This document shows, in pieces, positions 1 through 64,000 of a stretch of DNA of 64,000 nucleotides. Within the stretch, counting starts at the first letter, position 1; every line of letters begins with the position of its first letter. The position numbers were made by a program, and so were the translations under genes. Origin of the DNA: a virus; IMG/VR virus record IMGVR_UViG_3300009430_000004, positions 1-64,000 of that record; one strand, written 5' to 3'. The notes under the pieces were generated by a model. The model did not search any database. It was given only the letters and a program-made list of their open reading frames with translations, and was not told the origin of the DNA.

Positions 1-1
1 C

Positions 2-1708
2 CATATTGCTCTTATCGAGAATATGGAGAAGAAGTTTAAGATACTATCTAAAATAAAGAATCATATCGTACCTAAAACATTACAGTACGGTGTATATTAT
101 GCTTATACTATTCCATATTCTGAGCTTTTCAATAAGTATTATCAGAATAAGGTAAAGGATAAGAAAAGAGGAATTGCTCTGGAATCAACAGTTGATGATG
201 AATTCGTTAAGGATTTTAAGAAAGATGCCAATATGAATTCATTCTCAGGTGATATTAAGAAGTCCTTCAAAGAATATCTTGAGGGATATGAAGTATACAA
301 TGATGAGCCAGGAATTCCTATAGTTGAAGGAGTAGAGATGTCTACTCTAACAAGCATGATTACTGATGAAAAATTCAGGAAGCGTGTTGATGAAGAATTC
401 AAAAAGGCTGGGAACAAAAAGAAAGCGTCAGTATACTCTGATGGTACTGTTAGTATGGATGAGAAGGTTGATTTTAGCAATATCAAAGATTGTTATGTTA
501 AGCTTATCGACCCAAGAAAAATAATACCAGTAAAGATACTTGACCAAACCATAGGATATTATTATATCCATGAAATTCAAATGGAGACAACAAAATCTCC
601 GTTTACAACAACTATTAAGATGAGTCCAGCAAATAATAACATAAGGGAAGTTGAAAACGTATTCTTATCTAAAATAACTGATAAGATAGTTAAAGCTTTC
701 GATAAAAAGTTCTTGGAAGAGAATGCTAAATTTAAAGAATTAATCCTGAATGCATTGACATACAATGATTTGTATAAAAAGCAGTTGAAGTTCCAGTTTA
801 TTCCTATCGACTACATCACAGAATTCAAAGTTAACGAGGATGAAGAAGGTAATGGAACATCTACACTGCTACCTTCACTGTTCTATGCAAAACTATATCT
901 AGCATTGTTAATCTTCAAGATGATTTCAATAATATCATCTTCCAATGACACAAAAGTATACTATGTTAAACAATCTGGTATTGATGCTAATGTAGTTAAT
1001 AAAATTCAGGACGTTGCTCGTTCCATTAAGGAAAAGCAAGTAAACTTCATGGATTTATTAAACTACAACTCAATGATATCAAAGATTGGACAAGGTAAAT
1101 CAATATTTATGCCTATAGGTAGGTCAGGGGAAAGAGGTATAGATTTTGATGTTATAGCAGGTCAAGACATACAACTTAATAGTGAGTTGATGGATATGTT
1201 GAGAACTGGTTACATCAATGCTACTGGTGTTCCCTCAGTCCTAATGAACTATATAAATGAAGCAGATTATGCCAAAACATTAGTTATGGCAAATGCAAAG
1301 TTTGTTGGAAGAGTAGTTAATCAACAGCTAGACTTTAATGATGCCATTACGGACTTATATAAGAAGCTGATTAAGTATTCTACTGATATTCCATCAGACT
1401 TGGTTAATGAATTTGAATTCATATTAGCTGCACCTAAGTCATTAAACAACATGAATATGGCTGACCTGATTAATAACTCAGAGCAGACATTGACATTTAT
1501 GATTAAGGCTTATACAGGTGAAAATGCTGACCAAACCGACAATCTAAACAGATTGAAGGATATACTATACAGAAGATTCGCTAAGGAATTATTGCCAATG
1601 ATGCCATGGGCTACCGCAGATAAGATATTTGAGGAAGCACAGGTTGAATTACAACAACAGGCTCTTAAGGCAAAGGATGAATCTGAAAAAGGAAATGAAA
1701 CAGAATAA
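2..1708 (+). CDS. Portal protein (5' end outside window)
   Basis: Probable portal protein of the capsid vertex, the dodecameric DNA channel to which terminase and the neck attach. Seen: about 560 residues with a DPRKIIPVKI segment near residue 175, a long mixed alpha/beta middle, a GVPSVLMNY segment near 410 and a charged, glutamine-rich C terminus; this layout is typical of large-myophage portals. The frame is open to the first base of the window, and the in-frame ATG at 23 has no convincing ribosome site, so the gene most likely starts upstream. It is convergent with the tail tube gene and shares its terminator. Assignment rests on pattern recognition and on position beside tube, sheath and terminase genes; a different neck or head protein is less likely. 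Confidence 0.7.
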   Translation, partial: HIALIENMEKKFKILSKIKNHIVPKTLQYGVYYAYTIPYSELFNKYYQNKVKDKKRGIALESTVDDEFVKDFKKDANMNSFSGDIKKSFKEYLEGYEVYNDEPGIPIVEGVEMSTLTSMITDEKFRKRVDEEFKKAGNKKKASVYSDGTVSMDEKVDFSNIKDCYVKLIDPRKIIPVKILDQTIGYYYIHEIQMETTKSPFTTTIKMSPANNNIREVENVFLSKITDKIVKAFDKKFLEENAKFKELILNALTYNDLYKKQLKFQFIPIDYITEFKVNEDEEGNGTSTLLPSLFYAKLYLALLIFKMISIISSSNDTKVYYVKQSGIDANVVNKIQDVARSIKEKQVNFMDLLNYNSMISKIGQGKSIFMPIGRSGERGIDFDVIAGQDIQLNSELMDMLRTGYINATGVPSVLMNYINEADYAKTLVMANAKFVGRVVNQQLDFNDAITDLYKKLIKYSTDIPSDLVNEFEFILAAPKSLNNMNMADLINNSEQTLTFMIKAYTGENADQTDNLNRLKDILYRRFAKELLPMMPWATADKIFEEAQVELQQQALKAKDESEKGNETE

Positions 1709-1760
1709 AAATTATAATAGTCTATACTGAGTAATCTCAGTATAGACTATTATAATTTTT
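1707..1760. terminator. Bidirectional hairpin terminator
   Basis: Perfect 25-bp inverted repeat (1707-1731 against 1736-1760) with a TAAT loop, A-rich on one flank and T-rich on the other, so it can end both the portal transcript (+) and the tail tube transcript (-). Confidence 0.92.
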
Positions 1761-2610
1761 ATTTTGCAGGAGCATCAGCGTTTTTAGTTTCTGTCCAGTC
1801 AGTGATAGCTAATGCAGCCATCTTATCAACCATTTCAGCAGTATATCCTGAATTGAAGTTGATATAATCTCTAAGAATCTTGTACTTGTCAAGGAGCTTC
1901 TTAGCAATTTCGTTGATCTGTGGAGATTCATACTTAACTGCTGTAAACTCGATATCAGTTTGTACAAGACCATGAGTACCAGCTTCATAATTGAAATGGT
2001 CTTTCTTAACAGTTTTTGGAATCATGTTTGCAAGTAAGCAAGCATACTCGATTCCTTCAGATCTACCTGTTGGGTCAGTCTGAATGTAGAATGCTTCAGC
2101 TATATGATTAGCTTGTGCATATTTGATAGTGGAGTCTATATCCATAGCTCCATGGTAGTGACCGATTCCAGTATATGGGTCGGATATACCACTTATCCAC
2201 ATATCAGTGTACTCTCTCACTGGTGAACCAGCGAATTCATAAAGTTTCATTGTGATGGAGTTTGTTTCATCCTTAGCTACAGTTGCAACATCGAACTGTT
2301 TTCCAGCGTATCCACCAGTAATTTGTTCGAAATCAAGTGTAGTATTCTGAATTCCATCAATACCGATAAAACCATACTCTAAAAGATGCTTAAAGTTCTT
2401 TGACTGAGTAGGCATTATTGTTTCCATGAATTTAGGCATTCTTGTGAAGAATATTCTTGCATAACCTGTCTTCAATGGATCGTACTGACCTATAGCAGAT
2501 GCAGTTACGTTAGTTCCGCCTAAGAACAATGAATACGTAGTCATGTCCTTGGTGTTACTCTTAATATTCGATTGCAGAGTTTTTATATCTTCAGCTTTTA
2601 ATGCAGCCAT
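1759..2610 (-). CDS. Tail tube protein
   Basis: Probable inner tail tube protein of the contractile tail, through which DNA passes. Seen: 283 residues with a segment reading RIFFTRMPKFM near residue 55 and an alternating strand pattern with a GSPVREYTDMW segment near 130; it lies 16 bp downstream of the sheath gene in the same operon, the usual sheath-then-tube order of contractile tails. The start has a GGAGGGGAG ribosome site. Codon use is richer in C-ending and AAG codons than in most neighbours, as expected for an abundant virion protein. Its stop sits in a terminator shared with the portal gene. The call depends on gene order and length more than on a signature motif. Confidence 0.75.
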   Translation of the reverse strand: MAALKAEDIKTLQSNIKSNTKDMTTYSLFLGGTNVTASAIGQYDPLKTGYARIFFTRMPKFMETIMPTQSKNFKHLLEYGFIGIDGIQNTTLDFEQITGGYAGKQFDVATVAKDETNSITMKLYEFAGSPVREYTDMWISGISDPYTGIGHYHGAMDIDSTIKYAQANHIAEAFYIQTDPTGRSEGIEYACLLANMIPKTVKKDHFNYEAGTHGLVQTDIEFTAVKYESPQINEIAKKLLDKYKILRDYINFNSGYTAEMVDKMAALAITDWTETKNADAPAK

Positions 2611-2626
2611 TTATCTCCCCTCCTTC

Positions 2627-4477
2627 TTATACTCTCTTATTAATGTCTATTTCGATAATGCCTCTCTTTGAGAGAGTTCTGTAGGTTACAGCTAAGTAGC
2701 AGTGTAATATGCTTCTTTCTGTTTCCCATGGATTCATATCGAAGTAAACTGATGCAGTTCTAACTTTTGTTCCCTTGTAGTCACTGAACATTCTGTCTGC
2801 TGTTTCTGTGAATCTTTGTCTATCCTCAGGATCAGCGAAGTTGTAAGTCAATGAACCAACAAGTGTTTCAAGCTTTCTCTTCATTTCAAGGAGAACATGC
2901 ATGTTGTTTTCCTCTGAAAGGTCAGACCAGATAAGCTGTGATGTTCCCTGAGTACCTCTTACGTAAGTTCCTTCTGATACACACTCAAAGTAGTTAACTT
3001 TAAGCTCGTACAGTTTTTCCTTAACTTCAACGTCATCAGCGTCAATCATTGGCTTTAAGCTGTTCTTAACCATTCCAGTTAAGCTAGCAACTCTTTCTCC
3101 AACAAATGGTATATGGTTTCCAGACACTCTAAAGTGAACTGGTAACTGTAATGCATAATAGTATGTTGTTGTCATTGGAATATTTTTACCGCTGAATGGA
3201 TCTCTTATCATGTAGTGTTGGCAATCCTTTGAGAATGCTCTGTCGCCAAGTCCAGACATATTTTCAGCCCAAGCAATAGCGTCAGTAGTAGTATTAAGGA
3301 TACCACCGTCGATGAATCCATAAGCGTCATATCTCTTAAGAAGTAAACCTATTAAGGCTCTCTTAACAGTATCTTCATAGTTAGCATCAAGGATTAATTC
3401 AGCAGGAGTTCTTCTCTTACTAAGAATAGCTCTGTCAAATTCTCCATTAAATGCTTTTACATAAGCAGCGTTTATAGCAGTTTCTCTTGCTTCAGGAGTT
3501 GCAGTTCCTACTGCAAAAGATCCGTCAGTACCACCTGACAGAGGAACACCTTCAACTCTATCTAATGAAACAGCACCAGTCTCAGTGTTCTTGAATACTA
3601 TCTTAGGATTTGCTACTCCTAATTTATTCTTTCCAGTGATTGGGTCAAATGTTTCAATAGTAATAGTTGTTGTTGGGTCTACTGTCTTGTACATTTCGAA
3701 TATTTTTCCTAATGCTTCTTGGTTTACATACATTCCAAGCTTTGTGCTACCGCTGTCAACATCATTAACAAGATCTTCTAAGAAAAGAGTCTTGTTTGCT
3801 TCTACAGCATCTGCGAATAATGTTCCTGAGAACAATTCTTTTCTCTTGATTCCACCTTCACTTGTAAGAACTTCTAAGATGTAGTTCTTGTAGGCGTTAT
3901 CTTTGTCTTCTTGTGGAGCAGCACCCATTCTGATTCTAAATACATCACCATAAACTCCTCTTCCTAAGGAGTAAACTCCGAATAGAGGGAAGGTTACATA
4001 TCCGTCAACATCTGGATCTTCTTCTGTCATTAAGTCTGTTAATGCAGCAAACTCATCTTTGCTAAGAAGACCATTGTGGAATAAAGCTTTATGCTTAATA
4101 TTAAGCTTTTTGTTGGCAGCATCAGTTGAATCTACCTTTACTTGTGCAAGAACTACCACGTTGGAATAAGCAGCATCGTCTGGCATAACTCTCATACACC
4201 AGCATTTTGCCTGTCCAGATGATAAAGCCGCATAAGGCATATAACCAGGCTGACCGTAAAGCTTATAATTTGGATTGCCATACTCTTCTGTATAGCCAGT
4301 TGTTGTGTCAAATGGAAGTATAACACCGTCTCGTCCCTTACCAGAAGTAAATACGTTGATAAATCTCAACCCTTCGGCAGGAGCAGAAACAGCTTCCATA
4401 AACTCGGTATTATCATTTATATAGGTCTCCACATGTGGATGCAGATACCCAGGAATTATTTGTCCTGTTCTAGGCAT
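2627..4477 (-). CDS. Tail sheath protein
   Basis: Contractile tail sheath subunit. Seen: 616 residues; the N terminus reads GYLHPHVETYIND, like the opening of many phage sheath proteins, followed by an insertion domain in the middle. The C-terminal third (from about 520) contains RRTFTETADRMF-like and NPWETERSILHCYLAVTYRTL segments and ends in a beta strand reading GIIEIDINKRV, the part that interlocks subunits in known sheaths. Strong AGGAGG ribosome site 8 bases before the ATG. Followed after 16 bp by the tube gene, with which it is surely co-transcribed. Good codon adaptation agrees with high expression. Confidence 0.88.
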   Translation of the reverse strand: MPRTGQIIPGYLHPHVETYINDNTEFMEAVSAPAEGLRFINVFTSGKGRDGVILPFDTTTGYTEEYGNPNYKLYGQPGYMPYAALSSGQAKCWCMRVMPDDAAYSNVVVLAQVKVDSTDAANKKLNIKHKALFHNGLLSKDEFAALTDLMTEEDPDVDGYVTFPLFGVYSLGRGVYGDVFRIRMGAAPQEDKDNAYKNYILEVLTSEGGIKRKELFSGTLFADAVEANKTLFLEDLVNDVDSGSTKLGMYVNQEALGKIFEMYKTVDPTTTITIETFDPITGKNKLGVANPKIVFKNTETGAVSLDRVEGVPLSGGTDGSFAVGTATPEARETAINAAYVKAFNGEFDRAILSKRRTPAELILDANYEDTVKRALIGLLLKRYDAYGFIDGGILNTTTDAIAWAENMSGLGDRAFSKDCQHYMIRDPFSGKNIPMTTTYYYALQLPVHFRVSGNHIPFVGERVASLTGMVKNSLKPMIDADDVEVKEKLYELKVNYFECVSEGTYVRGTQGTSQLIWSDLSEENNMHVLLEMKRKLETLVGSLTYNFADPEDRQRFTETADRMFSDYKGTKVRTASVYFDMNPWETERSILHCYLAVTYRTLSKRGIIEIDINKRV

Positions 4478-4531
4478 TTTACTCGACCTCCTCGATTAAT
4501 ATATTTTATTAAAATGTTCTTCTAAAGACTC

Positions 4532-5269
4532 TTACATCTTTATTATTTTTTCAATAGGTGACTCAGTTTCTTGCTTGTTGTACTTATTTATGTTCAGAGC
4601 TGAGGTAATCATTGAATCCATGTCCTCAAAAGTGAGTGCTGCAAATGTCGAGTTTCTCGCACAAATCTCACGAATGTTGGCAGTTTTATAAGCATACTCT
4701 GATGTGCTTGGGTCTTTACCTATTACCTTTGCAAATGTTTGTTCAGGTTTCTTCTTATCACGGTATATTTCTGAGATAACTACCTCCAAGACGGTGGCGG
4801 TAACCCCTAGCTTAACACCATTAAGGCTAAGATTTTTTTGCCATATTTGTAACACCTGACCATATGGAATGGTTTTAGGAATCTTACCTCTACACAGTAT
4901 GTCTAAGAAAAGTTCAACATTACTTGCATCCTGTGGGATAATATTCTTCATTATTTTTGCTCCCTTATAGAACTTGGCTATATAGTAGGATTCTACCTCA
5001 CCGTTGTCACCCTCTACTAATTGTAACTCTTTCTTTTCAATTTCTGAAGGATAAATATAAACAAGTGTTGGAAGATTGAATGTTTCCAGTTTCATTGGAG
5101 CACCCTTGTCAGTATATACTCTAGTATTAAATAGTCCGAACACTCTTAGTGATGAACCGTAATTCTCAGCTAATTGACTTTCGAAATAAAAAGCTGGTAT
5201 ATACATTTCTAGATAATGCCCATTGAAAACTATATTCTCTCCATCATCCACCAGAAAATCCTTTAACAT
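4532..5269 (-). CDS. Unassigned protein of the tail operon
   Basis: Not recognised. 245 residues, soluble, beginning MLKDFLVDDGENIVF; the first half looks beta-rich (hydrophobic/charged alternation, PTLVYIYPSEIE near 70) and the second half helical, ending in a lysine-rich IEKIIKM tail. Ribosome site AAGGAAGGTGAG. It lies immediately upstream of the sheath gene on the same strand, so a virion or tail-assembly role is the natural guess, but nothing in the sequence proves it. Confidence 0.8.
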   Translation of the reverse strand: MLKDFLVDDGENIVFNGHYLEMYIPAFYFESQLAENYGSSLRVFGLFNTRVYTDKGAPMKLETFNLPTLVYIYPSEIEKKELQLVEGDNGEVESYYIAKFYKGAKIMKNIIPQDASNVELFLDILCRGKIPKTIPYGQVLQIWQKNLSLNGVKLGVTATVLEVVISEIYRDKKKPEQTFAKVIGKDPSTSEYAYKTANIREICARNSTFAALTFEDMDSMITSALNINKYNKQETESPIEKIIKM

Positions 5270-5311
5270 TTATCTCACCTTCCTTTCTTCATTATTAAAA
5301 AAGGGCATAAA

Positions 5312-5347
5312 AATAGAGTAAAAGTAGAAAACTACTTTTACTCTATT
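5312..5347 (-). terminator. Hairpin terminator
   Basis: 16-bp perfect stem (5312-5327 with 5332-5347), AAAA loop, followed on the minus strand by a T-run; ends the transcript of the coiled-coil gene at 5359. Confidence 0.85.
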
Positions 5348-5358
5348 GTTTTTTATAT

Positions 5359-6348
5359 TTAATAATAAAGGTCCAAAACTCTTTGGATATTTTGTAAAAA
5401 CTCCTCTTTTTCTTCAGGAGTAGTGAATCTATCTGCAAACAATGTCTTCACGTACACCATAAATTGAGATAAGAATACTCCATCACTTACCCTGTCAGCA
5501 ACATCTTTCTTGTAAGCAAAGTATCTTATTACGATGAATAAGAATAGATTTGGATACTTATGATATTTCTCAGGTAAGAATTTGATTTCAAGGTCATTGA
5601 AAGCAGTAAGGTCACTCTTAAGACCTAATCGTGCAATAGCCTTCATGTAATTCTTGTAAAGAGCTACAGACCTATCGTTATCTTTATAGTCTCTAAGTAC
5701 ATTACCAGGTCTTGAAACCTTGTGGATCTCATATATCCTGGTTAAATTCCATGCATCGTCAAAGCTATCAAGCATTCTTTGAGCTCTTTTAGCTCTAACA
5801 GCATCTCCAGCATTTTCTAAATTGCTAAGAAGTTTAGCTCTGATGCATTTTGATAAGTCGCCGAATTGAGCAACTACATCCTTAAGTTCCTCATCATGAG
5901 CCTTTAAGTCTTCTTCTAATTTAAGAACAGCTTCATCAATTTGATTGACAGCTTGTTCACTTTCTTTTAAGTATACAAGGAAGTCTCTTTTGAACTCAAA
6001 TGCTTTGAAAGCATCTTCTATTTCAACGGCAACATCAACTTCCTTACCATTAATAGTAAAGAGTTCTTTAAGTCCTTCCTCAGTTATTGCCTTAAGGTCC
6101 TCAATACTAATGTCTACTAACTTAGCTTGAACTGCTTCAAGGTCAGCAACATCACCCAGAACCTTTAATTGTTCTTTAACAATATTACCTCTCATGTCCT
6201 TCATATCTTGTAATTGCCCCTGAAGGTTAAGCAGGCTTATGGCTTTATCCATTCCAATTTGCTCATCAGCAACTATATCAGTTTCAGGAGCAACAGTGGT
6301 TCCCACCTCTTCATCTTGATTAAGTCTAATTACTTTTGATTCTTCCAT
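5359..6348 (-). CDS. Coiled-coil protein, unknown function
   Basis: Not recognised by family. 329 residues: an acidic N-terminal tail of about 30, then roughly 150 residues of heptad-like helix rich in Leu, Glu, Lys and Asp (for example KLEEDLKAHDEELKDV near 145), then a more globular C-terminal half ending FLQNIQRVLDLYY. No signal peptide or membrane span. Ribosome site GGGGAGGTAATCC. It sits between the terminase-side gene and the tail genes in one minus-strand array, so a neck, tail or assembly role is inferred from position only. Confidence 0.8.
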   Translation of the reverse strand: MEESKVIRLNQDEEVGTTVAPETDIVADEQIGMDKAISLLNLQGQLQDMKDMRGNIVKEQLKVLGDVADLEAVQAKLVDISIEDLKAITEEGLKELFTINGKEVDVAVEIEDAFKAFEFKRDFLVYLKESEQAVNQIDEAVLKLEEDLKAHDEELKDVVAQFGDLSKCIRAKLLSNLENAGDAVRAKRAQRMLDSFDDAWNLTRIYEIHKVSRPGNVLRDYKDNDRSVALYKNYMKAIARLGLKSDLTAFNDLEIKFLPEKYHKYPNLFLFIVIRYFAYKKDVADRVSDGVFLSQFMVYVKTLFADRFTTPEEKEEFLQNIQRVLDLYY

Positions 6349-6406
6349 TATGGATTACCTCCCCATCTTATAATTAATTTAATGTAGTTAATATGGTAAT
6401 TTTTTA

Positions 6407-7156
6407 CTACATAATCTTTTTCATAAGCTTTAGACGAACGTCGGTTTGAATCTCATCTAATACGTCATTGTAACTATCTACAATTAATTCTAGGTACTTA
6501 GTAACAAAGTTACCAGTAAGATTACCCGTATTAATCATTTGACGTAAGAATGTAGCTTCATATAACTCATCGTCAGCAGCATACTTTAAAAAGTCAAGCG
6601 GTTCTATATAAAGGTTCATTATATATTTTATTGCACTAGGCATATTAGATAATAGCAGTATGTCATCCTTATTCTTGATCTGTTTCTTTAATGATATAGA
6701 TGTAACATCCTTCTTCTTTGCCAGCTTCTCGAACTGTTCAACAAGACCTTTTTTATTTTTAATAATAAATTTGTAGATAAATCTGCTGATATTCTTCTTA
6801 TATCGCAGAATCATGAAATTGTAAAGGGCTTCTCCCAATGATACAACCTCATCGACATCATCCTCATCATAATTAATAGATAAGTCAAATTTCTCATCTA
6901 TCTCAGTGATGATAAATATGAAGAATCTAAGAAGACTGTTATTTATCTCCTTAATAGCATCTTCGTCATCTTCGTACTCTTTTTTTAATAGGTCACATTT
7001 TTCTGTAACCGTGTTGATATAATTTATGTTAGTAGATAGTGGGTCGCTTATCTGTTCTCTGATGTTCTCCTTTATAAGCTCAAATGGTAAATCCGCCAGT
7101 AAGCTTTCCACTTCTAAGTTGTTACTTAATTCAAATGCTTCGTTATCAAAAACCAT
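6407..7156 (-). CDS. Unknown helical protein next to terminase
   Basis: Not recognised. 249 residues, acidic N-terminal half, predominantly helical, with FRFFIFIITEID-type hydrophobic helices buried in a charged background and a lysine-rich segment near 125-160 (KNKKGLVEQFEKLAKKKD). Clear AGGAGGGTGAG ribosome site. It follows terminase in the same direction after a strong terminator. A small-terminase or DNA-packaging partner would be a reasonable hypothesis from position, but no helix-turn-helix or coiled-coil signature is convincing. Confidence 0.75.
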   Translation of the reverse strand: MVFDNEAFELSNNLEVESLLADLPFELIKENIREQISDPLSTNINYINTVTEKCDLLKKEYEDDEDAIKEINNSLLRFFIFIITEIDEKFDLSINYDEDDVDEVVSLGEALYNFMILRYKKNISRFIYKFIIKNKKGLVEQFEKLAKKKDVTSISLKKQIKNKDDILLLSNMPSAIKYIMNLYIEPLDFLKYAADDELYEATFLRQMINTGNLTGNFVTKYLELIVDSYNDVLDEIQTDVRLKLMKKIM

Positions 7157-7221
7157 TTTTATCTCACCCTCCTAAGGTTTAATATTCATTCTTTTAAAAA
7201 GTTGTTAATAAGAAAATAAAA

Positions 7222-7254
7222 AAATATATAGGAGGACATCCCTCCTATATATTT
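7222..7254 (-). terminator. Hairpin terminator after terminase
   Basis: 14-bp perfect stem (7222-7235 with 7241-7254) followed on the minus strand by a T-run. The stem itself contains an AGGAGG sequence, here as part of the hairpin. Confidence 0.85.
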
Positions 7255-7255
7255 G

Positions 7256-9310
7256 TTAACTATTAAGTTCGTCGAATAAGCCCAGAGGCATGTCTCCTTC
7301 GCCTCCGAAATCATCATAGTCCTCTGCTACGTTGACACTATTTAACATCCTGTCAACATGTTGCATCTCTTTTCGTGCCCTTTGAATTTCTTCAACTAAC
7401 TTCTGATTATAATCATCCATTCCTTTAACACTAAAATCAGCAAAAGCTTGTTGAACGTCTTCAGGCATTTCTTGCATAGTCTCCTCATATGTGAGACCTC
7501 TGTTTCGTTTATCTTCATCAGGTATTTCTCCTCTTACAAATCCAAACCTGTGTAAGTTATTACCATGATAGAATACATAAAGAGCAATCAAATATGACAT
7601 AATACAGTCATCATGGAATCCTGCACCAGCTTCTATTCTACCCCTCTTAGTTCTTACAAGACTCATTAGGTCACTAATTACATTAGCACCGATAAATCTA
7701 TCTTTAAAGTCCTTAACATGGGCATCAAGTAACTGGAACATAACCTCTCTTGATTTACCTTGTGTATAAACACCATATAATTTTCTTCTTGCAGCTTGAA
7801 TCTTTAAGAATCCCTGAGCATCAAGTTTGTCATCAATATTAGCTCCAACAAAGTCTTTTGAGTTGTCGAAGTATAATTGACCATGTATATCTGTTTCTCT
7901 AAGTGCATCAAGTATTGATTCACCGTTGGCATTTCTTTCTATACAGAGTATACCTCTTGGGATATGTTTTCTAATAAGGATATATAAGAACTTAGTGAAT
8001 GTTGTCACACCAATGTATGGAGACTTAAACTCTGCAACTGTCTTGAGAGTGTATGGGTCTATTACAGTAACAGCGGAATTATCTTGACCATATCCATTAG
8101 AAACGTCGACACCTATAATATATACTCTATCTTTTCTAATTTGCTCATAAATATCAAGCTTAAATAGCTTGTTAATAAATAATTCTTCCTTAACCACACC
8201 CTTCAATTCCTCAATAGCAGCTAATTCTTCTGGTTCAAATGGAGACTCTGAAGAACCTCTCATTCTCTTTAAGAAGATTTCTCTTTGAATCTTAGCTGGG
8301 TTGTTAAGTACAGATTGACATGTCTTCTTGAACCATTCTTCATCTTTTCCTAATTGTTGATACTGATATTCGATATAGATAATACCATTACCAGAGTTAT
8401 TGGAGATATATTCATCTATATCGTTAACGTCCCAATCATAGAATTGCTCAGTCCATTTACATGTCTTTTCAATAATAAGTAATGCATCCTGACCTGGTTG
8501 TGTATCCAAGTCACCAGGTGTTGATGTGAATATACGGCAATAAGCCGCATTATTTCTCTTTGCATTTGAAGAAGCAGTATTATAAGCAGGACCTGCCGCT
8601 TCAACGATTGTCTTAATATGAGGTGTAAACTCAACCTCATCAAAGTATTGAATAGGTTGTGTACAACCTCTACCTATATTTTCAGCAGATTCAACTGAAC
8701 GTGCTGATGGTTTTGCAACTATTTTATTTCCATTGTTGGCATTGGTTAATGATTTAACATTATCAGCACCTTCAACTATCTTACCTTCATCTGTGATAGC
8801 AATCTTAAATTGTAGATATTTTGGTAATAAATCTCTTTGATCTTTTAATCTTGCTAAGTTATTATCAGCATCTTCCTGCTTCTTATTAATAAACATGAAC
8901 TCTGAGTTCGTTGTGCCAAATAAGAAAGTCCAGTCAAGTATTGCTAATGTTGATTGTGTTTTACCTATCTGTCGTGGTATAACCAAGTAGTGGTCTAAAC
9001 CATGCAAATAACACCATGTAGCAGCCAAATTGGCTCTATTAAGTTGGTAGGGGATACCCGTACCACCTTGCTCAGGTATTCTTGCTATTTCCCTCAAGAA
9101 ATACCATGGATTTATTATACACTCATTTATTATTCTCATTATCTGCTCTTCGGTTAAAAAAGGGGAGTATGGATCTACTCCCCTTAATCCCGTATCATAA
9201 AGCTTTAAAAAGAACATGTGGTCCTTAACCCCAAGAGTTTTTAAATCCTTGGCTGTTTGAAGGAAAGATATATTCTTGGTTTGAACGTCATAAATAAACT
9301 TCCTTGCCAA
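7256..9310 (-). CDS. terL: Terminase large subunit
   Basis: DNA-packaging motor: ATPase plus nuclease. Seen: Walker A IPRQIGKTQS near residue 113, Walker B YFDEVEF near 220, then an RNase H-fold nuclease with IGVDVSNGYGQDNSAV near 400, an acidic CIERNANGES segment near 465 and a final FHDDCIMSYLIAL near 570 supplying the third acidic cluster. About 684 residues, at the long end for terminases but normal for jumbo phages. Start: a GTG at 9319 lies inside the ribosome site (AAGGGGTGA); the TTG at 9310 has proper spacing and matches the pattern of neighbouring genes, so it is preferred. It is followed by its own strong terminator. Confidence 0.95.
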   Translation of the reverse strand: MARKFIYDVQTKNISFLQTAKDLKTLGVKDHMFFLKLYDTGLRGVDPYSPFLTEEQIMRIINECIINPWYFLREIARIPEQGGTGIPYQLNRANLAATWCYLHGLDHYLVIPRQIGKTQSTLAILDWTFLFGTTNSEFMFINKKQEDADNNLARLKDQRDLLPKYLQFKIAITDEGKIVEGADNVKSLTNANNGNKIVAKPSARSVESAENIGRGCTQPIQYFDEVEFTPHIKTIVEAAGPAYNTASSNAKRNNAAYCRIFTSTPGDLDTQPGQDALLIIEKTCKWTEQFYDWDVNDIDEYISNNSGNGIIYIEYQYQQLGKDEEWFKKTCQSVLNNPAKIQREIFLKRMRGSSESPFEPEELAAIEELKGVVKEELFINKLFKLDIYEQIRKDRVYIIGVDVSNGYGQDNSAVTVIDPYTLKTVAEFKSPYIGVTTFTKFLYILIRKHIPRGILCIERNANGESILDALRETDIHGQLYFDNSKDFVGANIDDKLDAQGFLKIQAARRKLYGVYTQGKSREVMFQLLDAHVKDFKDRFIGANVISDLMSLVRTKRGRIEAGAGFHDDCIMSYLIALYVFYHGNNLHRFGFVRGEIPDEDKRNRGLTYEETMQEMPEDVQQAFADFSVKGMDDYNQKLVEEIQRARKEMQHVDRMLNSVNVAEDYDDFGGEGDMPLGLFDELNS

Positions 9311-9339
9311 AGAAATCACCCCTTCAACGGTTAAATTAA

Positions 9340-10584
9340 TTAACCTTCATATCCCTTAGGATACTTTATAAATACACCATACTGTTTGTCTTTAATCTCA
9401 ATATTGAGAACTTGTTGTCTCAACTTCTCAAGTTGTGTCTTGAGAGATGTCAATGTCTGTTTTGACTGGGCAACCTTTTCAGTCTTACCCTTTTCAATAT
9501 ATTCAAGAGCTGCATTGACAAGGTCTAATTTGTCATATATAAGGTCTAGAACATATATCTTGTCATCATTGTTTTCAATCTTCTCAACTTGTATTGAAAG
9601 GAAATCTATATCACTTTGAGGAACCTTCTTCATTTTTCCGATATTATCGAAGATATCCAGAATAGATTCTCTCATCACGGTTTGACAGCCCGAAATTAGG
9701 TACTGTTCCGCAACAGCAATCTTGTAATTATCTTCCTCAGCCCCGAAGAAAGCATTCTTTATATCAGTGAATATACTCCTGACAAATATACTAGGGTTCT
9801 TTAGTATTTCAGTCTGTATAGACTGTCTTAACTTCTTCTTTCTGAACTCAAGTTCAGTTATATTGTCAATTGACCAATTTACGATAGACTTAATATCTCC
9901 ATCTATTTCATGGTCTGCTCTTTCAACAAGTCTATTTCCTTGGGATGATACTAACTTGGTAATAAAGTTGTTAAGCTCATCACCATATCCCATTTTAACA
10001 ACGAACTTGTCAGCAACCACTTCAGTATTTACACTATTGATGCGGTGGAAGTTTTTGCTGGTGCAAGCTTCAATTACTGCAATACCAAATAGCTTCCTTA
10101 TTTTATCATATCTAATAAGGTGCTTAACTGTAAAGTCAAGATTCATAATTTGGTATCTCATTACCTTATTAACCCTATGAGGGATACTATTTGAATGTAC
10201 CACATGTCCTATCTCATGTAATAGAACAGCAGTTATTTCTGATGGGTTAGCATTAAGACGATTATCGTATAATAGAAGTGAATCTATTTCTAAATGCCAC
10301 TCTGTATTCTTCTGCCAGATTTCTGACAGTGTTTCTGTATTTGATTTCTTATTAAGTATAGCCTCAACTATAGCATCTATTGTGCTCTTTTGAGGATAGA
10401 TATTCATTCCAAAGAATTGATTTGTGTCATTATTGATGATGGTGATGTTAAAATTAACATCAAACATCCTCTTCAAAACTCTCTGGATAGCAGCTATAGA
10501 ATTATGGACATCTTGCCCTGTTTTGATATTTCTAAAGCAACTTTCAATCAGTAATAAGTCTTGGGACTTTTTATTTAATTCCAT
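9340..10584 (-). CDS. Zinc metallopeptidase (gluzincin, M48-like)
   Basis: Predicted zinc protease. Seen: HEIGH (H123, E124, H127) in a hydrophobic helix and a downstream EVVAD (E188 to D192), matching the HExxH plus ExxxD pattern of M48-type gluzincins; no transmembrane helices, unlike HtpX/Ste24. The remaining 200 residues are helical with a Gln/Lys-rich coiled segment at the end. It lies between capsid and terminase in the head operon, which suggests action on virion or host-surface proteins, but the substrate is unknown. A GTG nine bases upstream is possible; the ATG at 10584 has the better-spaced AAAGGGTGAAG site. Catalysis is inferred from motifs alone. Confidence 0.8.
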   Translation of the reverse strand: MELNKKSQDLLLIESCFRNIKTGQDVHNSIAAIQRVLKRMFDVNFNITIINNDTNQFFGMNIYPQKSTIDAIVEAILNKKSNTETLSEIWQKNTEWHLEIDSLLLYDNRLNANPSEITAVLLHEIGHVVHSNSIPHRVNKVMRYQIMNLDFTVKHLIRYDKIRKLFGIAVIEACTSKNFHRINSVNTEVVADKFVVKMGYGDELNNFITKLVSSQGNRLVERADHEIDGDIKSIVNWSIDNITELEFRKKKLRQSIQTEILKNPSIFVRSIFTDIKNAFFGAEEDNYKIAVAEQYLISGCQTVMRESILDIFDNIGKMKKVPQSDIDFLSIQVEKIENNDDKIYVLDLIYDKLDLVNAALEYIEKGKTEKVAQSKQTLTSLKTQLEKLRQQVLNIEIKDKQYGVFIKYPKGYEG

Positions 10585-10611
10585 CTTCTTCACCCTTTCT
10601 AAAAAAATAAT

Positions 10612-10648
10612 AAAACGACAACTCTCATTAAATAAGAGTTGTCGTTTT
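10612..10648 (-). terminator. Hairpin terminator after capsid gene
   Basis: 14-bp stem (10612-10625 with 10635-10648) between the stop of the capsid gene and the metallopeptidase start, A-rich beyond, giving a T-run on the minus strand. Confidence 0.85.
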
Positions 10649-10684
10649 CATTTTTAATTTACACCTTGCCGCCTTAAGCAGCTA

Positions 10685-12391
10685 TTATACAGTTTTTCTT
10701 CCGAAGTCGTTGTTCGTTAATTTGAACTCGCCTTGTACTGGAAGAACTTCTGTAGTCAAGTATCTTGAAGTACCCATTACGTTTGGTGTTAATGGTGTGA
10801 ATGGGTTTCTGTAGATATTTTCAATGTTCAAGCTGTACTTGTAGTGCTTGAATGTTATTACTTCTTTGCTTAATGGGTAAGCGATAACTCTTATTCCTTT
10901 TTCCTTTGGAACCTTTAATGAGCTAACTACGTGAACACGGTTCTTGTTAGTTGTCATAACACCGAACCTGTAGTCAAGCTGGATTCCACCGATCTTAGTA
11001 TCTTCGTCAATTACCCACTTAACATCATCCTGAATGAGAGTAATGTTATTTGGATGACCATAAGCTACGAACATAATGTCTGTAGTCTTAAGCTTGGTCT
11101 TTAACTCATCAATCATTCTGTTGAGGTAGTATTTCATTTCCTGCATCCATTGTGAAGTTGTTACAAACACATTTGCAGGTGGTGTGCAGCTAAATTCGAA
11201 TGTTTCAACGAATCCATCGCTGTATCCGAATGGAAGGTCTTTCTTTCCTTTCCATTTTGTTAAGCTGTCATCAAGGAAGCTCATGATTGAGCTGTCTTCG
11301 AACTGAGTTAATACTGTACTCATGTCAGAAATAACTTCAGTTGTGATGTCCAGATCAAATAATGCCTTGTAGTCCTTAATCTTTTCGATAGTTAAACCAG
11401 TGTTGATTCTCTGACCATCAGGAATCTTCCACTCCTTAACTTCTCTTTCTCTATCAAGTTCTACTGTTTCCAAGTTATTTTCATTGGACAGATGTCCTCC
11501 GAATCTTACTTTCTTTATTTTTCCACCAGTTGAAGCAACTGATACTGATCCAGTGTAGAAGTCTACCTGTCCAGTGATTATGTCCTCAACCTTTGCAGCT
11601 TCTGCTCCTTCAGTCTTAATTCTGTATGTGAAGGAATTGTTAGCTCCCATATCAGGCTGGATGTTAAGACCATCAATAGTCTTTAATTCAACTCCGCCGC
11701 CTGCTTTTGGTACTTCGATTTGAACTGCTTCTACGCAGAAATCATATGCTAAGCTGTCTCTTGTTTCAAGAGATCCGCCTGAAAGCTGAAGTATTGTAAG
11801 GTCTTGTATTGGAAGAGCTGTGCCGTCTCCAGTTGGATACCAGGCATTGCTTACTACCTTACCTTTTGTTTTGTCAACTACTTTCTTGTAGTCGTCATTG
11901 TAGAATATTTCTGGAATGTAGTATTTAGTTCCAGTTTTATCCTTTAAGAATTTTCTTTCAAAAGCCATTTTAACGATTGGCTTAGTTGGAACCTCAGTCA
12001 TTACTATGTCCTTTGAATGGCACTCAAGATAATTCTTCTTGAGGATTGGCAGAGACACACCTACTATTGGTGCAAGCTGAGCTACAGAAGATTCTCTAAC
12101 GATTTCTGTGGAAGAGTTTTCAAAAAGCTGCTCTAATTTGCTCGGTATCATTGCATAGTATGGATCATCAAAACTTTCAGTGAGTACGTCGCCTATAAGC
12201 CTCTCTTTATAATCTTCCTTCAGAGCATCAACCTTCAGAATCTTAACTATATCATCTACAGCGTCAACGGAGTATGCTCCTCTGAATCCTTCTAGAAGGC
12301 TTTTAATACCATTCTTGAAGTCGACATTTTTGTCTGTAACGAAAGAACCAACAACTCTAGTAGGTTGCTGTTCATCTAAGTATTCATACAT
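10685..12391 (-). CDS. Major capsid protein
   Basis: Probable HK97-fold major capsid protein, about 568 residues. Seen: a charged, helical N-terminal region containing SLLEG (cleavage-like (L/I)xE|G after residue 34), then a segment with SSVAQLAPIVGVSLPILKK near 110 that resembles the start of mature T4-like capsid proteins, long beta-rich middle, and the ending VMGTSRYLTTEVLPV before a basic tail. It lies directly after the acidic core-like protein and near the protease, the T4-type head order. Codon use is biased towards AAG, GTT, AAC and TTC, as expected of the most abundant virion protein. Ribosome site GGGAAGTG. Confidence 0.82.
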   Translation of the reverse strand: MYEYLDEQQPTRVVGSFVTDKNVDFKNGIKSLLEGFRGAYSVDAVDDIVKILKVDALKEDYKERLIGDVLTESFDDPYYAMIPSKLEQLFENSSTEIVRESSVAQLAPIVGVSLPILKKNYLECHSKDIVMTEVPTKPIVKMAFERKFLKDKTGTKYYIPEIFYNDDYKKVVDKTKGKVVSNAWYPTGDGTALPIQDLTILQLSGGSLETRDSLAYDFCVEAVQIEVPKAGGGVELKTIDGLNIQPDMGANNSFTYRIKTEGAEAAKVEDIITGQVDFYTGSVSVASTGGKIKKVRFGGHLSNENNLETVELDREREVKEWKIPDGQRINTGLTIEKIKDYKALFDLDITTEVISDMSTVLTQFEDSSIMSFLDDSLTKWKGKKDLPFGYSDGFVETFEFSCTPPANVFVTTSQWMQEMKYYLNRMIDELKTKLKTTDIMFVAYGHPNNITLIQDDVKWVIDEDTKIGGIQLDYRFGVMTTNKNRVHVVSSLKVPKEKGIRVIAYPLSKEVITFKHYKYSLNIENIYRNPFTPLTPNVMGTSRYLTTEVLPVQGEFKLTNNDFGRKTV

Positions 12392-12436
12392 GATTATACA
12401 CTTCCCTTCAATTAGTTTTTTTATATATTTGTTTTG

Positions 12437-13252
12437 TTAATTAGAGATGAAAACACTTATTTTTTTTAGCATTTCAACATTAATCTTGAACGCCTCCAAA
12501 AAATAATTATATTGGTAGAGATTATTCACGTACTTATTATTGGAAAAAGCACATGTAATGAACTCAAATAATTGTTTTTGGAGTGTTGACAAGTTTGAGA
12601 TAACTTGTGTTATTATCTTATTAACAAAAATGTCCGTTTTATCAATGTTTGTTAATTTTGATATAGAATTCTTCGTTAAATAGTATAATGATACGAAATC
12701 TTCCAAAATCAATCGGTTTTTATCAGTATCATTCGCATCTGATCCATCATCTGCATCAGTTTCAGTACCGTCACTGCCGTCAGCAGTATCATCGGAACCG
12801 TAATTAACACTATCATCAGTTTCGTCACCTGCACCGTCGGTGTAATCAGTTGATCCATCACCTTCGTCACCAGTGTCTTCACTGTCATTTGTTTCATCAC
12901 CCCCATCACCCTCTTCGTCAGTATAGTCAGTGGTTTCACCTTCACCTTCTTCAGGGTCGGTTTCGTCTTGGGTTGCCTGGTTGTCGTCTGAATTCTCAGT
13001 AGGTTCAACTTCTTCTTCTTCGGATGTGTAATCAGTTACTTCTTGGTCATCTAGGTTATCATTAGTTTCCTGGGTTTCACCCTCATTACCAGTATCTTGA
13101 TTTTCAACATCTTCATCTTCATCTCGTTGAGCTTCTACATCGTCAGTATAATCTTTTTTATCTACACCTGAATCAACCTTAATAACTTTTTTCCTTTTAG
13201 TAGGTTTTGACCCAGGGGTTTTAGCTTCAAGGAGGATATTCAAAAAGTCCAT
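12437..13252 (-). CDS. Acidic repeat protein, candidate prohead core/scaffold
   Basis: 271 residues in three parts: a short N-terminal segment MDFLNILLEA with a T4-type cleavage site LLE|A after residue 9; a basic stretch (KPTKRKKVIK); then about 150 residues of Asp/Glu/Thr/Gly low complexity with four DYT(D/S) repeats; and a helical C-terminal 85 residues. The start at 13252 has AGGAGGTG at good spacing; a longer frame to 13300 would overlap the upstream gene and has no such site. Sitting just before the capsid gene, acidic and apparently cleavable, it resembles a T4 gp22-like core protein in character; there is no sequence proof, and an internal head protein is an alternative. Confidence 0.8.
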   Translation of the reverse strand: MDFLNILLEAKTPGSKPTKRKKVIKVDSGVDKKDYTDDVEAQRDEDEDVENQDTGNEGETQETNDNLDDQEVTDYTSEEEEVEPTENSDDNQATQDETDPEEGEGETTDYTDEEGDGGDETNDSEDTGDEGDGSTDYTDGAGDETDDSVNYGSDDTADGSDGTETDADDGSDANDTDKNRLILEDFVSLYYLTKNSISKLTNIDKTDIFVNKIITQVISNLSTLQKQLFEFITCAFSNNKYVNNLYQYNYFLEAFKINVEMLKKISVFISN

Positions 13253-13265
13253 ATTATTACACCTC

Positions 13266-14891
13266 CTAATCCAATCTGTACTTAATTCTTGTAATGTCAT
13301 CCTCTAATCTGTTTTTGATTCTCATAAGCTCATATTTTTCTTTTCTCTTTTGGTCACCTTTAGCATCCTCAATCTTTTCACTAACGATTACCAATTCATT
13401 TTCAAGCTCATGAAGGATTTCTTTTCTTACTTTGTCATCTGCTTTTTTGTCCATAGCAACACTAACAAGGAATCCAATAGCAGCTAATGCAGGATGTACG
13501 GCAAATGCAGCACCAAGACCTATCGCATTTCTTATTATCTTAAATAACTTATAGCGATATTTCCCTTCGATTATTCTGCGTCTTCTTTCATCCTTATCAA
13601 CTTTCTTGATACTATCTATCGTGCTATTAACAAGATTATCTACATGTTCAGGTATCTTCTTAGCGACTGTTGTTACATGCTTAGCATCATCACCAGCCTT
13701 CTTAATACCATGTACAGTTTTTCTGGAGATTTCCTCTCCTTTTAAGGCAGCCTTTCGAGCAATCTTACCTACTATTCCTTCAGTAACTACTCTATCATAT
13801 TGATAAGCTATTCTTATCATGTTATTAAAGTTTTCCATCTGGGCTTCTGTCATCTCACTGTCATCTTCGAAATCATCAAGGAATGCTTCTAAAAATTCAA
13901 TTGAGAAGTTTAATGCAAGTTCATCCACTTCTGGATCTTCTTCGTCAATATCATCTTCGCAACAATCTACTTCACCCATTTCTTCGAGTTCCTGCCCAAG
14001 ATTTCCTTCTTTAACAGCCTTAGTAGTTTTCTTAGAAGGCTTATAACCATCTAATTGTGCCTTAGCTTCCTTGAGAGATTTAAGATATTCTTCAAGCATA
14101 CCCTTTTTATCACTCGGTGCTGAGGCTATTCCTTCTTCGACTCTTTTGATTTCTCTATCAATTGCAGCATTGTATGACTTAATATATTTCTTATTAATTC
14201 CATCACTTAATAGCTTTGAAACTAATAATAATGGTAAAGAAACTATAAGCGTAACAGCAACACCAGTTAATACCACAGTAATCCCTAATACAAGGGCTGT
14301 GTTCTTTACTAATGTCGGAACAAAGTTAATTGCTGCTGTTCCAGCTTTCCATGCTTTGATTTCATCAACCAATCTTTCATACTCATTGATTACTTCTGGT
14401 TGATGATTAATATTTTGGATAACTTTATCCAAGCTATTAGTTATGGTAGACTCCATAAGAGTGGATTTAGGTAAAAAGTTTATATGCATATTGTAAATAA
14501 GATTCTCTCTGACATATTTAAGATTATCTTTTTTACTAAGCTCTGCATTGATAAACTCGGCACACTCATTAAGCCTATCTAAATGAACAGGATTATTATA
14601 CCCGTTTGTACGACACTTACTTATATACTTATCTAAACCTTCTTTTTGTACCCTCAATTGGGCTGCTGACAAATCGTTAGTTCTCAACACAGCCATAATG
14701 AAGTCGGCACCAGAGCGAGGCTCGGAATAAATATATTGAGCATTTTCCAGTATTACATCACTGGACTGATGTCTTACGAAATCAAGATATCTAATGGAAT
14801 TCTCTAAGGTATAATTGTCTCTTAAAATCTCAAATTGTTTTTGAATGGGAGATTTTTTACCATCAAGAACCCTCTTTGTATTAATATTCAT
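13266..14891 (-). CDS. Head-operon protein with two hydrophobic segments
   Basis: Unrecognised, 541 residues. Seen: helical N terminus, a long hydrophobic stretch near 200-230 (VLGITVVLTGVAVTLIVSLP), an acidic region near 310-350 (DCCEDDIDEEDPEVDE), then a VVTEG site followed by a basic helical domain (GIVGKIARKAALKG) and a second hydrophobic segment near 465 (GLGAAFAVHPALAAIGFLV). The VTE|G junction resembles a prohead-protease site. Start at 14891 has GGAAAGGGAGTG; a longer frame would overlap the divergent protease gene. Possibly an internal virion protein that inserts into membrane after infection; that is speculation. Confidence 0.78.
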   Translation of the reverse strand: MNINTKRVLDGKKSPIQKQFEILRDNYTLENSIRYLDFVRHQSSDVILENAQYIYSEPRSGADFIMAVLRTNDLSAAQLRVQKEGLDKYISKCRTNGYNNPVHLDRLNECAEFINAELSKKDNLKYVRENLIYNMHINFLPKSTLMESTITNSLDKVIQNINHQPEVINEYERLVDEIKAWKAGTAAINFVPTLVKNTALVLGITVVLTGVAVTLIVSLPLLLVSKLLSDGINKKYIKSYNAAIDREIKRVEEGIASAPSDKKGMLEEYLKSLKEAKAQLDGYKPSKKTTKAVKEGNLGQELEEMGEVDCCEDDIDEEDPEVDELALNFSIEFLEAFLDDFEDDSEMTEAQMENFNNMIRIAYQYDRVVTEGIVGKIARKAALKGEEISRKTVHGIKKAGDDAKHVTTVAKKIPEHVDNLVNSTIDSIKKVDKDERRRRIIEGKYRYKLFKIIRNAIGLGAAFAVHPALAAIGFLVSVAMDKKADDKVRKEILHELENELVIVSEKIEDAKGDQKRKEKYELMRIKNRLEDDITRIKYRLD

Positions 14892-15012
14892 CTTATCACT
14901 CCCTTTCCAAATAATATTAAATATTTGTTTAACTAGAAAAAAATAAAGACACTCTTTATAATTTCGTTTATCAACAATAAAATAATAATTTTGAGGCAAA
15001 GGAGTGAGAATC

Positions 15013-15846
15013 ATGATAAAGCAAGAAGTTGCTGCTTATCTTATTATGGAAGCTACTACGGAACCCATGAAGCCGCAGAATCTTCAAATATATGATAAGA
15101 ACGGCTTATTTTATTTAAGATTTTTAACAACTCTCCAAGAGTTTAATGTTAGAAATAGAAATGGAAGAATATATTCTGGCAATCCTATGATAGAGTCACT
15201 AAGAGCACCTCATGTTACCGAGCTTGTCACCAATAAGACATGGTTGGGTGAAGCAGGACATCCGATGACGGATGATGTTAAGAGAATTCTTACAATTGAT
15301 CCTAAGCTCACATCACATAGAATTAACTGGTGGAATGCCCAGGGTAACTTCTTAAAGGGTGAAGTTGAAACCCTTGATGACGGTGCTCATGGTACTCAAA
15401 TGACCAAAAATATTCTCCAAGGTATGGAACCAGCCTTCAGCTTAAGAGCATTAGCTCAATTAATTAAGCAAGGTGATGGTACTCAATTAATGAATTCAAG
15501 AGCACATATAGTAACTTACGACTGGGTAATTCTTCCTAGCCATAAGACTGCATACAGAGACCAGTCCAAGCCTATTGAAAAAGTTATTAGAAATATCGAG
15601 CTTGCTGGTAACTCAGTTCAGGAATGTGCATTAATGCCTGTACAAGAATCTCAGATTGTTGACTTCATTAAGATGGAGTCTAAGAATGTTAGACTTGTAT
15701 CCAATGTATGTGAGGTAGCAATGGAGTCTATGACATTGTCAAAGGATCTCAAGAATGTTATCCTCAGAGAAGGTGGATTAACCTATGTGGTTAAAGTCGA
15801 AGACAAGATAAAGAGAGATGTATCAAGATTTATGTCAAAGTTATAA
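15013..15846 (+). CDS. Prohead protease, T4 gp21/herpes assemblin type
   Basis: Serine protease that cleaves core and capsid proteins during head maturation. Seen: NVRNRNGRIY near 45, typical of the T4-like family; EAGHP near 80; TSH (H102), AFSLRA (S143) and AHIVTYD (H165), consistent with the His-Ser-His triad of the assemblin fold. The N terminus carries YLIME|AT, matching the family's own (L/I)xE|A rule, so self-processing after E13 is likely. 277 residues. A GTG at 15004 is inside the ribosome site; the ATG at 15013 follows AAAGGAGTGAG with good spacing. Divergent from the rest of the head operon, sharing a 121-bp promoter region. Confidence 0.9.
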   Translation: MIKQEVAAYLIMEATTEPMKPQNLQIYDKNGLFYLRFLTTLQEFNVRNRNGRIYSGNPMIESLRAPHVTELVTNKTWLGEAGHPMTDDVKRILTIDPKLTSHRINWWNAQGNFLKGEVETLDDGAHGTQMTKNILQGMEPAFSLRALAQLIKQGDGTQLMNSRAHIVTYDWVILPSHKTAYRDQSKPIEKVIRNIELAGNSVQECALMPVQESQIVDFIKMESKNVRLVSNVCEVAMESMTLSKDLKNVILREGGLTYVVKVEDKIKRDVSRFMSKL

Positions 15847-15855
15847 AGGGAAAAA

Positions 15856-15889
15856 AATAAGGACTAGGGGTTATCCCCTAGTCCTTATT
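15856..15889. terminator. Bidirectional hairpin terminator
   Basis: 15-bp perfect stem with TTAT loop between the convergent protease and HD-domain genes; A-rich left and T-rich right flanks. Confidence 0.9.
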
Positions 15890-16568
15890 ATTTAACTTCT
15901 AGCTTCTTTTCTTTCATAAGCTTCTTAACTACCTTTTTAAGTTTAGCTTTACTATTACTTATTTTAATCAGCTTTCTAACTGATTTATCAAATAATTTAA
16001 CACTCTCATTGAGGTGTAATTTACATTTACCTTCTCCTTTCTCTTTAAAGTCTTCTCTTAAAATATTGTGTATTTTATCTATCTCTTTCTTTACAATCTT
16101 CTTTTTATTAACACCCCAGTTACGCTCTATCATTCCAAGACCGTTTTGCTTTAAGTTACTATACTTATCAGCATCCGATAATATTTTACCTAATAGACTT
16201 TTCTCAGTTGTAACAGTTCTTGGGTGTTCATATATTGCAGTACATATTACCTTAATATCATCTTGACTTAAGTGTTTGCATATGCTCATAGTCTTCAGTT
16301 CTTTAGAAGCTATAACTGCTGAATGCCAGTTATGATTTGCAGCTTCAATCTCTCTACCAATATCATGGTATGCACAAGCAATGAATACTAATTCTATATT
16401 AGGATATTCACTCATTAGTGCTATATTACACCCTGCTTTTATGGTATCTTTTATATGTTTAAATCCGTGTTTATCACTGAATTTACTATATCTCTTGTAT
16501 AATACTTCATTTACATAATCCCAAACTTCTTTACTAATGTAATCTTTGAATCTTTTATACTTTTTCAT
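15888..16568 (-). CDS. HD-domain phosphohydrolase
   Basis: Metal-dependent phosphohydrolase of the HD superfamily. Seen: H38 (KHGFKHIK), the diagnostic YHDIG (H68-D69), NHNWHS near 80, IYEHPR near 113 and SDADKYSNL near 131, which is the motif order of small HD hydrolases such as the YedJ/uncharacterised phosphohydrolase group; substrate unknown (nucleotides are common). C-terminal 60 residues are lysine-rich. The start is uncertain: ATG 16568 has AAGAAG about nine bases upstream and avoids most overlap with the divergent gene; ATG 16577 is the alternative. A longer frame to 16766 would overlap the next gene on the other strand. Confidence 0.82.
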   Translation of the reverse strand: MKKYKRFKDYISKEVWDYVNEVLYKRYSKFSDKHGFKHIKDTIKAGCNIALMSEYPNIELVFIACAYHDIGREIEAANHNWHSAVIASKELKTMSICKHLSQDDIKVICTAIYEHPRTVTTEKSLLGKILSDADKYSNLKQNGLGMIERNWGVNKKKIVKKEIDKIHNILREDFKEKGEGKCKLHLNESVKLFDKSVRKLIKISNSKAKLKKVVKKLMKEKKLEVK

Positions 16569-16650
16569 TCTTGTCATCTTCTTTCTATATAAATTATTTT
16601 TGATTTCTTTACATATATATAATATGTAATTATAAAAAGGGGTGATTTTA

Positions 16651-17373
16651 ATGAATCCGAGCAAGTTATTAACAAAGATAAAGATGGACTTAGGAATATA
16701 TGGTATGGCTCTCCCTTTTAAAGATGGGGATAAATCCCTATATGATGTCTTTACTATAAAGAGCATTCCAACATTCAGTATCTACTGTCCTTATGTAATG
16801 AAATTAAATCTGAACTTGAACGAATTAACATGTTTAAAATCAGATTATAGTGAATCTATTTATGAACTACCAGATGTATTTGGCGATAAGGAAATTCTAT
16901 ATGTTAGAAAGGTATCACCACGAAATAGATTTGCTGGTAGTGGTAATGTGAGTAGTATATTTGACGACTCACTTGATGTGTATAATCAGCTTATGATGAC
17001 TCAGGCTAACGCTAATTTAGTATCTCTTGCAACTCCAGCATTGACATTTAAGTTTATGGAGCCAAGAAACTTGCATATATACAATATGTCATCTGTTTAT
17101 GGCGAGATAGACATAGAGTTAGCATTTGAGCACGCTGATAATATGCTTACAATTCCAAAGACTGCGGCTGAAAGTTTCTATGAATTGGCTATATTGGATA
17201 TAAAAATGTTCCTATATAACAACTTGAAACTTGTATCTGATATACAAACCGCATACGGAACTATATCATTAAAAATTGATGAATGGTCTAGTGCCGAAAA
17301 TGATAGAAGGGACCTTCTCGAAAGATGGAAGGACTTATACCATTTAGACACAGAGCAATTCTTTATCATCTAA
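16651..17373 (+). CDS. Unknown protein, possible neck/tail completion
   Basis: Not recognised. 240 residues, beginning MNPSKLLTKIKMDLGIYG, with a beta-rich middle (YVRKVSPRNRFAGSGN near 90) and a helical C terminus. The AAAGGGGTG site six bases before ATG 16651 fixes the start; an upstream GTG lies inside that site. It stands alone between two minus-strand genes and close to head genes, so a structural completion role is a guess from location and size. Confidence 0.78.
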   Translation: MNPSKLLTKIKMDLGIYGMALPFKDGDKSLYDVFTIKSIPTFSIYCPYVMKLNLNLNELTCLKSDYSESIYELPDVFGDKEILYVRKVSPRNRFAGSGNVSSIFDDSLDVYNQLMMTQANANLVSLATPALTFKFMEPRNLHIYNMSSVYGEIDIELAFEHADNMLTIPKTAAESFYELAILDIKMFLYNNLKLVSDIQTAYGTISLKIDEWSSAENDRRDLLERWKDLYHLDTEQFFII

Positions 17374-17380
17374 CACAAAA

Positions 17381-17418
17381 AAATATTCCAGTAATACTAA
17401 ATGTATTACTGGATATTT
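17381..17418 (+). terminator. Hairpin terminator
   Basis: About 16-bp stem with one bulged T (17381-17397 with 17403-17418), followed by TCTTTTTG; ends the plus-strand gene at 17373. Confidence 0.82.
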
Positions 17419-17476
17419 TCTTTTTGTGTGGTGTGGGTTTCATTCAAAGAATTGTTACCCACTTAATAAAAAGTTA

Positions 17477-18940
17477 CTAATCATGATTTTCCTCTTGAGG
17501 AACATAGTCAAGTTCTAGTAACTTAACACATTTTTGCTTAAATATCTTCTGACGAGATTTATACATTTCATATACTCGTTTGAAACCCTTATCAACAAGT
17601 TCAATGTGGAATGTATATTCATCAGGACCATACTCCCTCAAACGACCTGCTGTTTGATTAGCAGTAATTGGGGAAGTATAAGGTTCTGTCATCACATTAA
17701 ATCTCAATCCAGGAATATCAATTCCTGTACCTAATGACTTAGGTGTTGATGATATAATATCACTCGTTAAAGATTTCATCTTTACTTCTTCTGATACAGT
17801 TGAGTTATATATACCAATTGTCTTATCAGTATAATTTTCACCCAAATATTTATAAATAACTTCAGTTGCTTCTATCTTTGAGAATAGAAGCAATGTTTTA
17901 CCGTCTTTTTTCTTGAAGTAATCTAATACAAATTTTATCACATCATAGAATATTGGTTGGTTTAATTCATAGTCTATATACTTATTTCTATCAAACCCAT
18001 GAGGTCCTTTAATACTAGCCTGTATTGCTAGACTTGGTTTAGAATTAAACATAACCGCCACATACACTATGTGTTTTCTTTTCTCTTGTCGAGTTTCAAG
18101 TCCGAACCTTGCTATATTCTTAAAGCAAAGATTAAATAACTTATTCTCTTTATAATTTGACCTTTCAAAGTTAGCTGTCAGATAGATTGTCTTCTTAGTG
18201 TTGGTGTGAAGGTCAACACTCAATGTATTTTCAAAATACTTGTGAGCTTCATCTATAACCTTAGCACCTATCTTTATCTTATTAAAGAATTCACCTAAAG
18301 CATCCCATCCGTGTTTCTTAGCATAACTCTGAAGTGTACCATGATTAACAAAGAACATCTTATACTTTAAATCTGAATCTTTTAACTTCATTATTCTTTC
18401 TATAGTTGAACTTCCGTCGACATTACATAGGAATTTTTCGTCCAAGTCTGTCATCTTTAATACAGATAACATCCACTGTTTCTTTAATTCATCTATATGT
18501 GTTATTATCAGTGACCTAACCTTCATAAAGGTTAACGCTGCAATAACACAATATGTTTTTCCATCACCAGTCTGTAATTCTAATGCTTGTTGAGAATACT
18601 TCTTAGTATATGAAAAATCCCCCTCACCTAGTAGGTAAGAGATTGCTTTCTTCTGCACATCATCTCTAGGCTCAACTTTTAGTCTAAATGATGCTACTTC
18701 ATAAGGGTCTGGTTTATAATCAACCTCGATGTTTCGTCTAAAAGCTCTTTCGAGGTAACTTAAATCCAAACCCCTCGGTACTAATAATTGTTTTTTATCT
18801 TCATCGTAATGAAATCCTATGGGGTCATAGCGATAACAAGTATCGTTCCATACGGATAACATTTTTTCTAGATGCTCGTTATCACCCAATGTATAATCAG
18901 GTATAACGATAGACGTATGTTTTACCTTTATTATACTCAC
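17477..18940 (-). CDS. SF2 DNA helicase (UvsW/RadD-like)
   Basis: Superfamily 2 helicase/translocase, 487 residues. Seen: substrate-recognition N domain; LQTGDGKTYC near 120 (motif I); LIITHIDELKKQW (Ia); VIDEAHKYF near 228 (motif II, DEAH); TANFERS near 253 (motif III-like); LLLFSKIEATEVI near 348 and ANQTAGRLREYGPDEY near 428 (motif VI). T4 UvsW is the functional analogue suggested (branch migration, recombination-dependent replication), but other phage SF2 helicases share these motifs. Starts with GTG overlapping the upstream stop by four bases (GTGA), ribosome site GGAGGATT, so translation is coupled to the gene at 18937. Confidence 0.9.
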   Translation of the reverse strand: MSIIKVKHTSIVIPDYTLGDNEHLEKMLSVWNDTCYRYDPIGFHYDEDKKQLLVPRGLDLSYLERAFRRNIEVDYKPDPYEVASFRLKVEPRDDVQKKAISYLLGEGDFSYTKKYSQQALELQTGDGKTYCVIAALTFMKVRSLIITHIDELKKQWMLSVLKMTDLDEKFLCNVDGSSTIERIMKLKDSDLKYKMFFVNHGTLQSYAKKHGWDALGEFFNKIKIGAKVIDEAHKYFENTLSVDLHTNTKKTIYLTANFERSNYKENKLFNLCFKNIARFGLETRQEKRKHIVYVAVMFNSKPSLAIQASIKGPHGFDRNKYIDYELNQPIFYDVIKFVLDYFKKKDGKTLLLFSKIEATEVIYKYLGENYTDKTIGIYNSTVSEEVKMKSLTSDIISSTPKSLGTGIDIPGLRFNVMTEPYTSPITANQTAGRLREYGPDEYTFHIELVDKGFKRVYEMYKSRQKIFKQKCVKLLELDYVPQEENHD

Positions 18941-19383
18941 TCTTGGTAATCCTCCAATCTTCCTTTTAAGTCTTTACTATAATAGGCTTCTACAGGTTTC
19001 CTCAGTAACTCAAGTAGGTTATGTCCTGATTCAGGGTCTTTAGCTTCAACCTTCATTAAAATCCTAGTTAATGCAGGATTTTCATGTTGGTAACAATCAA
19101 TTTTGGTTATATTGAATTTGACATCCCTCAATTGCATAACTAATTCAAACCCTAATCCAAATCCAAAAGCATTTGGTTGCATAAATACAGCCATGTTTTC
19201 TCCAGCCATCCTAATTGTACTAAGTTCTTCTAAATACTTTATATGGCTTTCATATCTCTCTGTCATTGCTCGAAGCCCTTCAGCGTGCTCATCTTTTAGT
19301 TTCTGAATATCTAATTCAGAATATTTAGGTCTACATAAATTATACTCCTCTGGAGTCATATTGCTCATATTTTCATTTTCCAT
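18937..19383 (-). CDS. Unknown protein coupled to helicase
   Basis: Not recognised. 148 residues; an N-terminal amphipathic helix rich in Glu/Lys (YSELDIQKLKDEHAEGLRAM) then an alpha/beta part with a Gly-Phe-rich NAFGFGLGFELV near 80. ATG at 19383 has CGGAGGTGAAG at proper spacing; a GTG nine bases upstream is less suitable. Its stop overlaps the helicase start, suggesting a stoichiometric partner or at least co-regulation. The promoter-like element at 19401-19412 lies just upstream. Confidence 0.78.
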   Translation of the reverse strand: MENENMSNMTPEEYNLCRPKYSELDIQKLKDEHAEGLRAMTERYESHIKYLEELSTIRMAGENMAVFMQPNAFGFGLGFELVMQLRDVKFNITKIDCYQHENPALTRILMKVEAKDPESGHNLLELLRKPVEAYYSKDLKGRLEDYQE

Positions 19384-19400
19384 GTTCTTCACCTCCGTTA

Positions 19401-19412
19401 TTATAATATATA
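19401..19412 (-). promoter_or_regulatory. Promoter-like element TATATATTATAA
   Basis: On the minus strand reads TATATATTATAA, the same core seen before several other genes; it lies 18-29 bases before the ATG of the gene starting at 19383. Confidence 0.5.
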
Positions 19413-19413
19413 T

Positions 19414-20130
19414 CTATATAATAAGTTTCTTGCATTTGCAAGTACCGTCTTTAAAACTCTCACAAGGTATAACGATACCATTTGACATTACAACAATCTT
19501 CTCAACACCAGCGGTACACTCATGTTGGAAAGGTAAACCAAATATTACATTGTCATATGATTTCAATTTCTTGTGTAGAGCAATCAATTGTTTATCAGTT
19601 GGTACAAGGTCTGTATGTTCCAAACATCTTCCTTGTTCAACTAACTTAAGAATCTTTATCTTTGGTAATTCCAGTACAGATGACAGATATGCCACCAAGT
19701 CTGGTATTTCAGCTATATTAGCTGTTGTTGCAACTATATGGATTGTTGGATCAATACAAATGCTTGTATATCTCCCCAATAAGTGCATAGGATAATATTT
19801 TGTTTGAGTAATATAGTGGTTAGCGGTATTGTCAAGACTATATATGCTAATACAAATTTCATCAATCTTTTGAAATCCTGTATAAAATTGTGTTGTATAT
19901 AACCTAACCTTAGCCCCATAACTTTTTATAATCTTAATGATATCATCTAAATCTTCTCTTAGGCAAGGTTCTCCCCCACTTATATTAACCCATTTAGGTT
20001 TATATGTTTCCATTATAAAAATGATTGTATCCATATCTAAATTGTGCTCTTCACCTTCATTTGCCCTAGTAGAACAATGAAGACATTTACGAACACATTG
20101 GTTAGTTAACTCTAGAACTACTTCTTCCAT
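19414..20130 (-). CDS. Radical SAM enzyme with SPASM-like C terminus
   Basis: Radical S-adenosylmethionine enzyme, 238 residues. Seen: CVRKCLHC (C12, C16, C19), the CxxxCxxC 4Fe-4S motif; NISGGEPCLR near 50 (GGE motif for SAM binding); and a C-terminal half with a cysteine, 12 residues, glycine and GIVIPC, i.e. a CX(9-15)GX4C pattern as in SPASM/twitch auxiliary-cluster domains, then CKCKK at the end. SPASM-type enzymes usually modify peptides or proteins. The CX3CX2C spacing and extra C-terminal cysteines argue against a standard QueE. Substrate unknown. Ribosome site GGGGAAGATGGG. Confidence 0.85.
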   Translation of the reverse strand: MEEVVLELTNQCVRKCLHCSTRANEGEEHNLDMDTIIFIMETYKPKWVNISGGEPCLREDLDDIIKIIKSYGAKVRLYTTQFYTGFQKIDEICISIYSLDNTANHYITQTKYYPMHLLGRYTSICIDPTIHIVATTANIAEIPDLVAYLSSVLELPKIKILKLVEQGRCLEHTDLVPTDKQLIALHKKLKSYDNVIFGLPFQHECTAGVEKIVVMSNGIVIPCESFKDGTCKCKKLII

Positions 20131-20197
20131 TATAATCCCATCTTCCCCTTATTCTTATATAAAAGTTTCTTATGTAATAAAAATATAAAAAAATAAA

Positions 20198-20226
20198 GAC
20201 TAGAAGACTAAGGGAGTCTTCTAGTC
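20198..20226 (-). terminator. Hairpin terminator
   Basis: 12-bp stem (20198-20209 with 20215-20226), followed on the minus strand by an A/T-rich tail; ends the small ClpX-domain gene. Confidence 0.8.
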
Positions 20227-20245
20227 GCCGTTCATATAAGGATAA

Positions 20246-20536
20246 CTACAATTTTGTGTCACCATCACCCTTATTATCAACTTGTTCTTCTTGTATATTT
20301 TCATCAGTCTCAACAATAATATCATGACATAATTCTACACTTTCGTCACAAATATATACTCCTGGACCAGCTATTAACCTTTTAATAGCAGATTGACTCT
20401 TACCGCAAAAAGAGCAGTGAAGTTCTTTGTTCTTAAAAGGCATAGTCAATTTATCATATTTCTTCGCTTTCTCCATAATAAGATATAAAGCATCTACATT
20501 TGGATCTTTTTGTTGAGTATCTTTACCCCAAAGCAT
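20246..20536 (-). CDS. Stand-alone ClpX-type zinc-binding domain protein
   Basis: 96 residues. Residues 40-75 read like the N-terminal zinc domain of bacterial Clp[21 protein letters not shown] then [14 protein letters not shown]. In ClpX this domain dimerises and binds adaptors and substrates. Here it lacks the AAA+ module. Three zinc ligands align (C41, C44, C63) but the fourth position is Ser66 (codon AGT, one base from TGT); C70 and H71 nearby might substitute. N terminus has a helical segment ([15 protein letters not shown]) and the C terminus an acidic tail. A role as a ClpXP adaptor decoy or inhibitor is inference. Ribosome site AAGGAAGGG. Confidence 0.88.
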
Positions 20537-20569
20537 TTATACCATCCCTTCCTTTTTAAAAAATCATAA

Positions 20570-20601
20570 AATAATGGACTGGCGTTAACCAGTCCATTAT
20601 T
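20570..20601 (-). terminator. Hairpin terminator
   Basis: 13-bp perfect stem (20570-20582 with 20589-20601) directly after the Tad1-like gene, followed on the minus strand by TTATTTTATG. Confidence 0.82.
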
Positions 20602-20602
20602 A

Positions 20603-20966
20603 TTATACAGTATGTGTACCTTCTACACCTCTAGCTTCTCTTTTCTGAGTTCTGCTTCTAAGAGCAGTAAGAGCAGCTACAATGTGGTCTAGTGCTTCTT
20701 GATTTTCAGCACATTTGTAAGGGCTGTTTTGGAACCCTTGTAATCTTGTGTAGACCATAACAAGTAAGTCCTCATTGGAAACACCGTTAACACCGCATTC
20801 CTTAATAGGTCCTTCTTGGAAATCTACCTTTGTAACAACTTCTCCTGTTTCCACCATTCTTTACTTCGAAGTGGTGTGGAGCGTTGAATTTAAAATCAGC
20901 TTCATATTCAACCTTTGTATACTTTTGTGTAAACAAAGGATCGTTTATAGTTACTCTGTTTTCCAT
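20603..20966 (-). CDS. Tad1/Acb2-family anti-defence sponge, interrupted by a +1 frameshift
   Basis: Read with one base skipped at 20858, the two frames give about 120 residues: frame 1 (start ATG 20966, site GAGGTGATT) encodes MENRVTINDPLF to FNAPHHFEVK, frame 2 (20857-20603) continues VDFQEGPIKECGVNG, GFQNSPYKCAENQEAL and RTQKREARGVEGTH. This is the pattern of Tad1-type proteins that sequester the Thoeris signal gcADPR; related Acb2 proteins bind CBASS cyclic nucleotides. A Phe, Asn, Arg, Arg series spaced +10, +27 and +31 matches the ligand residues I recall for the Clostridioides Tad1. As given, the frame is broken, so either the gene is damaged, the base is a sequence error, or translation restarts at ATG 20857. 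Confidence 0.75.
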
Positions 20967-21033
20967 GTGAATCACCTCATAAATATTATTTAATATTAAG
21001 TTTATTTAGTGATTTTCTATATGGAAGATTTTG

Positions 21034-21186
21034 CTAATGTCTGATAATGAATGCTATCATTGATATAATCCATGTAACAAACACTATTTTTATAGCACGA
21101 GTTATCTTACCTATATGGTGATAATACACGCTAATAATTAATACGATGATACAAAATAGTGCAAATATGAAATCATCTTTTGGCAT
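21034..21186 (-). CDS. Small two-span membrane protein
   Basis: 50 residues, MPKDDFIFALFCIIVLIISV then a short HHIGK turn and a second hydrophobic stretch (IVFVTWIISMIAFII). Two predicted transmembrane helices with little else. Ribosome site AGGAAGTGAAAG about 9 bases upstream; 13 bp after the stop of the HTH-like gene. Function unknown; small phage membrane proteins of this kind are often holin-like, superinfection or anti-defence factors, which is only a possibility here. Confidence 0.65.
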   Translation of the reverse strand: MPKDDFIFALFCIIVLIISVYYHHIGKITRAIKIVFVTWIISMIAFIIRH

Positions 21187-21199
21187 CTTCTTTCACTTC

Positions 21200-21475
21200 C
21201 TACTTCCCAAATTCTTTCTTGTATTGGTACTCTTTGTCTAATCTAACCTCGATTGAATATGGGTTGAGTTTTATTTTCTTTTCCTCAACCAATTTTCTAA
21301 AACATCTTGTAATAGTTTCAGGTGATGTTCCTTCTATAACTTCATCATTATCTAATGACTCTATTCCGTCAATCTCTCTCCAGTATGTTGCAACTAATGT
21401 ATTATAGTTGTCTTTAATCTCGGGATAGTCCTGAACTAATCTCAGTACATTGTCTTTTACAACAGAACTTTTCAC
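21200..21475 (-). CDS. Probable winged-helix DNA-binding protein
   Basis: 91 residues with the architecture of a small phage winged-helix domain: helix VVKDNVLRLVQDYPEIKDN, a helix with TLVATYWREIDG, then SPETITRCFRKLVEEKK, which reads as a recognition helix, and a short strand. Many phages carry this 'SPETIxRxxRKL' domain in small proteins of unknown regulatory role. Start is GTG at 21475, preceded by GGGGGATGG. Located in the accessory cluster; likely co-transcribed with the flanking small membrane genes. Confidence 0.7.
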   Translation of the reverse strand: MKSSVVKDNVLRLVQDYPEIKDNYNTLVATYWREIDGIESLDNDEVIEGTSPETITRCFRKLVEEKKIKLNPYSIEVRLDKEYQYKKEFGK

Positions 21476-21499
21476 CTATACCATCCCCCATGTATGTTA

Positions 21500-21676
21500 T
21501 TAAATTATCCTTTTAACTTCTTGTTTATCTTCTTTAGTTTCTTTCTTAGTCTCCTTGTGTATGACAATTTTGACTAATGTGAATTGAGATAAACATCCTG
21601 CCGCAACAGCTAATAGCATTAAAGCTCCTACAAATCTCCAGAATGAACCTAATACATACTGTAATACTTCTAACAT
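21500..21676 (-). CDS. Small single-span membrane protein
   Basis: 58 residues: MLEVLQYVLGSFWRFVGALM, hydrophobic LLAVAAGCLS and then a highly charged Lys/Glu tail (KETKKETKEDK). One transmembrane helix with a cytoplasmic-looking basic tail. ATG preceded by GGGGGTGAAAAAGT. Overlaps the end of the PP-loop gene by seven bases, so translation is probably coupled. Function unknown. Confidence 0.65.
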   Translation of the reverse strand: MLEVLQYVLGSFWRFVGALMLLAVAAGCLSQFTLVKIVIHKETKKETKEDKQEVKRII

Positions 21677-22454
21677 ACTTTTTCACCCCCATCTACAATA
21701 CTATCTTCTTTTTTTGTCTCATCACTTAATATATTTTTAAATTTGTCATTTTTTCTTTTACGAAATTCATCAATCAATTGACCAAACTCATCTGCATCAT
21801 TTAGATTTACAGTCATTGAGCTAACGACAGCAGCCTTATATGTTTGACAAGGATGACAATTACCACATAATTGCCCAACTTCACCAGGCATTTCACAGAA
21901 CCATATATATTGAAATAGTTCGTGTTGCTTCAGTTCCCCAACAATCTTTTCTTTCTCCATGTAGTATAAGTCGAATTGAAGAGTAACTGTTTTGCCCAAC
22001 ATCTTACAGAAACTGTTAACCATTGTTTTGAAATTATCATCTTGATACCAGAAGTGGTCACCATTAATATAACCGAAATGCAGAACTGAATCGTCCTCAA
22101 GTAGTGGTAAAAACTGTAGAACCCACAAGCCTGGTTGAGGCAATCCATGAGTTCCATATTTAAGTAAATTATTAGAGTCTTGAATCTCTGACTTTAATAA
22201 AATTTTATCAAAAGCTAATCCCTTAGCGATAAATTCTTCTTCAATTTTAACCCTAGCCTTTGCTTCCGATATTCTCTTTTTAGTATCGAAGTAGAAAGGT
22301 TCAGATATTAATGCAATAGGCTTCTTATATTTGTCATCTTTAGCTTGTTTTAGTTCATTGCATAGCTTATATAGAAGAAGAGTGCTATCCCCTCCCCCGA
22401 CCACGCAACATAATGTTTTTTAGTTAAATCAACTGTTAAATCATAATCTTTCAT
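21670..22454 (-). CDS. PP-loop ATPase (QueC-like), frame broken inside the ATP loop
   Basis: Adenylating PP-loop enzyme resembling QueC (7-cyano-7-deazaguanine synthase). ATG 22454 opens a frame MKDYDLTVDLTKKHYVAWSG; adding one G in the run at 22394-22398 continues it as GGDSTLLLYK, giving the canonical SGGGDS loop and about 261 residues. Without it only the downstream part (GTG 22404) is open. The C-terminal region has LCGNCHPC, like the QueC zinc site, and FGYINGDHFWYQDD in the middle. Either a homopolymer sequencing error, a real knock-out, or slippage. The radical SAM gene nearby could be a pathway partner. Substrate may differ from the queuosine precursor. Confidence 0.72.
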
Positions 22455-22493
22455 GTGTACACATCCACTTATATTAATTTTTGTTATAAAAAG

Positions 22494-22520
22494 AAAAGAG
22501 CTGAATTTATCAGCTCTTTT
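22494..22520 (-). terminator. Hairpin terminator
   Basis: 11-bp stem (AAAAGAGCTGA with its complement) overlapping the stop of the RNA polymerase subunit gene, with a T-rich tail on the minus strand. Confidence 0.82.
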
Positions 22521-24519
22521 ATGGTCTTTCCTTGAAGAAAGGATCTATAAATGATGGTGCTTTCTTCTTGAATGTTAATGGATTACCTAATTGTCTACCT
22601 AAGTCCTGGAATGATAAGCTTACCAGTACTGAAGGATGTTTAATTAGTGCATTCTCTACAGTAAGTATTTGATAAGCGGCATCATCACTATACTTGGTGA
22701 AATTCGGTATATCAAGTACATCTTGTGAACTTCTTATAAGAGGTCGTATTAATACTTCCCCATGAACTGAGTTAGCCTTGATCTTAGATTCTATCATAAG
22801 GTCTAGCATCTTTTGACACATATCATCTATTGTAGTTGCACCGAAGTGGTCTGCTCTATCTAAGAGATACATGATGTTATACAGTGGTCGTGTTAACTCA
22901 TTATTCTCTATCTCAACAACAAAGATTCTAGTGTCATCTTCAATCTTTGATAAGTCTAATTCATAGACTTCCTTTTGCCTATCCAAATTAAGCATTTCAA
23001 CAATTTCTGGTGCTATATAGAGTTCTTTCATATCCTTTTCTTTCATCTCTATAATCTCACCAGTCTTCTTATTCTTAACATGGAATATTTCCACATAGCT
23101 ATTGAAGTCTGATATATCAAACTCATTAATAGTCTTGATGTTATCTCCTATCAATACTAAGCTGTATTCACTTGGCTCAAAATCCTCATTATTTGCATTA
23201 AGGATTATCTCATTAGCACTTATATCAAAGAACTTATAGAAGTCTTCATTAAACTCAATCTTCTCTGATGTTGTTGTTAGTAAGTGCTTTGATGATAAAA
23301 TGTTCTGTGAAACTGGTTCTGTTATCTTAGCCCCTGCATAACCTCCTATGGAGATATTCTTATTAGTGTAGTATAATTCCCCATAGCACTTATTACATAC
23401 ACCATTCTTTGATGCACATTTAGCAGGAGACCTAACCAGTATCTTCTTACCGATTAAATCTTTTTCTTTCCCTGTTAGAACTTTATACTCTCTTGAGTTA
23501 GGCAATCTATAATACCTGTCAATCAGTTTTTCAAGATGTCTTTTAGTCTTTATTTCAAACTCAACTGAATGAACGGTTCCGCAATCTTCTTCATGACTTA
23601 ATTTAATTCCTGATACAAGAAGCATAACCTTTCTTGCAAAGTGACCTGAACGACCCATAACAGTCTTGTTCATGATAACAGATTTACGTCCGCCTAGAGA
23701 GTCTATATAGTAGTTAGTTATGTTATTCAACCCACCTACTATAAAGTTACTATTGATTGGTGTAGGTATTGTATTACCATCAAGGTCTGGTTTTAGACCT
23801 CCATTAATTGCAAACTCTGATAGCTGTTTATGCTTTATTCCAGTACCAGACAGCAATATAGGTTTCAAGAAATTATCTTCTTGACACAAGATACTTATTT
23901 GCTCATTCATTAATCCATCGAGCATGTTCTCAATATCTTTCGGTTGCATACCATCAGGAATCTTTGTTCTAATAATCTCATTAAACCTAGGATTCTTATT
24001 AGCAACATCAATAAAGGTTTCCATATTAATAGATAACCCTAATAAGATATTGAAATCTGTTGAAATCCTGGATAAATTGAAAATTAAATCATGTAATGCT
24101 TTATTAAGCTTTACATTATTAACATGTCTTCTGAATGGTATAACTATTTTATCGTCTATATAAGACTTAATTAAATCCGAAGTTAACTGTGTTGGGTCTA
24201 TAATGTAAGAGCTGTCAATATGTTCGACTGCCTTTAACCTCATTATAGGCTCCCAGAATATTAAATTTGTTAAAAAGTGTCTTATTTGCAGAGTGTGAAT
24301 AATCTCACCATCTCTATCAAAGAACTTAAAATGTACAGGGCATTTTCTAAGAGCTTCATGCTCAAACCCCTGTTTTAAATAATCGTAAATCATTTCATGA
24401 GTACGATTAAAGGTATCCTTATTTTCAAGGATTTCTGATACTATAAATAATTTATTGCTCACTCCAAGGATTATTTCTTGGATATGACAAGGTAATTCTT
24501 CTTTTACTGATTCATACAT
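22519..24519 (-). CDS. Phage multisubunit RNA polymerase, beta' C-terminal subunit
   Basis: C-terminal part of a split RNA polymerase beta' chain, as in phiKZ/AR9-type jumbo phages. Seen: near residue 365 KCASKNGVCNKCYG, matching the beta' second zinc motif (CxxxxxxCxxCYG), followed by ISIGGYAGAKITEPVSQNIL and SSKHLLTTTS, the counterpart of the bacterial GEAIGVIAAQSIGEPGTQ region leading to the trigger loop; the ending (LGNPLTFKKKAPSF) is divergent. 666 residues, close to known phage beta'C subunits. Strong AAGGAGG site. The matching N-terminal half is at 43795-45381; beta halves are presumably outside the window. Confidence 0.9.
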   Translation of the reverse strand: MYESVKEELPCHIQEIILGVSNKLFIVSEILENKDTFNRTHEMIYDYLKQGFEHEALRKCPVHFKFFDRDGEIIHTLQIRHFLTNLIFWEPIMRLKAVEHIDSSYIIDPTQLTSDLIKSYIDDKIVIPFRRHVNNVKLNKALHDLIFNLSRISTDFNILLGLSINMETFIDVANKNPRFNEIIRTKIPDGMQPKDIENMLDGLMNEQISILCQEDNFLKPILLSGTGIKHKQLSEFAINGGLKPDLDGNTIPTPINSNFIVGGLNNITNYYIDSLGGRKSVIMNKTVMGRSGHFARKVMLLVSGIKLSHEEDCGTVHSVEFEIKTKRHLEKLIDRYYRLPNSREYKVLTGKEKDLIGKKILVRSPAKCASKNGVCNKCYGELYYTNKNISIGGYAGAKITEPVSQNILSSKHLLTTTSEKIEFNEDFYKFFDISANEIILNANNEDFEPSEYSLVLIGDNIKTINEFDISDFNSYVEIFHVKNKKTGEIIEMKEKDMKELYIAPEIVEMLNLDRQKEVYELDLSKIEDDTRIFVVEIENNELTRPLYNIMYLLDRADHFGATTIDDMCQKMLDLMIESKIKANSVHGEVLIRPLIRSSQDVLDIPNFTKYSDDAAYQILTVENALIKHPSVLVSLSFQDLGRQLGNPLTFKKKAPSFIDPFFKERP

Positions 24520-24560
24520 GCGTATCTACCTCCTTATATAATTTTGTTATTCACATAGTA

Positions 24561-24572
24561 ATAATATATATT
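24561..24572 (-). promoter_or_regulatory. Promoter-like element
   Basis: Minus strand reads ATATATATTAT 42-53 bases before the ATG of the RNA polymerase subunit, sharing the TATATATTAT core found before other genes. Confidence 0.4.
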
Positions 24573-24595
24573 TATAACGAAATTTAATAAAAAAA

Positions 24596-24621
24596 ATAAC
24601 GCAGCATAAAACCTGCGTTAT
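24596..24621 (-). terminator. Hairpin terminator
   Basis: 9-bp stem ATAACGCAG with 8-base loop followed on the minus strand by a T-run of seven. Confidence 0.82.
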
Positions 24622-24633
24622 CTATCTTATTTA

Positions 24634-25029
24634 TTATAGCTTATTATCCATTTCATTTCTATATTGTTTTACATACAGGTCGAATATGTTATTACGATAG
24701 TTGTTAATAATGAATGAAATTAACTTAATTGCATTTAGAGGCATTCCGTCATTCTTAATTAAATAGATTGCGTTTGTTATAAGTCTATTTAGATTTATTT
24801 TTTCCGCATAATTTTCAATATCCGTGATGTCAATCTCAGGATGTAATAAAATAGTTTTGTAAATGGTATCATCGGTTCCACCTTCTCCCCTAGCCATTAT
24901 TTCCAATTGATTAATTACATCTTGCTTAGGTAATTGAGCTATTGCATCTAGTATATCCTTGGGTCCTTTTATTTTAGTTATTAAAGCCTTTTTCCTTTCC
25001 TCATCAGTTTGAGATTTTCTAATTGGCAT
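24634..25029 (-). CDS. Unknown helical protein
   Basis: 131 residues, unrecognised. Basic N terminus (MPIRKSQTDEERKKAL), then helices including ILDAIAQLPKQDVINQLEIM and a C-terminal SFIINNYRNNIFDLYV. A segment TILLHPEIDITDIENYAEKI resembles LLLHPAIDYKLTKDHLHEID in the small gene at 25429, so the two may be distant paralogues. Its leader is nearly identical to those of the genes ending at 48851 and 52216. Confidence 0.78.
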   Translation of the reverse strand: MPIRKSQTDEERKKALITKIKGPKDILDAIAQLPKQDVINQLEIMARGEGGTDDTIYKTILLHPEIDITDIENYAEKINLNRLITNAIYLIKNDGMPLNAIKLISFIINNYRNNIFDLYVKQYRNEMDNKL

Positions 25030-25058
25030 GATTTAATCCTCCCACAAAATTATTAGAC
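25030..25058 (-). promoter_or_regulatory. Shared leader with GTGGGAGGA ribosome site
   Basis: Minus-strand leader AATTTTGTGGGAGGATTAAATC directly before ATG; two other minus-strand genes (starts 48851 and 52216) have almost the same sequence at the same position. Confidence 0.6.
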
Positions 25059-25080
25059 AGCTTATATTAACTATCTATTA

Positions 25081-25093
25081 TTATAATATATAA
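25081..25093 (-). promoter_or_regulatory. Promoter-like element TTATATATTATAA
   Basis: Exact TTATATATTATAA on the minus strand, 52-64 bases before the ATG of the gene starting at 25029; near-palindromic, so it could also serve the divergent plus-strand gene at 25153 (TATAATC on that strand). Confidence 0.5.
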
Positions 25094-25152
25094 TCATAAA
25101 AATAATAAAATTCTATTGCTAGGAACATACAAATTAAGGGGGTGTATTATAA

Positions 25153-25389
25153 ATGGAACTTACATTTAAATATGTATTTTATGACCTATACACTATTGTC
25201 GAGGAGATAATAACTAAGGATAAGCTTCATTATGAAGTTGGTCAGGGGGTAAAGGTTAGGGAGGATTTCTATAGGATTGATGAAATCAAAGTTCTTAATA
25301 ACCTAGATTTAGACCAAGTAATTATAAGTTTGCGTCTAGTATCACAAACTATCGAAGATATTGGCTACCCATTCACCGAACTTTTCTAA
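25153..25389 (+). CDS. Small unknown protein
   Basis: 78 residues, not recognised; mixed alpha/beta with a VKVREDFYRIDEIKVLNN middle that looks like a small beta-barrel or hairpin. Very strong AAGGGGGGTG ribosome site. First gene of a two-gene plus-strand unit divergent from the gene at 25029. Confidence 0.75.
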   Translation: MELTFKYVFYDLYTIVEEIITKDKLHYEVGQGVKVREDFYRIDEIKVLNNLDLDQVIISLRLVSQTIEDIGYPFTELF

Positions 25390-25428
25390 CTGAACATTTA
25401 ATTAAATTTAAGTTAGGAGGATGAAGTT

Positions 25429-25680
25429 ATGGGTGCATTACCTAGTATATCAGAACTAGACCGAAACTTTTCATCTATTGAGAATGTCGAGGAAGTATTA
25501 CTATTACATCCAGCAATCGACTATAAACTAACTAAAGACCATCTACATGAAATAGATGTAGAGAAACTACAAAATGTATACGAGACCTTAGCTAAGAAAG
25601 GTAAGTTGAAATCTTACAGCCATGAATTTATGGATATGCTAAGGAGAGTTCAAGAAGACAATAAAAATAATGCTAAGTAG
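25429..25680 (+). CDS. Small helical protein with LLHPxID segment
   Basis: 83 residues, acidic, all-helical in appearance. LLLHPAIDYKLT near 25 resembles the segment ILLHPEIDITDI in the divergent gene at 24634. Ribosome site TAGGAGGATG. Its last codons form the left arm of a bidirectional terminator. Function unknown. Confidence 0.75.
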   Translation: MGALPSISELDRNFSSIENVEEVLLLHPAIDYKLTKDHLHEIDVEKLQNVYETLAKKGKLKSYSHEFMDMLRRVQEDNKNNAK

Positions 25681-25703
25681 GAATTAACCTACTTAGCATT
25701 ATT
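25666..25703. terminator. Bidirectional hairpin terminator
   Basis: 16-bp perfect stem (25666-25681 with 25688-25703) whose left arm contains the stop codon of the plus-strand gene; T-run on the right, A-run on the left, serving both convergent genes. Confidence 0.9.
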
Positions 25704-25710
25704 TATTTTT

Positions 25711-26187
25711 TTATTTCTTTGGAGCTGCTGGCTTGTGACCAACACTATGCAACTGACTTTGAACGTTAGCCGCAACCTTTTTAACAAGGGCTGACTGTGA
25801 TTTGCCAGCATTCATCATAGTCTTCTTTGCTCTTCTAAGAGCCTCATTACCGTATTTCTTAAATAGATATTGCTCAAGGAATCTTTCCAGTCTCCAAACT
25901 GTTACCAGTTTCTTGAACTTAGGATCGTTCTTCTCCTTTGCAACTGTGAATACAGCAACCTTCTGTGCTCTTGAAAGCTTAGCTTTCTTATCCAATCTTA
26001 CGATTGTCTTCTCAAGCAATACCTGGTCTCTTAAAGCAGCATTAACTTCTGTATGATTTTCAAGGAATGCGTTTAATTCGCCTTCACTCAATACATCAAG
26101 CATAGCGGCTTCCATAATCAGGGCTTGAGCCTCTGTTGAAACTTCTTCATTGGTGTTATCCACCAAACCATTATTCTTGAATAACAT
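25711..26187 (-). CDS. Basic protein with prohead-protease-like cleavage sites
   Basis: 158 residues. N-terminal 35 residues are acidic and contain ALIME|AA (after residue 26) and VLSE|G (after 35), both fitting the T4-type (L/I)xE|(A/G) rule; ALIMEA closely matches YLIMEA in the protease itself. The rest is strongly basic and helical (KKAKLSRAQKVAVFTVAKEK, ALRRAKKTMMNAGK) and ends HSVGHKPAAPKK. This looks like an internal, DNA-associated head protein whose acidic leader is removed. ATG at 26187 has AGAAAGG upstream; a GTG at 26196 is the alternative. Confidence 0.8.
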   Translation of the reverse strand: MLFKNNGLVDNTNEEVSTEAQALIMEAAMLDVLSEGELNAFLENHTEVNAALRDQVLLEKTIVRLDKKAKLSRAQKVAVFTVAKEKNDPKFKKLVTVWRLERFLEQYLFKKYGNEALRRAKKTMMNAGKSQSALVKKVAANVQSQLHSVGHKPAAPKK

Positions 26188-26390
26188 GAATTTCACAACC
26201 TTTCTACATAATTTTTTATTAAAATGTTCAATTATATAAAATTTGTACTTGTTTAAAAAATCAAAACCCCATCAACAAAAAGGTAATGATTTATATATTA
26301 TCTTTATGTATAGGAGGTGAGATATAAATTTAGACCATATCGTAATATCGGGTTGTTAATCCGTTAAATATAATAAAGAGGTGGTATAAA

Positions 26391-28328
26391 ATGTCTGATA
26401 AAGAATATGGCTTTATTAAAGATTGGGCAAAACACTATACGGATATATTCACCACAATGTATCCAGACATTGATAAGAAGGACTTAAAAAAGTTCTTAAT
26501 CAATATTGCTAATGAAAGGGTAGAGAACCCTAAGGCAGAATTGCACAATAATTATGTGCATAGAACAATGGATGTTGACTTACTGACAGTATATGATTGG
26601 TTCAATCAAACGGAACCAATAGCAGGTGGATTTGGTGTATTCTTTAAGAACCAAAATCAAGTATTGAACCCTGCCGCTGTCATGCTTAACAACTTCCTAA
26701 CACTTAGAAAACAGTATAAAGGAAAACTGAAGGATTATAAAGAGACATCGTATGAGTATGCTGCTTATGACAGAATGCAGTTAACAGAAAAGATTAACGC
26801 TAACTCATATTATGGAGCATCTGGAGCACCGACTTCAAACTTCTTTAATCTTTATACAGCAACATCAGTAACAGCAACAGGTCAATCGTTAATTAGTACA
26901 ACAGAAACTGCATTTGAAGCATTCATGACTAACAATGTAGGATTTATAGACTTGGATGACTGTCTGAATTTTATGAGGAATGTTATCAAAGAAGATAAAA
27001 TTATTGATGATAAATTCCTGCCAATAGTTTCAGTTGAGTTACTCATGAAAAGAATGAAAGGTATGTTCTTTGATTATAAAGAAGAATATGATGACATACT
27101 TTTTACATTTGTAATGAACCTCGACCAGAAAATAATGAATAGAATATTCTTCAAGAATAATCTATATGCATTCTCTAATCTCCCTAAGATTAGAAATAAG
27201 CTTACAACTATAATGCTTAAAGTGAAGGAATTCAAAGACCCTAATAAGGTTCCTGAGAGTATTAAAACTAACATTGAAGATTTATGGGACTACTATAAGG
27301 AATTTGTATTCTATAATCATTTCGCATTCAATAGAATTCAGCGTCTTAAAAATGATAAGAGAAAATGTGTCGTTGTAGTTGACACTGACTCTAATATGTT
27401 AAACCTTAACCCATGGGTGCAATTTCTATTCAACTATGTAATCAAAGTTGACAGTAGATTGATGGATAGAGACCCTGACCAATTAAGGTTCGTTTGTGTA
27501 AACATCATGTGTTATGTTTTAACAAATATGATTACCGAGGTTCTCTGGAAATACACTAAGGGAGCTAACATACTTAAAGAGTATCGACCTAAAATAAATA
27601 TGAAGAATGAGTTCTTGTTCACAAGACTTATACTTTCAGGTAAGAAGAAGAGATATATAAGTAGCGTTAGACTTAGGGAAGGTAAAGAAATATATCCAGA
27701 GAAGATTGACATTAAAGGTATGGACTTTGTTAAGTCCTCAACTCGTGAGGAAACTAAAAAGTATTTTATTAACCTAGTTAAGGAAAAGCTTCTATATGCA
27801 AAAGATATCAATATATCTGAAATACTCAGAGAGCTTGAAGGATTTGAAGCTGTTATAAGAGCATCCTTACAGAGAGGTGAAAAAAGCTTCCTAATACCTA
27901 AATCAGTTAAGGAATTAGGAGCCTATAAGGACCCATTTAAAGAACAAGGGGTAAGGGGTATCATTGCATGGAATTATTTGTACCCTAATAAGGAAATAGA
28001 TTTACCTGAGAAGGTAGATATAGTTAAGGTTAAATTGACTAATGAAAAAGAAGTTGAAGAGGTAAAACATGTTGAGCCTCAAATGTATGAGATAATAGTT
28101 AAGAATATCCTTAATAGTAAGGAGAAAAAGATAGCAGAAAAAGGCGTTGCTATAATAGCAATACCTCGAAATGTTGAAAGAATACCTGAATGGCTAATGC
28201 CATTTATAGATTATGACACAATAGTTAATGATAACTTATCAAGATTTTATTCTGTATTAGAGTCAATGGGTATAGAAACTATTAAGACATCTAAGAAAGA
28301 ATATTTTAGTAATATTTTACGTGTCTAA
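26391..28328 (+). CDS. Family B DNA polymerase, polymerase-domain fragment
   Basis: C-terminal part of a family B replicative DNA polymerase. Seen: KINANSYYG at 134-142 (motif B, KxxxNSxYG, fingers) followed by SGAPTSNFFN, and VVVVDTDSNML near 327-337 (motif C, DTDS; two catalytic aspartates). Motif A (DxxSLYP) and the exonuclease motifs are not in this 645-residue chain, so they must be on another polypeptide, as in some jumbo phages. The interval between motifs B and C is about 190 residues, far longer than in T4 gp43, so an extra domain is inserted. Ribosome site AAAGAGGTGG. First gene of the plus-strand replication block. Confidence 0.88.
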   Translation: MSDKEYGFIKDWAKHYTDIFTTMYPDIDKKDLKKFLINIANERVENPKAELHNNYVHRTMDVDLLTVYDWFNQTEPIAGGFGVFFKNQNQVLNPAAVMLNNFLTLRKQYKGKLKDYKETSYEYAAYDRMQLTEKINANSYYGASGAPTSNFFNLYTATSVTATGQSLISTTETAFEAFMTNNVGFIDLDDCLNFMRNVIKEDKIIDDKFLPIVSVELLMKRMKGMFFDYKEEYDDILFTFVMNLDQKIMNRIFFKNNLYAFSNLPKIRNKLTTIMLKVKEFKDPNKVPESIKTNIEDLWDYYKEFVFYNHFAFNRIQRLKNDKRKCVVVVDTDSNMLNLNPWVQFLFNYVIKVDSRLMDRDPDQLRFVCVNIMCYVLTNMITEVLWKYTKGANILKEYRPKINMKNEFLFTRLILSGKKKRYISSVRLREGKEIYPEKIDIKGMDFVKSSTREETKKYFINLVKEKLLYAKDINISEILRELEGFEAVIRASLQRGEKSFLIPKSVKELGAYKDPFKEQGVRGIIAWNYLYPNKEIDLPEKVDIVKVKLTNEKEVEEVKHVEPQMYEIIVKNILNSKEKKIAEKGVAIIAIPRNVERIPEWLMPFIDYDTIVNDNLSRFYSVLESMGIETIKTSKKEYFSNILRV

Positions 28329-28348
28329 TTTAAGAGGGGGTTTCTTAC

Positions 28349-28918
28349 ATGGGTGATAAAGAAATATCTTTAGGTAAATGCATAAAGTTATCTTTGACAA
28401 CTCAATACAAACAGTGGAAACAATGGATTTTAGGCTTCACTATAAATAGTGAAGAAACCATTTATTATGATAACACAAGGGGTAAAAAATATGAGATAAA
28501 CCTTTGGTTATTATTTATAGGAGGTGAAAAAATGAAGATTGTAAATAAAAGAGAATTCATGAAACTTAAAACTCCGATATTATATAGTCATTATAGACCA
28601 TGTGTAATTGAAGGTTTATTTGTTTGTGAGGATAACACTTCTTGTGGAATGAATGATTTCTGCGAAACGACACTATTGGATGAACCACAACCAATTGGTG
28701 TGACAGAAGATGATATGGTAGGATGGTCTGATGGTGACAGAGTTGACCTATTGGATAGAGCTGAGAAACAAGGTGAACAATTTGAGTTAGACTTAGATTG
28801 TGGATGTAGAGAAGGCTTATACGATGATACTAGATTATATGTCGTATATGAGCCACAGGATATGAAAAAATTGATAGATAGGTTGCAAGGGATTTATTCC
28901 GAAGCACGTCTAAAATAA
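28349..28918 (+). CDS. Unknown protein with two in-frame starts
   Basis: Not recognised; 189 residues from ATG 28349 (site GAGGGGG) or 129 from ATG 28532, which has a better TAGGAGGTG site. The extra N terminus (LTTQYKQWKQWILGF) is unlike the rest, and a CTTCACTA hairpin lies between the two starts. The C-terminal part is acidic with several cysteines (CEDNTSCGMNDFC, LDCGCREG) that might bind metal. It is between the DNA polymerase piece and the AAA+ ATPase and probably co-transcribed with them. Confidence 0.7.
   Translation: MGDKEISLGKCIKLSLTTQYKQWKQWILGFTINSEETIYYDNTRGKKYEINLWLLFIGGEKMKIVNKREFMKLKTPILYSHYRPCVIEGLFVCEDNTSCGMNDFCETTLLDEPQPIGVTEDDMVGWSDGDRVDLLDRAEKQGEQFELDLDCGCREGLYDDTRLYVVYEPQDMKKLIDRLQGIYSEARLK
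28435..28454 (+). repeat. Hairpin before internal start
   Basis: 8-bp perfect stem CTTCACTA with TAAA loop, 78 bases before the internal ATG at 28532; could be part of a leader if the short protein is the real one. Confidence 0.45.
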
Positions 28919-28948
28919 AATATAATATTTATGGGAGGTACTCGTGTA

Positions 28949-30289
28949 ATGAGTGGATTAATTGATAAGAATATGGAAGAATGTTTGGTAAAGTTAGTGA
29001 ATGGACATCTTCCAGATAGTAAGGTATATTTAGAAAGATATCAGAGGATTAATTTCTATATATTCGACCAAAATGTATTTAATGCTATTATGAAGGAATT
29101 TAAATTTAAGGACATCGGGAATGTATATGATTTCCCAGATGTATTACCACAACCTGAGTCTATCGGAACATTTGACATGATGGCAGGTTTCGATTTGTTT
29201 CAGAGAATTGCGATTTCAAAGAAAATAAATTCAGTGCTATTCTATAGCGTTGATACTTACTCAATCTGTAGCACATTCCTCATTGATGTTGACCATCTAA
29301 AGAAGTTTTTAAAGAAGACTAAGGATATAATCAGGCAAGACACTGGTGCTAACATATTCAGAGATGTAGACTTCCACTGTGATGGTAAGGAATACATTGA
29401 AATTATGGACGCTATAGAAGATAAAACTAAACCAGTCGATGTGCTAAAGAAGAAAGTACCTGATGAAAATCTAGTATTCGATGAGAAGTCAACAATCAAT
29501 GATGTTATGAATGATATTACAACCTTCTTTAAGGATGAAACTCATAAGCTATATGATAAACTAGAGTTACCTTATAAAAGGGGTATCATTCTCTTTGGTG
29601 ATCCAGGTAACGGAAAGAGTGCAATGATAAGACAGATAATTAGAGTTGTACCAAGTATCATAAAGGTTGTAATTAACCCTAATGTAATGAATGTTACAAG
29701 GATATTACAATCGTTAACGAAAGCCCTCGATAGTAAGCAAGCTATAATTGTAATTGAGGATATTGACTCATTAATTACTGAACGTAATAGATCTGAGTTC
29801 TTAAATATTCTTGATGGTGTTGATATTAGGTCAGGAATTTACTTCATAGGAACCACAAATTATCCAGATAAAATAGACCCTGCGTTTATGAATAGGTCTG
29901 GAAGATTTGACCGTACTTATAAAATTGATAATCCTGCTGAAAACACTAGAAAGATATTCTTTGAAAGTAGAAAGATTGGTAAACTGCTTGCTGAATATAA
30001 AGTGCATAGAGATATTAATATAGCTGATACAGATGACGGTGTTGTTGACTTATTTGTTAAGTATAGTGACAACTTACCGATGGCTAGTCTTAAGGAATTG
30101 ATTACAAGCACATCATATCTGCTTGCATCAGAACCTGACATGACAGTAGAAGAAGCTGTTGAAAAGTCATATAACTCACTTGTTAGTATCAGGACTGAAC
30201 ATGCTAATTCACATAATGCTTATAAGAAACAACAGCGTCTGAATTTCATGCCTACTGGATATAATAGTTATGATGAGGATGAAGATTAG
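28949..30289 (+). CDS. AAA+ ATPase (BCS1/FtsH-like core)
   Basis: 446 residues. N-terminal 200 residues unassigned; then GDPGNGKS at 217-224 (Walker A), IVIEDIDSL near 265 (Walker B), FIGTTNYPDKIDPAF near 298 (sensor 1) and NRSGRFDRTYKI (arginine-finger region), the layout of classic-clade AAA+ remodelling ATPases. Acidic C-terminal tail (YDEDED). Start ATG 28949 follows GGGAGG at 10 bases; an ATG 18 bases upstream overlaps that site. Placed beside DNA polymerase, so a replication or protein-remodelling role is plausible; it is not an obvious clamp loader. Confidence 0.88.
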   Translation: MSGLIDKNMEECLVKLVNGHLPDSKVYLERYQRINFYIFDQNVFNAIMKEFKFKDIGNVYDFPDVLPQPESIGTFDMMAGFDLFQRIAISKKINSVLFYSVDTYSICSTFLIDVDHLKKFLKKTKDIIRQDTGANIFRDVDFHCDGKEYIEIMDAIEDKTKPVDVLKKKVPDENLVFDEKSTINDVMNDITTFFKDETHKLYDKLELPYKRGIILFGDPGNGKSAMIRQIIRVVPSIIKVVINPNVMNVTRILQSLTKALDSKQAIIVIEDIDSLITERNRSEFLNILDGVDIRSGIYFIGTTNYPDKIDPAFMNRSGRFDRTYKIDNPAENTRKIFFESRKIGKLLAEYKVHRDINIADTDDGVVDLFVKYSDNLPMASLKELITSTSYLLASEPDMTVEEAVEKSYNSLVSIRTEHANSHNAYKKQQRLNFMPTGYNSYDEDED

Positions 30290-30297
30290 AAATATAT

Positions 30298-30320
30298 TAG
30301 GGGCATTTTCATTGCCCCTT
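30298..30320 (+). terminator. Hairpin terminator
   Basis: AGGGGCA stem with 7-base loop and ATTTTTT tail, just after the AAA+ gene. Confidence 0.82.
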
Positions 30321-30382
30321 ATTTTTTATTATAATGGCAGCTTGTCTGGGAGAAAACTAAATGCCTTGCCTTTCAACAATAT

Positions 30383-30420
30383 ATTAATAACAGCCTTCCT
30401 TAATCTAGACTGTTATTAAT
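30383..30420 (+). repeat. 11-bp inverted repeat in leader
   Basis: ATTAATAACAG (30383-30393) and its perfect complement (30410-30420) around a 16-base loop, ending 23 bases before the start of the small Cys-rich gene; could be a translation-control hairpin or a protein-binding site. No T-run follows, so it is not a terminator. Confidence 0.55.
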
Positions 30421-30442
30421 CGTATAAGAAGGGAGAGGGGGT

Positions 30443-30655
30443 ATGTCAAGATATTGTATTGAAGAACACTCTATAAGCAAGTGCTTCTTATGTTTGACTA
30501 TAGAAGGTCGTGTATGCGGTATCGGAGAGTCAGTTTTAGAAGCAATTGAGCTTAAACAGATGGAAGAATGTGAAGAAGCAGACTTCAAATGCAGGAAATG
30601 TATAGCAAAAGAATCCTGCGATGAACTCAGGGACAGATTTACAAATGAATATTGA
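30443..30655 (+). CDS. Cysteine-rich small protein
   Basis: 70 residues with nine cysteines arranged CxxC (CFLC near 14) and CRKC..CD (CRKCIAKESC near 50); likely a small zinc-binding protein. Acidic middle (KQMEECEEADFKC). Ribosome site GAGAGGGGG. Between two strong terminators, so it is a monocistronic unit. Function unknown. Confidence 0.72.
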   Translation: MSRYCIEEHSISKCFLCLTIEGRVCGIGESVLEAIELKQMEECEEADFKCRKCIAKESCDELRDRFTNEY

Positions 30656-30671
30656 ATGGTTTTGGACAAAT

Positions 30672-30696
30672 GAACTCAGGTGACGCACCTGAGTTC
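30672..30696 (+). terminator. Hairpin terminator
   Basis: 11-bp perfect stem GAACTCAGGTG with ACG loop followed by GTTTTTTA. Confidence 0.88.
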
Positions 30697-30705
30697 GTTT
30701 TTTAC

Positions 30706-30720
30706 TTATATATTATAATC
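30706..30720 (+). promoter_or_regulatory. Promoter-like element TTATATATTATAATC
   Basis: 15 bases identical to the element at 57410-57424, directly after a terminator and 23 bases before an ATG with AAAGGAGG; contains a consensus TATAAT. Confidence 0.55.
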
Positions 30721-30742
30721 ATATGTAAAGGAGGTAATAAAG

Positions 30743-31306
30743 ATGGAAAAAATAGTTATGAGTTCAATGTATGGGCAATTTGGAAAGCCTAACAGAAATA
30801 TGATGGTATTTGGACACGATGAAGCGTTTATGTGTGCACCTAAACATGAACCATATTTTGCTAGACATTTTGAGGAGTTAATTTCTCCTCAGGCTATATT
30901 TAAAACAAGGTTGGAAGATTCCAGCCTATTTGATTGCTCTAAATGTGTGGTTGCCACCAAGAAAAGTAGACCACCATTTACTAATAAACAAAACTTTTGT
31001 ATGTCCCGTAATTTATTCTGTACTGAAGCTAGAAGAAAGTGCCTAACAGAATATTTCAATGAATATATATTACCAGAAATGATAGCTACAAGTAGGTCTG
31101 GTAAAACACCATATTATTTATGGCAATTAATGGAGTTATTAATAGATAATAAACCTATACGACCTATCATGGGTCGTCAAGATTGGACGAGACTGATATA
31201 TGGTAATAGTATTTTTCAGTCAAATTCTCGTCAAGTAGGTAAGTCATCTTTTTATAAAAACAATATAGGGGGTAGAGATTATGACTATGACAGGTCCAAA
31301 TGGTAA
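30743..31306 (+). CDS. Unknown Cys/His-containing protein
   Basis: 187 residues, not recognised. Contains FDCSKCVVATKK near 65 and NFCMSRNLFCTEARRKC near 95, suggestive of a metal or Fe-S site, and ends in an acidic-basic DYDYDRSKW tail. Ribosome site AAAGGAGG. First gene of the run 30743-33518; its end overlaps the next gene by 26 bases. Confidence 0.75.
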   Translation: MEKIVMSSMYGQFGKPNRNMMVFGHDEAFMCAPKHEPYFARHFEELISPQAIFKTRLEDSSLFDCSKCVVATKKSRPPFTNKQNFCMSRNLFCTEARRKCLTEYFNEYILPEMIATSRSGKTPYYLWQLMELLIDNKPIRPIMGRQDWTRLIYGNSIFQSNSRQVGKSSFYKNNIGGRDYDYDRSKW

Positions 31307-31805
31307 ACTAGAACTCCCTTTAATGGGAAAACCAATTAATATCAATATGGATGTATCAAAGGTATCACCTGAGGTACAAAAGTATATTGAGGTGATGAGA
31401 AGGAGTATAATTGAAAATAAGCCTTCATATACGATACCTAAATTATCGGATGGGCAGACTGAAGAGTTTAAAAGGTTAATTGACAATGCTATCCTGTTAA
31501 ATAATGGTGATAAGACATTGGCGTTCAGTCAGGTATTTAATCTTACAGAAGAACAGTCCAAGGAATTCATGGACAGGATGTATAAAGTAGTTGAATTAAT
31601 GAGAAATGTATTCGAAAAGGTCAAGCAAACATTTACAACATTTGCTGAGAGTCTTAAGGCTAACAAGAGCTTTCAAGCAATGATGTATGCTTCAAGTGAA
31701 CGTCTAGAAGGTAAAAAGAAATATTTAAAGAGAGTGCAAAATAAGCAGAGGATATATGAAAAGAGGTATGGTAAAAGAAAATATAGAAGAAAGGGTGGAA
31801 GATAA
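31281..31805 (+). CDS. Unknown protein with very basic tail
   Basis: 174 residues: extended N terminus (GPNGKLELPLMGKPI), helical middle, and a C-terminal 30 residues of almost pure Lys/Arg (KRYGKRKYRRKGGR), suggesting nucleic-acid binding. Ribosome site GGGGGTAGAG inside the upstream gene. Stop overlaps the next ATG by one base. Confidence 0.75.
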   Translation: MTMTGPNGKLELPLMGKPININMDVSKVSPEVQKYIEVMRRSIIENKPSYTIPKLSDGQTEEFKRLIDNAILLNNGDKTLAFSQVFNLTEEQSKEFMDRMYKVVELMRNVFEKVKQTFTTFAESLKANKSFQAMMYASSERLEGKKKYLKRVQNKQRIYEKRYGKRKYRRKGGR

Positions 31806-32029
31806 TGGCCAGACATGTTGCTATAATCGGTCATGGTGGTGAAGGTTCAATTGCTAAGAAGTTGATTGGGTATAGTCCTGACCTTGTAGTCATAGATGAA
31901 TCGCCTATGGTAAATACAGACTCTATACCTGAGTTCAAAGATCAGAAAGGTTTCTCATTAGAGACTCCTAAAGGTCCTAACAGAGCTCAAAGGCGAGCAT
32001 CAATGAAGAAGAATAAAAAAAGAAAATAA
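31805..32029 (+). CDS. Small basic-tailed protein
   Basis: 74 residues; starts MARHVAIIGHGGEGSIAKKL, a glycine-rich stretch like the first loop of a nucleotide-binding fold but too short to be one, and ends PNRAQRRASMKKNKKRK. ATG overlaps the upstream stop (ATAATG). Function unknown. Confidence 0.7.
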   Translation: MARHVAIIGHGGEGSIAKKLIGYSPDLVVIDESPMVNTDSIPEFKDQKGFSLETPKGPNRAQRRASMKKNKKRK

Positions 32030-32042
32030 AGGGGATATATGG

Positions 32043-32345
32043 ATGGGAAATAAAACCTCAGCATTAGTAAATGATATCAATAGCGAGCTGTATTATCTTG
32101 CAACATTCAACAATACTCATACAGTTCGAGGGTTTAAATCATCATGTGAGCATAAACTTAGTAGTATACAAAAAATTGACAAAATGAAAGATGAGGTTAT
32201 AATAGAATTACTGAAGAGCTTACACCAAGAGCATATGGACTCTGATATAAGCTTTGTTGAATGGCTTAAAGAAAATAAGCCTGTTATATATAACGAAATT
32301 AAATACCTATTCGATGATTATGAAGGATTTCATCGAAATAAATAG
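32043..32345 (+). CDS. Small helical protein
   Basis: 100 residues, all-helical appearance (LVNDINSELYYLATF, VIIELLKSLHQEH), no recognised family. Ribosome site AAAGGGG. Part of the tightly packed small-gene run. Confidence 0.72.
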   Translation: MGNKTSALVNDINSELYYLATFNNTHTVRGFKSSCEHKLSSIQKIDKMKDEVIIELLKSLHQEHMDSDISFVEWLKENKPVIYNEIKYLFDDYEGFHRNK

Positions 32346-32362
32346 TTGAGGGGGTTGTATTA

Positions 32363-32671
32363 ATGAAATTTGAAGAAATTAGAAATTTAGTTGATGACCA
32401 ATTAGAGAGATTTGACACGGATGCTACAGAAGCGGTAATCGGAGAATGTGATTTTGCCACAATAATATTTAACTATTCAACATTCGGATTACAGAATTTC
32501 CTATCAGTAATCGTATATCATATCAAAAATGGAGATGAACTTTGCGACCAATATTTCTTCAAGTGGATTGACACAGAAAGAATAATAGGCTTCCATGGAA
32601 GCGATATATTAACAGATGATGAATATAACAAGTTGATTGAGATTATAAGGTTGACCAATTATAATATTTAA
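32363..32671 (+). CDS. Small acidic protein
   Basis: 102 residues, acidic, unrecognised; N-terminal helix KFEEIRNLVDDQLERF, hydrophobic middle FGLQNFLSVIVYHI. Ribosome site GAGGGGGTTG. Function unknown. Confidence 0.72.
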   Translation: MKFEEIRNLVDDQLERFDTDATEAVIGECDFATIIFNYSTFGLQNFLSVIVYHIKNGDELCDQYFFKWIDTERIIGFHGSDILTDDEYNKLIEIIRLTNYNI

Positions 32672-32717
32672 TAAATTGGTAAACTTAATAATAAATAAAT
32701 TATCGGGAGGTAATGAT

Positions 32718-33518
32718 ATGAATTTTGGAAATTTACAGAATAACGCTAAAGACCAAGTAAACGTTAATACTAGAGGTGTTCAATTTATGAACAAGGAAGG
32801 ATTTGATCCTTCAACTCTACTTGTAGGATATTGGAATGAAATGATTTCCTTAAAGATGCATCCTGCACTTGAAAAGAGTAAACAAACTGAATCAAAAGTA
32901 TTCGATTATGAAAAGGTTATATCGACTGCTATCACATTAGAGAAAGCAATTACTCTCTGTGATGGAATCGTTAAAAAGATATTCCCTGCTATTGAAAAGG
33001 GTGAGCAAGCGTCAGTTGGTGTTCCTGTTGGTAGTGATTCACTTATTGTAGTGAGCACAGGGGTTACCATGACTGGCTCAGTTAGACCTTATATTGCTAT
33101 ACACAAGGCTCTTGATGAAAAGACAAAGAAGCCAGAAGTTAGCATATATTATGAATTCGGTCAATCATATACAGTTGATAATTATGATGAAAAGACTGGA
33201 TCATTTGAAGTTACTAAAGGAATTAACAGCGAACTATACTTATTCTATGAAATCCTTGATGCTGCTAAGCTTGGAATGAGCAATGCTATAGCTCATTCAA
33301 TCAGAGTTGTAGATAAATATTACAGGGATAGAATGATGAATGATATTGGTGAAATTGCTGCTAAACTAGGTGTAAGCACAGGTAACACTAAAAATTCTTA
33401 TCGTGGAAAGAAGGACATCTTCGGTTCTGAAGGAACAAGTTTAACTAATGGTGGCGGTGATGCTGCTAGTGTTGAAAAGTTAAATAATATTTCAGAAATT
33501 GATGAGTTCTTAAATTAA
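32718..33518 (+). CDS. Unknown protein, possible ssDNA-binding protein
   Basis: 266 residues. Globular first 210 residues (NTRGVQFMNKEGFDPSTLLV, SVGVPVGSDSLIVVSTGV, YIAIHKALDEKTKKPEVS with beta-rich character), then a flexible Ser/Gly/Asn linker (GTSLTNGGGDAASV) and a short acidic-hydrophobic tip SEIDEFLN. That globular-linker-acidic-tip plan is what phage single-stranded DNA-binding proteins look like, and the gene is in the replication block, but the fold is not recognised. ATG 32718 has CGGGAGGTAATG; a longer frame to 32676 lacks a site. Confidence 0.75.
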   Translation: MNFGNLQNNAKDQVNVNTRGVQFMNKEGFDPSTLLVGYWNEMISLKMHPALEKSKQTESKVFDYEKVISTAITLEKAITLCDGIVKKIFPAIEKGEQASVGVPVGSDSLIVVSTGVTMTGSVRPYIAIHKALDEKTKKPEVSIYYEFGQSYTVDNYDEKTGSFEVTKGINSELYLFYEILDAAKLGMSNAIAHSIRVVDKYYRDRMMNDIGEIAAKLGVSTGNTKNSYRGKKDIFGSEGTSLTNGGGDAASVEKLNNISEIDEFLN

Positions 33519-33521
33519 TGG

Positions 33522-33553
33522 ATAAGGCTATAATATCATCATTATAGCCTTAT
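33522..33553 (+). terminator. Hairpin terminator
   Basis: 13-bp perfect stem ATAAGGCTATAAT with 6-base loop and TTTTTT tail. Confidence 0.9.
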
Positions 33554-33587
33554 TTTTTCCAGCCTAAAAACTATAGGGGGTGGTCCT

Positions 33588-34295
33588 ATGATGGATGAGT
33601 TTACTAAAAAGCCTGAGATTATATTCATCACATATGATGAAGTAATCAAAAGCCCTTATCCATTTATTCTAAAACAAATATCTACTAGATATAAGCAGTT
33701 TTATGAACCATATCTTGATTTATCAAGAATAGAAAAGATGGATGAAAATAATTTGGACAGATTATGTGTTCAAAGGACAGATAAAAACCTATTCAGATAT
33801 CTATCAAAAATACCATTTGACTTCGATAAGTCAATGAGCGATATACTGAATAAGTTCGATGACATGTATTTTAATTGCCCATTAATGAAGATGGGAACAG
33901 CTTTAACATTCTTATTATCTCAGAAATTTACACAGAAAGTGTACATTTACACTGAGAAATATGATAAGAGGGTTCACTTAGATATACAGACAACATATAG
34001 GGATATGGATAGAGTTAATTATATTACTGGTAACTTCGATGAGGTTATATGTTCATTGAATGGTGTAACCAGTTATATACTCAACGATATAAACTATCTT
34101 GTTCCTCTAATACATCATAAGAAGACAGAGTATACTAATATCCTAGTCGGTAATTTTGGTTATAATTATGCTTTAAATGACCAGAACCAAATGGTACTAA
34201 GGATAAATATAGATGAATGGGTGAAAGAATTTATTTTTAAATTTGCAACTTTCATGCCAATTGAGTTCACAGATGAACATTTTACCACACTTTGA
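33588..34295 (+). CDS. Unknown protein
   Basis: 235 residues, no recognised motif; mixed alpha/beta with a MDENNLDRLCVQRTDKNLF segment and hydrophobic strands near the end. Two adjacent ATGs follow GGGGTGG; the first is used. Lies just upstream of the chaperonin pair; function unknown. Confidence 0.75.
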   Translation: MMDEFTKKPEIIFITYDEVIKSPYPFILKQISTRYKQFYEPYLDLSRIEKMDENNLDRLCVQRTDKNLFRYLSKIPFDFDKSMSDILNKFDDMYFNCPLMKMGTALTFLLSQKFTQKVYIYTEKYDKRVHLDIQTTYRDMDRVNYITGNFDEVICSLNGVTSYILNDINYLVPLIHHKKTEYTNILVGNFGYNYALNDQNQMVLRINIDEWVKEFIFKFATFMPIEFTDEHFTTL

Positions 34296-34377
34296 AAATA
34301 GTGGTAGAATTAAAAAATACTTTTACTGTAACATTACTTTAGGTAGTAGGTCTTTTTAGAAAGGAGATGGAAAAATT

Positions 34378-34770
34378 ATGAAAAGAAATGAAAAAGGAGA
34401 GTTAATAATAACTCCGAATGATTATGACGTAGCGAAAAAATTAATGATGTACAGCTTCTCACTTGCTCAGGAGGCAATTCCTCATAAGAAGTTTGAGAAG
34501 AAAGAAGATGTTGAAAAATACATCCATGATAGGGCTTTGGAGTTAATCCTCATGTTCTATCCTAAAGAGCTGATAAGAGAATTCAGCGTTAAGTTTGATG
34601 ATAATTCACCAAATATTGTTATGAATTGTGATTTGTATGAGGGAGCTGTTATGGCTCGGGAAGCTACTAATAGAATTCCTATGGAATTTAGTGTGAACCT
34701 AGCTTTAAAACAACCTCAGACACCACAACCACCACAACAATCGAATTCAGAGCCTGAAACACAGGCTTAA
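34378..34770 (+). CDS. Unknown protein upstream of chaperonin
   Basis: 130 residues; helical with a proline/glutamine-rich C-terminal tail (TPQPPQQSNSEP). Ribosome site AAAGGAGATGG. Only 23 bp before the chaperonin gene, so likely co-transcribed; whether it is a co-chaperone is not shown by sequence (no GroES-like mobile loop seen). Confidence 0.75.
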   Translation: MKRNEKGELIITPNDYDVAKKLMMYSFSLAQEAIPHKKFEKKEDVEKYIHDRALELILMFYPKELIREFSVKFDDNSPNIVMNCDLYEGAVMAREATNRIPMEFSVNLALKQPQTPQPPQQSNSEPETQA

Positions 34771-34793
34771 TATATTATAGGAGGATGGGGAAA

Positions 34794-36500
34794 ATGAGCA
34801 ATACAATATTTACACCAAATTATGACTGGAATGTCATTGACGAGAAAAACTTCAAGGATAGAGTACACATGGTATTCAATCAAGTTGCTGGAGCACTTGT
34901 CAATACATTAGGACCATATGGGTCAACTACAATCATTGAAAAATATGGTGAAATGCATATCACTAAAGACGGATGGCAAGTATTAAAGAAGATCCACTTT
35001 GGTGACCCTGTAAACAATAATATCATGCACTTGCTTATTAATATAAGTGCACAGGTAGTTCTTAGAGTTGGTGATGGAAGTACATCTTCCATTATAGCAG
35101 CTAATACTATTCTCAATCGTTTAGAGAATAATCCAACATTGAAGAAGATGAGACCTAAAGAATTCTTAAAGGTTTTATCTGCGGCTGTTGAATTGATATC
35201 ACAAAGAATTCTGGACTTCTCTTCTAAAATCAATAAGGAGAATGACCCAGATTTCAATGAAATATATAAGTTAGCTATGATTTCTACAAATGGTGATGAT
35301 GATGTTTCAAAAGTTATTCAAACCATTTACAGAGAAACAGTTAACCCAAGTATTGAATTTGTTCAATCAAAGACTAACAAGACCACATATGAAATCATAG
35401 AAGGCTATAAATTAGCTAATATGACTTACATTGATGGTATATTTGCTAATGGTGATGACGGTACTTGTTCTATTACAAAACCAATAATCATCATGTTTGA
35501 CCATAAGATTGACAAAGAAACACACTTTGATAAGATACTTACAAATGCTATACAAGTGGCTTTAGCCCAAGAAAGAAGAATAGTTATAGTCGCTCCAAAC
35601 TATGATAAGTATTTGCTTAACATGCTCGGTACTGCTATACCTATGGAATATAAAGCTAGAGGTACAAGCACTTCTGTGTATGCTAGAGTATCACTAATCA
35701 ACAATATGTCACATGAGTTATATAATGATTTCGCTACTATGACTGGCGGAATGATTATCAGAGAAACTCATATTGACCAGCTTGTAGATGGTACATTGAA
35801 AGTAGATGAATTCCTCGGTGAAGTTGACAACATCGTCATCGGAGATACATCAACTCTAATCAAAGGATTCTACAAGAGAAATGAGGACATGTACAATGTA
35901 TGTGTTAACGATGCTACAGCTAAGTACAAGAAAGTTGAAGCTACACATAGAGAGCTTGGAATAGTAAACTCTGAGTTATATGAGCTAAAACAAAGACTGG
36001 CTAAGCTTAGAGGTAAAATGGGAGTTATCTATGTAGGTGGAAACTCCTCACTTGAAAAAGTAAGTAACTATGACCTTGTAGAAGATGCTGTTAAAGCATG
36101 TGAATCAGCTTACAACTATGGGTACAATATAGGTGGTAACTTGATTCTTCCGATAGCTATAAGGCATATTAAAGAGAATACAGAAAATCTTTCAGACAAC
36201 ACAAAACTTATACTTGACTTATTAAATGATGCTTTCAGGGATGTATTTGTTAAGGTGCTTGGTAACAAGTTCACTGAGGAAAGAGATACAGGCTCTGATA
36301 AGTTATATGACATAGTAGATAAGTGTGTTGATTCTTGGAAGTGTTATGATTTAATCACTGATGAATACAGTGATAATGTAATTAATTCGTGCTTCACTGA
36401 TATTGAAATATTAAAGGCTGCAACATCAATAGTTTCACTGTTGATATCAAGTAACCAATATGTATCAATTATGGTGAGCAACTCTGAAGTACAACAATAA
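34794..36500 (+). CDS. GroEL/chaperonin-like protein
   Basis: Chaperonin-fold ATPase, 568 residues. Seen in GroEL order: VNTLGPYGSTTIIEK near 36, ITKDGWQVLKKI near 56, GDGSTSSIIAA at 93-103 (GDGTTT ATP motif), and near 420 GVIYVGGNSSLEK, DLVEDAVKACESAYNYGYNIGGN, matching the GroEL intermediate/equatorial return. No GGM tail and no recognisable GroES gene in this window. Phage-encoded chaperonins (e.g. EL, AR9) fold virion proteins. Start ATG 34794 follows AGGAGG by 8; an ATG nine bases earlier overlaps it. Confidence 0.92.
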   Translation: MSNTIFTPNYDWNVIDEKNFKDRVHMVFNQVAGALVNTLGPYGSTTIIEKYGEMHITKDGWQVLKKIHFGDPVNNNIMHLLINISAQVVLRVGDGSTSSIIAANTILNRLENNPTLKKMRPKEFLKVLSAAVELISQRILDFSSKINKENDPDFNEIYKLAMISTNGDDDVSKVIQTIYRETVNPSIEFVQSKTNKTTYEIIEGYKLANMTYIDGIFANGDDGTCSITKPIIIMFDHKIDKETHFDKILTNAIQVALAQERRIVIVAPNYDKYLLNMLGTAIPMEYKARGTSTSVYARVSLINNMSHELYNDFATMTGGMIIRETHIDQLVDGTLKVDEFLGEVDNIVIGDTSTLIKGFYKRNEDMYNVCVNDATAKYKKVEATHRELGIVNSELYELKQRLAKLRGKMGVIYVGGNSSLEKVSNYDLVEDAVKACESAYNYGYNIGGNLILPIAIRHIKENTENLSDNTKLILDLLNDAFRDVFVKVLGNKFTEERDTGSDKLYDIVDKCVDSWKCYDLITDEYSDNVINSCFTDIEILKAATSIVSLLISSNQYVSIMVSNSEVQQ

Positions 36501-36507
36501 GTTTCTG

Positions 36508-36531
36508 AGGGGTAGGCTGATGCCTACCCCT
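36508..36531 (+). repeat. GC-rich hairpin without U-run
   Basis: 10-bp perfect stem AGGGGTAGGC with TGAT loop just after the chaperonin stop. It is followed by GGAAATAC rather than T-residues, so it may be a processing or mRNA-stability hairpin instead of a terminator. Confidence 0.6.
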
Positions 36532-36570
36532 GGAAATACAACTAAATATGATTTTGTGGGGTGAGGAGTT

Positions 36571-37374
36571 TTGTTCATATTACAAACCTTGAAAGAATTC
36601 ATGGATAACCCTATGGGTAAGGGTAGCATGGCTATACCTAACAGGCAACTAATCAAGGACGATCTTGATAAAAGATATGACAAACTTGTAAAAGAAAAGA
36701 AGATTAAACTAAATGTTTTTAGGGACTCAGATGAATACTACTTTCATTTTGAGATGCCTAGTGAAAGTGAAAGAGAGAATACATATGATGTAGTGCTCCA
36801 TTTTACAATGGGCGACGAGAATTTCAAGTATGATAATTTCTTGGATAGATACTATGTCAAGTTTTTCTCTAACTGTCCAAGTTTTACGTACACATTTGCA
36901 TATGCATTTAATTTGTACGGACTATTAATAGACTCATTAGGAGATAAGTATGAGTCAGAAGTATTAAATAATGACCCAGTAACTCGAAATCCTGGGGAAA
37001 TAATAAGCTATGAGAAATCTATATATTTTGCATGTAGATATCTCTCACTAAATAAAACATTCTTAAATAAGATGTATCTTAACGGGATTGCTAAGCCTTT
37101 TAATGTGAGAAGTTTTAATAATAGAATTAGAAACTCACATCAGATAAAGCTACAGATTGACAGAGAACGAGTTAGGGTACAGGCTAAGAAAAAGGAAGAA
37201 GAAGAAAAACAGAAGAAAGCTTCTTCTAAAATAGTAGATAAAGTTGCAAAAGCTGTAACTGGCAAGAATGAGAAAAACAAGATCTCAGGGGGTAAAACAA
37301 GCGTCAATTATGTAAAACCTAAGCCGAAAATTCAAGCACGCAAATCTTCTATTACTAAATCAAAACCAAAATAA
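36571..37374 (+). CDS. Unknown protein with basic tail
   Basis: 267 residues from TTG 36571 (site GGGGTGAGG); ATG 36601 is an alternative start. Globular first 190 residues with many aromatic residues (FKYDNFLDRYYVKFFSNC), then a Lys/Glu coiled helix and a Lys/Ser/Pro-rich tail (KPKPKIQARKSSITKSK). Unrecognised; probably nucleic-acid or virion associated given the tail. Confidence 0.72.
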   Translation: MFILQTLKEFMDNPMGKGSMAIPNRQLIKDDLDKRYDKLVKEKKIKLNVFRDSDEYYFHFEMPSESERENTYDVVLHFTMGDENFKYDNFLDRYYVKFFSNCPSFTYTFAYAFNLYGLLIDSLGDKYESEVLNNDPVTRNPGEIISYEKSIYFACRYLSLNKTFLNKMYLNGIAKPFNVRSFNNRIRNSHQIKLQIDRERVRVQAKKKEEEEKQKKASSKIVDKVAKAVTGKNEKNKISGGKTSVNYVKPKPKIQARKSSITKSKPK

Positions 37375-37391
37375 ATATATATTATATAATC
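37375..37391 (+). promoter_or_regulatory. Promoter-like element
   Basis: TATATATTATATAATC, a variant of the repeated element with an extra TA, ending about 36 bases before the ATG of the next gene; carries TATAAT. Confidence 0.4.
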
Positions 37392-37426
37392 AGATATAAA
37401 TAATACGTTTAGGGTGGTGTTCGGGA

Positions 37427-38911
37427 ATGCAGGAAGCTAATGGTTTTGTGAGGGTTGATGAATGGGAACCAAGAGATACAGATATAAAAATAGGGTATGA
37501 TGGAAAGCTTATGTTAATCCCTTTTGACATTATATTCAATAGGGATAGTGCAAAGACATTAAATACATTTGTAATAAAGAAAGAATCCTATGTAAGAAAA
37601 CTAAGTGAGATAACTCATTATATAAATTACTTCATCAGGTTTTATGACACAAATAATGAGTTACTATTATCTTATCTAAAGCTAAAGTATCTGATAGATG
37701 ATAAAAAGCGTAAGATAAATACAAACGCTTTTACTATGATGCTTTACACTATCCTGTTTACTAAGACTATGCAGGATAAAATTAGTAGAATGGTTGAGGA
37801 CAATTGCTATATTGACTTAGCCTCAAAAGATGGAAAGAAGTACACGGAGTCATTAGAGTTTAACAAAGACCATGCAAAGATAATGATGAAAATATCAATG
37901 AGCATGAAGATAATGATTCCAGTTCTGTTTCACTATATTAATTCAAATAATCTGAGTAAAGAAACAGATTTATTTAAATATTATGAGCAACTATTCGACA
38001 TGTATAGTGATGACATAGATATCTATAATAAGCTTTGGTTGTATACCTTAGCTAAGATTAATAAAAATTATTCGCACAATAAACAAATATGGACACAAAG
38101 AGAAGTGTTCGGAGCTGACCCACTGATATACCTGGATGTGCTTCTTAAAGAAAAGATAATCTCAGAAGCAATGTTTAAGTATACCTTCAATAAGAATATT
38201 ATCAGCTTTAACTCAGTTGTGTTGGATAAACAATTACAGTTCTATATGATGGAGCAATATGCTCACACTCCTGTAGAGTTAACAAATGTCAAAGATGCTG
38301 ATGGACTTAGTGGTCTTGATAAATTAGAGATGAATTCAAATAAGATAGATGAGTCTCTGATTATATTATCCAATATCAATATTAAGAAGACTATTAAGCG
38401 TTTAAAGAAGCAGATGGCTATTGATATACCTAAGGAGGAAATCGAGTATTATAAGAAGTATCATCATGTCAATAAGTTTCAAGTTCAGTTAGTATTCTAT
38501 TTCTATGCGAAATACTTCGGTGGTTATAGAGACTTAAACCTGCTAACTAGAAAACAATATCTGACATTATTGATACTACTAAAAAGGAAATTACAAATTC
38601 AAGGTGCAAAATACTTACCTCAGATATTAACAGGTAACATCGAGAGTAAGTTATGCACAAGAACAATTCAAAATAGTAAATTTCTGGCTAAGATTGAGAA
38701 TTCAACTGTGTACCAGTCATTGGTAAGTGATAAGTTCTCAACACTAAGTGAGTTGAAGAAATCAAATCTGATTATCAACATACTATCAACAATCCTTAAT
38801 ACTAATTTCTCATTTGTCGATTATGACCATGAGGAAAAGTTAGGTGATAAGATAGAGGTTAATGCTGATATAGTATCAGATGAGTTCCTAAACTTCTTAA
38901 ATCAGTTATAA
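37427..38911 (+). CDS. Unknown large helical protein upstream of primase
   Basis: 494 residues, unrecognised. Predominantly helical, lysine-rich, with FFIRFYDTNNELLLSYLKL near 65, KKTIKRLKKQMAIDIP near 320, and an acidic C-terminal end (IVSDEFLNFLNQL). Site AGGGTGG. It precedes the primase with a terminator between; a primosome or helicase-loader role would fit the place but cannot be read from sequence. Confidence 0.75.
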   Translation: MQEANGFVRVDEWEPRDTDIKIGYDGKLMLIPFDIIFNRDSAKTLNTFVIKKESYVRKLSEITHYINYFIRFYDTNNELLLSYLKLKYLIDDKKRKINTNAFTMMLYTILFTKTMQDKISRMVEDNCYIDLASKDGKKYTESLEFNKDHAKIMMKISMSMKIMIPVLFHYINSNNLSKETDLFKYYEQLFDMYSDDIDIYNKLWLYTLAKINKNYSHNKQIWTQREVFGADPLIYLDVLLKEKIISEAMFKYTFNKNIISFNSVVLDKQLQFYMMEQYAHTPVELTNVKDADGLSGLDKLEMNSNKIDESLIILSNINIKKTIKRLKKQMAIDIPKEEIEYYKKYHHVNKFQVQLVFYFYAKYFGGYRDLNLLTRKQYLTLLILLKRKLQIQGAKYLPQILTGNIESKLCTRTIQNSKFLAKIENSTVYQSLVSDKFSTLSELKKSNLIINILSTILNTNFSFVDYDHEEKLGDKIEVNADIVSDEFLNFLNQL

Positions 38912-38914
38912 AAT

Positions 38915-38941
38915 AATGGTGTGACTAACAATCACACCATT
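38915..38941 (+). terminator. Hairpin terminator
   Basis: 10-bp stem AATGGTGTGA with 7-base loop followed by AATTATTTTTTG. Confidence 0.85.
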
Positions 38942-38991
38942 AATTATTTTTTGAGAAAATATAACCTCAGTATAAGAGAGGTGAGGAAATA

Positions 38992-40020
38992 TTGGATAAA
39001 CGAGAGCTTAAGACTAAAATACGAACTGCACTACTAAGAGTGCAATCGGCTAGACAAACTTCAGGAGAACAAATTACATTGAGGTGTCCATTCTGTGGGG
39101 ATAGTATGAAGGATATAACTCATGCACACTTTAATGTGAAGATTAATTTATATGATGATGAACCTATAATATTCCACTGTTTTAGATGTGATATAGGGGG
39201 AATACTTACCCCATCACTACTAAGAACATTTAAGATTAGTGACCTACAAATGAATAGTGGGTTAATATCTTATAATAAAGAAACTATGGGTAAAGTAAAT
39301 AAGTCATTAGGAATTATCAATAATGACTTCAATTTTAGAGTACCTATGCCATCAGATTCTGAGAAAACCTATAAGAAGAAAGTTTACATTGAAAAAAGAA
39401 TGGGTAGACCATTTACGATAGAGGAATTAGTCGGTCATAAAGTTGTATTCAATCTTGGGGACTTTCTTAGAGAGAATGGGATAGATACTTTGACTGTAAA
39501 AAAGGAACAAGCAAAGCTTCTTCATGAAGATTATGTTGGGTTCCTAACGGCAAAGAATGAATTTATAAACTTCAGAGATATAACGGGGAATAATAAAAGA
39601 TACTACAAGTATAGTATCTTTAAGACTCTTGACAATACAAGAAAACAATATGTTATGCCTAATCAAATAGACCTGTTGTCTAATAATGAAATAGTTATAA
39701 ATATAGCTGAAGGTGTATTTGATATATTTGGTATATACTATCATCTTTTCGATCAAGAAAAGAAAAATATGATTTATACCGCAGTATGTGGTTCAGGTTA
39801 CATATCCGTATTGAAATACTTTATTCAAATGGGTGTAATCGGAAACGTAATAGTTAATATCTTCTCAGACTCAGATAGAACACCTAAGTTTTATAAAGAC
39901 CTTGAACTTGAAGACCAGATTAAGGATTGGGTAAAAACAATCAATCTGTTTTACAATGAAAAAGGTAAGGACTATGGTGTCACTAAGGATGAGATAAAGT
40001 TAATAAAGAAAAAATTATAA
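38992..40020 (+). CDS. DNA primase (zinc finger plus Toprim)
   Basis: Primase, 342 residues. Seen: zinc motif CPFCGDS near 31 with HFHCFRCDIGG near 60; Toprim core with INIAEGVFDIFG near 240 (EGxxD) and VNIFSDSDRTPKF near 290 (DxD). Synthesises RNA primers at the fork; no helicase domain is fused. TTG start with GAGAGGTGAGG upstream. The stop lies in the left arm of a terminator. Confidence 0.9.
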   Translation: MDKRELKTKIRTALLRVQSARQTSGEQITLRCPFCGDSMKDITHAHFNVKINLYDDEPIIFHCFRCDIGGILTPSLLRTFKISDLQMNSGLISYNKETMGKVNKSLGIINNDFNFRVPMPSDSEKTYKKKVYIEKRMGRPFTIEELVGHKVVFNLGDFLRENGIDTLTVKKEQAKLLHEDYVGFLTAKNEFINFRDITGNNKRYYKYSIFKTLDNTRKQYVMPNQIDLLSNNEIVINIAEGVFDIFGIYYHLFDQEKKNMIYTAVCGSGYISVLKYFIQMGVIGNVIVNIFSDSDRTPKFYKDLELEDQIKDWVKTINLFYNEKGKDYGVTKDEIKLIKKKL

Positions 40021-40049
40021 CCGAAGGTAATAATCCTTCAGTTATAATT
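40013..40049 (+). terminator. Hairpin terminator
   Basis: 15-bp stem with one mismatch (40013-40027 with 40035-40049) followed by eight T residues, at the end of the primase gene. Confidence 0.9.
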
Positions 40050-40097
40050 TTTTTTGGCGGGTAATTGTCATCTTCTCTAGGATAGGAAACAATGTTT

Positions 40098-40126
40098 TTG
40101 ACACAAAAAATACATTTATCTTTATA
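40098..40126 (+). promoter_or_regulatory. Sigma-A-like promoter
   Basis: TTGACA, 17-base spacer, TTTATA. It is followed about 50 bases later by a perfect terminator, which would give an RNA of roughly 75-80 nt. Confidence 0.55.
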
Positions 40127-40132
40127 GGGTAA

Positions 40133-40212
40133 CAAATTGTATTTGTATCTTAAATAAATGTTGAATTGATAAAAAATTACAACTGAAGAATAACTTCAGT
40201 TGTAATCTTTCA
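40133..40212 (+). ncRNA. Candidate small RNA
   Basis: Interval between the sigma-A-like promoter and the strong terminator; about 80 nt, no start codon with a ribosome site inside. Existence is inferred from promoter-terminator spacing only. Confidence 0.35.
40176..40206 (+). terminator. Perfect hairpin terminator
   Basis: 13-bp perfect stem ATTACAACTGAAG with AATAA loop, then CTTTCATTG; lies in the gene-free interval. Confidence 0.8.
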
Positions 40213-40345
40213 TTGTAATCAATACATTATATTATAGGAGATAAAATTTGTACTTTTATCTTACTTTAATGTTAGCAATAGAATATTATATTTTTCTTTT
40301 TTTAACAATTAATTAAAAATAAATAAAGATAGGTGGTGAACTTAA

Positions 40346-41536
40346 ATGGGATTTCTTGTAAACGAGAAGCAGTTTATTAATGATAATATATTCAAATACG
40401 AAGAGCGTATGAATTCCCAATATTCTCAGTTTCTGGATAAAGCACCAACATACGTATCATATTATCATATAAGTAATATTGAAAGTATAACGGACACTGG
40501 ATTGCTTAATGTGGAACAAATATTGGGTCCAAATTCCCCATTGAAGTATAAGCAGATAAATGACTTCCCTATATATGGTGTTGAACAAGTTCTTCTTGAC
40601 TTGAACGATGAGGAAGAAGGATTGAATACCAGTTTTGAAGGTGAGGCTATAATCCTGCCTAATACTGTCAAACCGTTACCGAACGATTTCTTCACAATAA
40701 GTTACATGGATAGCAACTATCTCTTTATGGTAACACAGATTAGTTATGATACCATCAAGAGTAATAACTATTATAAGATAAATTTTACAATTAAGTCCTT
40801 GGATGGTGATGGGGTAAGTAAGCTTGCATCACAGACTACTGAAAAGTTTACTTGCATTGTGGAGAATATAGGTACACAGGAGAAGTGTATCATAAGAAAT
40901 GATGACTTGAGCTTAATACTCAAGCTTAATACTATCTATAAGAATATAGTGAATAGATACAAAATGTTATTCTTCAATAAAAAATATAACAATTTTATAT
41001 TCGTTACTGAAGATATTAAAATTTATGACAAATATTTATCTCACTTCATGAATACTAACAAAATTCTGAATGAGAAATATGATTATGAAACAGTCTTCCT
41101 AACTAATGAAGACCCAACTAACACATTCCTATATGAGTATGAGACTTCATTGTTTAGGAACATAGAAACTCTGAATAAAAGCAAGCTAAAACATGTTGAT
41201 TATAGTCAAAGACTTATATCCAATCCTCAGTCTTGCTTTAGGTTCTATAGGGACAATGCAGTAAGGAGTGTGTCCTTTTTAAATGGAACAATACCGTATA
41301 TATCCCATGAATTAATTGATAGGATAAAATCGAAGGAGGTATTACAGACAGATGGTATAGTGAACAAAATCCTAATAGACTATTTCAATAAGTCAACGAC
41401 ATCTATTGCTAGTTTAGATCTCACAGCATTAGAGGACTACGACTACATTGATTATAGTTTCGAGAGCTTTGTTCTAATACCTGTAATTCTGTATATCCTG
41501 AGATATTATTACAGTATTTTCATGGCTATTAAATAA
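40346..41536 (+). CDS. Unknown protein, probable virion component
   Basis: 396 residues, not recognised. Beta-rich N-terminal half (PNDFFTISYMDSNYLFMVTQ near 120) and mixed C-terminal half with a hydrophobic end (LIPVILYILRYYYSIFMAI). The pattern of N-terminal half resembles structural proteins placed near neck/baseplate genes in other large phages, but that is impression only. Site ATAGGTGGTG. First gene of a three-gene unit with the two acidic/low-complexity proteins. Confidence 0.75.
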   Translation: MGFLVNEKQFINDNIFKYEERMNSQYSQFLDKAPTYVSYYHISNIESITDTGLLNVEQILGPNSPLKYKQINDFPIYGVEQVLLDLNDEEEGLNTSFEGEAIILPNTVKPLPNDFFTISYMDSNYLFMVTQISYDTIKSNNYYKINFTIKSLDGDGVSKLASQTTEKFTCIVENIGTQEKCIIRNDDLSLILKLNTIYKNIVNRYKMLFFNKKYNNFIFVTEDIKIYDKYLSHFMNTNKILNEKYDYETVFLTNEDPTNTFLYEYETSLFRNIETLNKSKLKHVDYSQRLISNPQSCFRFYRDNAVRSVSFLNGTIPYISHELIDRIKSKEVLQTDGIVNKILIDYFNKSTTSIASLDLTALEDYDYIDYSFESFVLIPVILYILRYYYSIFMAIK

Positions 41537-41588
41537 ATTTTTAAAAACAATAAAGTAAATAAAAATTGTTGAAAGGATGTGACCTTTT

Positions 41589-41849
41589 ATGCTTGAAGGG
41601 CTTAAGAAAGACATCGCAAGAGAAAAGAATAGCACATTTGTTTTTGAGGCTATGACTGAAAGTATGTCTGATGATGATATCAAAGATGCTTTTCTGGATG
41701 ATGAAGAGGTACTTGTATTGGGGGCTGAAAATGACCCTGAGATAGCCGAGTTGGCTGATGCTATTCCTGAATATGATGAAGATAATCAGGATATAGATGC
41801 TGAATTGGAGAATCTCCAAGAAAATTTCATTCCAGAATCAAAAATTTAA
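41589..41849 (+). CDS. Small very acidic protein
   Basis: 86 residues with about one third Asp/Glu (DDDIKDAFLDDEEV, EYDEDNQDIDAELENLQ). FVFE|AMTE|S near residue 20 resembles protease sites in head proteins, although the P3 position is not ideal. Site AAAGGATGTG. May be an assembly or internal head protein; unproved. Confidence 0.72.
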   Translation: MLEGLKKDIAREKNSTFVFEAMTESMSDDDIKDAFLDDEEVLVLGAENDPEIAELADAIPEYDEDNQDIDAELENLQENFIPESKI

Positions 41850-41867
41850 GGAAGGGAGAATAAGAAC

Positions 41868-42311
41868 ATGAATGCTAAATTAATAAAGATCAAATCAAAT
41901 GGACCAATTTATGCTAAAGGAGGAGTTTACGGACCAATCGAAACTCCTTATGCTGAAGATTTAGGAACAGTCTTCAGAATGTTATCCGCTGGTGTTAAAA
42001 TTGTTGAAGTTTTAGAAGATGGAACTGAAGTGGTTCTTACAGTATCAAACTTCGATAAGAACAACGCACCTAAGAAAGAAGAGAAGGCTCAAGAGCCTGC
42101 AAAGGATCAAACACCTCCTCCTGCTAAACCACCTGCTCAGCAGCAACAGCAACAGCAGCAACAGGTTAAAAATCAGCAGGGGAATCAGAATAATCATGGA
42201 AATAACCACAATCAACAGCAGGGAAAAAATAAAGTTGAAACTACTACAAAAGTAGAAGTTCATACTGAAAAGACTGCTGCACCTGAAGTGGATTCAGTTG
42301 AAACAAAGTAA
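41868..42311 (+). CDS. Small beta domain with Pro/Gln/Asn-rich tail
   Basis: 147 residues: the first 65 form a compact beta-rich domain (KLIKIKSNGPIYAKGGVYGP, VLEDGTEVVLTV), followed by PPPAKPPAQ, nine consecutive glutamines, an Asn/His/Gln stretch and an acidic tail. The low-complexity tail is unlike other genes in the window and would be flexible. Site GGAAGGGAG. Followed by a bidirectional terminator. Function unknown; a virion decoration or assembly protein is possible. Confidence 0.75.
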   Translation: MNAKLIKIKSNGPIYAKGGVYGPIETPYAEDLGTVFRMLSAGVKIVEVLEDGTEVVLTVSNFDKNNAPKKEEKAQEPAKDQTPPPAKPPAQQQQQQQQQVKNQQGNQNNHGNNHNQQQGKNKVETTTKVEVHTEKTAAPEVDSVETK

Positions 42312-42324
42312 AAAAAAATAAGTT

Positions 42325-42359
42325 CAAGCCTCATAAGTGTTAATCACTTATGAGGCTTG
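42325..42359. terminator. Bidirectional hairpin terminator
   Basis: 15-bp perfect stem CAAGCCTCATAAGTG with TTAAT loop; an A-run of eight on the left gives a T-run on the minus strand, so it can end a minus-strand transcript coming from the gene-free region as well as the plus-strand gene. Confidence 0.88.
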
Positions 42360-43160
42360 TATTTATTTCATACAATAATCATTTGTGGAACTTCTATATA
42401 TTTAATCTACATGTTTTATTTTTTCCCACATTTTATTTATAGGCGTTCTAACAGTGTCGCCTTTATATTTTAGTTTCATAAATTCTCAAAAACCTTATTT
42501 CATCGTAATGATACTTTATTTTTTCTAATCCTTAGTTTAAATTCACATTTAATAGACATCTATATATAACTAATAGATACCTTCATCTAACTTAACTCAC
42601 TTTATAATCTTCAGTAAGTAATTATCTTTGCTCACTTCTGTGAATTAAACCTTCGTAATATTTATGTTTTTACCCATGTTTGTTTTTCACATTGTTTAAT
42701 ATAACAATAGTGCTCTGAAATAATAATTAATAATCTTTCTACAACGAAACTACGAATAATATAAAACAATTAATACTTAACTATTAACAGTTAAACCTTG
42801 TTTAGTAACAACTTTTTGGTGTTTAAAAATTATGTCAATGAACATACGAACGTACGGTATCTAAATAGATTTATTCGTTATCATTGTCATCATCCTCAAC
42901 TCCAATAGTGTCTCCGTCTAATATGATATCATCTCTATCGTCCATAATACTTACTACATACATTCACGTATATAGTAGTCTGCCGATCATAATAAACACT
43001 ATTCTTGTTTACGACTGATTTACATTGTAATAGGTTTAATTATAAACATTCCCACATGTTTTTAATAAAAACTTCTATCGAGGCTCTTGCCTTCTATATT
43101 TTGCGGTTGAGTATATCTCAACTATTTTTTACCCTTTTTTTCAACAAATTTGCGTTTTAC

Positions 43161-43206
43161 GCCCCACGTGACTACGACGACCGCCACGCTTCCAGACACG
43201 ACGTGC
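43161..43206. other. GC-rich island
   Basis: 46 bases at 31/46 G+C in a region near 30%. On the minus strand it falls in a 39-codon frame (43260-43141) rich in CGT arginine codons, while other genes here mostly use AGA; that frame has no ribosome site. A structured RNA or protein-binding site is as likely as a peptide. Confidence 0.45.
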
Positions 43207-43238
43207 AAATATAGAATAGTACATTGCAACATAGAACC

Positions 43239-43268
43239 TATAATCTACATTACGGAACATAGATTATA
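43239..43268. repeat. 9-bp inverted repeat
   Basis: TATAATCTA and its perfect complement around a 12-base loop, just beside the GC-rich island. Confidence 0.55.
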
Positions 43269-43531
43269 TTGAACGACCGATTAATACTTCGTATAAACTT
43301 TATGTGGGTGGAAACTACAATATACTACAAGAATATACGTAGCCTACCCTCCTTTCTTTCTAAAATTTGTAGTATTTACCGCTAGTAATGAAAGAAAACA
43401 TATTCGTTTATACATCACCCCCTACACATTTTTTAAACTCCCACAGTCGGTCAAATCTGTGGAATCATGTACAAGGGGATCGCTCACCATCATAAAATGC
43501 CATAAAAATCACCCTCCCTTCAATATATTAG

Positions 43532-43541
43532 TAATATATAA
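43532..43541 (-). promoter_or_regulatory. Promoter-like element
   Basis: Minus strand TTATATATTA, 29-38 bases before an orphan GGGAGGGTG site with ATG at 43503. Confidence 0.4.
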
Positions 43542-43653
43542 ATTAACTAACTACATTAAACAGGGTGGACGTTAACCAGGACATTCCATTTTTATCGCCT
43601 CCTTTGGCTCATTATTAATTGAGGTCGTATGTTCCAACTCCTCAACATTCCTT

Positions 43654-43709
43654 GATATACCCAATTGGGTTCCAACATCTCGCTCATTACAGTACCAATC
43701 AGGTATATC
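43654..43709 (-). ncRNA. Structured RNA element (long hairpin)
   Basis: Two 15-base arms (43654-43668 and 43695-43709) pair except for two central positions, enclosing a 26-base loop. It begins right after a promoter-like element, so it would be the 5' end of a minus-strand transcript. GTTGGAAC occurs twice, in the loop and about 40 bases later. No riboswitch class recognised. Confidence 0.4.
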
Positions 43710-43714
43710 ATAAT

Positions 43715-43726
43715 AATAATATATAA
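43715..43726 (-). promoter_or_regulatory. Promoter-like element TTATATATTATT
   Basis: Minus-strand TTATATATTATT, same core as elements before known genes, here with no long gene downstream. Confidence 0.45.
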
Positions 43727-43756
43727 TTTAATGGTTTAAAAATACGGAAAAATAAA

Positions 43757-43791
43757 ATATGGTTATATGGAATCAATCCATATAACCATAT
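43757..43791 (-). terminator. Hairpin terminator after beta' N-terminal gene
   Basis: 14-bp perfect stem ATATGGTTATATGG with 7-base loop and a T-rich tail on the minus strand. Confidence 0.88.
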
Positions 43792-43794
43792 CTT

Positions 43795-45381
43795 TTAACT
43801 TGCTTCAAACTTTGTTAGCATATATAAGGTATGAATACCCTCATTTGTTGTTTTTCTCATGTTTTGACCATATATATTAAGTATGTGAGATTTCGCTCTC
43901 ATTATCTTCTCAGCCTCTTGGTTTGCTTGTTGAGAGAATACTGATTTAACAGTAACTTGGTCACCATCATAGTCTCCACCCAATCCAGTTAGGTACAGGT
44001 TTGACATAGTTACAGTGTCAGCGAATGAAACTGATATTTGCTCTTTAGTTGCTTTCAAGTCTACCTTAGGGTAGTTCTTATAAACCCTTCCCCCTACATA
44101 CATTGGAACTGTATCATGTGTACTGAGTACAGTTATTTTGTTAGGGAATGTTCCGAAATAATCGAGCAGAGGATAACGTGTAACGTATACCATTTTATCA
44201 GATGTCACTTCTACTGCCGCCTGATATAATATATCACACCATGTTGCAGCTCTTTGAACTAATGGAGATTCCGTTTCAGGTGCTCCAGGTCTATATTCTT
44301 TACCAATAAAGCTTAGATTTATTTTACCCTCATATTCAGGATCTTCAACAGGAAGCTTGATTTTCTCAAATCTATCAGAATAACTGTAGATGAATCTATC
44401 AACTTGCTTCTTGATATAATCCTCATTAAAGTATAGTCCTGGGTCTTTAAGTTTAACGTACTTAATTTCCCCTTCTTTTGTTCTAATAGGGTATTTATTA
44501 CCCGTTTTTTCTAACTCACGCTGGAAAAATCTCTTAACCCATGAAATAATGAATGGGGTAAACAATGAGCAGCATTGAGCTAATGGAATTCCACAATGGT
44601 AGAAGTCAATATCCATTTCTTCAGGTCTATTAGATTTGAATACTGGTGCTGATATAACAGAACGAGCACCATAGTCAACAGATTTACCCAATAGGGATTT
44701 TCTTATAAGACCTTGTTTCTTTTCAATTTTACCTTTCAACTCATCATATATTTCCACTAATGTCTCTTGGATTTTTGCTCTTGTTGTATTAAGAACGAAA
44801 TCAAAGTTGTTATCGTTCCTTAGAATCGAAGCTAATCTTATCAACTTCGAGTATTTATCATTTATAACATGGTGAGATAATATTCCTTTAGATGCGTTTT
44901 GTAAATTAACGTCTCTATAGAATGCAGGTATTACAATCCATTGTTGACAAAAGATTGTATCCTTATCAAATGCGTCGAGAACGTCTATTCTTTCACTACG
45001 AATCATACTGTTATTCCTCATAAAATTTAGCTTATCCCAATTCTTATATAGGAATTCAAGACCAGTATCACCGTTTTCTTCATCTTCGATTAATTGTCCC
45101 TCTTTGTTAATTACAAATTTTTTCGAGCCATACACTATACTTTCAAAATTACGATTCATTCTCTTTAAAAGCTTGTATACAAATGGTGTTATAAAATGAC
45201 CGTTTAAGCCCATATAAGCGTATGTTTCTCGTCTCTCGTTTACAGACACTCCAAAGATATCCGTTGATAAAAGACCATTAGAGGTAGGAATGTTACCCTT
45301 CTCGAAAATTATTGACTCAGTAACTTCCTTAAGCTTATTTTCCTCTATAAACTTTTTAACAGGAATTAAATCTATCTTCAT
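43795..45381 (-). CDS. Phage multisubunit RNA polymerase, beta' N-terminal subunit
   Basis: N-terminal part of a split RNA polymerase beta' chain. Seen: near residue 225 LIRKSLLGKSVDYGARSVIS, the counterpart of bacterial RxxLLGKRVDYSGRSVIvvgP; GIPLAQCC; and GGDYDGDQVT near 468, the catalytic NADFDGD motif that binds the active-site magnesium (three aspartates kept, first Asn-Ala replaced by Gly-Gly). 528 residues, typical of beta'N in phiKZ/AR9-type enzymes. Pairs with 22519-24519. Strong GAGAGGAGG site; overlaps the upstream gene by 26 bases. Confidence 0.93.
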   Translation of the reverse strand: MKIDLIPVKKFIEENKLKEVTESIIFEKGNIPTSNGLLSTDIFGVSVNERRETYAYMGLNGHFITPFVYKLLKRMNRNFESIVYGSKKFVINKEGQLIEDEENGDTGLEFLYKNWDKLNFMRNNSMIRSERIDVLDAFDKDTIFCQQWIVIPAFYRDVNLQNASKGILSHHVINDKYSKLIRLASILRNDNNFDFVLNTTRAKIQETLVEIYDELKGKIEKKQGLIRKSLLGKSVDYGARSVISAPVFKSNRPEEMDIDFYHCGIPLAQCCSLFTPFIISWVKRFFQRELEKTGNKYPIRTKEGEIKYVKLKDPGLYFNEDYIKKQVDRFIYSYSDRFEKIKLPVEDPEYEGKINLSFIGKEYRPGAPETESPLVQRAATWCDILYQAAVEVTSDKMVYVTRYPLLDYFGTFPNKITVLSTHDTVPMYVGGRVYKNYPKVDLKATKEQISVSFADTVTMSNLYLTGLGGDYDGDQVTVKSVFSQQANQEAEKIMRAKSHILNIYGQNMRKTTNEGIHTLYMLTKFEAS

Positions 45382-45736
45382 AAATGTCCTCCTCTCTACA
45401 GATTTTTTTATTCTCTATAGAGATGTTCAGTTTATTGCTTTCCTTTTCAATTTTGACAGAAAAGTATTTGGAATAGTAGACACTATTTTTATTTTTTGTA
45501 TATTTATCCATAACCTTTCTAAAACTGTCTCTATCCTTATTGTCATCAAATTTTATTATGACAATTAACTGCTTTGTATTCTCAGTGCATTCAATTTTCT
45601 GCACGTCGCCCAAGCATATATCTTCAATAATCAAATAGAAATATTTAAATTTTTCATAATGTAAATTCAGTATATCCTCAAATAAATCACAATCAGCTAA
45701 CTCATTTTCGGTTAGCTGATTGAAAACTGAAATCAT
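45356..45736 (-). CDS. Unknown small protein before RNA polymerase gene
   Basis: 126 residues from ATG 45736 (GAGG nine bases upstream); an upstream extension from TTG codons is possible to 45778. Charged alpha/beta sequence with QLIVIIKFDDNKDRDSF near 65. Overlaps the RNA polymerase subunit start by 26 bases, so co-translation is likely. Not recognised. Confidence 0.7.
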   Translation of the reverse strand: MISVFNQLTENELADCDLFEDILNLHYEKFKYFYLIIEDICLGDVQKIECTENTKQLIVIIKFDDNKDRDSFRKVMDKYTKNKNSVYYSKYFSVKIEKESNKLNISIENKKICREEDIYEDRFNSC

Positions 45737-45794
45737 ATCATTCAACCTCAAAACCCCCTTTTCTACATTTTTTAGCAACAGGATTGGGGTTCCA

Positions 45795-45989
45795 CTACTT
45801 CTTTAAAATCGAGTGTCTAGCTTGATCTCGCTTATGCTTATCAGCTTCTAGCTTCCTTTCCCGTTCTAGCTCTTCTCTCTCTTTATTGAGCCTCTCGACT
45901 CTTGCATCCCTCAATAAGAGGGCTTCCTTATAGCTGAGATTGTGTTTTAGCTCATCTAAAGGAATCTGCCCCTTAAAGAGTTCTAGCAT
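45795..45989 (-). CDS. Small charged helical protein
   Basis: 64 residues, a hydrophobic start MLELFKGQIPLDELKHN then a continuous charged helix (REELERERKLEADKHKRD). Poor ribosome site, and only 26 bp after the zinc-site protein, so translation is probably coupled. In many tailed phages a small helical partner follows this kind of tail-assembly gene; that is the only functional hint. Confidence 0.65.
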   Translation of the reverse strand: MLELFKGQIPLDELKHNLSYKEALLLRDARVERLNKEREELERERKLEADKHKRDQARHSILKK

Positions 45990-46015
45990 CTCATCATAGA
46001 ACGAGTATAGCTGTT

Positions 46016-47593
46016 TTACTCGATTGTTGTAGTCATCGCCTGTTGATACTTGTAAAAAAGTATGGATTCGATATCCATAGGTAATGAAACCGTATGTTTT
46101 TTACAGTGTGGGCAAGTTACATTCATAAGACCGAACTCAAAGCTCAGGTCATTTAATAATAAGTCACCCTGTTTAGTAATTACAAGAATATCTGTGTCCT
46201 TTAATGTGTAGATAACCTTAGCAATATCAAGTGCATCGGAAATTTCTACATAAGTTCCTGGTTCATCTGGATCTGGTACATAAATCGTCTTAACAACGGA
46301 TGAAAGTACAGATGCCTGATTATATTTAGGGTCTTTATTTTCAGAAAGACCTTTAATTGATCTGTATATAAAGTCATATGCTGATTGCACATAGCATTCC
46401 GCTAAGTAGCCACTCATTGGAAGTTTAACAGTCTTAACGACATTTACAGCAGAATTTGAGTGTTTCTGTTTTGCTAAATCGTCTGAATGAGAAGCATCAA
46501 TTATTGACACAATCAGATCCTGAAGCTTTTCAGACATCTTTTCAGCTCTGATAAGTGATTTTACTGTATATTCATGGTCGAACTGTTTCTTACAGTCCTT
46601 GTTTTCACACTTTAATGGAATCTTGTCAACATCAGGATATGTTGCACAAAGAATACCATATATGAATACATTATAGTCGACAGCAGCAGTATGTTGAAGG
46701 AAAGTATTGAAATCCATTGTTCCTATACTTGTTGTATCAACCTTGCTGTGTACAAGTGACCATTTAGTTTCTGTATCAAGTAATACATTCTGAGTATCTG
46801 TCATCAATCCCATTAACTCATATGTTGAGCAGCCTCTCATGATAGCTGTGTATCCTGAAGCAGGAAGCACTATAGGAGTTGTATGAATTGATGGCTGTCT
46901 CTTAAGAATCTTATCAAGACTACCCTTCTTAGCTTTCTTTGTCTTGAAAGTTTTAACTTCTATAGTTTCAACTTCTTCGAGTTTTATTTTCTTTACTCTC
47001 TCAAGTTTTTCTCTCTCTTCATCTGTGAAGTTGATGATAGTACCCATTCCTGTTTTGTCGATGATAACTACTGCTTCATCGTACTTCTTTTGGAATTCTT
47101 CTGGGTCATCTCCTTCTTCATCTTCTTCGTCTTCATCTGAATTATTTTGTTGCTGTGCCTTCTTTTCTTCAGCAACTTCCTTAGCTTTTTCTATTTCCTT
47201 ATCCATTTCATTTAGATAAGCATCCACTCCACTTAAAGCATCAGGTGTTAGACCGACAGTTGCCTTTGGAGCTTGTTGTGGTGCAGGGATATCATTCTTG
47301 TTTATTACTACCCCTGGTCCCTCATAGTCCGCTGCACTAGACGCAATATTATTACCATCATTAGGTAAAACTGGTCCTGTTACAGTAGTATCATTTTGAT
47401 GTTGGGTATTAGCATCAGCCGCTGTTACAGCAGCATCACTGTTGCCAGTTATATTAGCTTTTTCCCACCAATTTCCTCCAACAGTTGGAGTTGTCTCTTC
47501 ATCTGATTGATTGTTTGAATTTTGTCCAGTGAGCTCTTTAGCTCCAGCTTGTAAATCTTTCAAGCTCATGTTTTCGTCTCTGTTGATTTCCAT
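46016..47593 (-). CDS. Tail/baseplate assembly-type protein with zinc site
   Basis: 525 residues: a disordered acidic Asn/Thr/Gln-rich first 200 residues (including NSDEDEEDEEGDDPEEF), then a folded C-terminal region with PIVLPASGYTAIMRGCS near 240, CENKDCKKQFDHEY near 348 and CPHCKKH near 500, which together make a four-cysteine zinc site. Similar C4-bearing proteins occur among baseplate-hub/assembly factors of large myophages (T4 gp26-like in character), but I cannot prove the family. Site AGGAGG. Upstream gene is the gp25-like wedge protein, which supports a baseplate role. Confidence 0.72.
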   Translation of the reverse strand: MEINRDENMSLKDLQAGAKELTGQNSNNQSDEETTPTVGGNWWEKANITGNSDAAVTAADANTQHQNDTTVTGPVLPNDGNNIASSAADYEGPGVVINKNDIPAPQQAPKATVGLTPDALSGVDAYLNEMDKEIEKAKEVAEEKKAQQQNNSDEDEEDEEGDDPEEFQKKYDEAVVIIDKTGMGTIINFTDEEREKLERVKKIKLEEVETIEVKTFKTKKAKKGSLDKILKRQPSIHTTPIVLPASGYTAIMRGCSTYELMGLMTDTQNVLLDTETKWSLVHSKVDTTSIGTMDFNTFLQHTAAVDYNVFIYGILCATYPDVDKIPLKCENKDCKKQFDHEYTVKSLIRAEKMSEKLQDLIVSIIDASHSDDLAKQKHSNSAVNVVKTVKLPMSGYLAECYVQSAYDFIYRSIKGLSENKDPKYNQASVLSSVVKTIYVPDPDEPGTYVEISDALDIAKVIYTLKDTDILVITKQGDLLLNDLSFEFGLMNVTCPHCKKHTVSLPMDIESILFYKYQQAMTTTIE

Positions 47594-47604
47594 AATAATA
47601 CCTC

Positions 47605-48033
47605 CTAAATTTTATTGATAATTTCATTCTCAAACTCTACATTGAAGATCATATCTCCCGATTGATCTTTGCTGAATCCATAAATGATTGATTCATTTTT
47701 TCCTTCATCGAGTATAGGTATATTTATTATTAATACACCTTGTCCCTTGTAGTTAGCGACGAATACTTTTACCTCTCCCAACACCAGATATGGGATTAAT
47801 TCAGAACACTGATTGTAGATCTTCTCCTTCAATTCTTCAGGATTTATGTCATTCTCCAATCGGTACATGTATTCCTTTATATTAACCCCTATGTGAGGTA
47901 AGCTGGGCATATTCCCTGGTCGCATCATTAATAGGTTTAATAGAACTTTGGCTACAGATTGTTTACCAGACAATACCTTTTGTTGTTGGAAATTATCTAA
48001 GCCAAAATCGAGTTCTCTTTTAAACTCTTCCAT
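47605..48033 (-). CDS. Baseplate wedge protein, gp25/GpW lysozyme-like
   Basis: 142 residues with the gp25 family pattern: SGKQSVAKVLLNLLMMRPGN near 22, then LPHIGVNIKEYMYR, and LKEKIYNQCSELIPYL, ending in two beta strands. gp25 proteins link the baseplate wedge to the sheath start; they have no lysozyme activity. Start ATG 48033 follows AAAGGGGTGATG at 8 bases; the longer frame to 48141 is not supported. Confirms a contractile tail. Confidence 0.88.
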   Translation of the reverse strand: MEEFKRELDFGLDNFQQQKVLSGKQSVAKVLLNLLMMRPGNMPSLPHIGVNIKEYMYRLENDINPEELKEKIYNQCSELIPYLVLGEVKVFVANYKGQGVLIINIPILDEGKNESIIYGFSKDQSGDMIFNVEFENEIINKI

Positions 48034-48125
48034 TACATCACCCCTTTGCATAAGCAAAAATATTATATTTATGTAGCTGGTATATAATAATATTTGAAAT
48101 AAAGCTTTCATGATACAAAAAAAAT

Positions 48126-48145
48126 AAGGATGAATAATCATCCCT
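48126..48145 (-). terminator. Short hairpin terminator
   Basis: 8-bp stem (one mismatch) with ATAA loop and eight T residues on the minus strand, overlapping the stop of the small ORF at 48144. Confidence 0.65.
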
Positions 48146-48266
48146 AATTTTTAGCTGGTTCGGGTATCAATGTATTATTGTATACATCTTTATTATCCAG
48201 CTCAGGTATCTTTGTTGTGTAATACTCTGTAAGTTGCGACCTGGTTAAATTGATATATCTACTCAT
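48144..48266 (-). CDS. Small ORF, 40 residues
   Basis: MSRYINLTRSQLTEYYTTKI followed by PELDNKDVYNNTLIPEPAKN. Normal amino-acid composition and a terminator right at its stop suggest a real gene, but there is no clear ribosome site; a GTG at 48290 would add eight residues. It lies between a membrane protein gene and the gp25-like gene. Function unknown. Confidence 0.5.
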   Translation of the reverse strand: MSRYINLTRSQLTEYYTTKIPELDNKDVYNNTLIPEPAKN

Positions 48267-48314
48267 TTCGATATTATCAGTGATTGACACAACATTGTTG
48301 CATATAACACATAC

Positions 48315-48851
48315 CTACAATGGTAACATTGATATACTGAAAACCATCAGAAGGGCTGTTGAAGCAGCCATTCCCATCATGCTTGAAGTTGTTGTAAATG
48401 TTTTCATTCTGGAACTTAGAAATTCTATGTCTTCGAATGTATCGGCATCCATTATGATTTTCTCAACCCTGGATTCTATGTCATTTATACCCGATATAAC
48501 TGGACCTAAAGCTATATACGCAAATAATATTAAAAATATATATTTTAAACCAGTTGCCAATAATATACCAACCTCTATTGTATATGCTATTACCAGTAAG
48601 GTTTTAATAGTATTATAGTGTGGTAATATAAATTGTTGAAATCTAAGTCGTCTGGTTCTATTTTTGGTCATTATATAATTCCATGATAAGTGTACTAAGT
48701 CTGCTGATAAATGATATACCTGAAATAATATTAGACCTGCAAACACACTATCAAATATTTGTTTTGACCAAGACATGCCTACAAAGGCTACCATAAAGGC
48801 TTGTAGACAACTAAATGTCATTCTTGTTATAAAGTATTTCTTCTTATTCAT
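48315..48851 (-). CDS. Membrane protein with about four spans
   Basis: 178 residues. Hydrophobic segments near 13-30 (FSCLQAFMVAFVG), 33-50, 85-125 (LLVIAYTIEVGILLATGLKY, IFLILFAYIALGPVIS) and 160-178 (AASTALLMVFSISMLPL), with positively charged loops. Not recognised; holin, superinfection-exclusion or chemoreceptor-linked roles are all possible. Leader nearly identical to those at 25030 and 52217. Confidence 0.78.
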   Translation of the reverse strand: MNKKKYFITRMTFSCLQAFMVAFVGMSWSKQIFDSVFAGLILFQVYHLSADLVHLSWNYIMTKNRTRRLRFQQFILPHYNTIKTLLVIAYTIEVGILLATGLKYIFLILFAYIALGPVISGINDIESRVEKIIMDADTFEDIEFLSSRMKTFTTTSSMMGMAASTALLMVFSISMLPL

Positions 48852-48880
48852 GATTTAATTCCTCCCACAGAATTATTAAT
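48852..48880 (-). promoter_or_regulatory. Shared leader with GTGGGAGGA
   Basis: AATTCTGTGGGAGGAATTAA then ATC before ATG on the minus strand; second copy of the leader described at 25030. Confidence 0.6.
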
Positions 48881-48910
48881 ATTCGGGTTATCTATATATA
48901 CACCCTACAT

Positions 48911-48923
48911 TTATAATATATAA
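48911..48923 (-). promoter_or_regulatory. Promoter-like element TTATATATTATAA
   Basis: Exact copy on the minus strand, 60-72 bases before the start of the membrane protein; same arrangement as at 25081 relative to its gene. Confidence 0.5.
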
Positions 48924-48985
48924 ATACTAATTGTAAATAAACGATACAATTAAATAAGATAAGATAAAAGATAGGAGGCGTTAAT

Positions 48986-51118
48986 ATGCATAAGTGTCTT
49001 ATATGTGGTGAAAAGTTTACTGAGTTAGAAGATTTGTATTCTCATATAGAAGAAGAACATCCTGACCTCATACCTAAAGATTTCACCGCAGCACAATACC
49101 ATTATTTCCTTAAGACAGGAAAGGACCACGGTTCTTGTATTATAAACAAGAAGCCAACTAAATGGAATCCAGTTACTAATAAATATAACAGATTCTGTGA
49201 AGATCCCAAATGCAAGCAGATATATAGAGATGAATTTAAAAAGAGGATGATAGGTAAGCATGGAAAGATTCACTTGTTAAGTGACCCTGAACAACAGAAA
49301 AAGATGTTGGCTAATAGGTCTATATCAGGTGAATATAGTTGGTCAACAGACCCTCGATTAAAGTTTACCTATACTGGCTCATATGAGTTAGATTTTATCA
49401 GGATCCTTGATTTATTCTTTGATTGGGACCCTGAAGACTTAATGATGCCTTCACCTCATACTTACTATTATCAATATGAAGGTGAAAAGAAATTCTATAT
49501 ACCTGATGCATTTATACCCTCCCTTAACCTTGAGATTGAGATAAAAGATGGTGGAGATAATCCTAATAATCATCATAAGATTCAAGATGTTGATAAGGTT
49601 AAGGAGAAGCTTAAAGATGGTGTACTAATGAGTCAAAAATCATTTAGTTACATCAAGCTGACTAACAAAAACTATGAGCCATTATTTGACTTTCTAATGA
49701 GGGCTAAGCAAGTTTATGCTGAGAAGGGAGATATTGATAATATGGCTCCCATATTTATCGTAAATGAATCAGTTGTTGAAGTCGAAGTATTTGACGAAGC
49801 TGTTATGGAAGGAGTGATGTATAAGATTGCTAATAAGCTTATAAATCATTCGCTAAATCGCCCAGGAAATGTATTACTCGGTTCAATTTCAACTGTTAAT
49901 TATTTAAGGAAGGTTGCTAGAACGGCTAAGACTAAAAAAGAAATAGAAAAGGCTCTCGAAATAGTCGATAGGCATTTAGGTTTAATGAAAAGAAATAAGA
50001 ATTACAAACTTAACCATGGAAATGTAATTCCTGTAGTTGATAAGAAACTCAAAGAACCTATGTTAGATAAGACTATTGAGGATATTGAGGACATAAAACA
50101 TGATCTTGAACAGAGAAAGAAAACTGTTACTGAGATGATGGAAGTTGTTGAAGAAAATGCTTTTATCACAAAGAACATCGGTGCTATTATCAATTTAAGA
50201 GTAAAGATGCTTGAGTCTGCAAGTTCATTTAATAGTCTTAAAGCTGACCTGATGTCCTTAGTCGATAAGGCTAAGACAACGGATGACATTAAATACTTAA
50301 AAAAAGAACTTTCATCGGCAAAGAAGTATGTAAATGAGCTAGCTAAGAAAGAAACAAGGTATAAAGATGCTGCCAATAGTTTCGTTAAATGGTTAGATGA
50401 AGACTTTGCAGCAGCTTTAGATAAAAAAATGAAGACTCTATCTAAGGTTGAAAAATCTTCTGTTAAAGAAGGGTTGGAATCTAAGACCTTACAGAATGAC
50501 AATGGTATTTATCTAAATAATATTCTAGAATCAGCTACAACGTCAGAGGGATTATATCCTGTGTATATTTTACTAACTTATACTGCTACTAATATGGCTA
50601 AGTTGATAAGGTTCCAAACGGGTGACCCCTACAGTCATGCAAGTATTACATTTGATAGTAGCCTACATGATATATACAGCTTTGGTAGAAAATATAAAGA
50701 TTCTACAATGAGCTTTGTTAATGAAGATATAAATGACGGGCTTCTGAAAGATGTAAAAGACAATGCTGATTATTCATTGTATGTTGTATTTGTTGCCGAC
50801 AATCAATTGAAGGCTATGTATGAAAAGCTCAACTATTTTAAGAAGAAAAAAGATGAGCTAAAGTACAGTTTCCTAGGTCTATTTAATATAGCTATAGGAA
50901 AAGAGACACATGCCGAGAATCAATATTTCTGTAGTCAGTTCGTCGCTGAAGTTCTTAGAGCTGGTAATGAAAAGTGGTTAACTAAAGACCCGAGCCTGTA
51001 TACACCTTACCAGTTAGCTAGAATAAAGCCAGCGATGTTCGTTGAGAGAGGAAAACTCAAAAACTATTCCAAGGAGAAAGTTGATAGAAAAGTTGCTGAA
51101 CTCATGAAAAAGCTATAA
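48986..51118 (+). CDS. Zinc-finger / PD-(D/E)XK nuclease / papain-like hydrolase fusion
   Basis: 710 residues, unusual domain order. (1) Residues 1-25: CLICGEKFTELEDLYSHIEE, a C2H2-like zinc finger. (2) About 70-240: CEDPKCKQIY, then YTGSYELDF, FYIPDAFIPS and LEIEIKDGG, a PD..ExK nuclease pattern as in Vsr/homing-type enzymes. (3) Helical, lysine-rich linker from 260 to 510 with AVMEG and KEG sites similar to prohead-protease sites. (4) 525-690: H551 in DPYSHASI and C649 in YFCSQFVAEVL, the circularly permuted NlpC/P60 (YiiX-like) papain-fold order. Site AGGAGG. Function not inferable; a virion-packaged, processed polyprotein is one idea. Confidence 0.8.
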   Translation: MHKCLICGEKFTELEDLYSHIEEEHPDLIPKDFTAAQYHYFLKTGKDHGSCIINKKPTKWNPVTNKYNRFCEDPKCKQIYRDEFKKRMIGKHGKIHLLSDPEQQKKMLANRSISGEYSWSTDPRLKFTYTGSYELDFIRILDLFFDWDPEDLMMPSPHTYYYQYEGEKKFYIPDAFIPSLNLEIEIKDGGDNPNNHHKIQDVDKVKEKLKDGVLMSQKSFSYIKLTNKNYEPLFDFLMRAKQVYAEKGDIDNMAPIFIVNESVVEVEVFDEAVMEGVMYKIANKLINHSLNRPGNVLLGSISTVNYLRKVARTAKTKKEIEKALEIVDRHLGLMKRNKNYKLNHGNVIPVVDKKLKEPMLDKTIEDIEDIKHDLEQRKKTVTEMMEVVEENAFITKNIGAIINLRVKMLESASSFNSLKADLMSLVDKAKTTDDIKYLKKELSSAKKYVNELAKKETRYKDAANSFVKWLDEDFAAALDKKMKTLSKVEKSSVKEGLESKTLQNDNGIYLNNILESATTSEGLYPVYILLTYTATNMAKLIRFQTGDPYSHASITFDSSLHDIYSFGRKYKDSTMSFVNEDINDGLLKDVKDNADYSLYVVFVADNQLKAMYEKLNYFKKKKDELKYSFLGLFNIAIGKETHAENQYFCSQFVAEVLRAGNEKWLTKDPSLYTPYQLARIKPAMFVERGKLKNYSKEKVDRKVAELMKKL

Positions 51119-51148
51119 AACAAATATGTAAGAAAGGAGATGATATCA

Positions 51149-51634
51149 GTGGGTATCTTTACAAAAAATAAACAGATTGTTGATCCTAATAAGCCTGTAA
51201 TGGCTCTAACTCTTGGAGGTGTACTAAATAAGCAATTGGCTGATATTAAGGATAATATCCCTAAGGGTTACACTCTCGTAATGAACGATACACATGACCT
51301 CAGTACAATAAAATCATATGTCGAAAGATTAAGGCGACAATACGCTGGTTTTGGAAGTGGTAAGAGTATAATGCTTGTTAATGACTGGATGCGTAACTTC
51401 GGTAAGGATAAAAGGGTTCTTGCCATGGTTGTTCAAAATGTCGAGGGTGAAAGCAAATTGAGCATAACTAGCAATTCCAATGGAGTTGGTTTAGGTACAA
51501 CGTATGATATGCCTTTAGATGATTATGAATCAGTATTTGTATTCCTTTTAAAAGGAGATAAAATGCATGTATACTGTGTTTATGATAAGGATAAAGAAGA
51601 TTTAAACAAAATTGTTGATTCGTTCAACGTATAA
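51149..51634 (+). CDS. Unknown protein
   Basis: 161 residues, unrecognised. Alpha/beta appearance with YTLVMNDTHDLSTIKSYV near 45 and KSIMLVNDWMRNFGKDKR near 75. GTG at 51149 is preferred: AAAGGAG lies nine bases upstream, whereas the ATG at 51140 abuts it. Ends at a bidirectional terminator. Confidence 0.75.
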   Translation: MGIFTKNKQIVDPNKPVMALTLGGVLNKQLADIKDNIPKGYTLVMNDTHDLSTIKSYVERLRRQYAGFGSGKSIMLVNDWMRNFGKDKRVLAMVVQNVEGESKLSITSNSNGVGLGTTYDMPLDDYESVFVFLLKGDKMHVYCVYDKDKEDLNKIVDSFNV

Positions 51635-51637
51635 AAA

Positions 51638-51666
51638 AATGAGGATGGGACTGCACCATCCTCATT
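51638..51666. terminator. Bidirectional hairpin terminator
   Basis: 11-bp perfect stem AATGAGGATGG with 7-base loop between convergent genes; A-run left, T-run right. Confidence 0.9.
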
Positions 51667-51668
51667 TT

Positions 51669-51935
51669 TTATTGTCTATCGAAAATCTCACCATAAACTG
51701 TGAGATTAACGATATCAATCATTTTATTATCTTGAGATAACATAATTTTATTAACATCGAATTGTAGATTTGGATTTTTTCCATACTCATTATTCAATGC
51801 TTGTTCTTTGATAACCTTACCAATCTTCTCAAGATAAGGGGAAAAGTTTGAACATCCATAACCCTTGGGTTTGTCGATATTCTTATTTTTATATTCATCT
51901 GGTAATTCAGAGAAGAACATTGATTTTATTAACAT
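51669..51935 (-). CDS. Small unknown protein
   Basis: 88 residues, alpha/beta, no recognised motif (SMFFSELPDEYKNKNIDKPK). Overlaps the upstream gene by seven bases and has a weak ribosome site inside it, so translation is probably coupled. Confidence 0.7.
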   Translation of the reverse strand: MLIKSMFFSELPDEYKNKNIDKPKGYGCSNFSPYLEKIGKVIKEQALNNEYGKNPNLQFDVNKIMLSQDNKMIDIVNLTVYGEIFDRQ

Positions 51936-52216
51936 CCATCGTCAAGGTTATTTATATTCCCAGCAGACATTTCAGTTATCTTTTGTACATACTTAGAAAT
52001 CTTTCCTTGCTCAAGATGTGATATCCACCAAACACCCATTATAGGATACCATTCTCCTTTAATCTTACCAGCATTTCTACCTGAAGATTTAAAGAATGGC
52101 ATTGTAAACTCAAGTTTATGTGCACCGTCATCAACTCTAACGTCTATAGTAGCTATCTCTCTACTACCACCAAAAGGTCCTATTACTAATGAATTATGGT
52201 TTACTTGTACTTTCAT
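51929..52216 (-). CDS. Small beta-rich protein
   Basis: 95 residues beginning MKVQVNHNSLVIGPFGGSRE; regular strand pattern up to 60, then a helix with SKYVQKITEMSAGN. Start ATG 52216 follows GGGAGGAATT; an ATG 18 bases upstream overlaps that site. Unknown function. Confidence 0.75.
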   Translation of the reverse strand: MKVQVNHNSLVIGPFGGSREIATIDVRVDDGAHKLEFTMPFFKSSGRNAGKIKGEWYPIMGVWWISHLEQGKISKYVQKITEMSAGNINNLDDGC

Positions 52217-52244
52217 GTCTAATTCCTCCCACATAATTTGAAAT
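52217..52244 (-). promoter_or_regulatory. Shared leader with GTGGGAGGA
   Basis: Third copy: AATTATGTGGGAGGAATTAG then AC before ATG on the minus strand. Confidence 0.58.
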
Positions 52245-52296
52245 TTATCCCATATATATTGTCGACATGATTAAGGGATATATCATCATATCTATA

Positions 52297-52310
52297 TTAA
52301 TAATATATAA
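52297..52310 (-). promoter_or_regulatory. Promoter-like element
   Basis: Minus-strand TTATATATTATTAA, 81-94 bases before ATG 52216; also in the divergent region of the chemoreceptor gene. Confidence 0.42.
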
Positions 52311-52381
52311 ATTTAGTTATTAATTATACCAATACTAACAAAATATTAAATACCGATAAATAATAAGATGGAGGGGATTTT

Positions 52382-54358
52382 ATGTTTAAAAAAATGTATA
52401 AGCTCAAAATACGAGCAAAATTAGTATTAACAACTTTGATAATTTTAACAGTAGCATTAGTATCAGTTTCATCGGTGAGTTACTTTGTATTTAAGGATAG
52501 GTTGCAAGATAAAATAATGCAATCTCTTGGTACAATCACTGTAGATAGAGCCGAATTTGTGAAGAGTTGGCTAAGTAAATTGGAATATATAAGTGTGGTC
52601 AATTTTGTGACAAATAACGATAACGATAGTGTTGATATTGCGGATTTACACCTGAGTAAAATAGATTCCACGATATTAACATCCTTTATATTCTTTAATG
52701 ATGGTAATTTAATTGATGCAAATGGGTGGAAACCTGACCCTGGTACTGATTTAAAACAAATGAATTGGTATAAAGTTGGTATATCGTCCAATAAACCAAC
52801 TTATTTATTAGATAGGGATTTAAAAACAAATAATGTTTCAGTATTCTGTGTAAGGCAGTTTACCGATAAAAACGGAAATGTAAAAGGGGTAATTGCTCAG
52901 ATATATGATTCTAATGTATTTAACACTATGGTCGCTTCATTAAGAGCCGAAGGTGACGGATATGGATACATAGTGGGAAAAGGACATATATTAGCACATC
53001 CTGATAAATCACTTGTTGGTAAAACAGTTGAGGATGCTGGCGTTGCAATAGCTAATGAATTAGTTGCTAATTTAGGTACTCCTATTCACTATGAATTCAG
53101 AAATGTTAAGAAATATGGTGTTGCTGTAAAAATACCTGATATGCAGGATGCGTATCTTATAATGGCTGTACCAGATGAAACTGTTTTAAAACCATTAGAT
53201 AACGTGGACCTATATATGATTGGAATATCATTATTATTTTTACTATTGGCATCAATAACATTTTCGATAATGTCAACTAGGATATCAAACCCTCTAGTTA
53301 AGAGTAGTGAATTGTTGGGGCATATAGCTTTGGGAGACTTTACTAGAGATACTGATTCTGCCGATTTAAATATTCCTGATGAAATAGGAGATATAAATAG
53401 GTCTGTTGATAAAGTTAAGAAATCGCTTATAGGAATTATAAAAGAACTTAAAAGTAGCAGTAATATATTATCTCATGATGCTCAGTCACTGAGTGCAACT
53501 GCTACACAGAGAACTTCTGGTTTACAACAAATAAGTGTTAGTTGTAACGAAATGGCTGCTGGTATACAAGTATTGGCTGATAATAATCAAGAGAGTGTTG
53601 CATCATTGACAGATCTCAGCTCTCTATTAGATAAGGCTAATGAAATATCTAGTGGCATGGTTGACAGGGTAGTTATTGCCCAGCAAAAAAGTAATATCGG
53701 GTTATCAGTAATGAAAGAATTGATGGATGACAATTTAGTAGTAAACGCTGCTGTTGGAAATATGAATACAACGGTTGCTGATATTTACGAAAAATCAAAT
53801 AAGATAAAAGATATACTGGAAATTATTAATAATATTTCTGGTCAAACAAACCTCTTGGCTTTGAATGCTTTAATAGAGGATGCTAAGATAAAAGAAAACA
53901 ATGGTTTCTCAGTTATTGCTAATGAGATAAAGAAACTTTCGGATCATACAAAATTAGAAAGTGCTAATATTTCATCAAAACTTAGTGAGATAACTGTTGG
54001 TATTGAGAAATTAGTTGAGTATTCATCTAAATTTGATAGTACTATGAAGGAGCAGACTGGTACAATAAACTTGTCTAATGAATCATTTAAGAATATTTCT
54101 GACTCAATTGATGAAGTTATTCAGTTAACAAATAAACTTAAAGATATTGTAATCAATATTGATGCAAATAAAGTAACCGTATTAAGTATGGTTGAAAATA
54201 ATGCTAGTTTAACAGAAGAGTTTTCTGCCAATATACAAGAAATAACAGCTTCTGTTGAACAGAATCTTGCTGGAAGCGAAGAAAATCTTAATACTATTAA
54301 AAAGCTTGATAAACTAAGTAATGGATTACTTGCTATTGTAGAAAAATTCAAAATATAA
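52382..54358 (+). CDS. Methyl-accepting chemotaxis protein (phage-encoded)
   Basis: Complete receptor architecture, 658 residues: short basic N terminus; transmembrane helix near 13-33; extracellular dCache-like sensor of about 240 residues (GYGYIVGKGHILAHP near 195); second transmembrane helix near 275-295 (IGISLLFLLLASITFSIM); HAMP region (RISNPLVKSSELL); and a cytoplasmic signalling domain whose hairpin reads NISGQTNLLALNALIEDAKI, then NNGFSVIANEIKKLS. Canonical receptors have IEAARAGE here; the phage has IEDAKIKE, so the CheA/CheW tip is largely but not fully kept. No CheA/CheW genes nearby. Probably acquired from a Gram-positive host. Site GGAGGGG. Confidence 0.93.
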   Translation: MFKKMYKLKIRAKLVLTTLIILTVALVSVSSVSYFVFKDRLQDKIMQSLGTITVDRAEFVKSWLSKLEYISVVNFVTNNDNDSVDIADLHLSKIDSTILTSFIFFNDGNLIDANGWKPDPGTDLKQMNWYKVGISSNKPTYLLDRDLKTNNVSVFCVRQFTDKNGNVKGVIAQIYDSNVFNTMVASLRAEGDGYGYIVGKGHILAHPDKSLVGKTVEDAGVAIANELVANLGTPIHYEFRNVKKYGVAVKIPDMQDAYLIMAVPDETVLKPLDNVDLYMIGISLLFLLLASITFSIMSTRISNPLVKSSELLGHIALGDFTRDTDSADLNIPDEIGDINRSVDKVKKSLIGIIKELKSSSNILSHDAQSLSATATQRTSGLQQISVSCNEMAAGIQVLADNNQESVASLTDLSSLLDKANEISSGMVDRVVIAQQKSNIGLSVMKELMDDNLVVNAAVGNMNTTVADIYEKSNKIKDILEIINNISGQTNLLALNALIEDAKIKENNGFSVIANEIKKLSDHTKLESANISSKLSEITVGIEKLVEYSSKFDSTMKEQTGTINLSNESFKNISDSIDEVIQLTNKLKDIVINIDANKVTVLSMVENNASLTEEFSANIQEITASVEQNLAGSEENLNTIKKLDKLSNGLLAIVEKFKI

Positions 54359-54367
54359 CGTATTTTA

Positions 54368-54393
54368 GTAGGGGTAGAATTATCTACCCCTAC
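54368..54393 (+). terminator. Hairpin terminator
   Basis: 11-bp perfect stem GTAGGGGTAGA with ATTA loop, then ATTTTATTATTTT. Confidence 0.85.
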
Positions 54394-54451
54394 ATTTTAT
54401 TATTTTAAAAACATCTATGTAAGTATAATATAAAGAAAGGTGATGATAAAG

Positions 54452-56371
54452 ATGGGAATAGTTCATGAGAGTAAATTAACATCTCAAGAGAGAAAAGAAC
54501 TGCCTGATGGGACTTTTGGACTTCCTGAGGATAGGGCTTACCCCCTTCATGATGAAGAACATGTAAGGAAAGCCATTCAGTTCTTCAAATATTGTAAACC
54601 CGTCAAAAAGAATGCACTAGCTAATAACATAAATAAACGTGCTAAAGAATTAGGACTTAAACTTCGAATCAGCAAAGAAAATCCTTTCTATAAATACGCT
54701 GATAAGAATATAGTACAGGAAGTGTCATTAGCTCAAGACGGATTTGCATTGGTAAATGAATCAGTAGAGATACCATCTCCTGATTGTATCGGAAAACCCA
54801 ATTACTCCATATTTGAGAATCTATTAAGTTCAGACCCTCAAACTATGGAAGAAATGATTAATATCGAAAAATGTCTTTCTAGGGAAATAATCCCTAAGCT
54901 CAGAGCATCTTTCGGTGAAGAAGTTAGTAAAGGGCATCATCTAATCAATCCAATAGCGTTGATAAATAAAATAATGAGTAAAGTTTATCATAAGTTTTTA
55001 TACTTTCATGATTACATGAGTATATCAACTGAACTTTCTAAGATAATCAATCTCACTACTGGTATTTTAGATGATATAACATATGCTATAGATAATTATA
55101 TTTATAGGCAGAATGTTCCAGCGGCTAACATTAAGATTAAACTACTAGAGGACATATGCAACAACTTCAATTGCAATATATATTTAGTAGAAAGATTACT
55201 TGAGCAGTTGATATTTGCATGTCATACAACAATAACAGAGTTGAAAAACATAGCAAAGACCTCTGAAGCAAATCAGGATGAGAAGATAGAAAAGGTAAAT
55301 AAGATCATGGGCTCATTAAGAGATCTTTCAATAAGATTATTAAAGGATGAACCTAATGTAGATACTATTATACCTATTCCAAGACTTGCTATTGGTATAG
55401 CTCTTAAATCAGATAATCTCAATTTCATTAATACTGAAAATTTCCTCAATACTACGAAAAATGAAATGAAAAATGAAATAAATATTATACTAATGAGTAA
55501 CATGATGGGTTGTTCATTATCCTTCTTTGGAGATGATAAACCGTTCTTCTTGAATGAAGTTTCTAGAGGGAATAGAGAGATTTATGATATAATAGATTTC
55601 TTAACAGGTTCATTATGCCGTGACAATATACGTCGTTATAACACTGACTTCACATTAACTTTAGATGCCAAAGATATAATGGTATTTTCAGAATTAAAAG
55701 AATATATAACTTCTATTTATCCTTCAACGGATAGAAATGGAGAAAGATTCTATTATGGCGTTAATGAGAATCAGTTGTTCTTACTAGGAAAGAATGTAGG
55801 GGTGACTAATCAATACATCCTAGTGAAACTCTATGATGGTGAGTGTATGAATGCGGAATTAAATTTCTTAAGAAATCCGCAGAAGATGACTCCTGTCAAG
55901 ATTATTACGATTAATCTATGTTCCGAGAGAAGAACTCCAAGCGTTCTCACAGAGGGAATTACCATTGATAAAGATGGTAATATGAAATTTGAGTTTAAAC
56001 CGAGGAAAACCTATATGGATGAGTATTCGGAAAATCATAAGCTGTTATTAGCTAATAGTAAAGCTAAAAACTATGAAGGGATGAAGAAGAATCTCGCATT
56101 CCTATTTGCTATGATAACAACTATAGAAAGGGATGTTATTTATAAGAAAGATGCCAAAATAAAACCAGAAAAGAAAAAGGATGCTGAAAAAGCAAGAACC
56201 TTCGCTATCAATGACTTTAAAACATATCTAAAGGAAGTTCAGAAGGCAGAGCCTGGATTTGACTTTGCTAAATACTATGATGAAAGTGGATATGGTAAAC
56301 TGACAATAAATGTTACTAGAGATAGCATAGAAGGTATCAAAAAGATATTAAGAACTATAATGATTTCATAA
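54452..56371 (+). CDS. Unknown virion-type protein with capsid-associated N-terminal motif
   Basis: 639 residues. The first 80 residues contain LPDGTFGLPEDRAYPLHDEE then HVRKAIQFF, a short domain found at the start of many phage capsid, portal-associated and internal head proteins. The rest is helical (NLTTGILDDITYAIDNYIYR, lysine-rich end near 560-610) with no recognised catalytic motif. ATG 54452 is preferred: AAAGGTG lies nine bases upstream, while ATG 54440 adjoins it. Probably packaged in or attached to the virion; not proven. Confidence 0.75.
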   Translation: MGIVHESKLTSQERKELPDGTFGLPEDRAYPLHDEEHVRKAIQFFKYCKPVKKNALANNINKRAKELGLKLRISKENPFYKYADKNIVQEVSLAQDGFALVNESVEIPSPDCIGKPNYSIFENLLSSDPQTMEEMINIEKCLSREIIPKLRASFGEEVSKGHHLINPIALINKIMSKVYHKFLYFHDYMSISTELSKIINLTTGILDDITYAIDNYIYRQNVPAANIKIKLLEDICNNFNCNIYLVERLLEQLIFACHTTITELKNIAKTSEANQDEKIEKVNKIMGSLRDLSIRLLKDEPNVDTIIPIPRLAIGIALKSDNLNFINTENFLNTTKNEMKNEINIILMSNMMGCSLSFFGDDKPFFLNEVSRGNREIYDIIDFLTGSLCRDNIRRYNTDFTLTLDAKDIMVFSELKEYITSIYPSTDRNGERFYYGVNENQLFLLGKNVGVTNQYILVKLYDGECMNAELNFLRNPQKMTPVKIITINLCSERRTPSVLTEGITIDKDGNMKFEFKPRKTYMDEYSENHKLLLANSKAKNYEGMKKNLAFLFAMITTIERDVIYKKDAKIKPEKKKDAEKARTFAINDFKTYLKEVQKAEPGFDFAKYYDESGYGKLTINVTRDSIEGIKKILRTIMIS

Positions 56372-56376
56372 AAAGA

Positions 56377-56398
56377 TGGGCTTTCATATGAAAGCCCA
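56377..56398 (+). terminator. Palindromic hairpin terminator
   Basis: TGGGCTTTCATATGAAAGCCCA, a perfect palindrome followed by AATTTTAA; ends the gene at 56371. Confidence 0.7.
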
Positions 56399-56461
56399 AA
56401 TTTTAACCTTTTACTAGGGTTAGAACATAATAGTAAAATCTTTAATTTAGGAGTGATTTTT

Positions 56462-57397
56462 ATGAATAGGATAACCTCACTGAAGGAGAGGATAATGCCA
56501 TTATTAGGTGGCGTAGTATTAGGAGTTTTATTATCATTGACAACATTATCAAATGTTAATATGGAAAATAGCAGTAAATTAATACCTGCTATAAATTTAA
56601 ACGTTGAAGAAGTAAAAGTTGAGGAGAGTGCTCCTCTTAAAATTGAAGAACAAAAAATTGTTGAGGTTGCACCTTCACCTGTAGTAGTTGAAGATCCTCA
56701 GCCTGAACCAGTAAAGCCTATAATAAATGGCTTATATAAGGTTACAGCAAGTGCATTGAATGTTAGGAAAGAAGCTTCCATGAATGGGACTATACTTGGA
56801 GTTTATCATCAGAATAATATAGTTGAAGTAATTGGGCAGGAAGGTGAATGGTATAAAAATGCTGATGGTTTCATTCACTCTGATTATATTACTAAACATA
56901 CTGGTGAAAAACCCTCTAGACTGTCAAAAGTGTCAGTATCAAGAGGTGGAACCATGGGTTCTTATTTTACCCTTAATGTATCTTCCAAATCAGGTTTATC
57001 ATTAGATGATATATATCGGATAACTGAAGGGACTGCATTAAAAGGTATAGAGGAAGCTGTATTAGAAGTTGAGGAAAAATATGGAGTTAACGCTCTATTT
57101 ACTATAGCAGTAGCAAGACTTGAAAGTGGTAATGGTACAACTAGGATAGCCCAAGATAAAAATAATTTATTTGGGTTAAATGCTCTAGACAGCAATCCAT
57201 ATAAGCACGCTTTCAGCTATGATACGAAGTCCGAATCTGTTTATGCGTTTGGGAGGATAATTAAAGATAATTACATAAACAGAGGATTAGATACTCCTGG
57301 AAAAATTAATTCTGTTTATTGTCCAGCTAGTGATAGTTGGTCTGATAAAATAATAGTGTTAATGAGGGAGGTACATTACAAAGGTAATAAAAGGTAA
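56462..57397 (+). CDS. SH3b-GH73 cell-wall hydrolase with N-terminal membrane segment
   Basis: 311 residues: N-terminal hydrophobic helix (LLGGVVLGVLLSLTTLS) as signal or anchor; Pro/Glu-rich linker (EVAPSPVVVEDPQPEPVKP); SH3b domain near 100-145 (KVTASALNVRKEASMNG, GEWYKNADGFIHSDYI); and a glucosaminidase domain from 190 (ALFTIAVARLESGNGTTRIA, NLFGLNALDSNP), where E in RLESG is the expected catalytic acid of the GH73/FlgJ group. Cleaves peptidoglycan, for lysis or entry. Site AGGAGTG; a GTG nine bases upstream is inside it. Monocistronic. Confidence 0.9.
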   Translation: MNRITSLKERIMPLLGGVVLGVLLSLTTLSNVNMENSSKLIPAINLNVEEVKVEESAPLKIEEQKIVEVAPSPVVVEDPQPEPVKPIINGLYKVTASALNVRKEASMNGTILGVYHQNNIVEVIGQEGEWYKNADGFIHSDYITKHTGEKPSRLSKVSVSRGGTMGSYFTLNVSSKSGLSLDDIYRITEGTALKGIEEAVLEVEEKYGVNALFTIAVARLESGNGTTRIAQDKNNLFGLNALDSNPYKHAFSYDTKSESVYAFGRIIKDNYINRGLDTPGKINSVYCPASDSWSDKIIVLMREVHYKGNKR

Positions 57398-57409
57398 CTC
57401 GATTTTCAA

Positions 57410-57424
57410 TTATATATTATAATC
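57410..57424 (+). promoter_or_regulatory. Promoter-like element TTATATATTATAATC
   Basis: Identical over 15 bases to 30706-30720; about 67 bases before the ATG of the well-expressed gene at 57491. Confidence 0.55.
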
Positions 57425-57490
57425 GGGTAATGAATATAAAATTATATTTCAGGTAACAAAAAAATAATTATATTATTAGGAGGTAATATC

Positions 57491-58084
57491 ATGAGTCAAA
57501 ATCAAAATCAAAATCAAGGAAAGAAGTTTGGTCTATTAGACCGTAATGCAGACATTGAACCAATTGGTGTAGTTTACAATGTGACAGGTGCAGCTATTGA
57601 AGAATTCGTATACAATTACCTTACAAGACTAAAGGAAATTGATGGAGTTGCCGCTGTAAGAGCACATGTAATCAGAGATGGAAGCCAAAGACCAGAAGTT
57701 ACACTTTATGTGTTCCTTCAATCAAACAGCAAGGACGTTGCATCCAATATGGGTAATATCCCAGACCACATCAAAAAGAAGATGGATGAAGGTTCCTACA
57801 GAGCTTCCGAAAAGCTCAAGAAAGCAATGTATCCACTTTGCAAAGAATTGAAGATTGGCGTACATCCTGAAAGACTGTTATACGTTAAATGCGACGTATT
57901 CAAGACTTTAGGTATCATGTTCGCTGCTGATCCAAAGGTTCACTCAATTACTATTCCTGAAGTTGTTAAGCTGAAGAAGAAGAACAGCATCATTACCGTT
58001 GTTAAGACTAACAAGTTCATCGACAAGGAAGATGCTTCAAGCTTCGATAAGTTCAGCCAGATAATCGAAAGAATGGAAGAGTAA
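57491..58084 (+). CDS. Unknown protein with high-expression codon use
   Basis: 197 residues. Starts MSQNQNQNQGKKFGLLDRNA, then an alpha/beta domain with strands (AAVRAHVIRDGSQRP, VTLYVFLQSN) and a basic region (VVKLKKKNSIITVVKTNK). Codons are strikingly enriched in C-ending and AAG forms against its A/T-ending neighbours, as in the capsid, tube and sheath genes, which implies very high expression. Strong AGGAGG site, own promoter-like element and own terminator. Basic, with extended N terminus: a nucleic-acid-binding or abundant structural protein is possible; family not recognised. Confidence 0.8.
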   Translation: MSQNQNQNQGKKFGLLDRNADIEPIGVVYNVTGAAIEEFVYNYLTRLKEIDGVAAVRAHVIRDGSQRPEVTLYVFLQSNSKDVASNMGNIPDHIKKKMDEGSYRASEKLKKAMYPLCKELKIGVHPERLLYVKCDVFKTLGIMFAADPKVHSITIPEVVKLKKKNSIITVVKTNKFIDKEDASSFDKFSQIIERMEE

Positions 58085-58098
58085 TCTGAATAAAAAAA

Positions 58099-58132
58099 GA
58101 TAAGGGGATATGGAGACATATCCTACCTTATT
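58099..58132 (+). terminator. Hairpin terminator
   Basis: Stem with 5-6 outer and 7 inner base pairs (TAAGG and GGATATG arms) around GAGA, then seven T residues. Confidence 0.85.
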
Positions 58133-58158
58133 TTTTTATAGCAAGGAGGTGTTATACG

Positions 58159-58512
58159 ATGCCTAGAGTTAAACCAGAAGAGTTAACTTATGAAATAGAA
58201 TCTTTCGTAGGCACTCTTAAAGAAAGTGATAAACATGATTGGTGTAAAGCTGTTGCTAAGATTTCATGGAATAATAATCCTGCAACACTGGATATAAGGA
58301 ATCTTAACTTATCAGCTAAGAGAATAGGTAAAGGAATAAGTCTAACGGATGAAGAATCTGATAGACTTGTAGATATATTACTTGAGGAAGATTATGGTAC
58401 TATGGAAGCTCTAGAAAAAGCAGTTTCCAGAAGAAAGAATCGCTTTACTATTACAAGTAAAGCGGCTAATAATTGTTTTGATGAAAAATATATTATAGAG
58501 ATAAATCTCTAG
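58159..58512 (+). CDS. Small unknown protein
   Basis: 117 residues, unrecognised; acidic helical middle (LTDEESDRLVDILLEEDYG) and basic C terminus (KAVSRRKNRFTITSKA). Site CAAGGAGGTG. First of a run of four genes up to 60513. Confidence 0.75.
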   Translation: MPRVKPEELTYEIESFVGTLKESDKHDWCKAVAKISWNNNPATLDIRNLNLSAKRIGKGISLTDEESDRLVDILLEEDYGTMEALEKAVSRRKNRFTITSKAANNCFDEKYIIEINL

Positions 58513-58523
58513 GGGGTATTAAA

Positions 58524-58805
58524 ATGATAGGTAATAATGAAAATCAAGAAACTTGTAATGTTTTAGAAGTTACACCTGCTCAACATAATTTTGCAAATAG
58601 AATTGAGAGCAATGAAGGATGGGAAAAATCAACCCTTCAGTTTCAGATGGCACCAGTTAAAATATTTAAAATAGATTGGTCAAAAGTACAGAGTCTGGAA
58701 GATATTAAACTTATACTTGATAAGCTTGATATAGCATTTTTTGGTGAAGATATAATTACAGGAATGGAGCATTTTGTATATCAAGTAGAATCACCACAGG
58801 TATAA
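58524..58805 (+). CDS. Small unknown protein
   Basis: 93 residues, no recognised motif (LEVTPAQHNFANRIESNEG; VKIFKIDWSKVQSLEDIKL). Site TAGGGGG. Twelve bases after the previous stop. Confidence 0.72.
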   Translation: MIGNNENQETCNVLEVTPAQHNFANRIESNEGWEKSTLQFQMAPVKIFKIDWSKVQSLEDIKLILDKLDIAFFGEDIITGMEHFVYQVESPQV

Positions 58806-58809
58806 ATAT

Positions 58810-59901
58810 ATGGATGCTATATTTAACCTATTCAAGGTAAAATTTACGAAACTTGACCAGTTAATAAGCGAGCACTGTAAAGATATAACAAAAGATTCCA
58901 AAGTTAATATATTTATAAACTTTGAATCTGTATTAAAGAAATTAGCTTCCTCTAATATAGAGGAATACCTGAGGGTTAAAACTGAAGATAGGTCTTTTGA
59001 GATGATAAGTAATATAGTGAATCTTGCGGCTCATTATAGATGGTTCTTTACAAAGAATAAGATATATTCCAAGGTCTATATTTACTTTTCATTCCCATTT
59101 AAAAGTTATTATAAAAATAGGTTAGTTAACCCTGACTATAGGACATATTACGAACATAAATATTCTAAGAATCCAAATCATTTTGTGTTAGGTAGCGTTT
59201 TAGATAACGCTATTCCTTTCACAAAGATAATATTAGAGTACATAGAGGGGGTTTACCTGATTCAAGGAGAACATTTAGAATCCTCTCTTGTACCTCGCAT
59301 TATAACGAATGATGTAGAAGACAACATCGTTAATTTCATTGTTTCTACAGATAAATATGATTACCAATATGCGAATAAAGGTCATTATATTATTAGACCA
59401 AAACAGGATAATAGTTATATGGTCAGTAAAGAGAATCTTATCTCTACTATTAAGAAAGAAGAAAAGGTTGATAGTGATACAGATATTAATAGTGAATATT
59501 ATCCATTCATACTTTCGCTTATGGGTGATAAATATAGAAACATTGATAAGATAAAGAGAGTTGGTTTAACTAATATCATTAAGATGATTAACAAAGCTAA
59601 GAAAGAAAATGTTATTGGTGAAGATGTGTATAATATCAATATTCTTTCAAATATTATAAAGGAAGAGTTTAAACCATTAGTATTAAACAATTTCTATTGT
59701 GTTGATATTGACACACAGTATCAGCTTTGCAACATCAAAGATTTATATACAATAACTTCTCAATTAGTTGATAAGTTCGACAATGCTTCATTAAAGAAGA
59801 TAAATGATGAGTTCTTCACAAATTATCCACTCTATATTTTGGAGCTTGCCGATGCGAACAAATTAATTAAGAAGAAAGAAAAGAAAAATATATTTATTTA
59901 G
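58810..59901 (+). CDS. Unknown protein
   Basis: 363 residues, unrecognised. Mixed alpha/beta with aromatic-rich stretches (SKVYIYFSFPFKSYYKN near 90), ends KKKEKKNIFI. Weak ribosome site (AGGTATAAATAT) and only four bases after the previous stop, so translation is probably coupled. Vaguely reminiscent of phage proteins with a PIN/FEN-like fold (INFESV near 32, acidic residues spread), but the motifs are not clear enough to call. Confidence 0.72.
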   Translation: MDAIFNLFKVKFTKLDQLISEHCKDITKDSKVNIFINFESVLKKLASSNIEEYLRVKTEDRSFEMISNIVNLAAHYRWFFTKNKIYSKVYIYFSFPFKSYYKNRLVNPDYRTYYEHKYSKNPNHFVLGSVLDNAIPFTKIILEYIEGVYLIQGEHLESSLVPRIITNDVEDNIVNFIVSTDKYDYQYANKGHYIIRPKQDNSYMVSKENLISTIKKEEKVDSDTDINSEYYPFILSLMGDKYRNIDKIKRVGLTNIIKMINKAKKENVIGEDVYNINILSNIIKEEFKPLVLNNFYCVDIDTQYQLCNIKDLYTITSQLVDKFDNASLKKINDEFFTNYPLYILELADANKLIKKKEKKNIFI

Positions 59902-59913
59902 GAGGGTTCTAGC

Positions 59914-60513
59914 ATGGAAGAAAAAATTATAACAGGAGAAAACATTGAGGAAAATGTTACTCCTGGGGAAGTAATAGACTCCACTGTTGAAGTGGAGACA
60001 CCCCAACCCCCTCAAACTTCATTCACTGTAGTTCTATATGATTGCGGTGTAGAAGGTGCAATATCTAAATCAGCTTTGGAGAGAGGACTTGAAAATCCTA
60101 GAATCAAGGAATTACTAACATTGGATTGTTGGTATGGATGTAGCAGTAGAGGGGATCAAGAATATGCCTTATATGTAGACCCTATGAAGGTGTCACATAA
60201 TATAAAAGGATTCTGGTGGGATGACCAAAAACTTATGGGACAGATAATCGTACTTCAAACCCCTATGGGTAAAATACTTCAGGATGCTTTAATAGGAGAT
60301 TCTGAACAGGTATTATTTATGCCAACTGGTTATAGAGAAACCGACCCAGAAGGAAATGTTAATATACATCTAGTCACCTTTGATTTTGGGATAAAGGAAA
60401 CATTAGCTACAGAATATATTCCTTCAGATTATATTAATGAGTCTCAGGATACTGATGTTGATAATACTGAAACCCAACAAGGTGAAGAAGTAGAAGAGGT
60501 TATAGAAGAGTAA
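59914..60513 (+). CDS. Paralogue of the prohead protease fold, probably inactive
   Basis: 199 residues. The middle can be laid along the protease at 15013: KVSHNIKGFWWDDQKLMGQI against LTSHRINWWNAQGNFLKGEV, a TPMGKIL segment against the AHGTQMTKNIL segment, and IHLVTFDFGI against AHIVTYDWVI. The two histidines (H95, H152) keep their places, but the serine position (AFSLRA in the protease) reads FMPTGY, with Thr138 and no Ser. Long acidic termini flank the domain. A dead protease acting in head assembly is inferred; a Thr nucleophile is less likely. Site AGGAGG. Confidence 0.68.
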   Translation: MEEKIITGENIEENVTPGEVIDSTVEVETPQPPQTSFTVVLYDCGVEGAISKSALERGLENPRIKELLTLDCWYGCSSRGDQEYALYVDPMKVSHNIKGFWWDDQKLMGQIIVLQTPMGKILQDALIGDSEQVLFMPTGYRETDPEGNVNIHLVTFDFGIKETLATEYIPSDYINESQDTDVDNTETQQGEEVEEVIEE

Positions 60514-60528
60514 AGCCGCTTGGCTTTA
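60511..60528 (+). terminator. Short hairpin terminator
   Basis: 7-bp stem TAAAGCC with GCTT loop followed by seven T residues, overlapping the stop codon of the preceding gene. Confidence 0.85.
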
Positions 60529-60585
60529 TTTTTTTATTTGCATACATTTATATAAATGAATAACTAATAAGAGAGGTGAATAAAA

Positions 60586-61830
60586 ATGGCAGAAGGTACA
60601 CCTAATGTAATGCAATTTTATAGATATAATGTGGATTCATTTGATATTATCTTTCCTAATGACCCTAATCCTGTAAATATGGACCCTAAGCAAATTACAG
60701 TAATATCATTAGAGAGAGATTTTGATAATGATTATTTCCCTATATTAAGGGTTAACATGACAATGGACCCAAATTTATATTTTAAAATTTTAAGTAATAA
60801 ACTTGGCGTTAAAATAAGAATGAGAATGCAGAAATCTATATTTGATGCTAAGAAAGCTTTTAGATTTAAGCGAGATGTATTTAATGATGTTTTCAGTGTA
60901 TTTATAGACGATAATACTCCGAATATAGATAAGAATCAACAAAAGACCTCTAAGGAAACTGAGAAATCTCAGAAGACCCCAAGAGACCTTAATAATGAAG
61001 TTAGTTTCTATTTATTCAAGGAGAGTGATTTACTGAACTCTAAAAAAATAATCAATGCTGTATTATCTAGTGCTAGTCTTGTTGATGCTGTAACATACTG
61101 CTTATCAACATCTGGTTTTAATAGAGTATTAATGTCACCATTTGATAATAGAGGTTCAGTTAAAGAGTTAGTATTGCCCCCTTTGACTGTATTGGGAGAA
61201 TTATTGTATCTTGAGCAACAGTATGGTTTCTATAATAAAGGCTCGTTGATTTTTTTTGATGTTGATGCATCTTATATAATTGATAGAAATCCTACATGTA
61301 CTGCATACCGTAGAGATGAGTTTAGACAAACTATCTTTACAATTAAAGACCCTACAAATGCACATTCATTCAATCCTGGTAGTTTAATAAATGAAAAAGA
61401 AAAAAGATTCTTTATCAATGTGACACCAGGTTCAATCAATATGTATAATGATTCTATAATCAATGACCAAATAGACGGCAATAACCTTATTACCATAAAC
61501 CCTTATAGTGGTACAGTGAAGACTATAAATAGTAATGCTATTCAAAGAGGCGGTGGATCATACAAAATATTGGTTAATAGATATAATAACAATTTTATCA
61601 ATGAAGCTGAGGCTCATAGGCGTAGAGAGAATGGTAATGTGGTACATGTCAGTCTTAATGATTTTGACATAGAATCACTTAGTCCTAATAAGGAATTTAT
61701 ATTCTTATTTCAAGATACTGAGATAAATAAGTCTCATAGTGGTAATTACAGAATAAGCAAATCAGTGGTCACATTTGGCAAATCTGGAGAAGAATTTATA
61801 ATAACTGGGTTTGCAGAGTTTAAAAAATGA
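60586..61830 (+). CDS. Baseplate/tail hub-like structural protein
   Basis: 414 residues, beta-rich. ITVISLERDFDNDYFPILRV then a TMDPNLYFKIL segment near 40-70 is a pattern seen in baseplate or hub-type proteins of large Gram-positive myophages, and the C terminus ends in a regular beta repeat (NYRISKSVVTFGKSGEEFII). A Lys/Gln/Thr linker is at 125-145. Site AGAGAGGTG. The assignment is by overall resemblance and could be another tail component. Confidence 0.6.
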   Translation: MAEGTPNVMQFYRYNVDSFDIIFPNDPNPVNMDPKQITVISLERDFDNDYFPILRVNMTMDPNLYFKILSNKLGVKIRMRMQKSIFDAKKAFRFKRDVFNDVFSVFIDDNTPNIDKNQQKTSKETEKSQKTPRDLNNEVSFYLFKESDLLNSKKIINAVLSSASLVDAVTYCLSTSGFNRVLMSPFDNRGSVKELVLPPLTVLGELLYLEQQYGFYNKGSLIFFDVDASYIIDRNPTCTAYRRDEFRQTIFTIKDPTNAHSFNPGSLINEKEKRFFINVTPGSINMYNDSIINDQIDGNNLITINPYSGTVKTINSNAIQRGGGSYKILVNRYNNNFINEAEAHRRRENGNVVHVSLNDFDIESLSPNKEFIFLFQDTEINKSHSGNYRISKSVVTFGKSGEEFIITGFAEFKK

Positions 61831-61861
61831 TATGGATAGAGTTAATCTCTATCCATATCAT
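61827..61861. terminator. Bidirectional hairpin terminator
   Basis: 15-bp perfect stem ATGATATGGATAGAG with TTAAT loop; includes the stop of the plus-strand gene and serves the convergent minus-strand gene. Confidence 0.92.
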
Positions 61862-61862
61862 C

Positions 61863-63047
61863 TTATTTTTTTACCTTATCTTTAACTTTATTTACTACTG
61901 TTTCAGCAGCTCCAGCTACTCCAGTTTTCTTTTCCCCTTCTACTTTAGGGGTAGCTCCTGGGTCATTACTGATTCCTTTTCCAGCTTCATTTACAATACC
62001 CTTAAGAGCATTGAGATATGCTGAAAACTTTTCTTCCAATACTGTCATTAATGCTGATATACTTAATTGATATATCTGCATTGCATTCTTAGCAAATGAT
62101 AGTTGGTCAGAATTCAATTTACTATATGTCTGTTTTATATCATCTGTTTCCTTTTGGTTAGCATCACCCTTATTAACAACTTCAACTTTGGTTGGTTGTT
62201 TGGAAGCATCTAGAACCTTAGGTTCTTCCTTTTTAGGCTCTTCCTTGGCAGGTGCTTCAGCTTCTAATACTATAAAGTTATCACAGTATTTAAGCTCAGT
62301 TTCAGAATATAATGAATTCTCAACCAAGCAGAAACTTTCTTTTGCTGCGATATTCTTTATCATACCTTCAATTGTTTTAATTTCTTTTTCAGCCTTATTC
62401 ATTAATCCCTGAATGAACGGCTCTATGTCCTTACCATAATTATAGCAATAGTTTTTGAATTCTTTTACTAGTCTCTCTAAATTAGGACCCTCGAGAGCAA
62501 CAGGCTTAATAGGTCCTTTAGGTTGACCACATCTATAGGTATTTTTTAATCCTATAGTAAGATCTCCGTTCTCATCCAGATAATTAGACAATAATTCAGA
62601 TTTTAACTTGTTCATATCTGAATAAGTTTCTTTAGACTTAGGATTAGTTGCAGCAGACCTGATTTTGGTCTCAACGGCAGATGCAACATCTCTCATTTTC
62701 TCCATAGGCATTTCCCAATAAGGTAATGCACTTATCTTAAGGTCTGCATAGTTTATCTTATCAAGCTTATTAAAGTTATTATCCATCCATTCCTTGTTGG
62801 ATTCAAAAAGGCTCTTAGCCTTTCCTTTAAACACATTAATTAGTCTTTGAAAGAATGATTTGATTCGTTCCCATAAACTTTCAGTTTTAGCATTAGTTTG
62901 AGTACCAACTTCTTCAAGAAGAATGTGATGGTCTTCCAAACATGCTATCATGAATTCCGACTCGGCTTCCATTCTTTCAAACAGGATTTCATTGAATTCC
63001 TTGTTGAAGAGTATATGTTTAGCGGTTACTTCCATACAGTAATCCAT
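61863..63047 (-). CDS. Helical virion-type protein with amphipathic segment
   Basis: 394 residues, unrecognised. N-terminal 50 acidic with HILLEEVG (possible LLE cleavage), then amphipathic SLWERIKSFFQRLINVFKGK, helical middle, a Pro/Lys/Glu linker (APAKEEPKKEEPKVLD near 265-280) and a lysine-rich tail. Similar in plan to the next gene (63065), whose N terminus has a FIDSVIRFFKNLMKRF segment: both look like internal head proteins that interact with membrane or DNA after processing. Site AAAGGAGTG. Function unknown. Confidence 0.75.
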   Translation of the reverse strand: MDYCMEVTAKHILFNKEFNEILFERMEAESEFMIACLEDHHILLEEVGTQTNAKTESLWERIKSFFQRLINVFKGKAKSLFESNKEWMDNNFNKLDKINYADLKISALPYWEMPMEKMRDVASAVETKIRSAATNPKSKETYSDMNKLKSELLSNYLDENGDLTIGLKNTYRCGQPKGPIKPVALEGPNLERLVKEFKNYCYNYGKDIEPFIQGLMNKAEKEIKTIEGMIKNIAAKESFCLVENSLYSETELKYCDNFIVLEAEAPAKEEPKKEEPKVLDASKQPTKVEVVNKGDANQKETDDIKQTYSKLNSDQLSFAKNAMQIYQLSISALMTVLEEKFSAYLNALKGIVNEAGKGISNDPGATPKVEGEKKTGVAGAAETVVNKVKDKVKK

Positions 63048-63064
63048 TTATATTCACTCCTTTC

Positions 63065-64000
63065 TTAATTTTCTTTCTTCTCTTCTTCTTTTTTATGAGT
63101 CATTGACTTTCTAACTATCACTCTATATAGCTTTAATGCTTCTTTAAGAGCATTAACTTTCTCAACCATTGCTGTTACACAGATATTACCAAGCTCTTTA
63201 GCTTGAGTAAACTTAAAGTTATAGAAAGTATTTATCTTCTCAAGGTCACTAAATGCATAATTCTTCTCAACTTTATTACCAGTATTTTTAATACCATAAC
63301 CACTTTCTTTCTTTTCAATCTTATTCATACCTATGGTCTTATTATTACCCTTGTAATATACACTGGCACTCTTTTCGAAGAATAACTTCATACTGTCTAT
63401 AAGAGCCATTACTTTGTCTCTTTCTTTAACAGCATCATTATATAATTTCTTCGTGTGAGGATAATCGTTGATTATCTTAGTAAGGTATGATTTCTTAACT
63501 TCAATATCTGTTTCCTCATCCTCACCTTTTCTATATAGCTTTCTAGCAGTCTTAACAAATTCGTCTTCTTCTATCTCACCTGACATACCAAGCACATATG
63601 CTCTTAATTTATTCATTTGAGTTGAAGCAACGTATTTATCCTTTTCTTTAATTATGTCACCTTTCTTCTTTCCGTCTAACTGCTCAAGTTCACTGTTGTA
63701 GTCACTAATTATGGCATCTATCTTATCAAGCCTAGGAATACTATCTTGGAATACATAATCATACCCCTTGATAGTGAAGTCTGGATCTAACTTCTGAAGA
63801 TGGTCCTTATATTTAGTTAGGAACGCATCAAAGTCACCGAGATAAGCGTTGATAATCATAAATACTTTCTTCATGAATTCAGTGAACCTTTTCATGAGGT
63901 TTTTGAAGAATCTTATTACAGAATCAATAAAGTCGCCGAATCCTTCTGTAAGTATTTCAAGGCTCTGTTCTTTCATTGATAAATGAGTAACTTGAATATG
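63065..64000 (-). CDS. Helical virion-type protein with LTE|G site (5' end at window edge)
   Basis: At least 303 residues from ATG 63976, but that ATG has no ribosome site and the frame stays open to base 64000, so the gene probably begins outside the window. Close to that ATG is SLEILTE|GFGDFIDS, a match to the (L/I)xE|G processing rule, followed by an amphipathic basic helix (FFKNLMKRFTEFMKKVF), a long helical body (YNSELEQLDGKKKGDIIKEK), and a Lys/Glu tail. Stop is 17 bp before the gene ending at 63047, with which it forms an operon. Family not recognised. Confidence 0.75.
   Translation of the reverse strand, partial: HIQVTHLSMKEQSLEILTEGFGDFIDSVIRFFKNLMKRFTEFMKKVFMIINAYLGDFDAFLTKYKDHLQKLDPDFTIKGYDYVFQDSIPRLDKIDAIISDYNSELEQLDGKKKGDIIKEKDKYVASTQMNKLRAYVLGMSGEIEEDEFVKTARKLYRKGEDEETDIEVKKSYLTKIINDYPHTKKLYNDAVKERDKVMALIDSMKLFFEKSASVYYKGNNKTIGMNKIEKKESGYGIKNTGNKVEKNYAFSDLEKINTFYNFKFTQAKELGNICVTAMVEKVNALKEALKLYRVIVRKSMTHKKEEEKKEN

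Follow-up and report, generated by a model that had tools for sequence, protein, structure and literature searches.

A Tad1 family gene split by a one-base frameshift in a jumbo phage related to AR9 and PBS1

The 64,000-base stretch of viral DNA analysed here (the window; bases 1-64000 of the 218,088-base IMG/VR record IMGVR_UViG_3300009430_000004) carries a genuine gene of the Tad1 (Thoeris anti-defence 1) family that is broken in this phage lineage; the gene is of a known kind and its loss is an ordinary one. In our estimation, with a probability of about 0.82, this is a vertically inherited tad1 of an AR9/PBS1-related jumbo phage that was recently inactivated. The observations behind this reading are the homology of the gene product, the fold of the chain joined from both frames, the frameshift present in two assemblies, the intact syntenic orthologue and the quality of the start sites. 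From them we infer a loss of function, and the lack of any other lesion together with the intact invariant residues points to its being recent.

Inspection of the minus strand from 20966 to 20603 revealed that no single unbroken frame encodes the whole Tad1: in both assemblies there are two frames one base apart (Table 1), neither of which covers the full protein alone. The residues MENRV...HHFEVKN of the 5' frame are homologous to the Tad1 strands b1-b3 and are followed by about 18 out-of-frame codons. The 3' frame, which reads +1 relative to the 5' frame, encodes strand b4, helices a1-a2, the RGVEGTHTV tail and all invariant Tad1 residues. By homology, the break is placed at the 5' end of the stretch where both frames are open, within the b3-b4 loop, the most length-variable part across Tad1 homologues. 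The Shine-Dalgarno sequence of the native start is normal and strong, the median for 36 genes of the window being -10.2 kcal/mol, while no ribosome-binding site was found by the same scoring at the internal ATG (-1.0 kcal/mol).

Table 1. Features of the split tad1 locus, in positions of the window
Feature	Position	Strand	Details
tad1 5' frame	20802..20966	-	native start ATG 20966; stop 20802-20804
tad1 3' frame	20603..20857	-	84 aa; ATG 20857; stop 20603-20605
Double-open stretch	20805..20860 (about)	-	56 nt; both tad1 frames open together nowhere else
Shine-Dalgarno GAGGTGA for ATG 20966	20972..20978	-	-9.9 kcal/mol
Intrinsic-terminator-like hairpin	20570..20601	-	14-pair stem, T-rich tail; adjoins the tad1 stop

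The joined reading of both frames was used as a query for searches and fold modelling only. An earlier note on this DNA had proposed that skipping one base joins the two frames into a Tad1 of about 120 residues, and the searches bear this out: residues 5-118 of the 120 match the Tad1 of PDB 8kbb (E=3.2e-32), and the joined chain matches PHROG 2428 with E=6.3e-39. The 3' frame by itself is still recognised (8.5e-24 with 8kbb, 2.7e-32 with PHROG 2428), and the 5' frame alone has a weak match (0.041) to the N-terminal part of PHROG 2428; taken together, these matches exceed chance by far. The joined chain is 44% identical to Tad1 of phage SBSphiJ7 (E=9e-30) and 61% identical to that of phage f2b1, and in an alignment of 46 sequences it keeps 14 of the 14 invariant Tad1 columns. 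Thus, the frames 20966->20802 and 20857->20603 are pieces of one Tad1 gene, Tad1 by descent, and the gene is most likely an ordinary, broken member of a known family and not something new.

As for the profile PF24729 (Acb2/Tad1 hairpin), to which the earlier note had suggested aligning the joined protein, the window tad1 gave no match above the gathering score, and a search of NCBIfam profiles with it also gave no match. However, the intact Tad1 of a sister phage is likewise missed by PF24729, which makes the failure uninformative here and the profile insensitive for this branch; other intact homologues also score below the cut-off, while SBSphiJ7 Tad1 passes it with 34.2 bits. Both collections were therefore dropped as proof of family membership, their silence being a matter of insensitivity and not negative evidence. 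Some annotations among the matches may be mentioned here: the C-terminal part of a 230-aa phage protein (PHROG 22140, PDB 8y6v), named only gp184 in the solved structure, matches the 3' frame, and some other homologues carry a structural-protein annotation.

The AlphaFold2 model of the joined chain (pLDDT 89.4) consists of four strands followed by two helices, in agreement with the four-stranded antiparallel sheet and two long helices of the family. The best 20 Foldseek matches of this model in the PDB are all CmTad1 or CbTad1, with TM-scores of 0.88 to the former (the best of all) and 0.82 to the latter. Residues F78, N88, R105 and R109 of the joined chain align with F82, N92, R109 and R113 of CbTad1, which we take to be its ligand-pocket residues; the spacing (F, +10 N, +17 R, +4 R) is exact and the offset is four, just as the earlier note had anticipated. 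When the 84-aa fragment is modelled alone, it forms two helices and no sheet, with pLDDT falling to 79.6; strands b1-b3 of the Tad1 sheet are missing from it. The ligand pocket of Tad1 is built of the loops of one protomer and the helices of the other (review PMC12043709), and since both are needed, the fragment, judged by this architecture and by its own model, would probably make a poor sponge.

The intact homologues that the earlier note had advised to look for in related phages do exist. In the sister jumbo phage IMGVR_UViG_3300004463_000226 (234 kb), tad1 occupies the same place as in the window phage, between the genes of the RNAP beta' subunit and a helicase, and its product is intact and 116 aa long. 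This protein is 60% identical to the joined chain and 67.5% identical to its 3' part, with a genome median of 52.9%. Among the other relatives from viral contigs, 78 of 79 are open through the junction, as are 12 of the 12 full-span relatives from bacterial genomes (a thirteenth copy is cut by a contig end), and the matches from cultured phages that span the junction are one uninterrupted piece each. Troll and other cultured phages, whose genes look split in the annotation, were checked and proved intact. No relative was encountered in which just the downstream frame is kept as a gene, the case named in the earlier note as a refutation. As the gene is unbroken in the sister and in almost every other relative, the split is not a conserved device. 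The one exception among the viral contigs (L014:4750-5250) has one in-frame TAG in its N-terminal portion; it could be another broken copy or come from a phage in which TAG is read as an amino acid.

Relative to the sister, both halves of the window tad1 still differ among codon positions as expected of a protein under selection: identities at codon positions 1/2/3 are 0.65/0.82/0.47 for the 3' part and 0.67/0.86/0.38 for the 5' part. The dN/dS ratio against the sister was rejected as a measure, synonymous sites being saturated. No second lesion was seen in the gene, which, together with the codon pattern, indicates that either the loss is recent or the gene is somehow still used.

Tad1 acts as a sponge for gcADPR, the product of the Thoeris TIR proteins, so that the defence effector stays off; the studied homologues also bind CBASS cyclic nucleotides. 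A functional Tad1 is a hexamer. We suppose that the ancestor of the jumbo phage carried an intact Tad1, and that a one-base indel then arose in the variable b3-b4 loop. Ribosomes starting from the good ribosome-binding site would end after about 54 residues and yield a mostly useless b1-b3 stub, whereas the helical 3' part, with most of the ligand contacts, would be left without a proper start. The frameshift found in two assemblies and the wholeness of nearly all relatives lead to the conclusion that a known gene was most likely lost recently. An argument against inactivation is that the gene has kept every invariant column along with its terminator and its ribosome-binding site, as one would equally expect if it were still in use. 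In the earlier note the phage was credited with a functioning sponge, and this finds no support, given that the break recurs in a second assembly, that no ribosome-binding site precedes the internal ATG, that the fragment is devoid of b1-b3, and that close relatives are unbroken and need no shift. Among the three origins of the break listed there, damage to the gene has by far the strongest support, sequencing error is unlikely, and programmed translation has gained no positive evidence.

The frameshift is real in the phage population, judged from two assemblies that may share sampling history. The second one, IMGVR_UViG_3300025106_000001 (103,797 bases), represents the same population, differing from the window's record by 8 substitutions and 1 gap over 103.8 kb; its tad1 junction is identical, and there is one substitution in the 10,252 bases around. 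It also spans both ends of the window's record with a 31-base overlap, which means that the phage genome closes as a circle. A junction-tolerant DNA pattern search for a third contig of this population found none, returning only the known one. That the two records share an error of sequencing or assembly, the true tad1 being intact, might be argued from their origin in one collection, from the possible relatedness of the two samples and from the fact that the break is known from assembled contigs. Nevertheless, we regard it as quite unlikely: two contigs with different ends and the above differences agree at the junction, the junction sequence is not a homopolymer, and frameshifts are otherwise rare in the genome. 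Running 160 proteins of the sister against this genome brought out a single further gene that may be split, which shows that indels are not widespread in the assembly. This gene, for an NrnB-like DHH/DHHA1 phosphoesterase (about 106,895-107,822 of the window's record), lies in two overlapping frames and is one ORF in the sister; it is a possible second frameshift or a true gene split.

Two other explanations leave the break in place and rescue the protein. One of them, a lineage-specific +1 ribosomal frameshift, programmed or leaky, by which some full-length Tad1 is made, would agree with the otherwise pristine frames, with the ability of ribosomes to shift in the +1 direction and with the 56-nt overlap open in both frames. 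Yet the sister and almost all of the other relatives do without a shift, and the homology-defined junction has no recognised device such as a prfB-like stop codon with an upstream Shine-Dalgarno sequence; besides, since a sponge acts stoichiometrically, a shift of low yield would be ill suited to it, and on the whole we find this very improbable. Still harder to accept is a two-piece Tad1: either both the stub and the 84-aa fragment would be made and come together again, or the fragment would bind the ligand on its own. It is true that F78, N88, R105, R109 and both helices belong to the 3' fragment and that this fragment opens with an ATG; but the poor start-site score of this ATG, its position 53 bases before the upstream stop, which is poor for re-initiation, the occurrence of such a split in no relative examined, and the sheet missing from the fragment model all weigh against it. 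Taken more broadly, it is unlikely that the unchanged allele still yields Tad1 (by a lineage-specific +1 shift or in two pieces, the dosage being set at translation) or that it is a dormant sponge reactivated by mutation when hosts carry Thoeris.

As to the phage itself, its terminase and RNAP are nearest, albeit distantly (28-37%), to those of Bacillus phages BpSp, AR9 and PBS1 and of Staphylococcus phages, e.g., S6; none of these phages is among the Tad1 matches listed. Neither the 218-kb record nor the sister gave a profile match to Tad2 (PF11195), a possible replacement sponge. An attempt to deduce the host from the tad1 relatives was abandoned, since the hosts of these were too diverse (Paenibacillus, Lachnospiraceae, Oscillospiraceae, Betaproteobacteria). 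The window also encodes a methyl-accepting chemotaxis receptor with Cache and MCP signalling domains (52382-54358, plus strand), an unusual cargo for a phage, for which a short-pattern scan of bacterial genomes, made for host prediction, found no relative, and a Cpn60/GroEL-type chaperonin (34785-36500, plus strand). Just downstream of tad1 (20246-20536, minus strand), a stand-alone ClpX-type C4 zinc finger is carried by a small protein that has a relative elsewhere in the sister genome. Tad1 is flanked by genes of a Radical SAM protein and a weakly QueC-like protein (19414-20130 and 21670-22404, both on the minus strand), which are perhaps involved in base or tRNA modification.

The locus records how, in a lineage of jumbo phages related to AR9 and PBS1, an anti-defence sponge of long conservation was lost in nature; with the intact sister orthologue for comparison, it serves as a small natural experiment on the circumstances in which phages need Tad1. 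Such copies are overlooked by ORF-based and Pfam-based scans, PF24729 missing even the intact copy of this branch.

Compared with the known systems, the joined chain shares the b1-b4 and a1-a2 order and the F/N/R/R spacing with CmTad1 from Clostridioides (8kbb/8kbc/8kbd) and with CbTad1 (7uav/7uaw/8smd), from which the window copy differs in being split by a frameshift. Its helix a2 has Ala in place of the conserved Trp and Val-Ala in place of Glu-Glu; the sister Tad1, too, departs from the Trp and the first Glu. The Tad1 of Bacillus phage SBSphiJ7, a proven anti-Thoeris protein (PMC12043709), is intact, has a longer b3-b4 loop and resides in a Herelleviridae genome, unlike the window tad1, and the proteins of the sister and of phage f2b1, although 60-61% identical to the joined chain, are both intact as well. 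An impaired sponge gene is also known from Pseudomonas phage PaMx41, whose natural acb2 (gp24) is short and weaker, anti-CBASS activity being regained in escape mutants with a longer gp24 (PMC12043709). The Acb2 fold and the type of lesion are different from those described here; however, the shortened acb2 indicates that a phage keeping a broken sponge gene is not unheard of.
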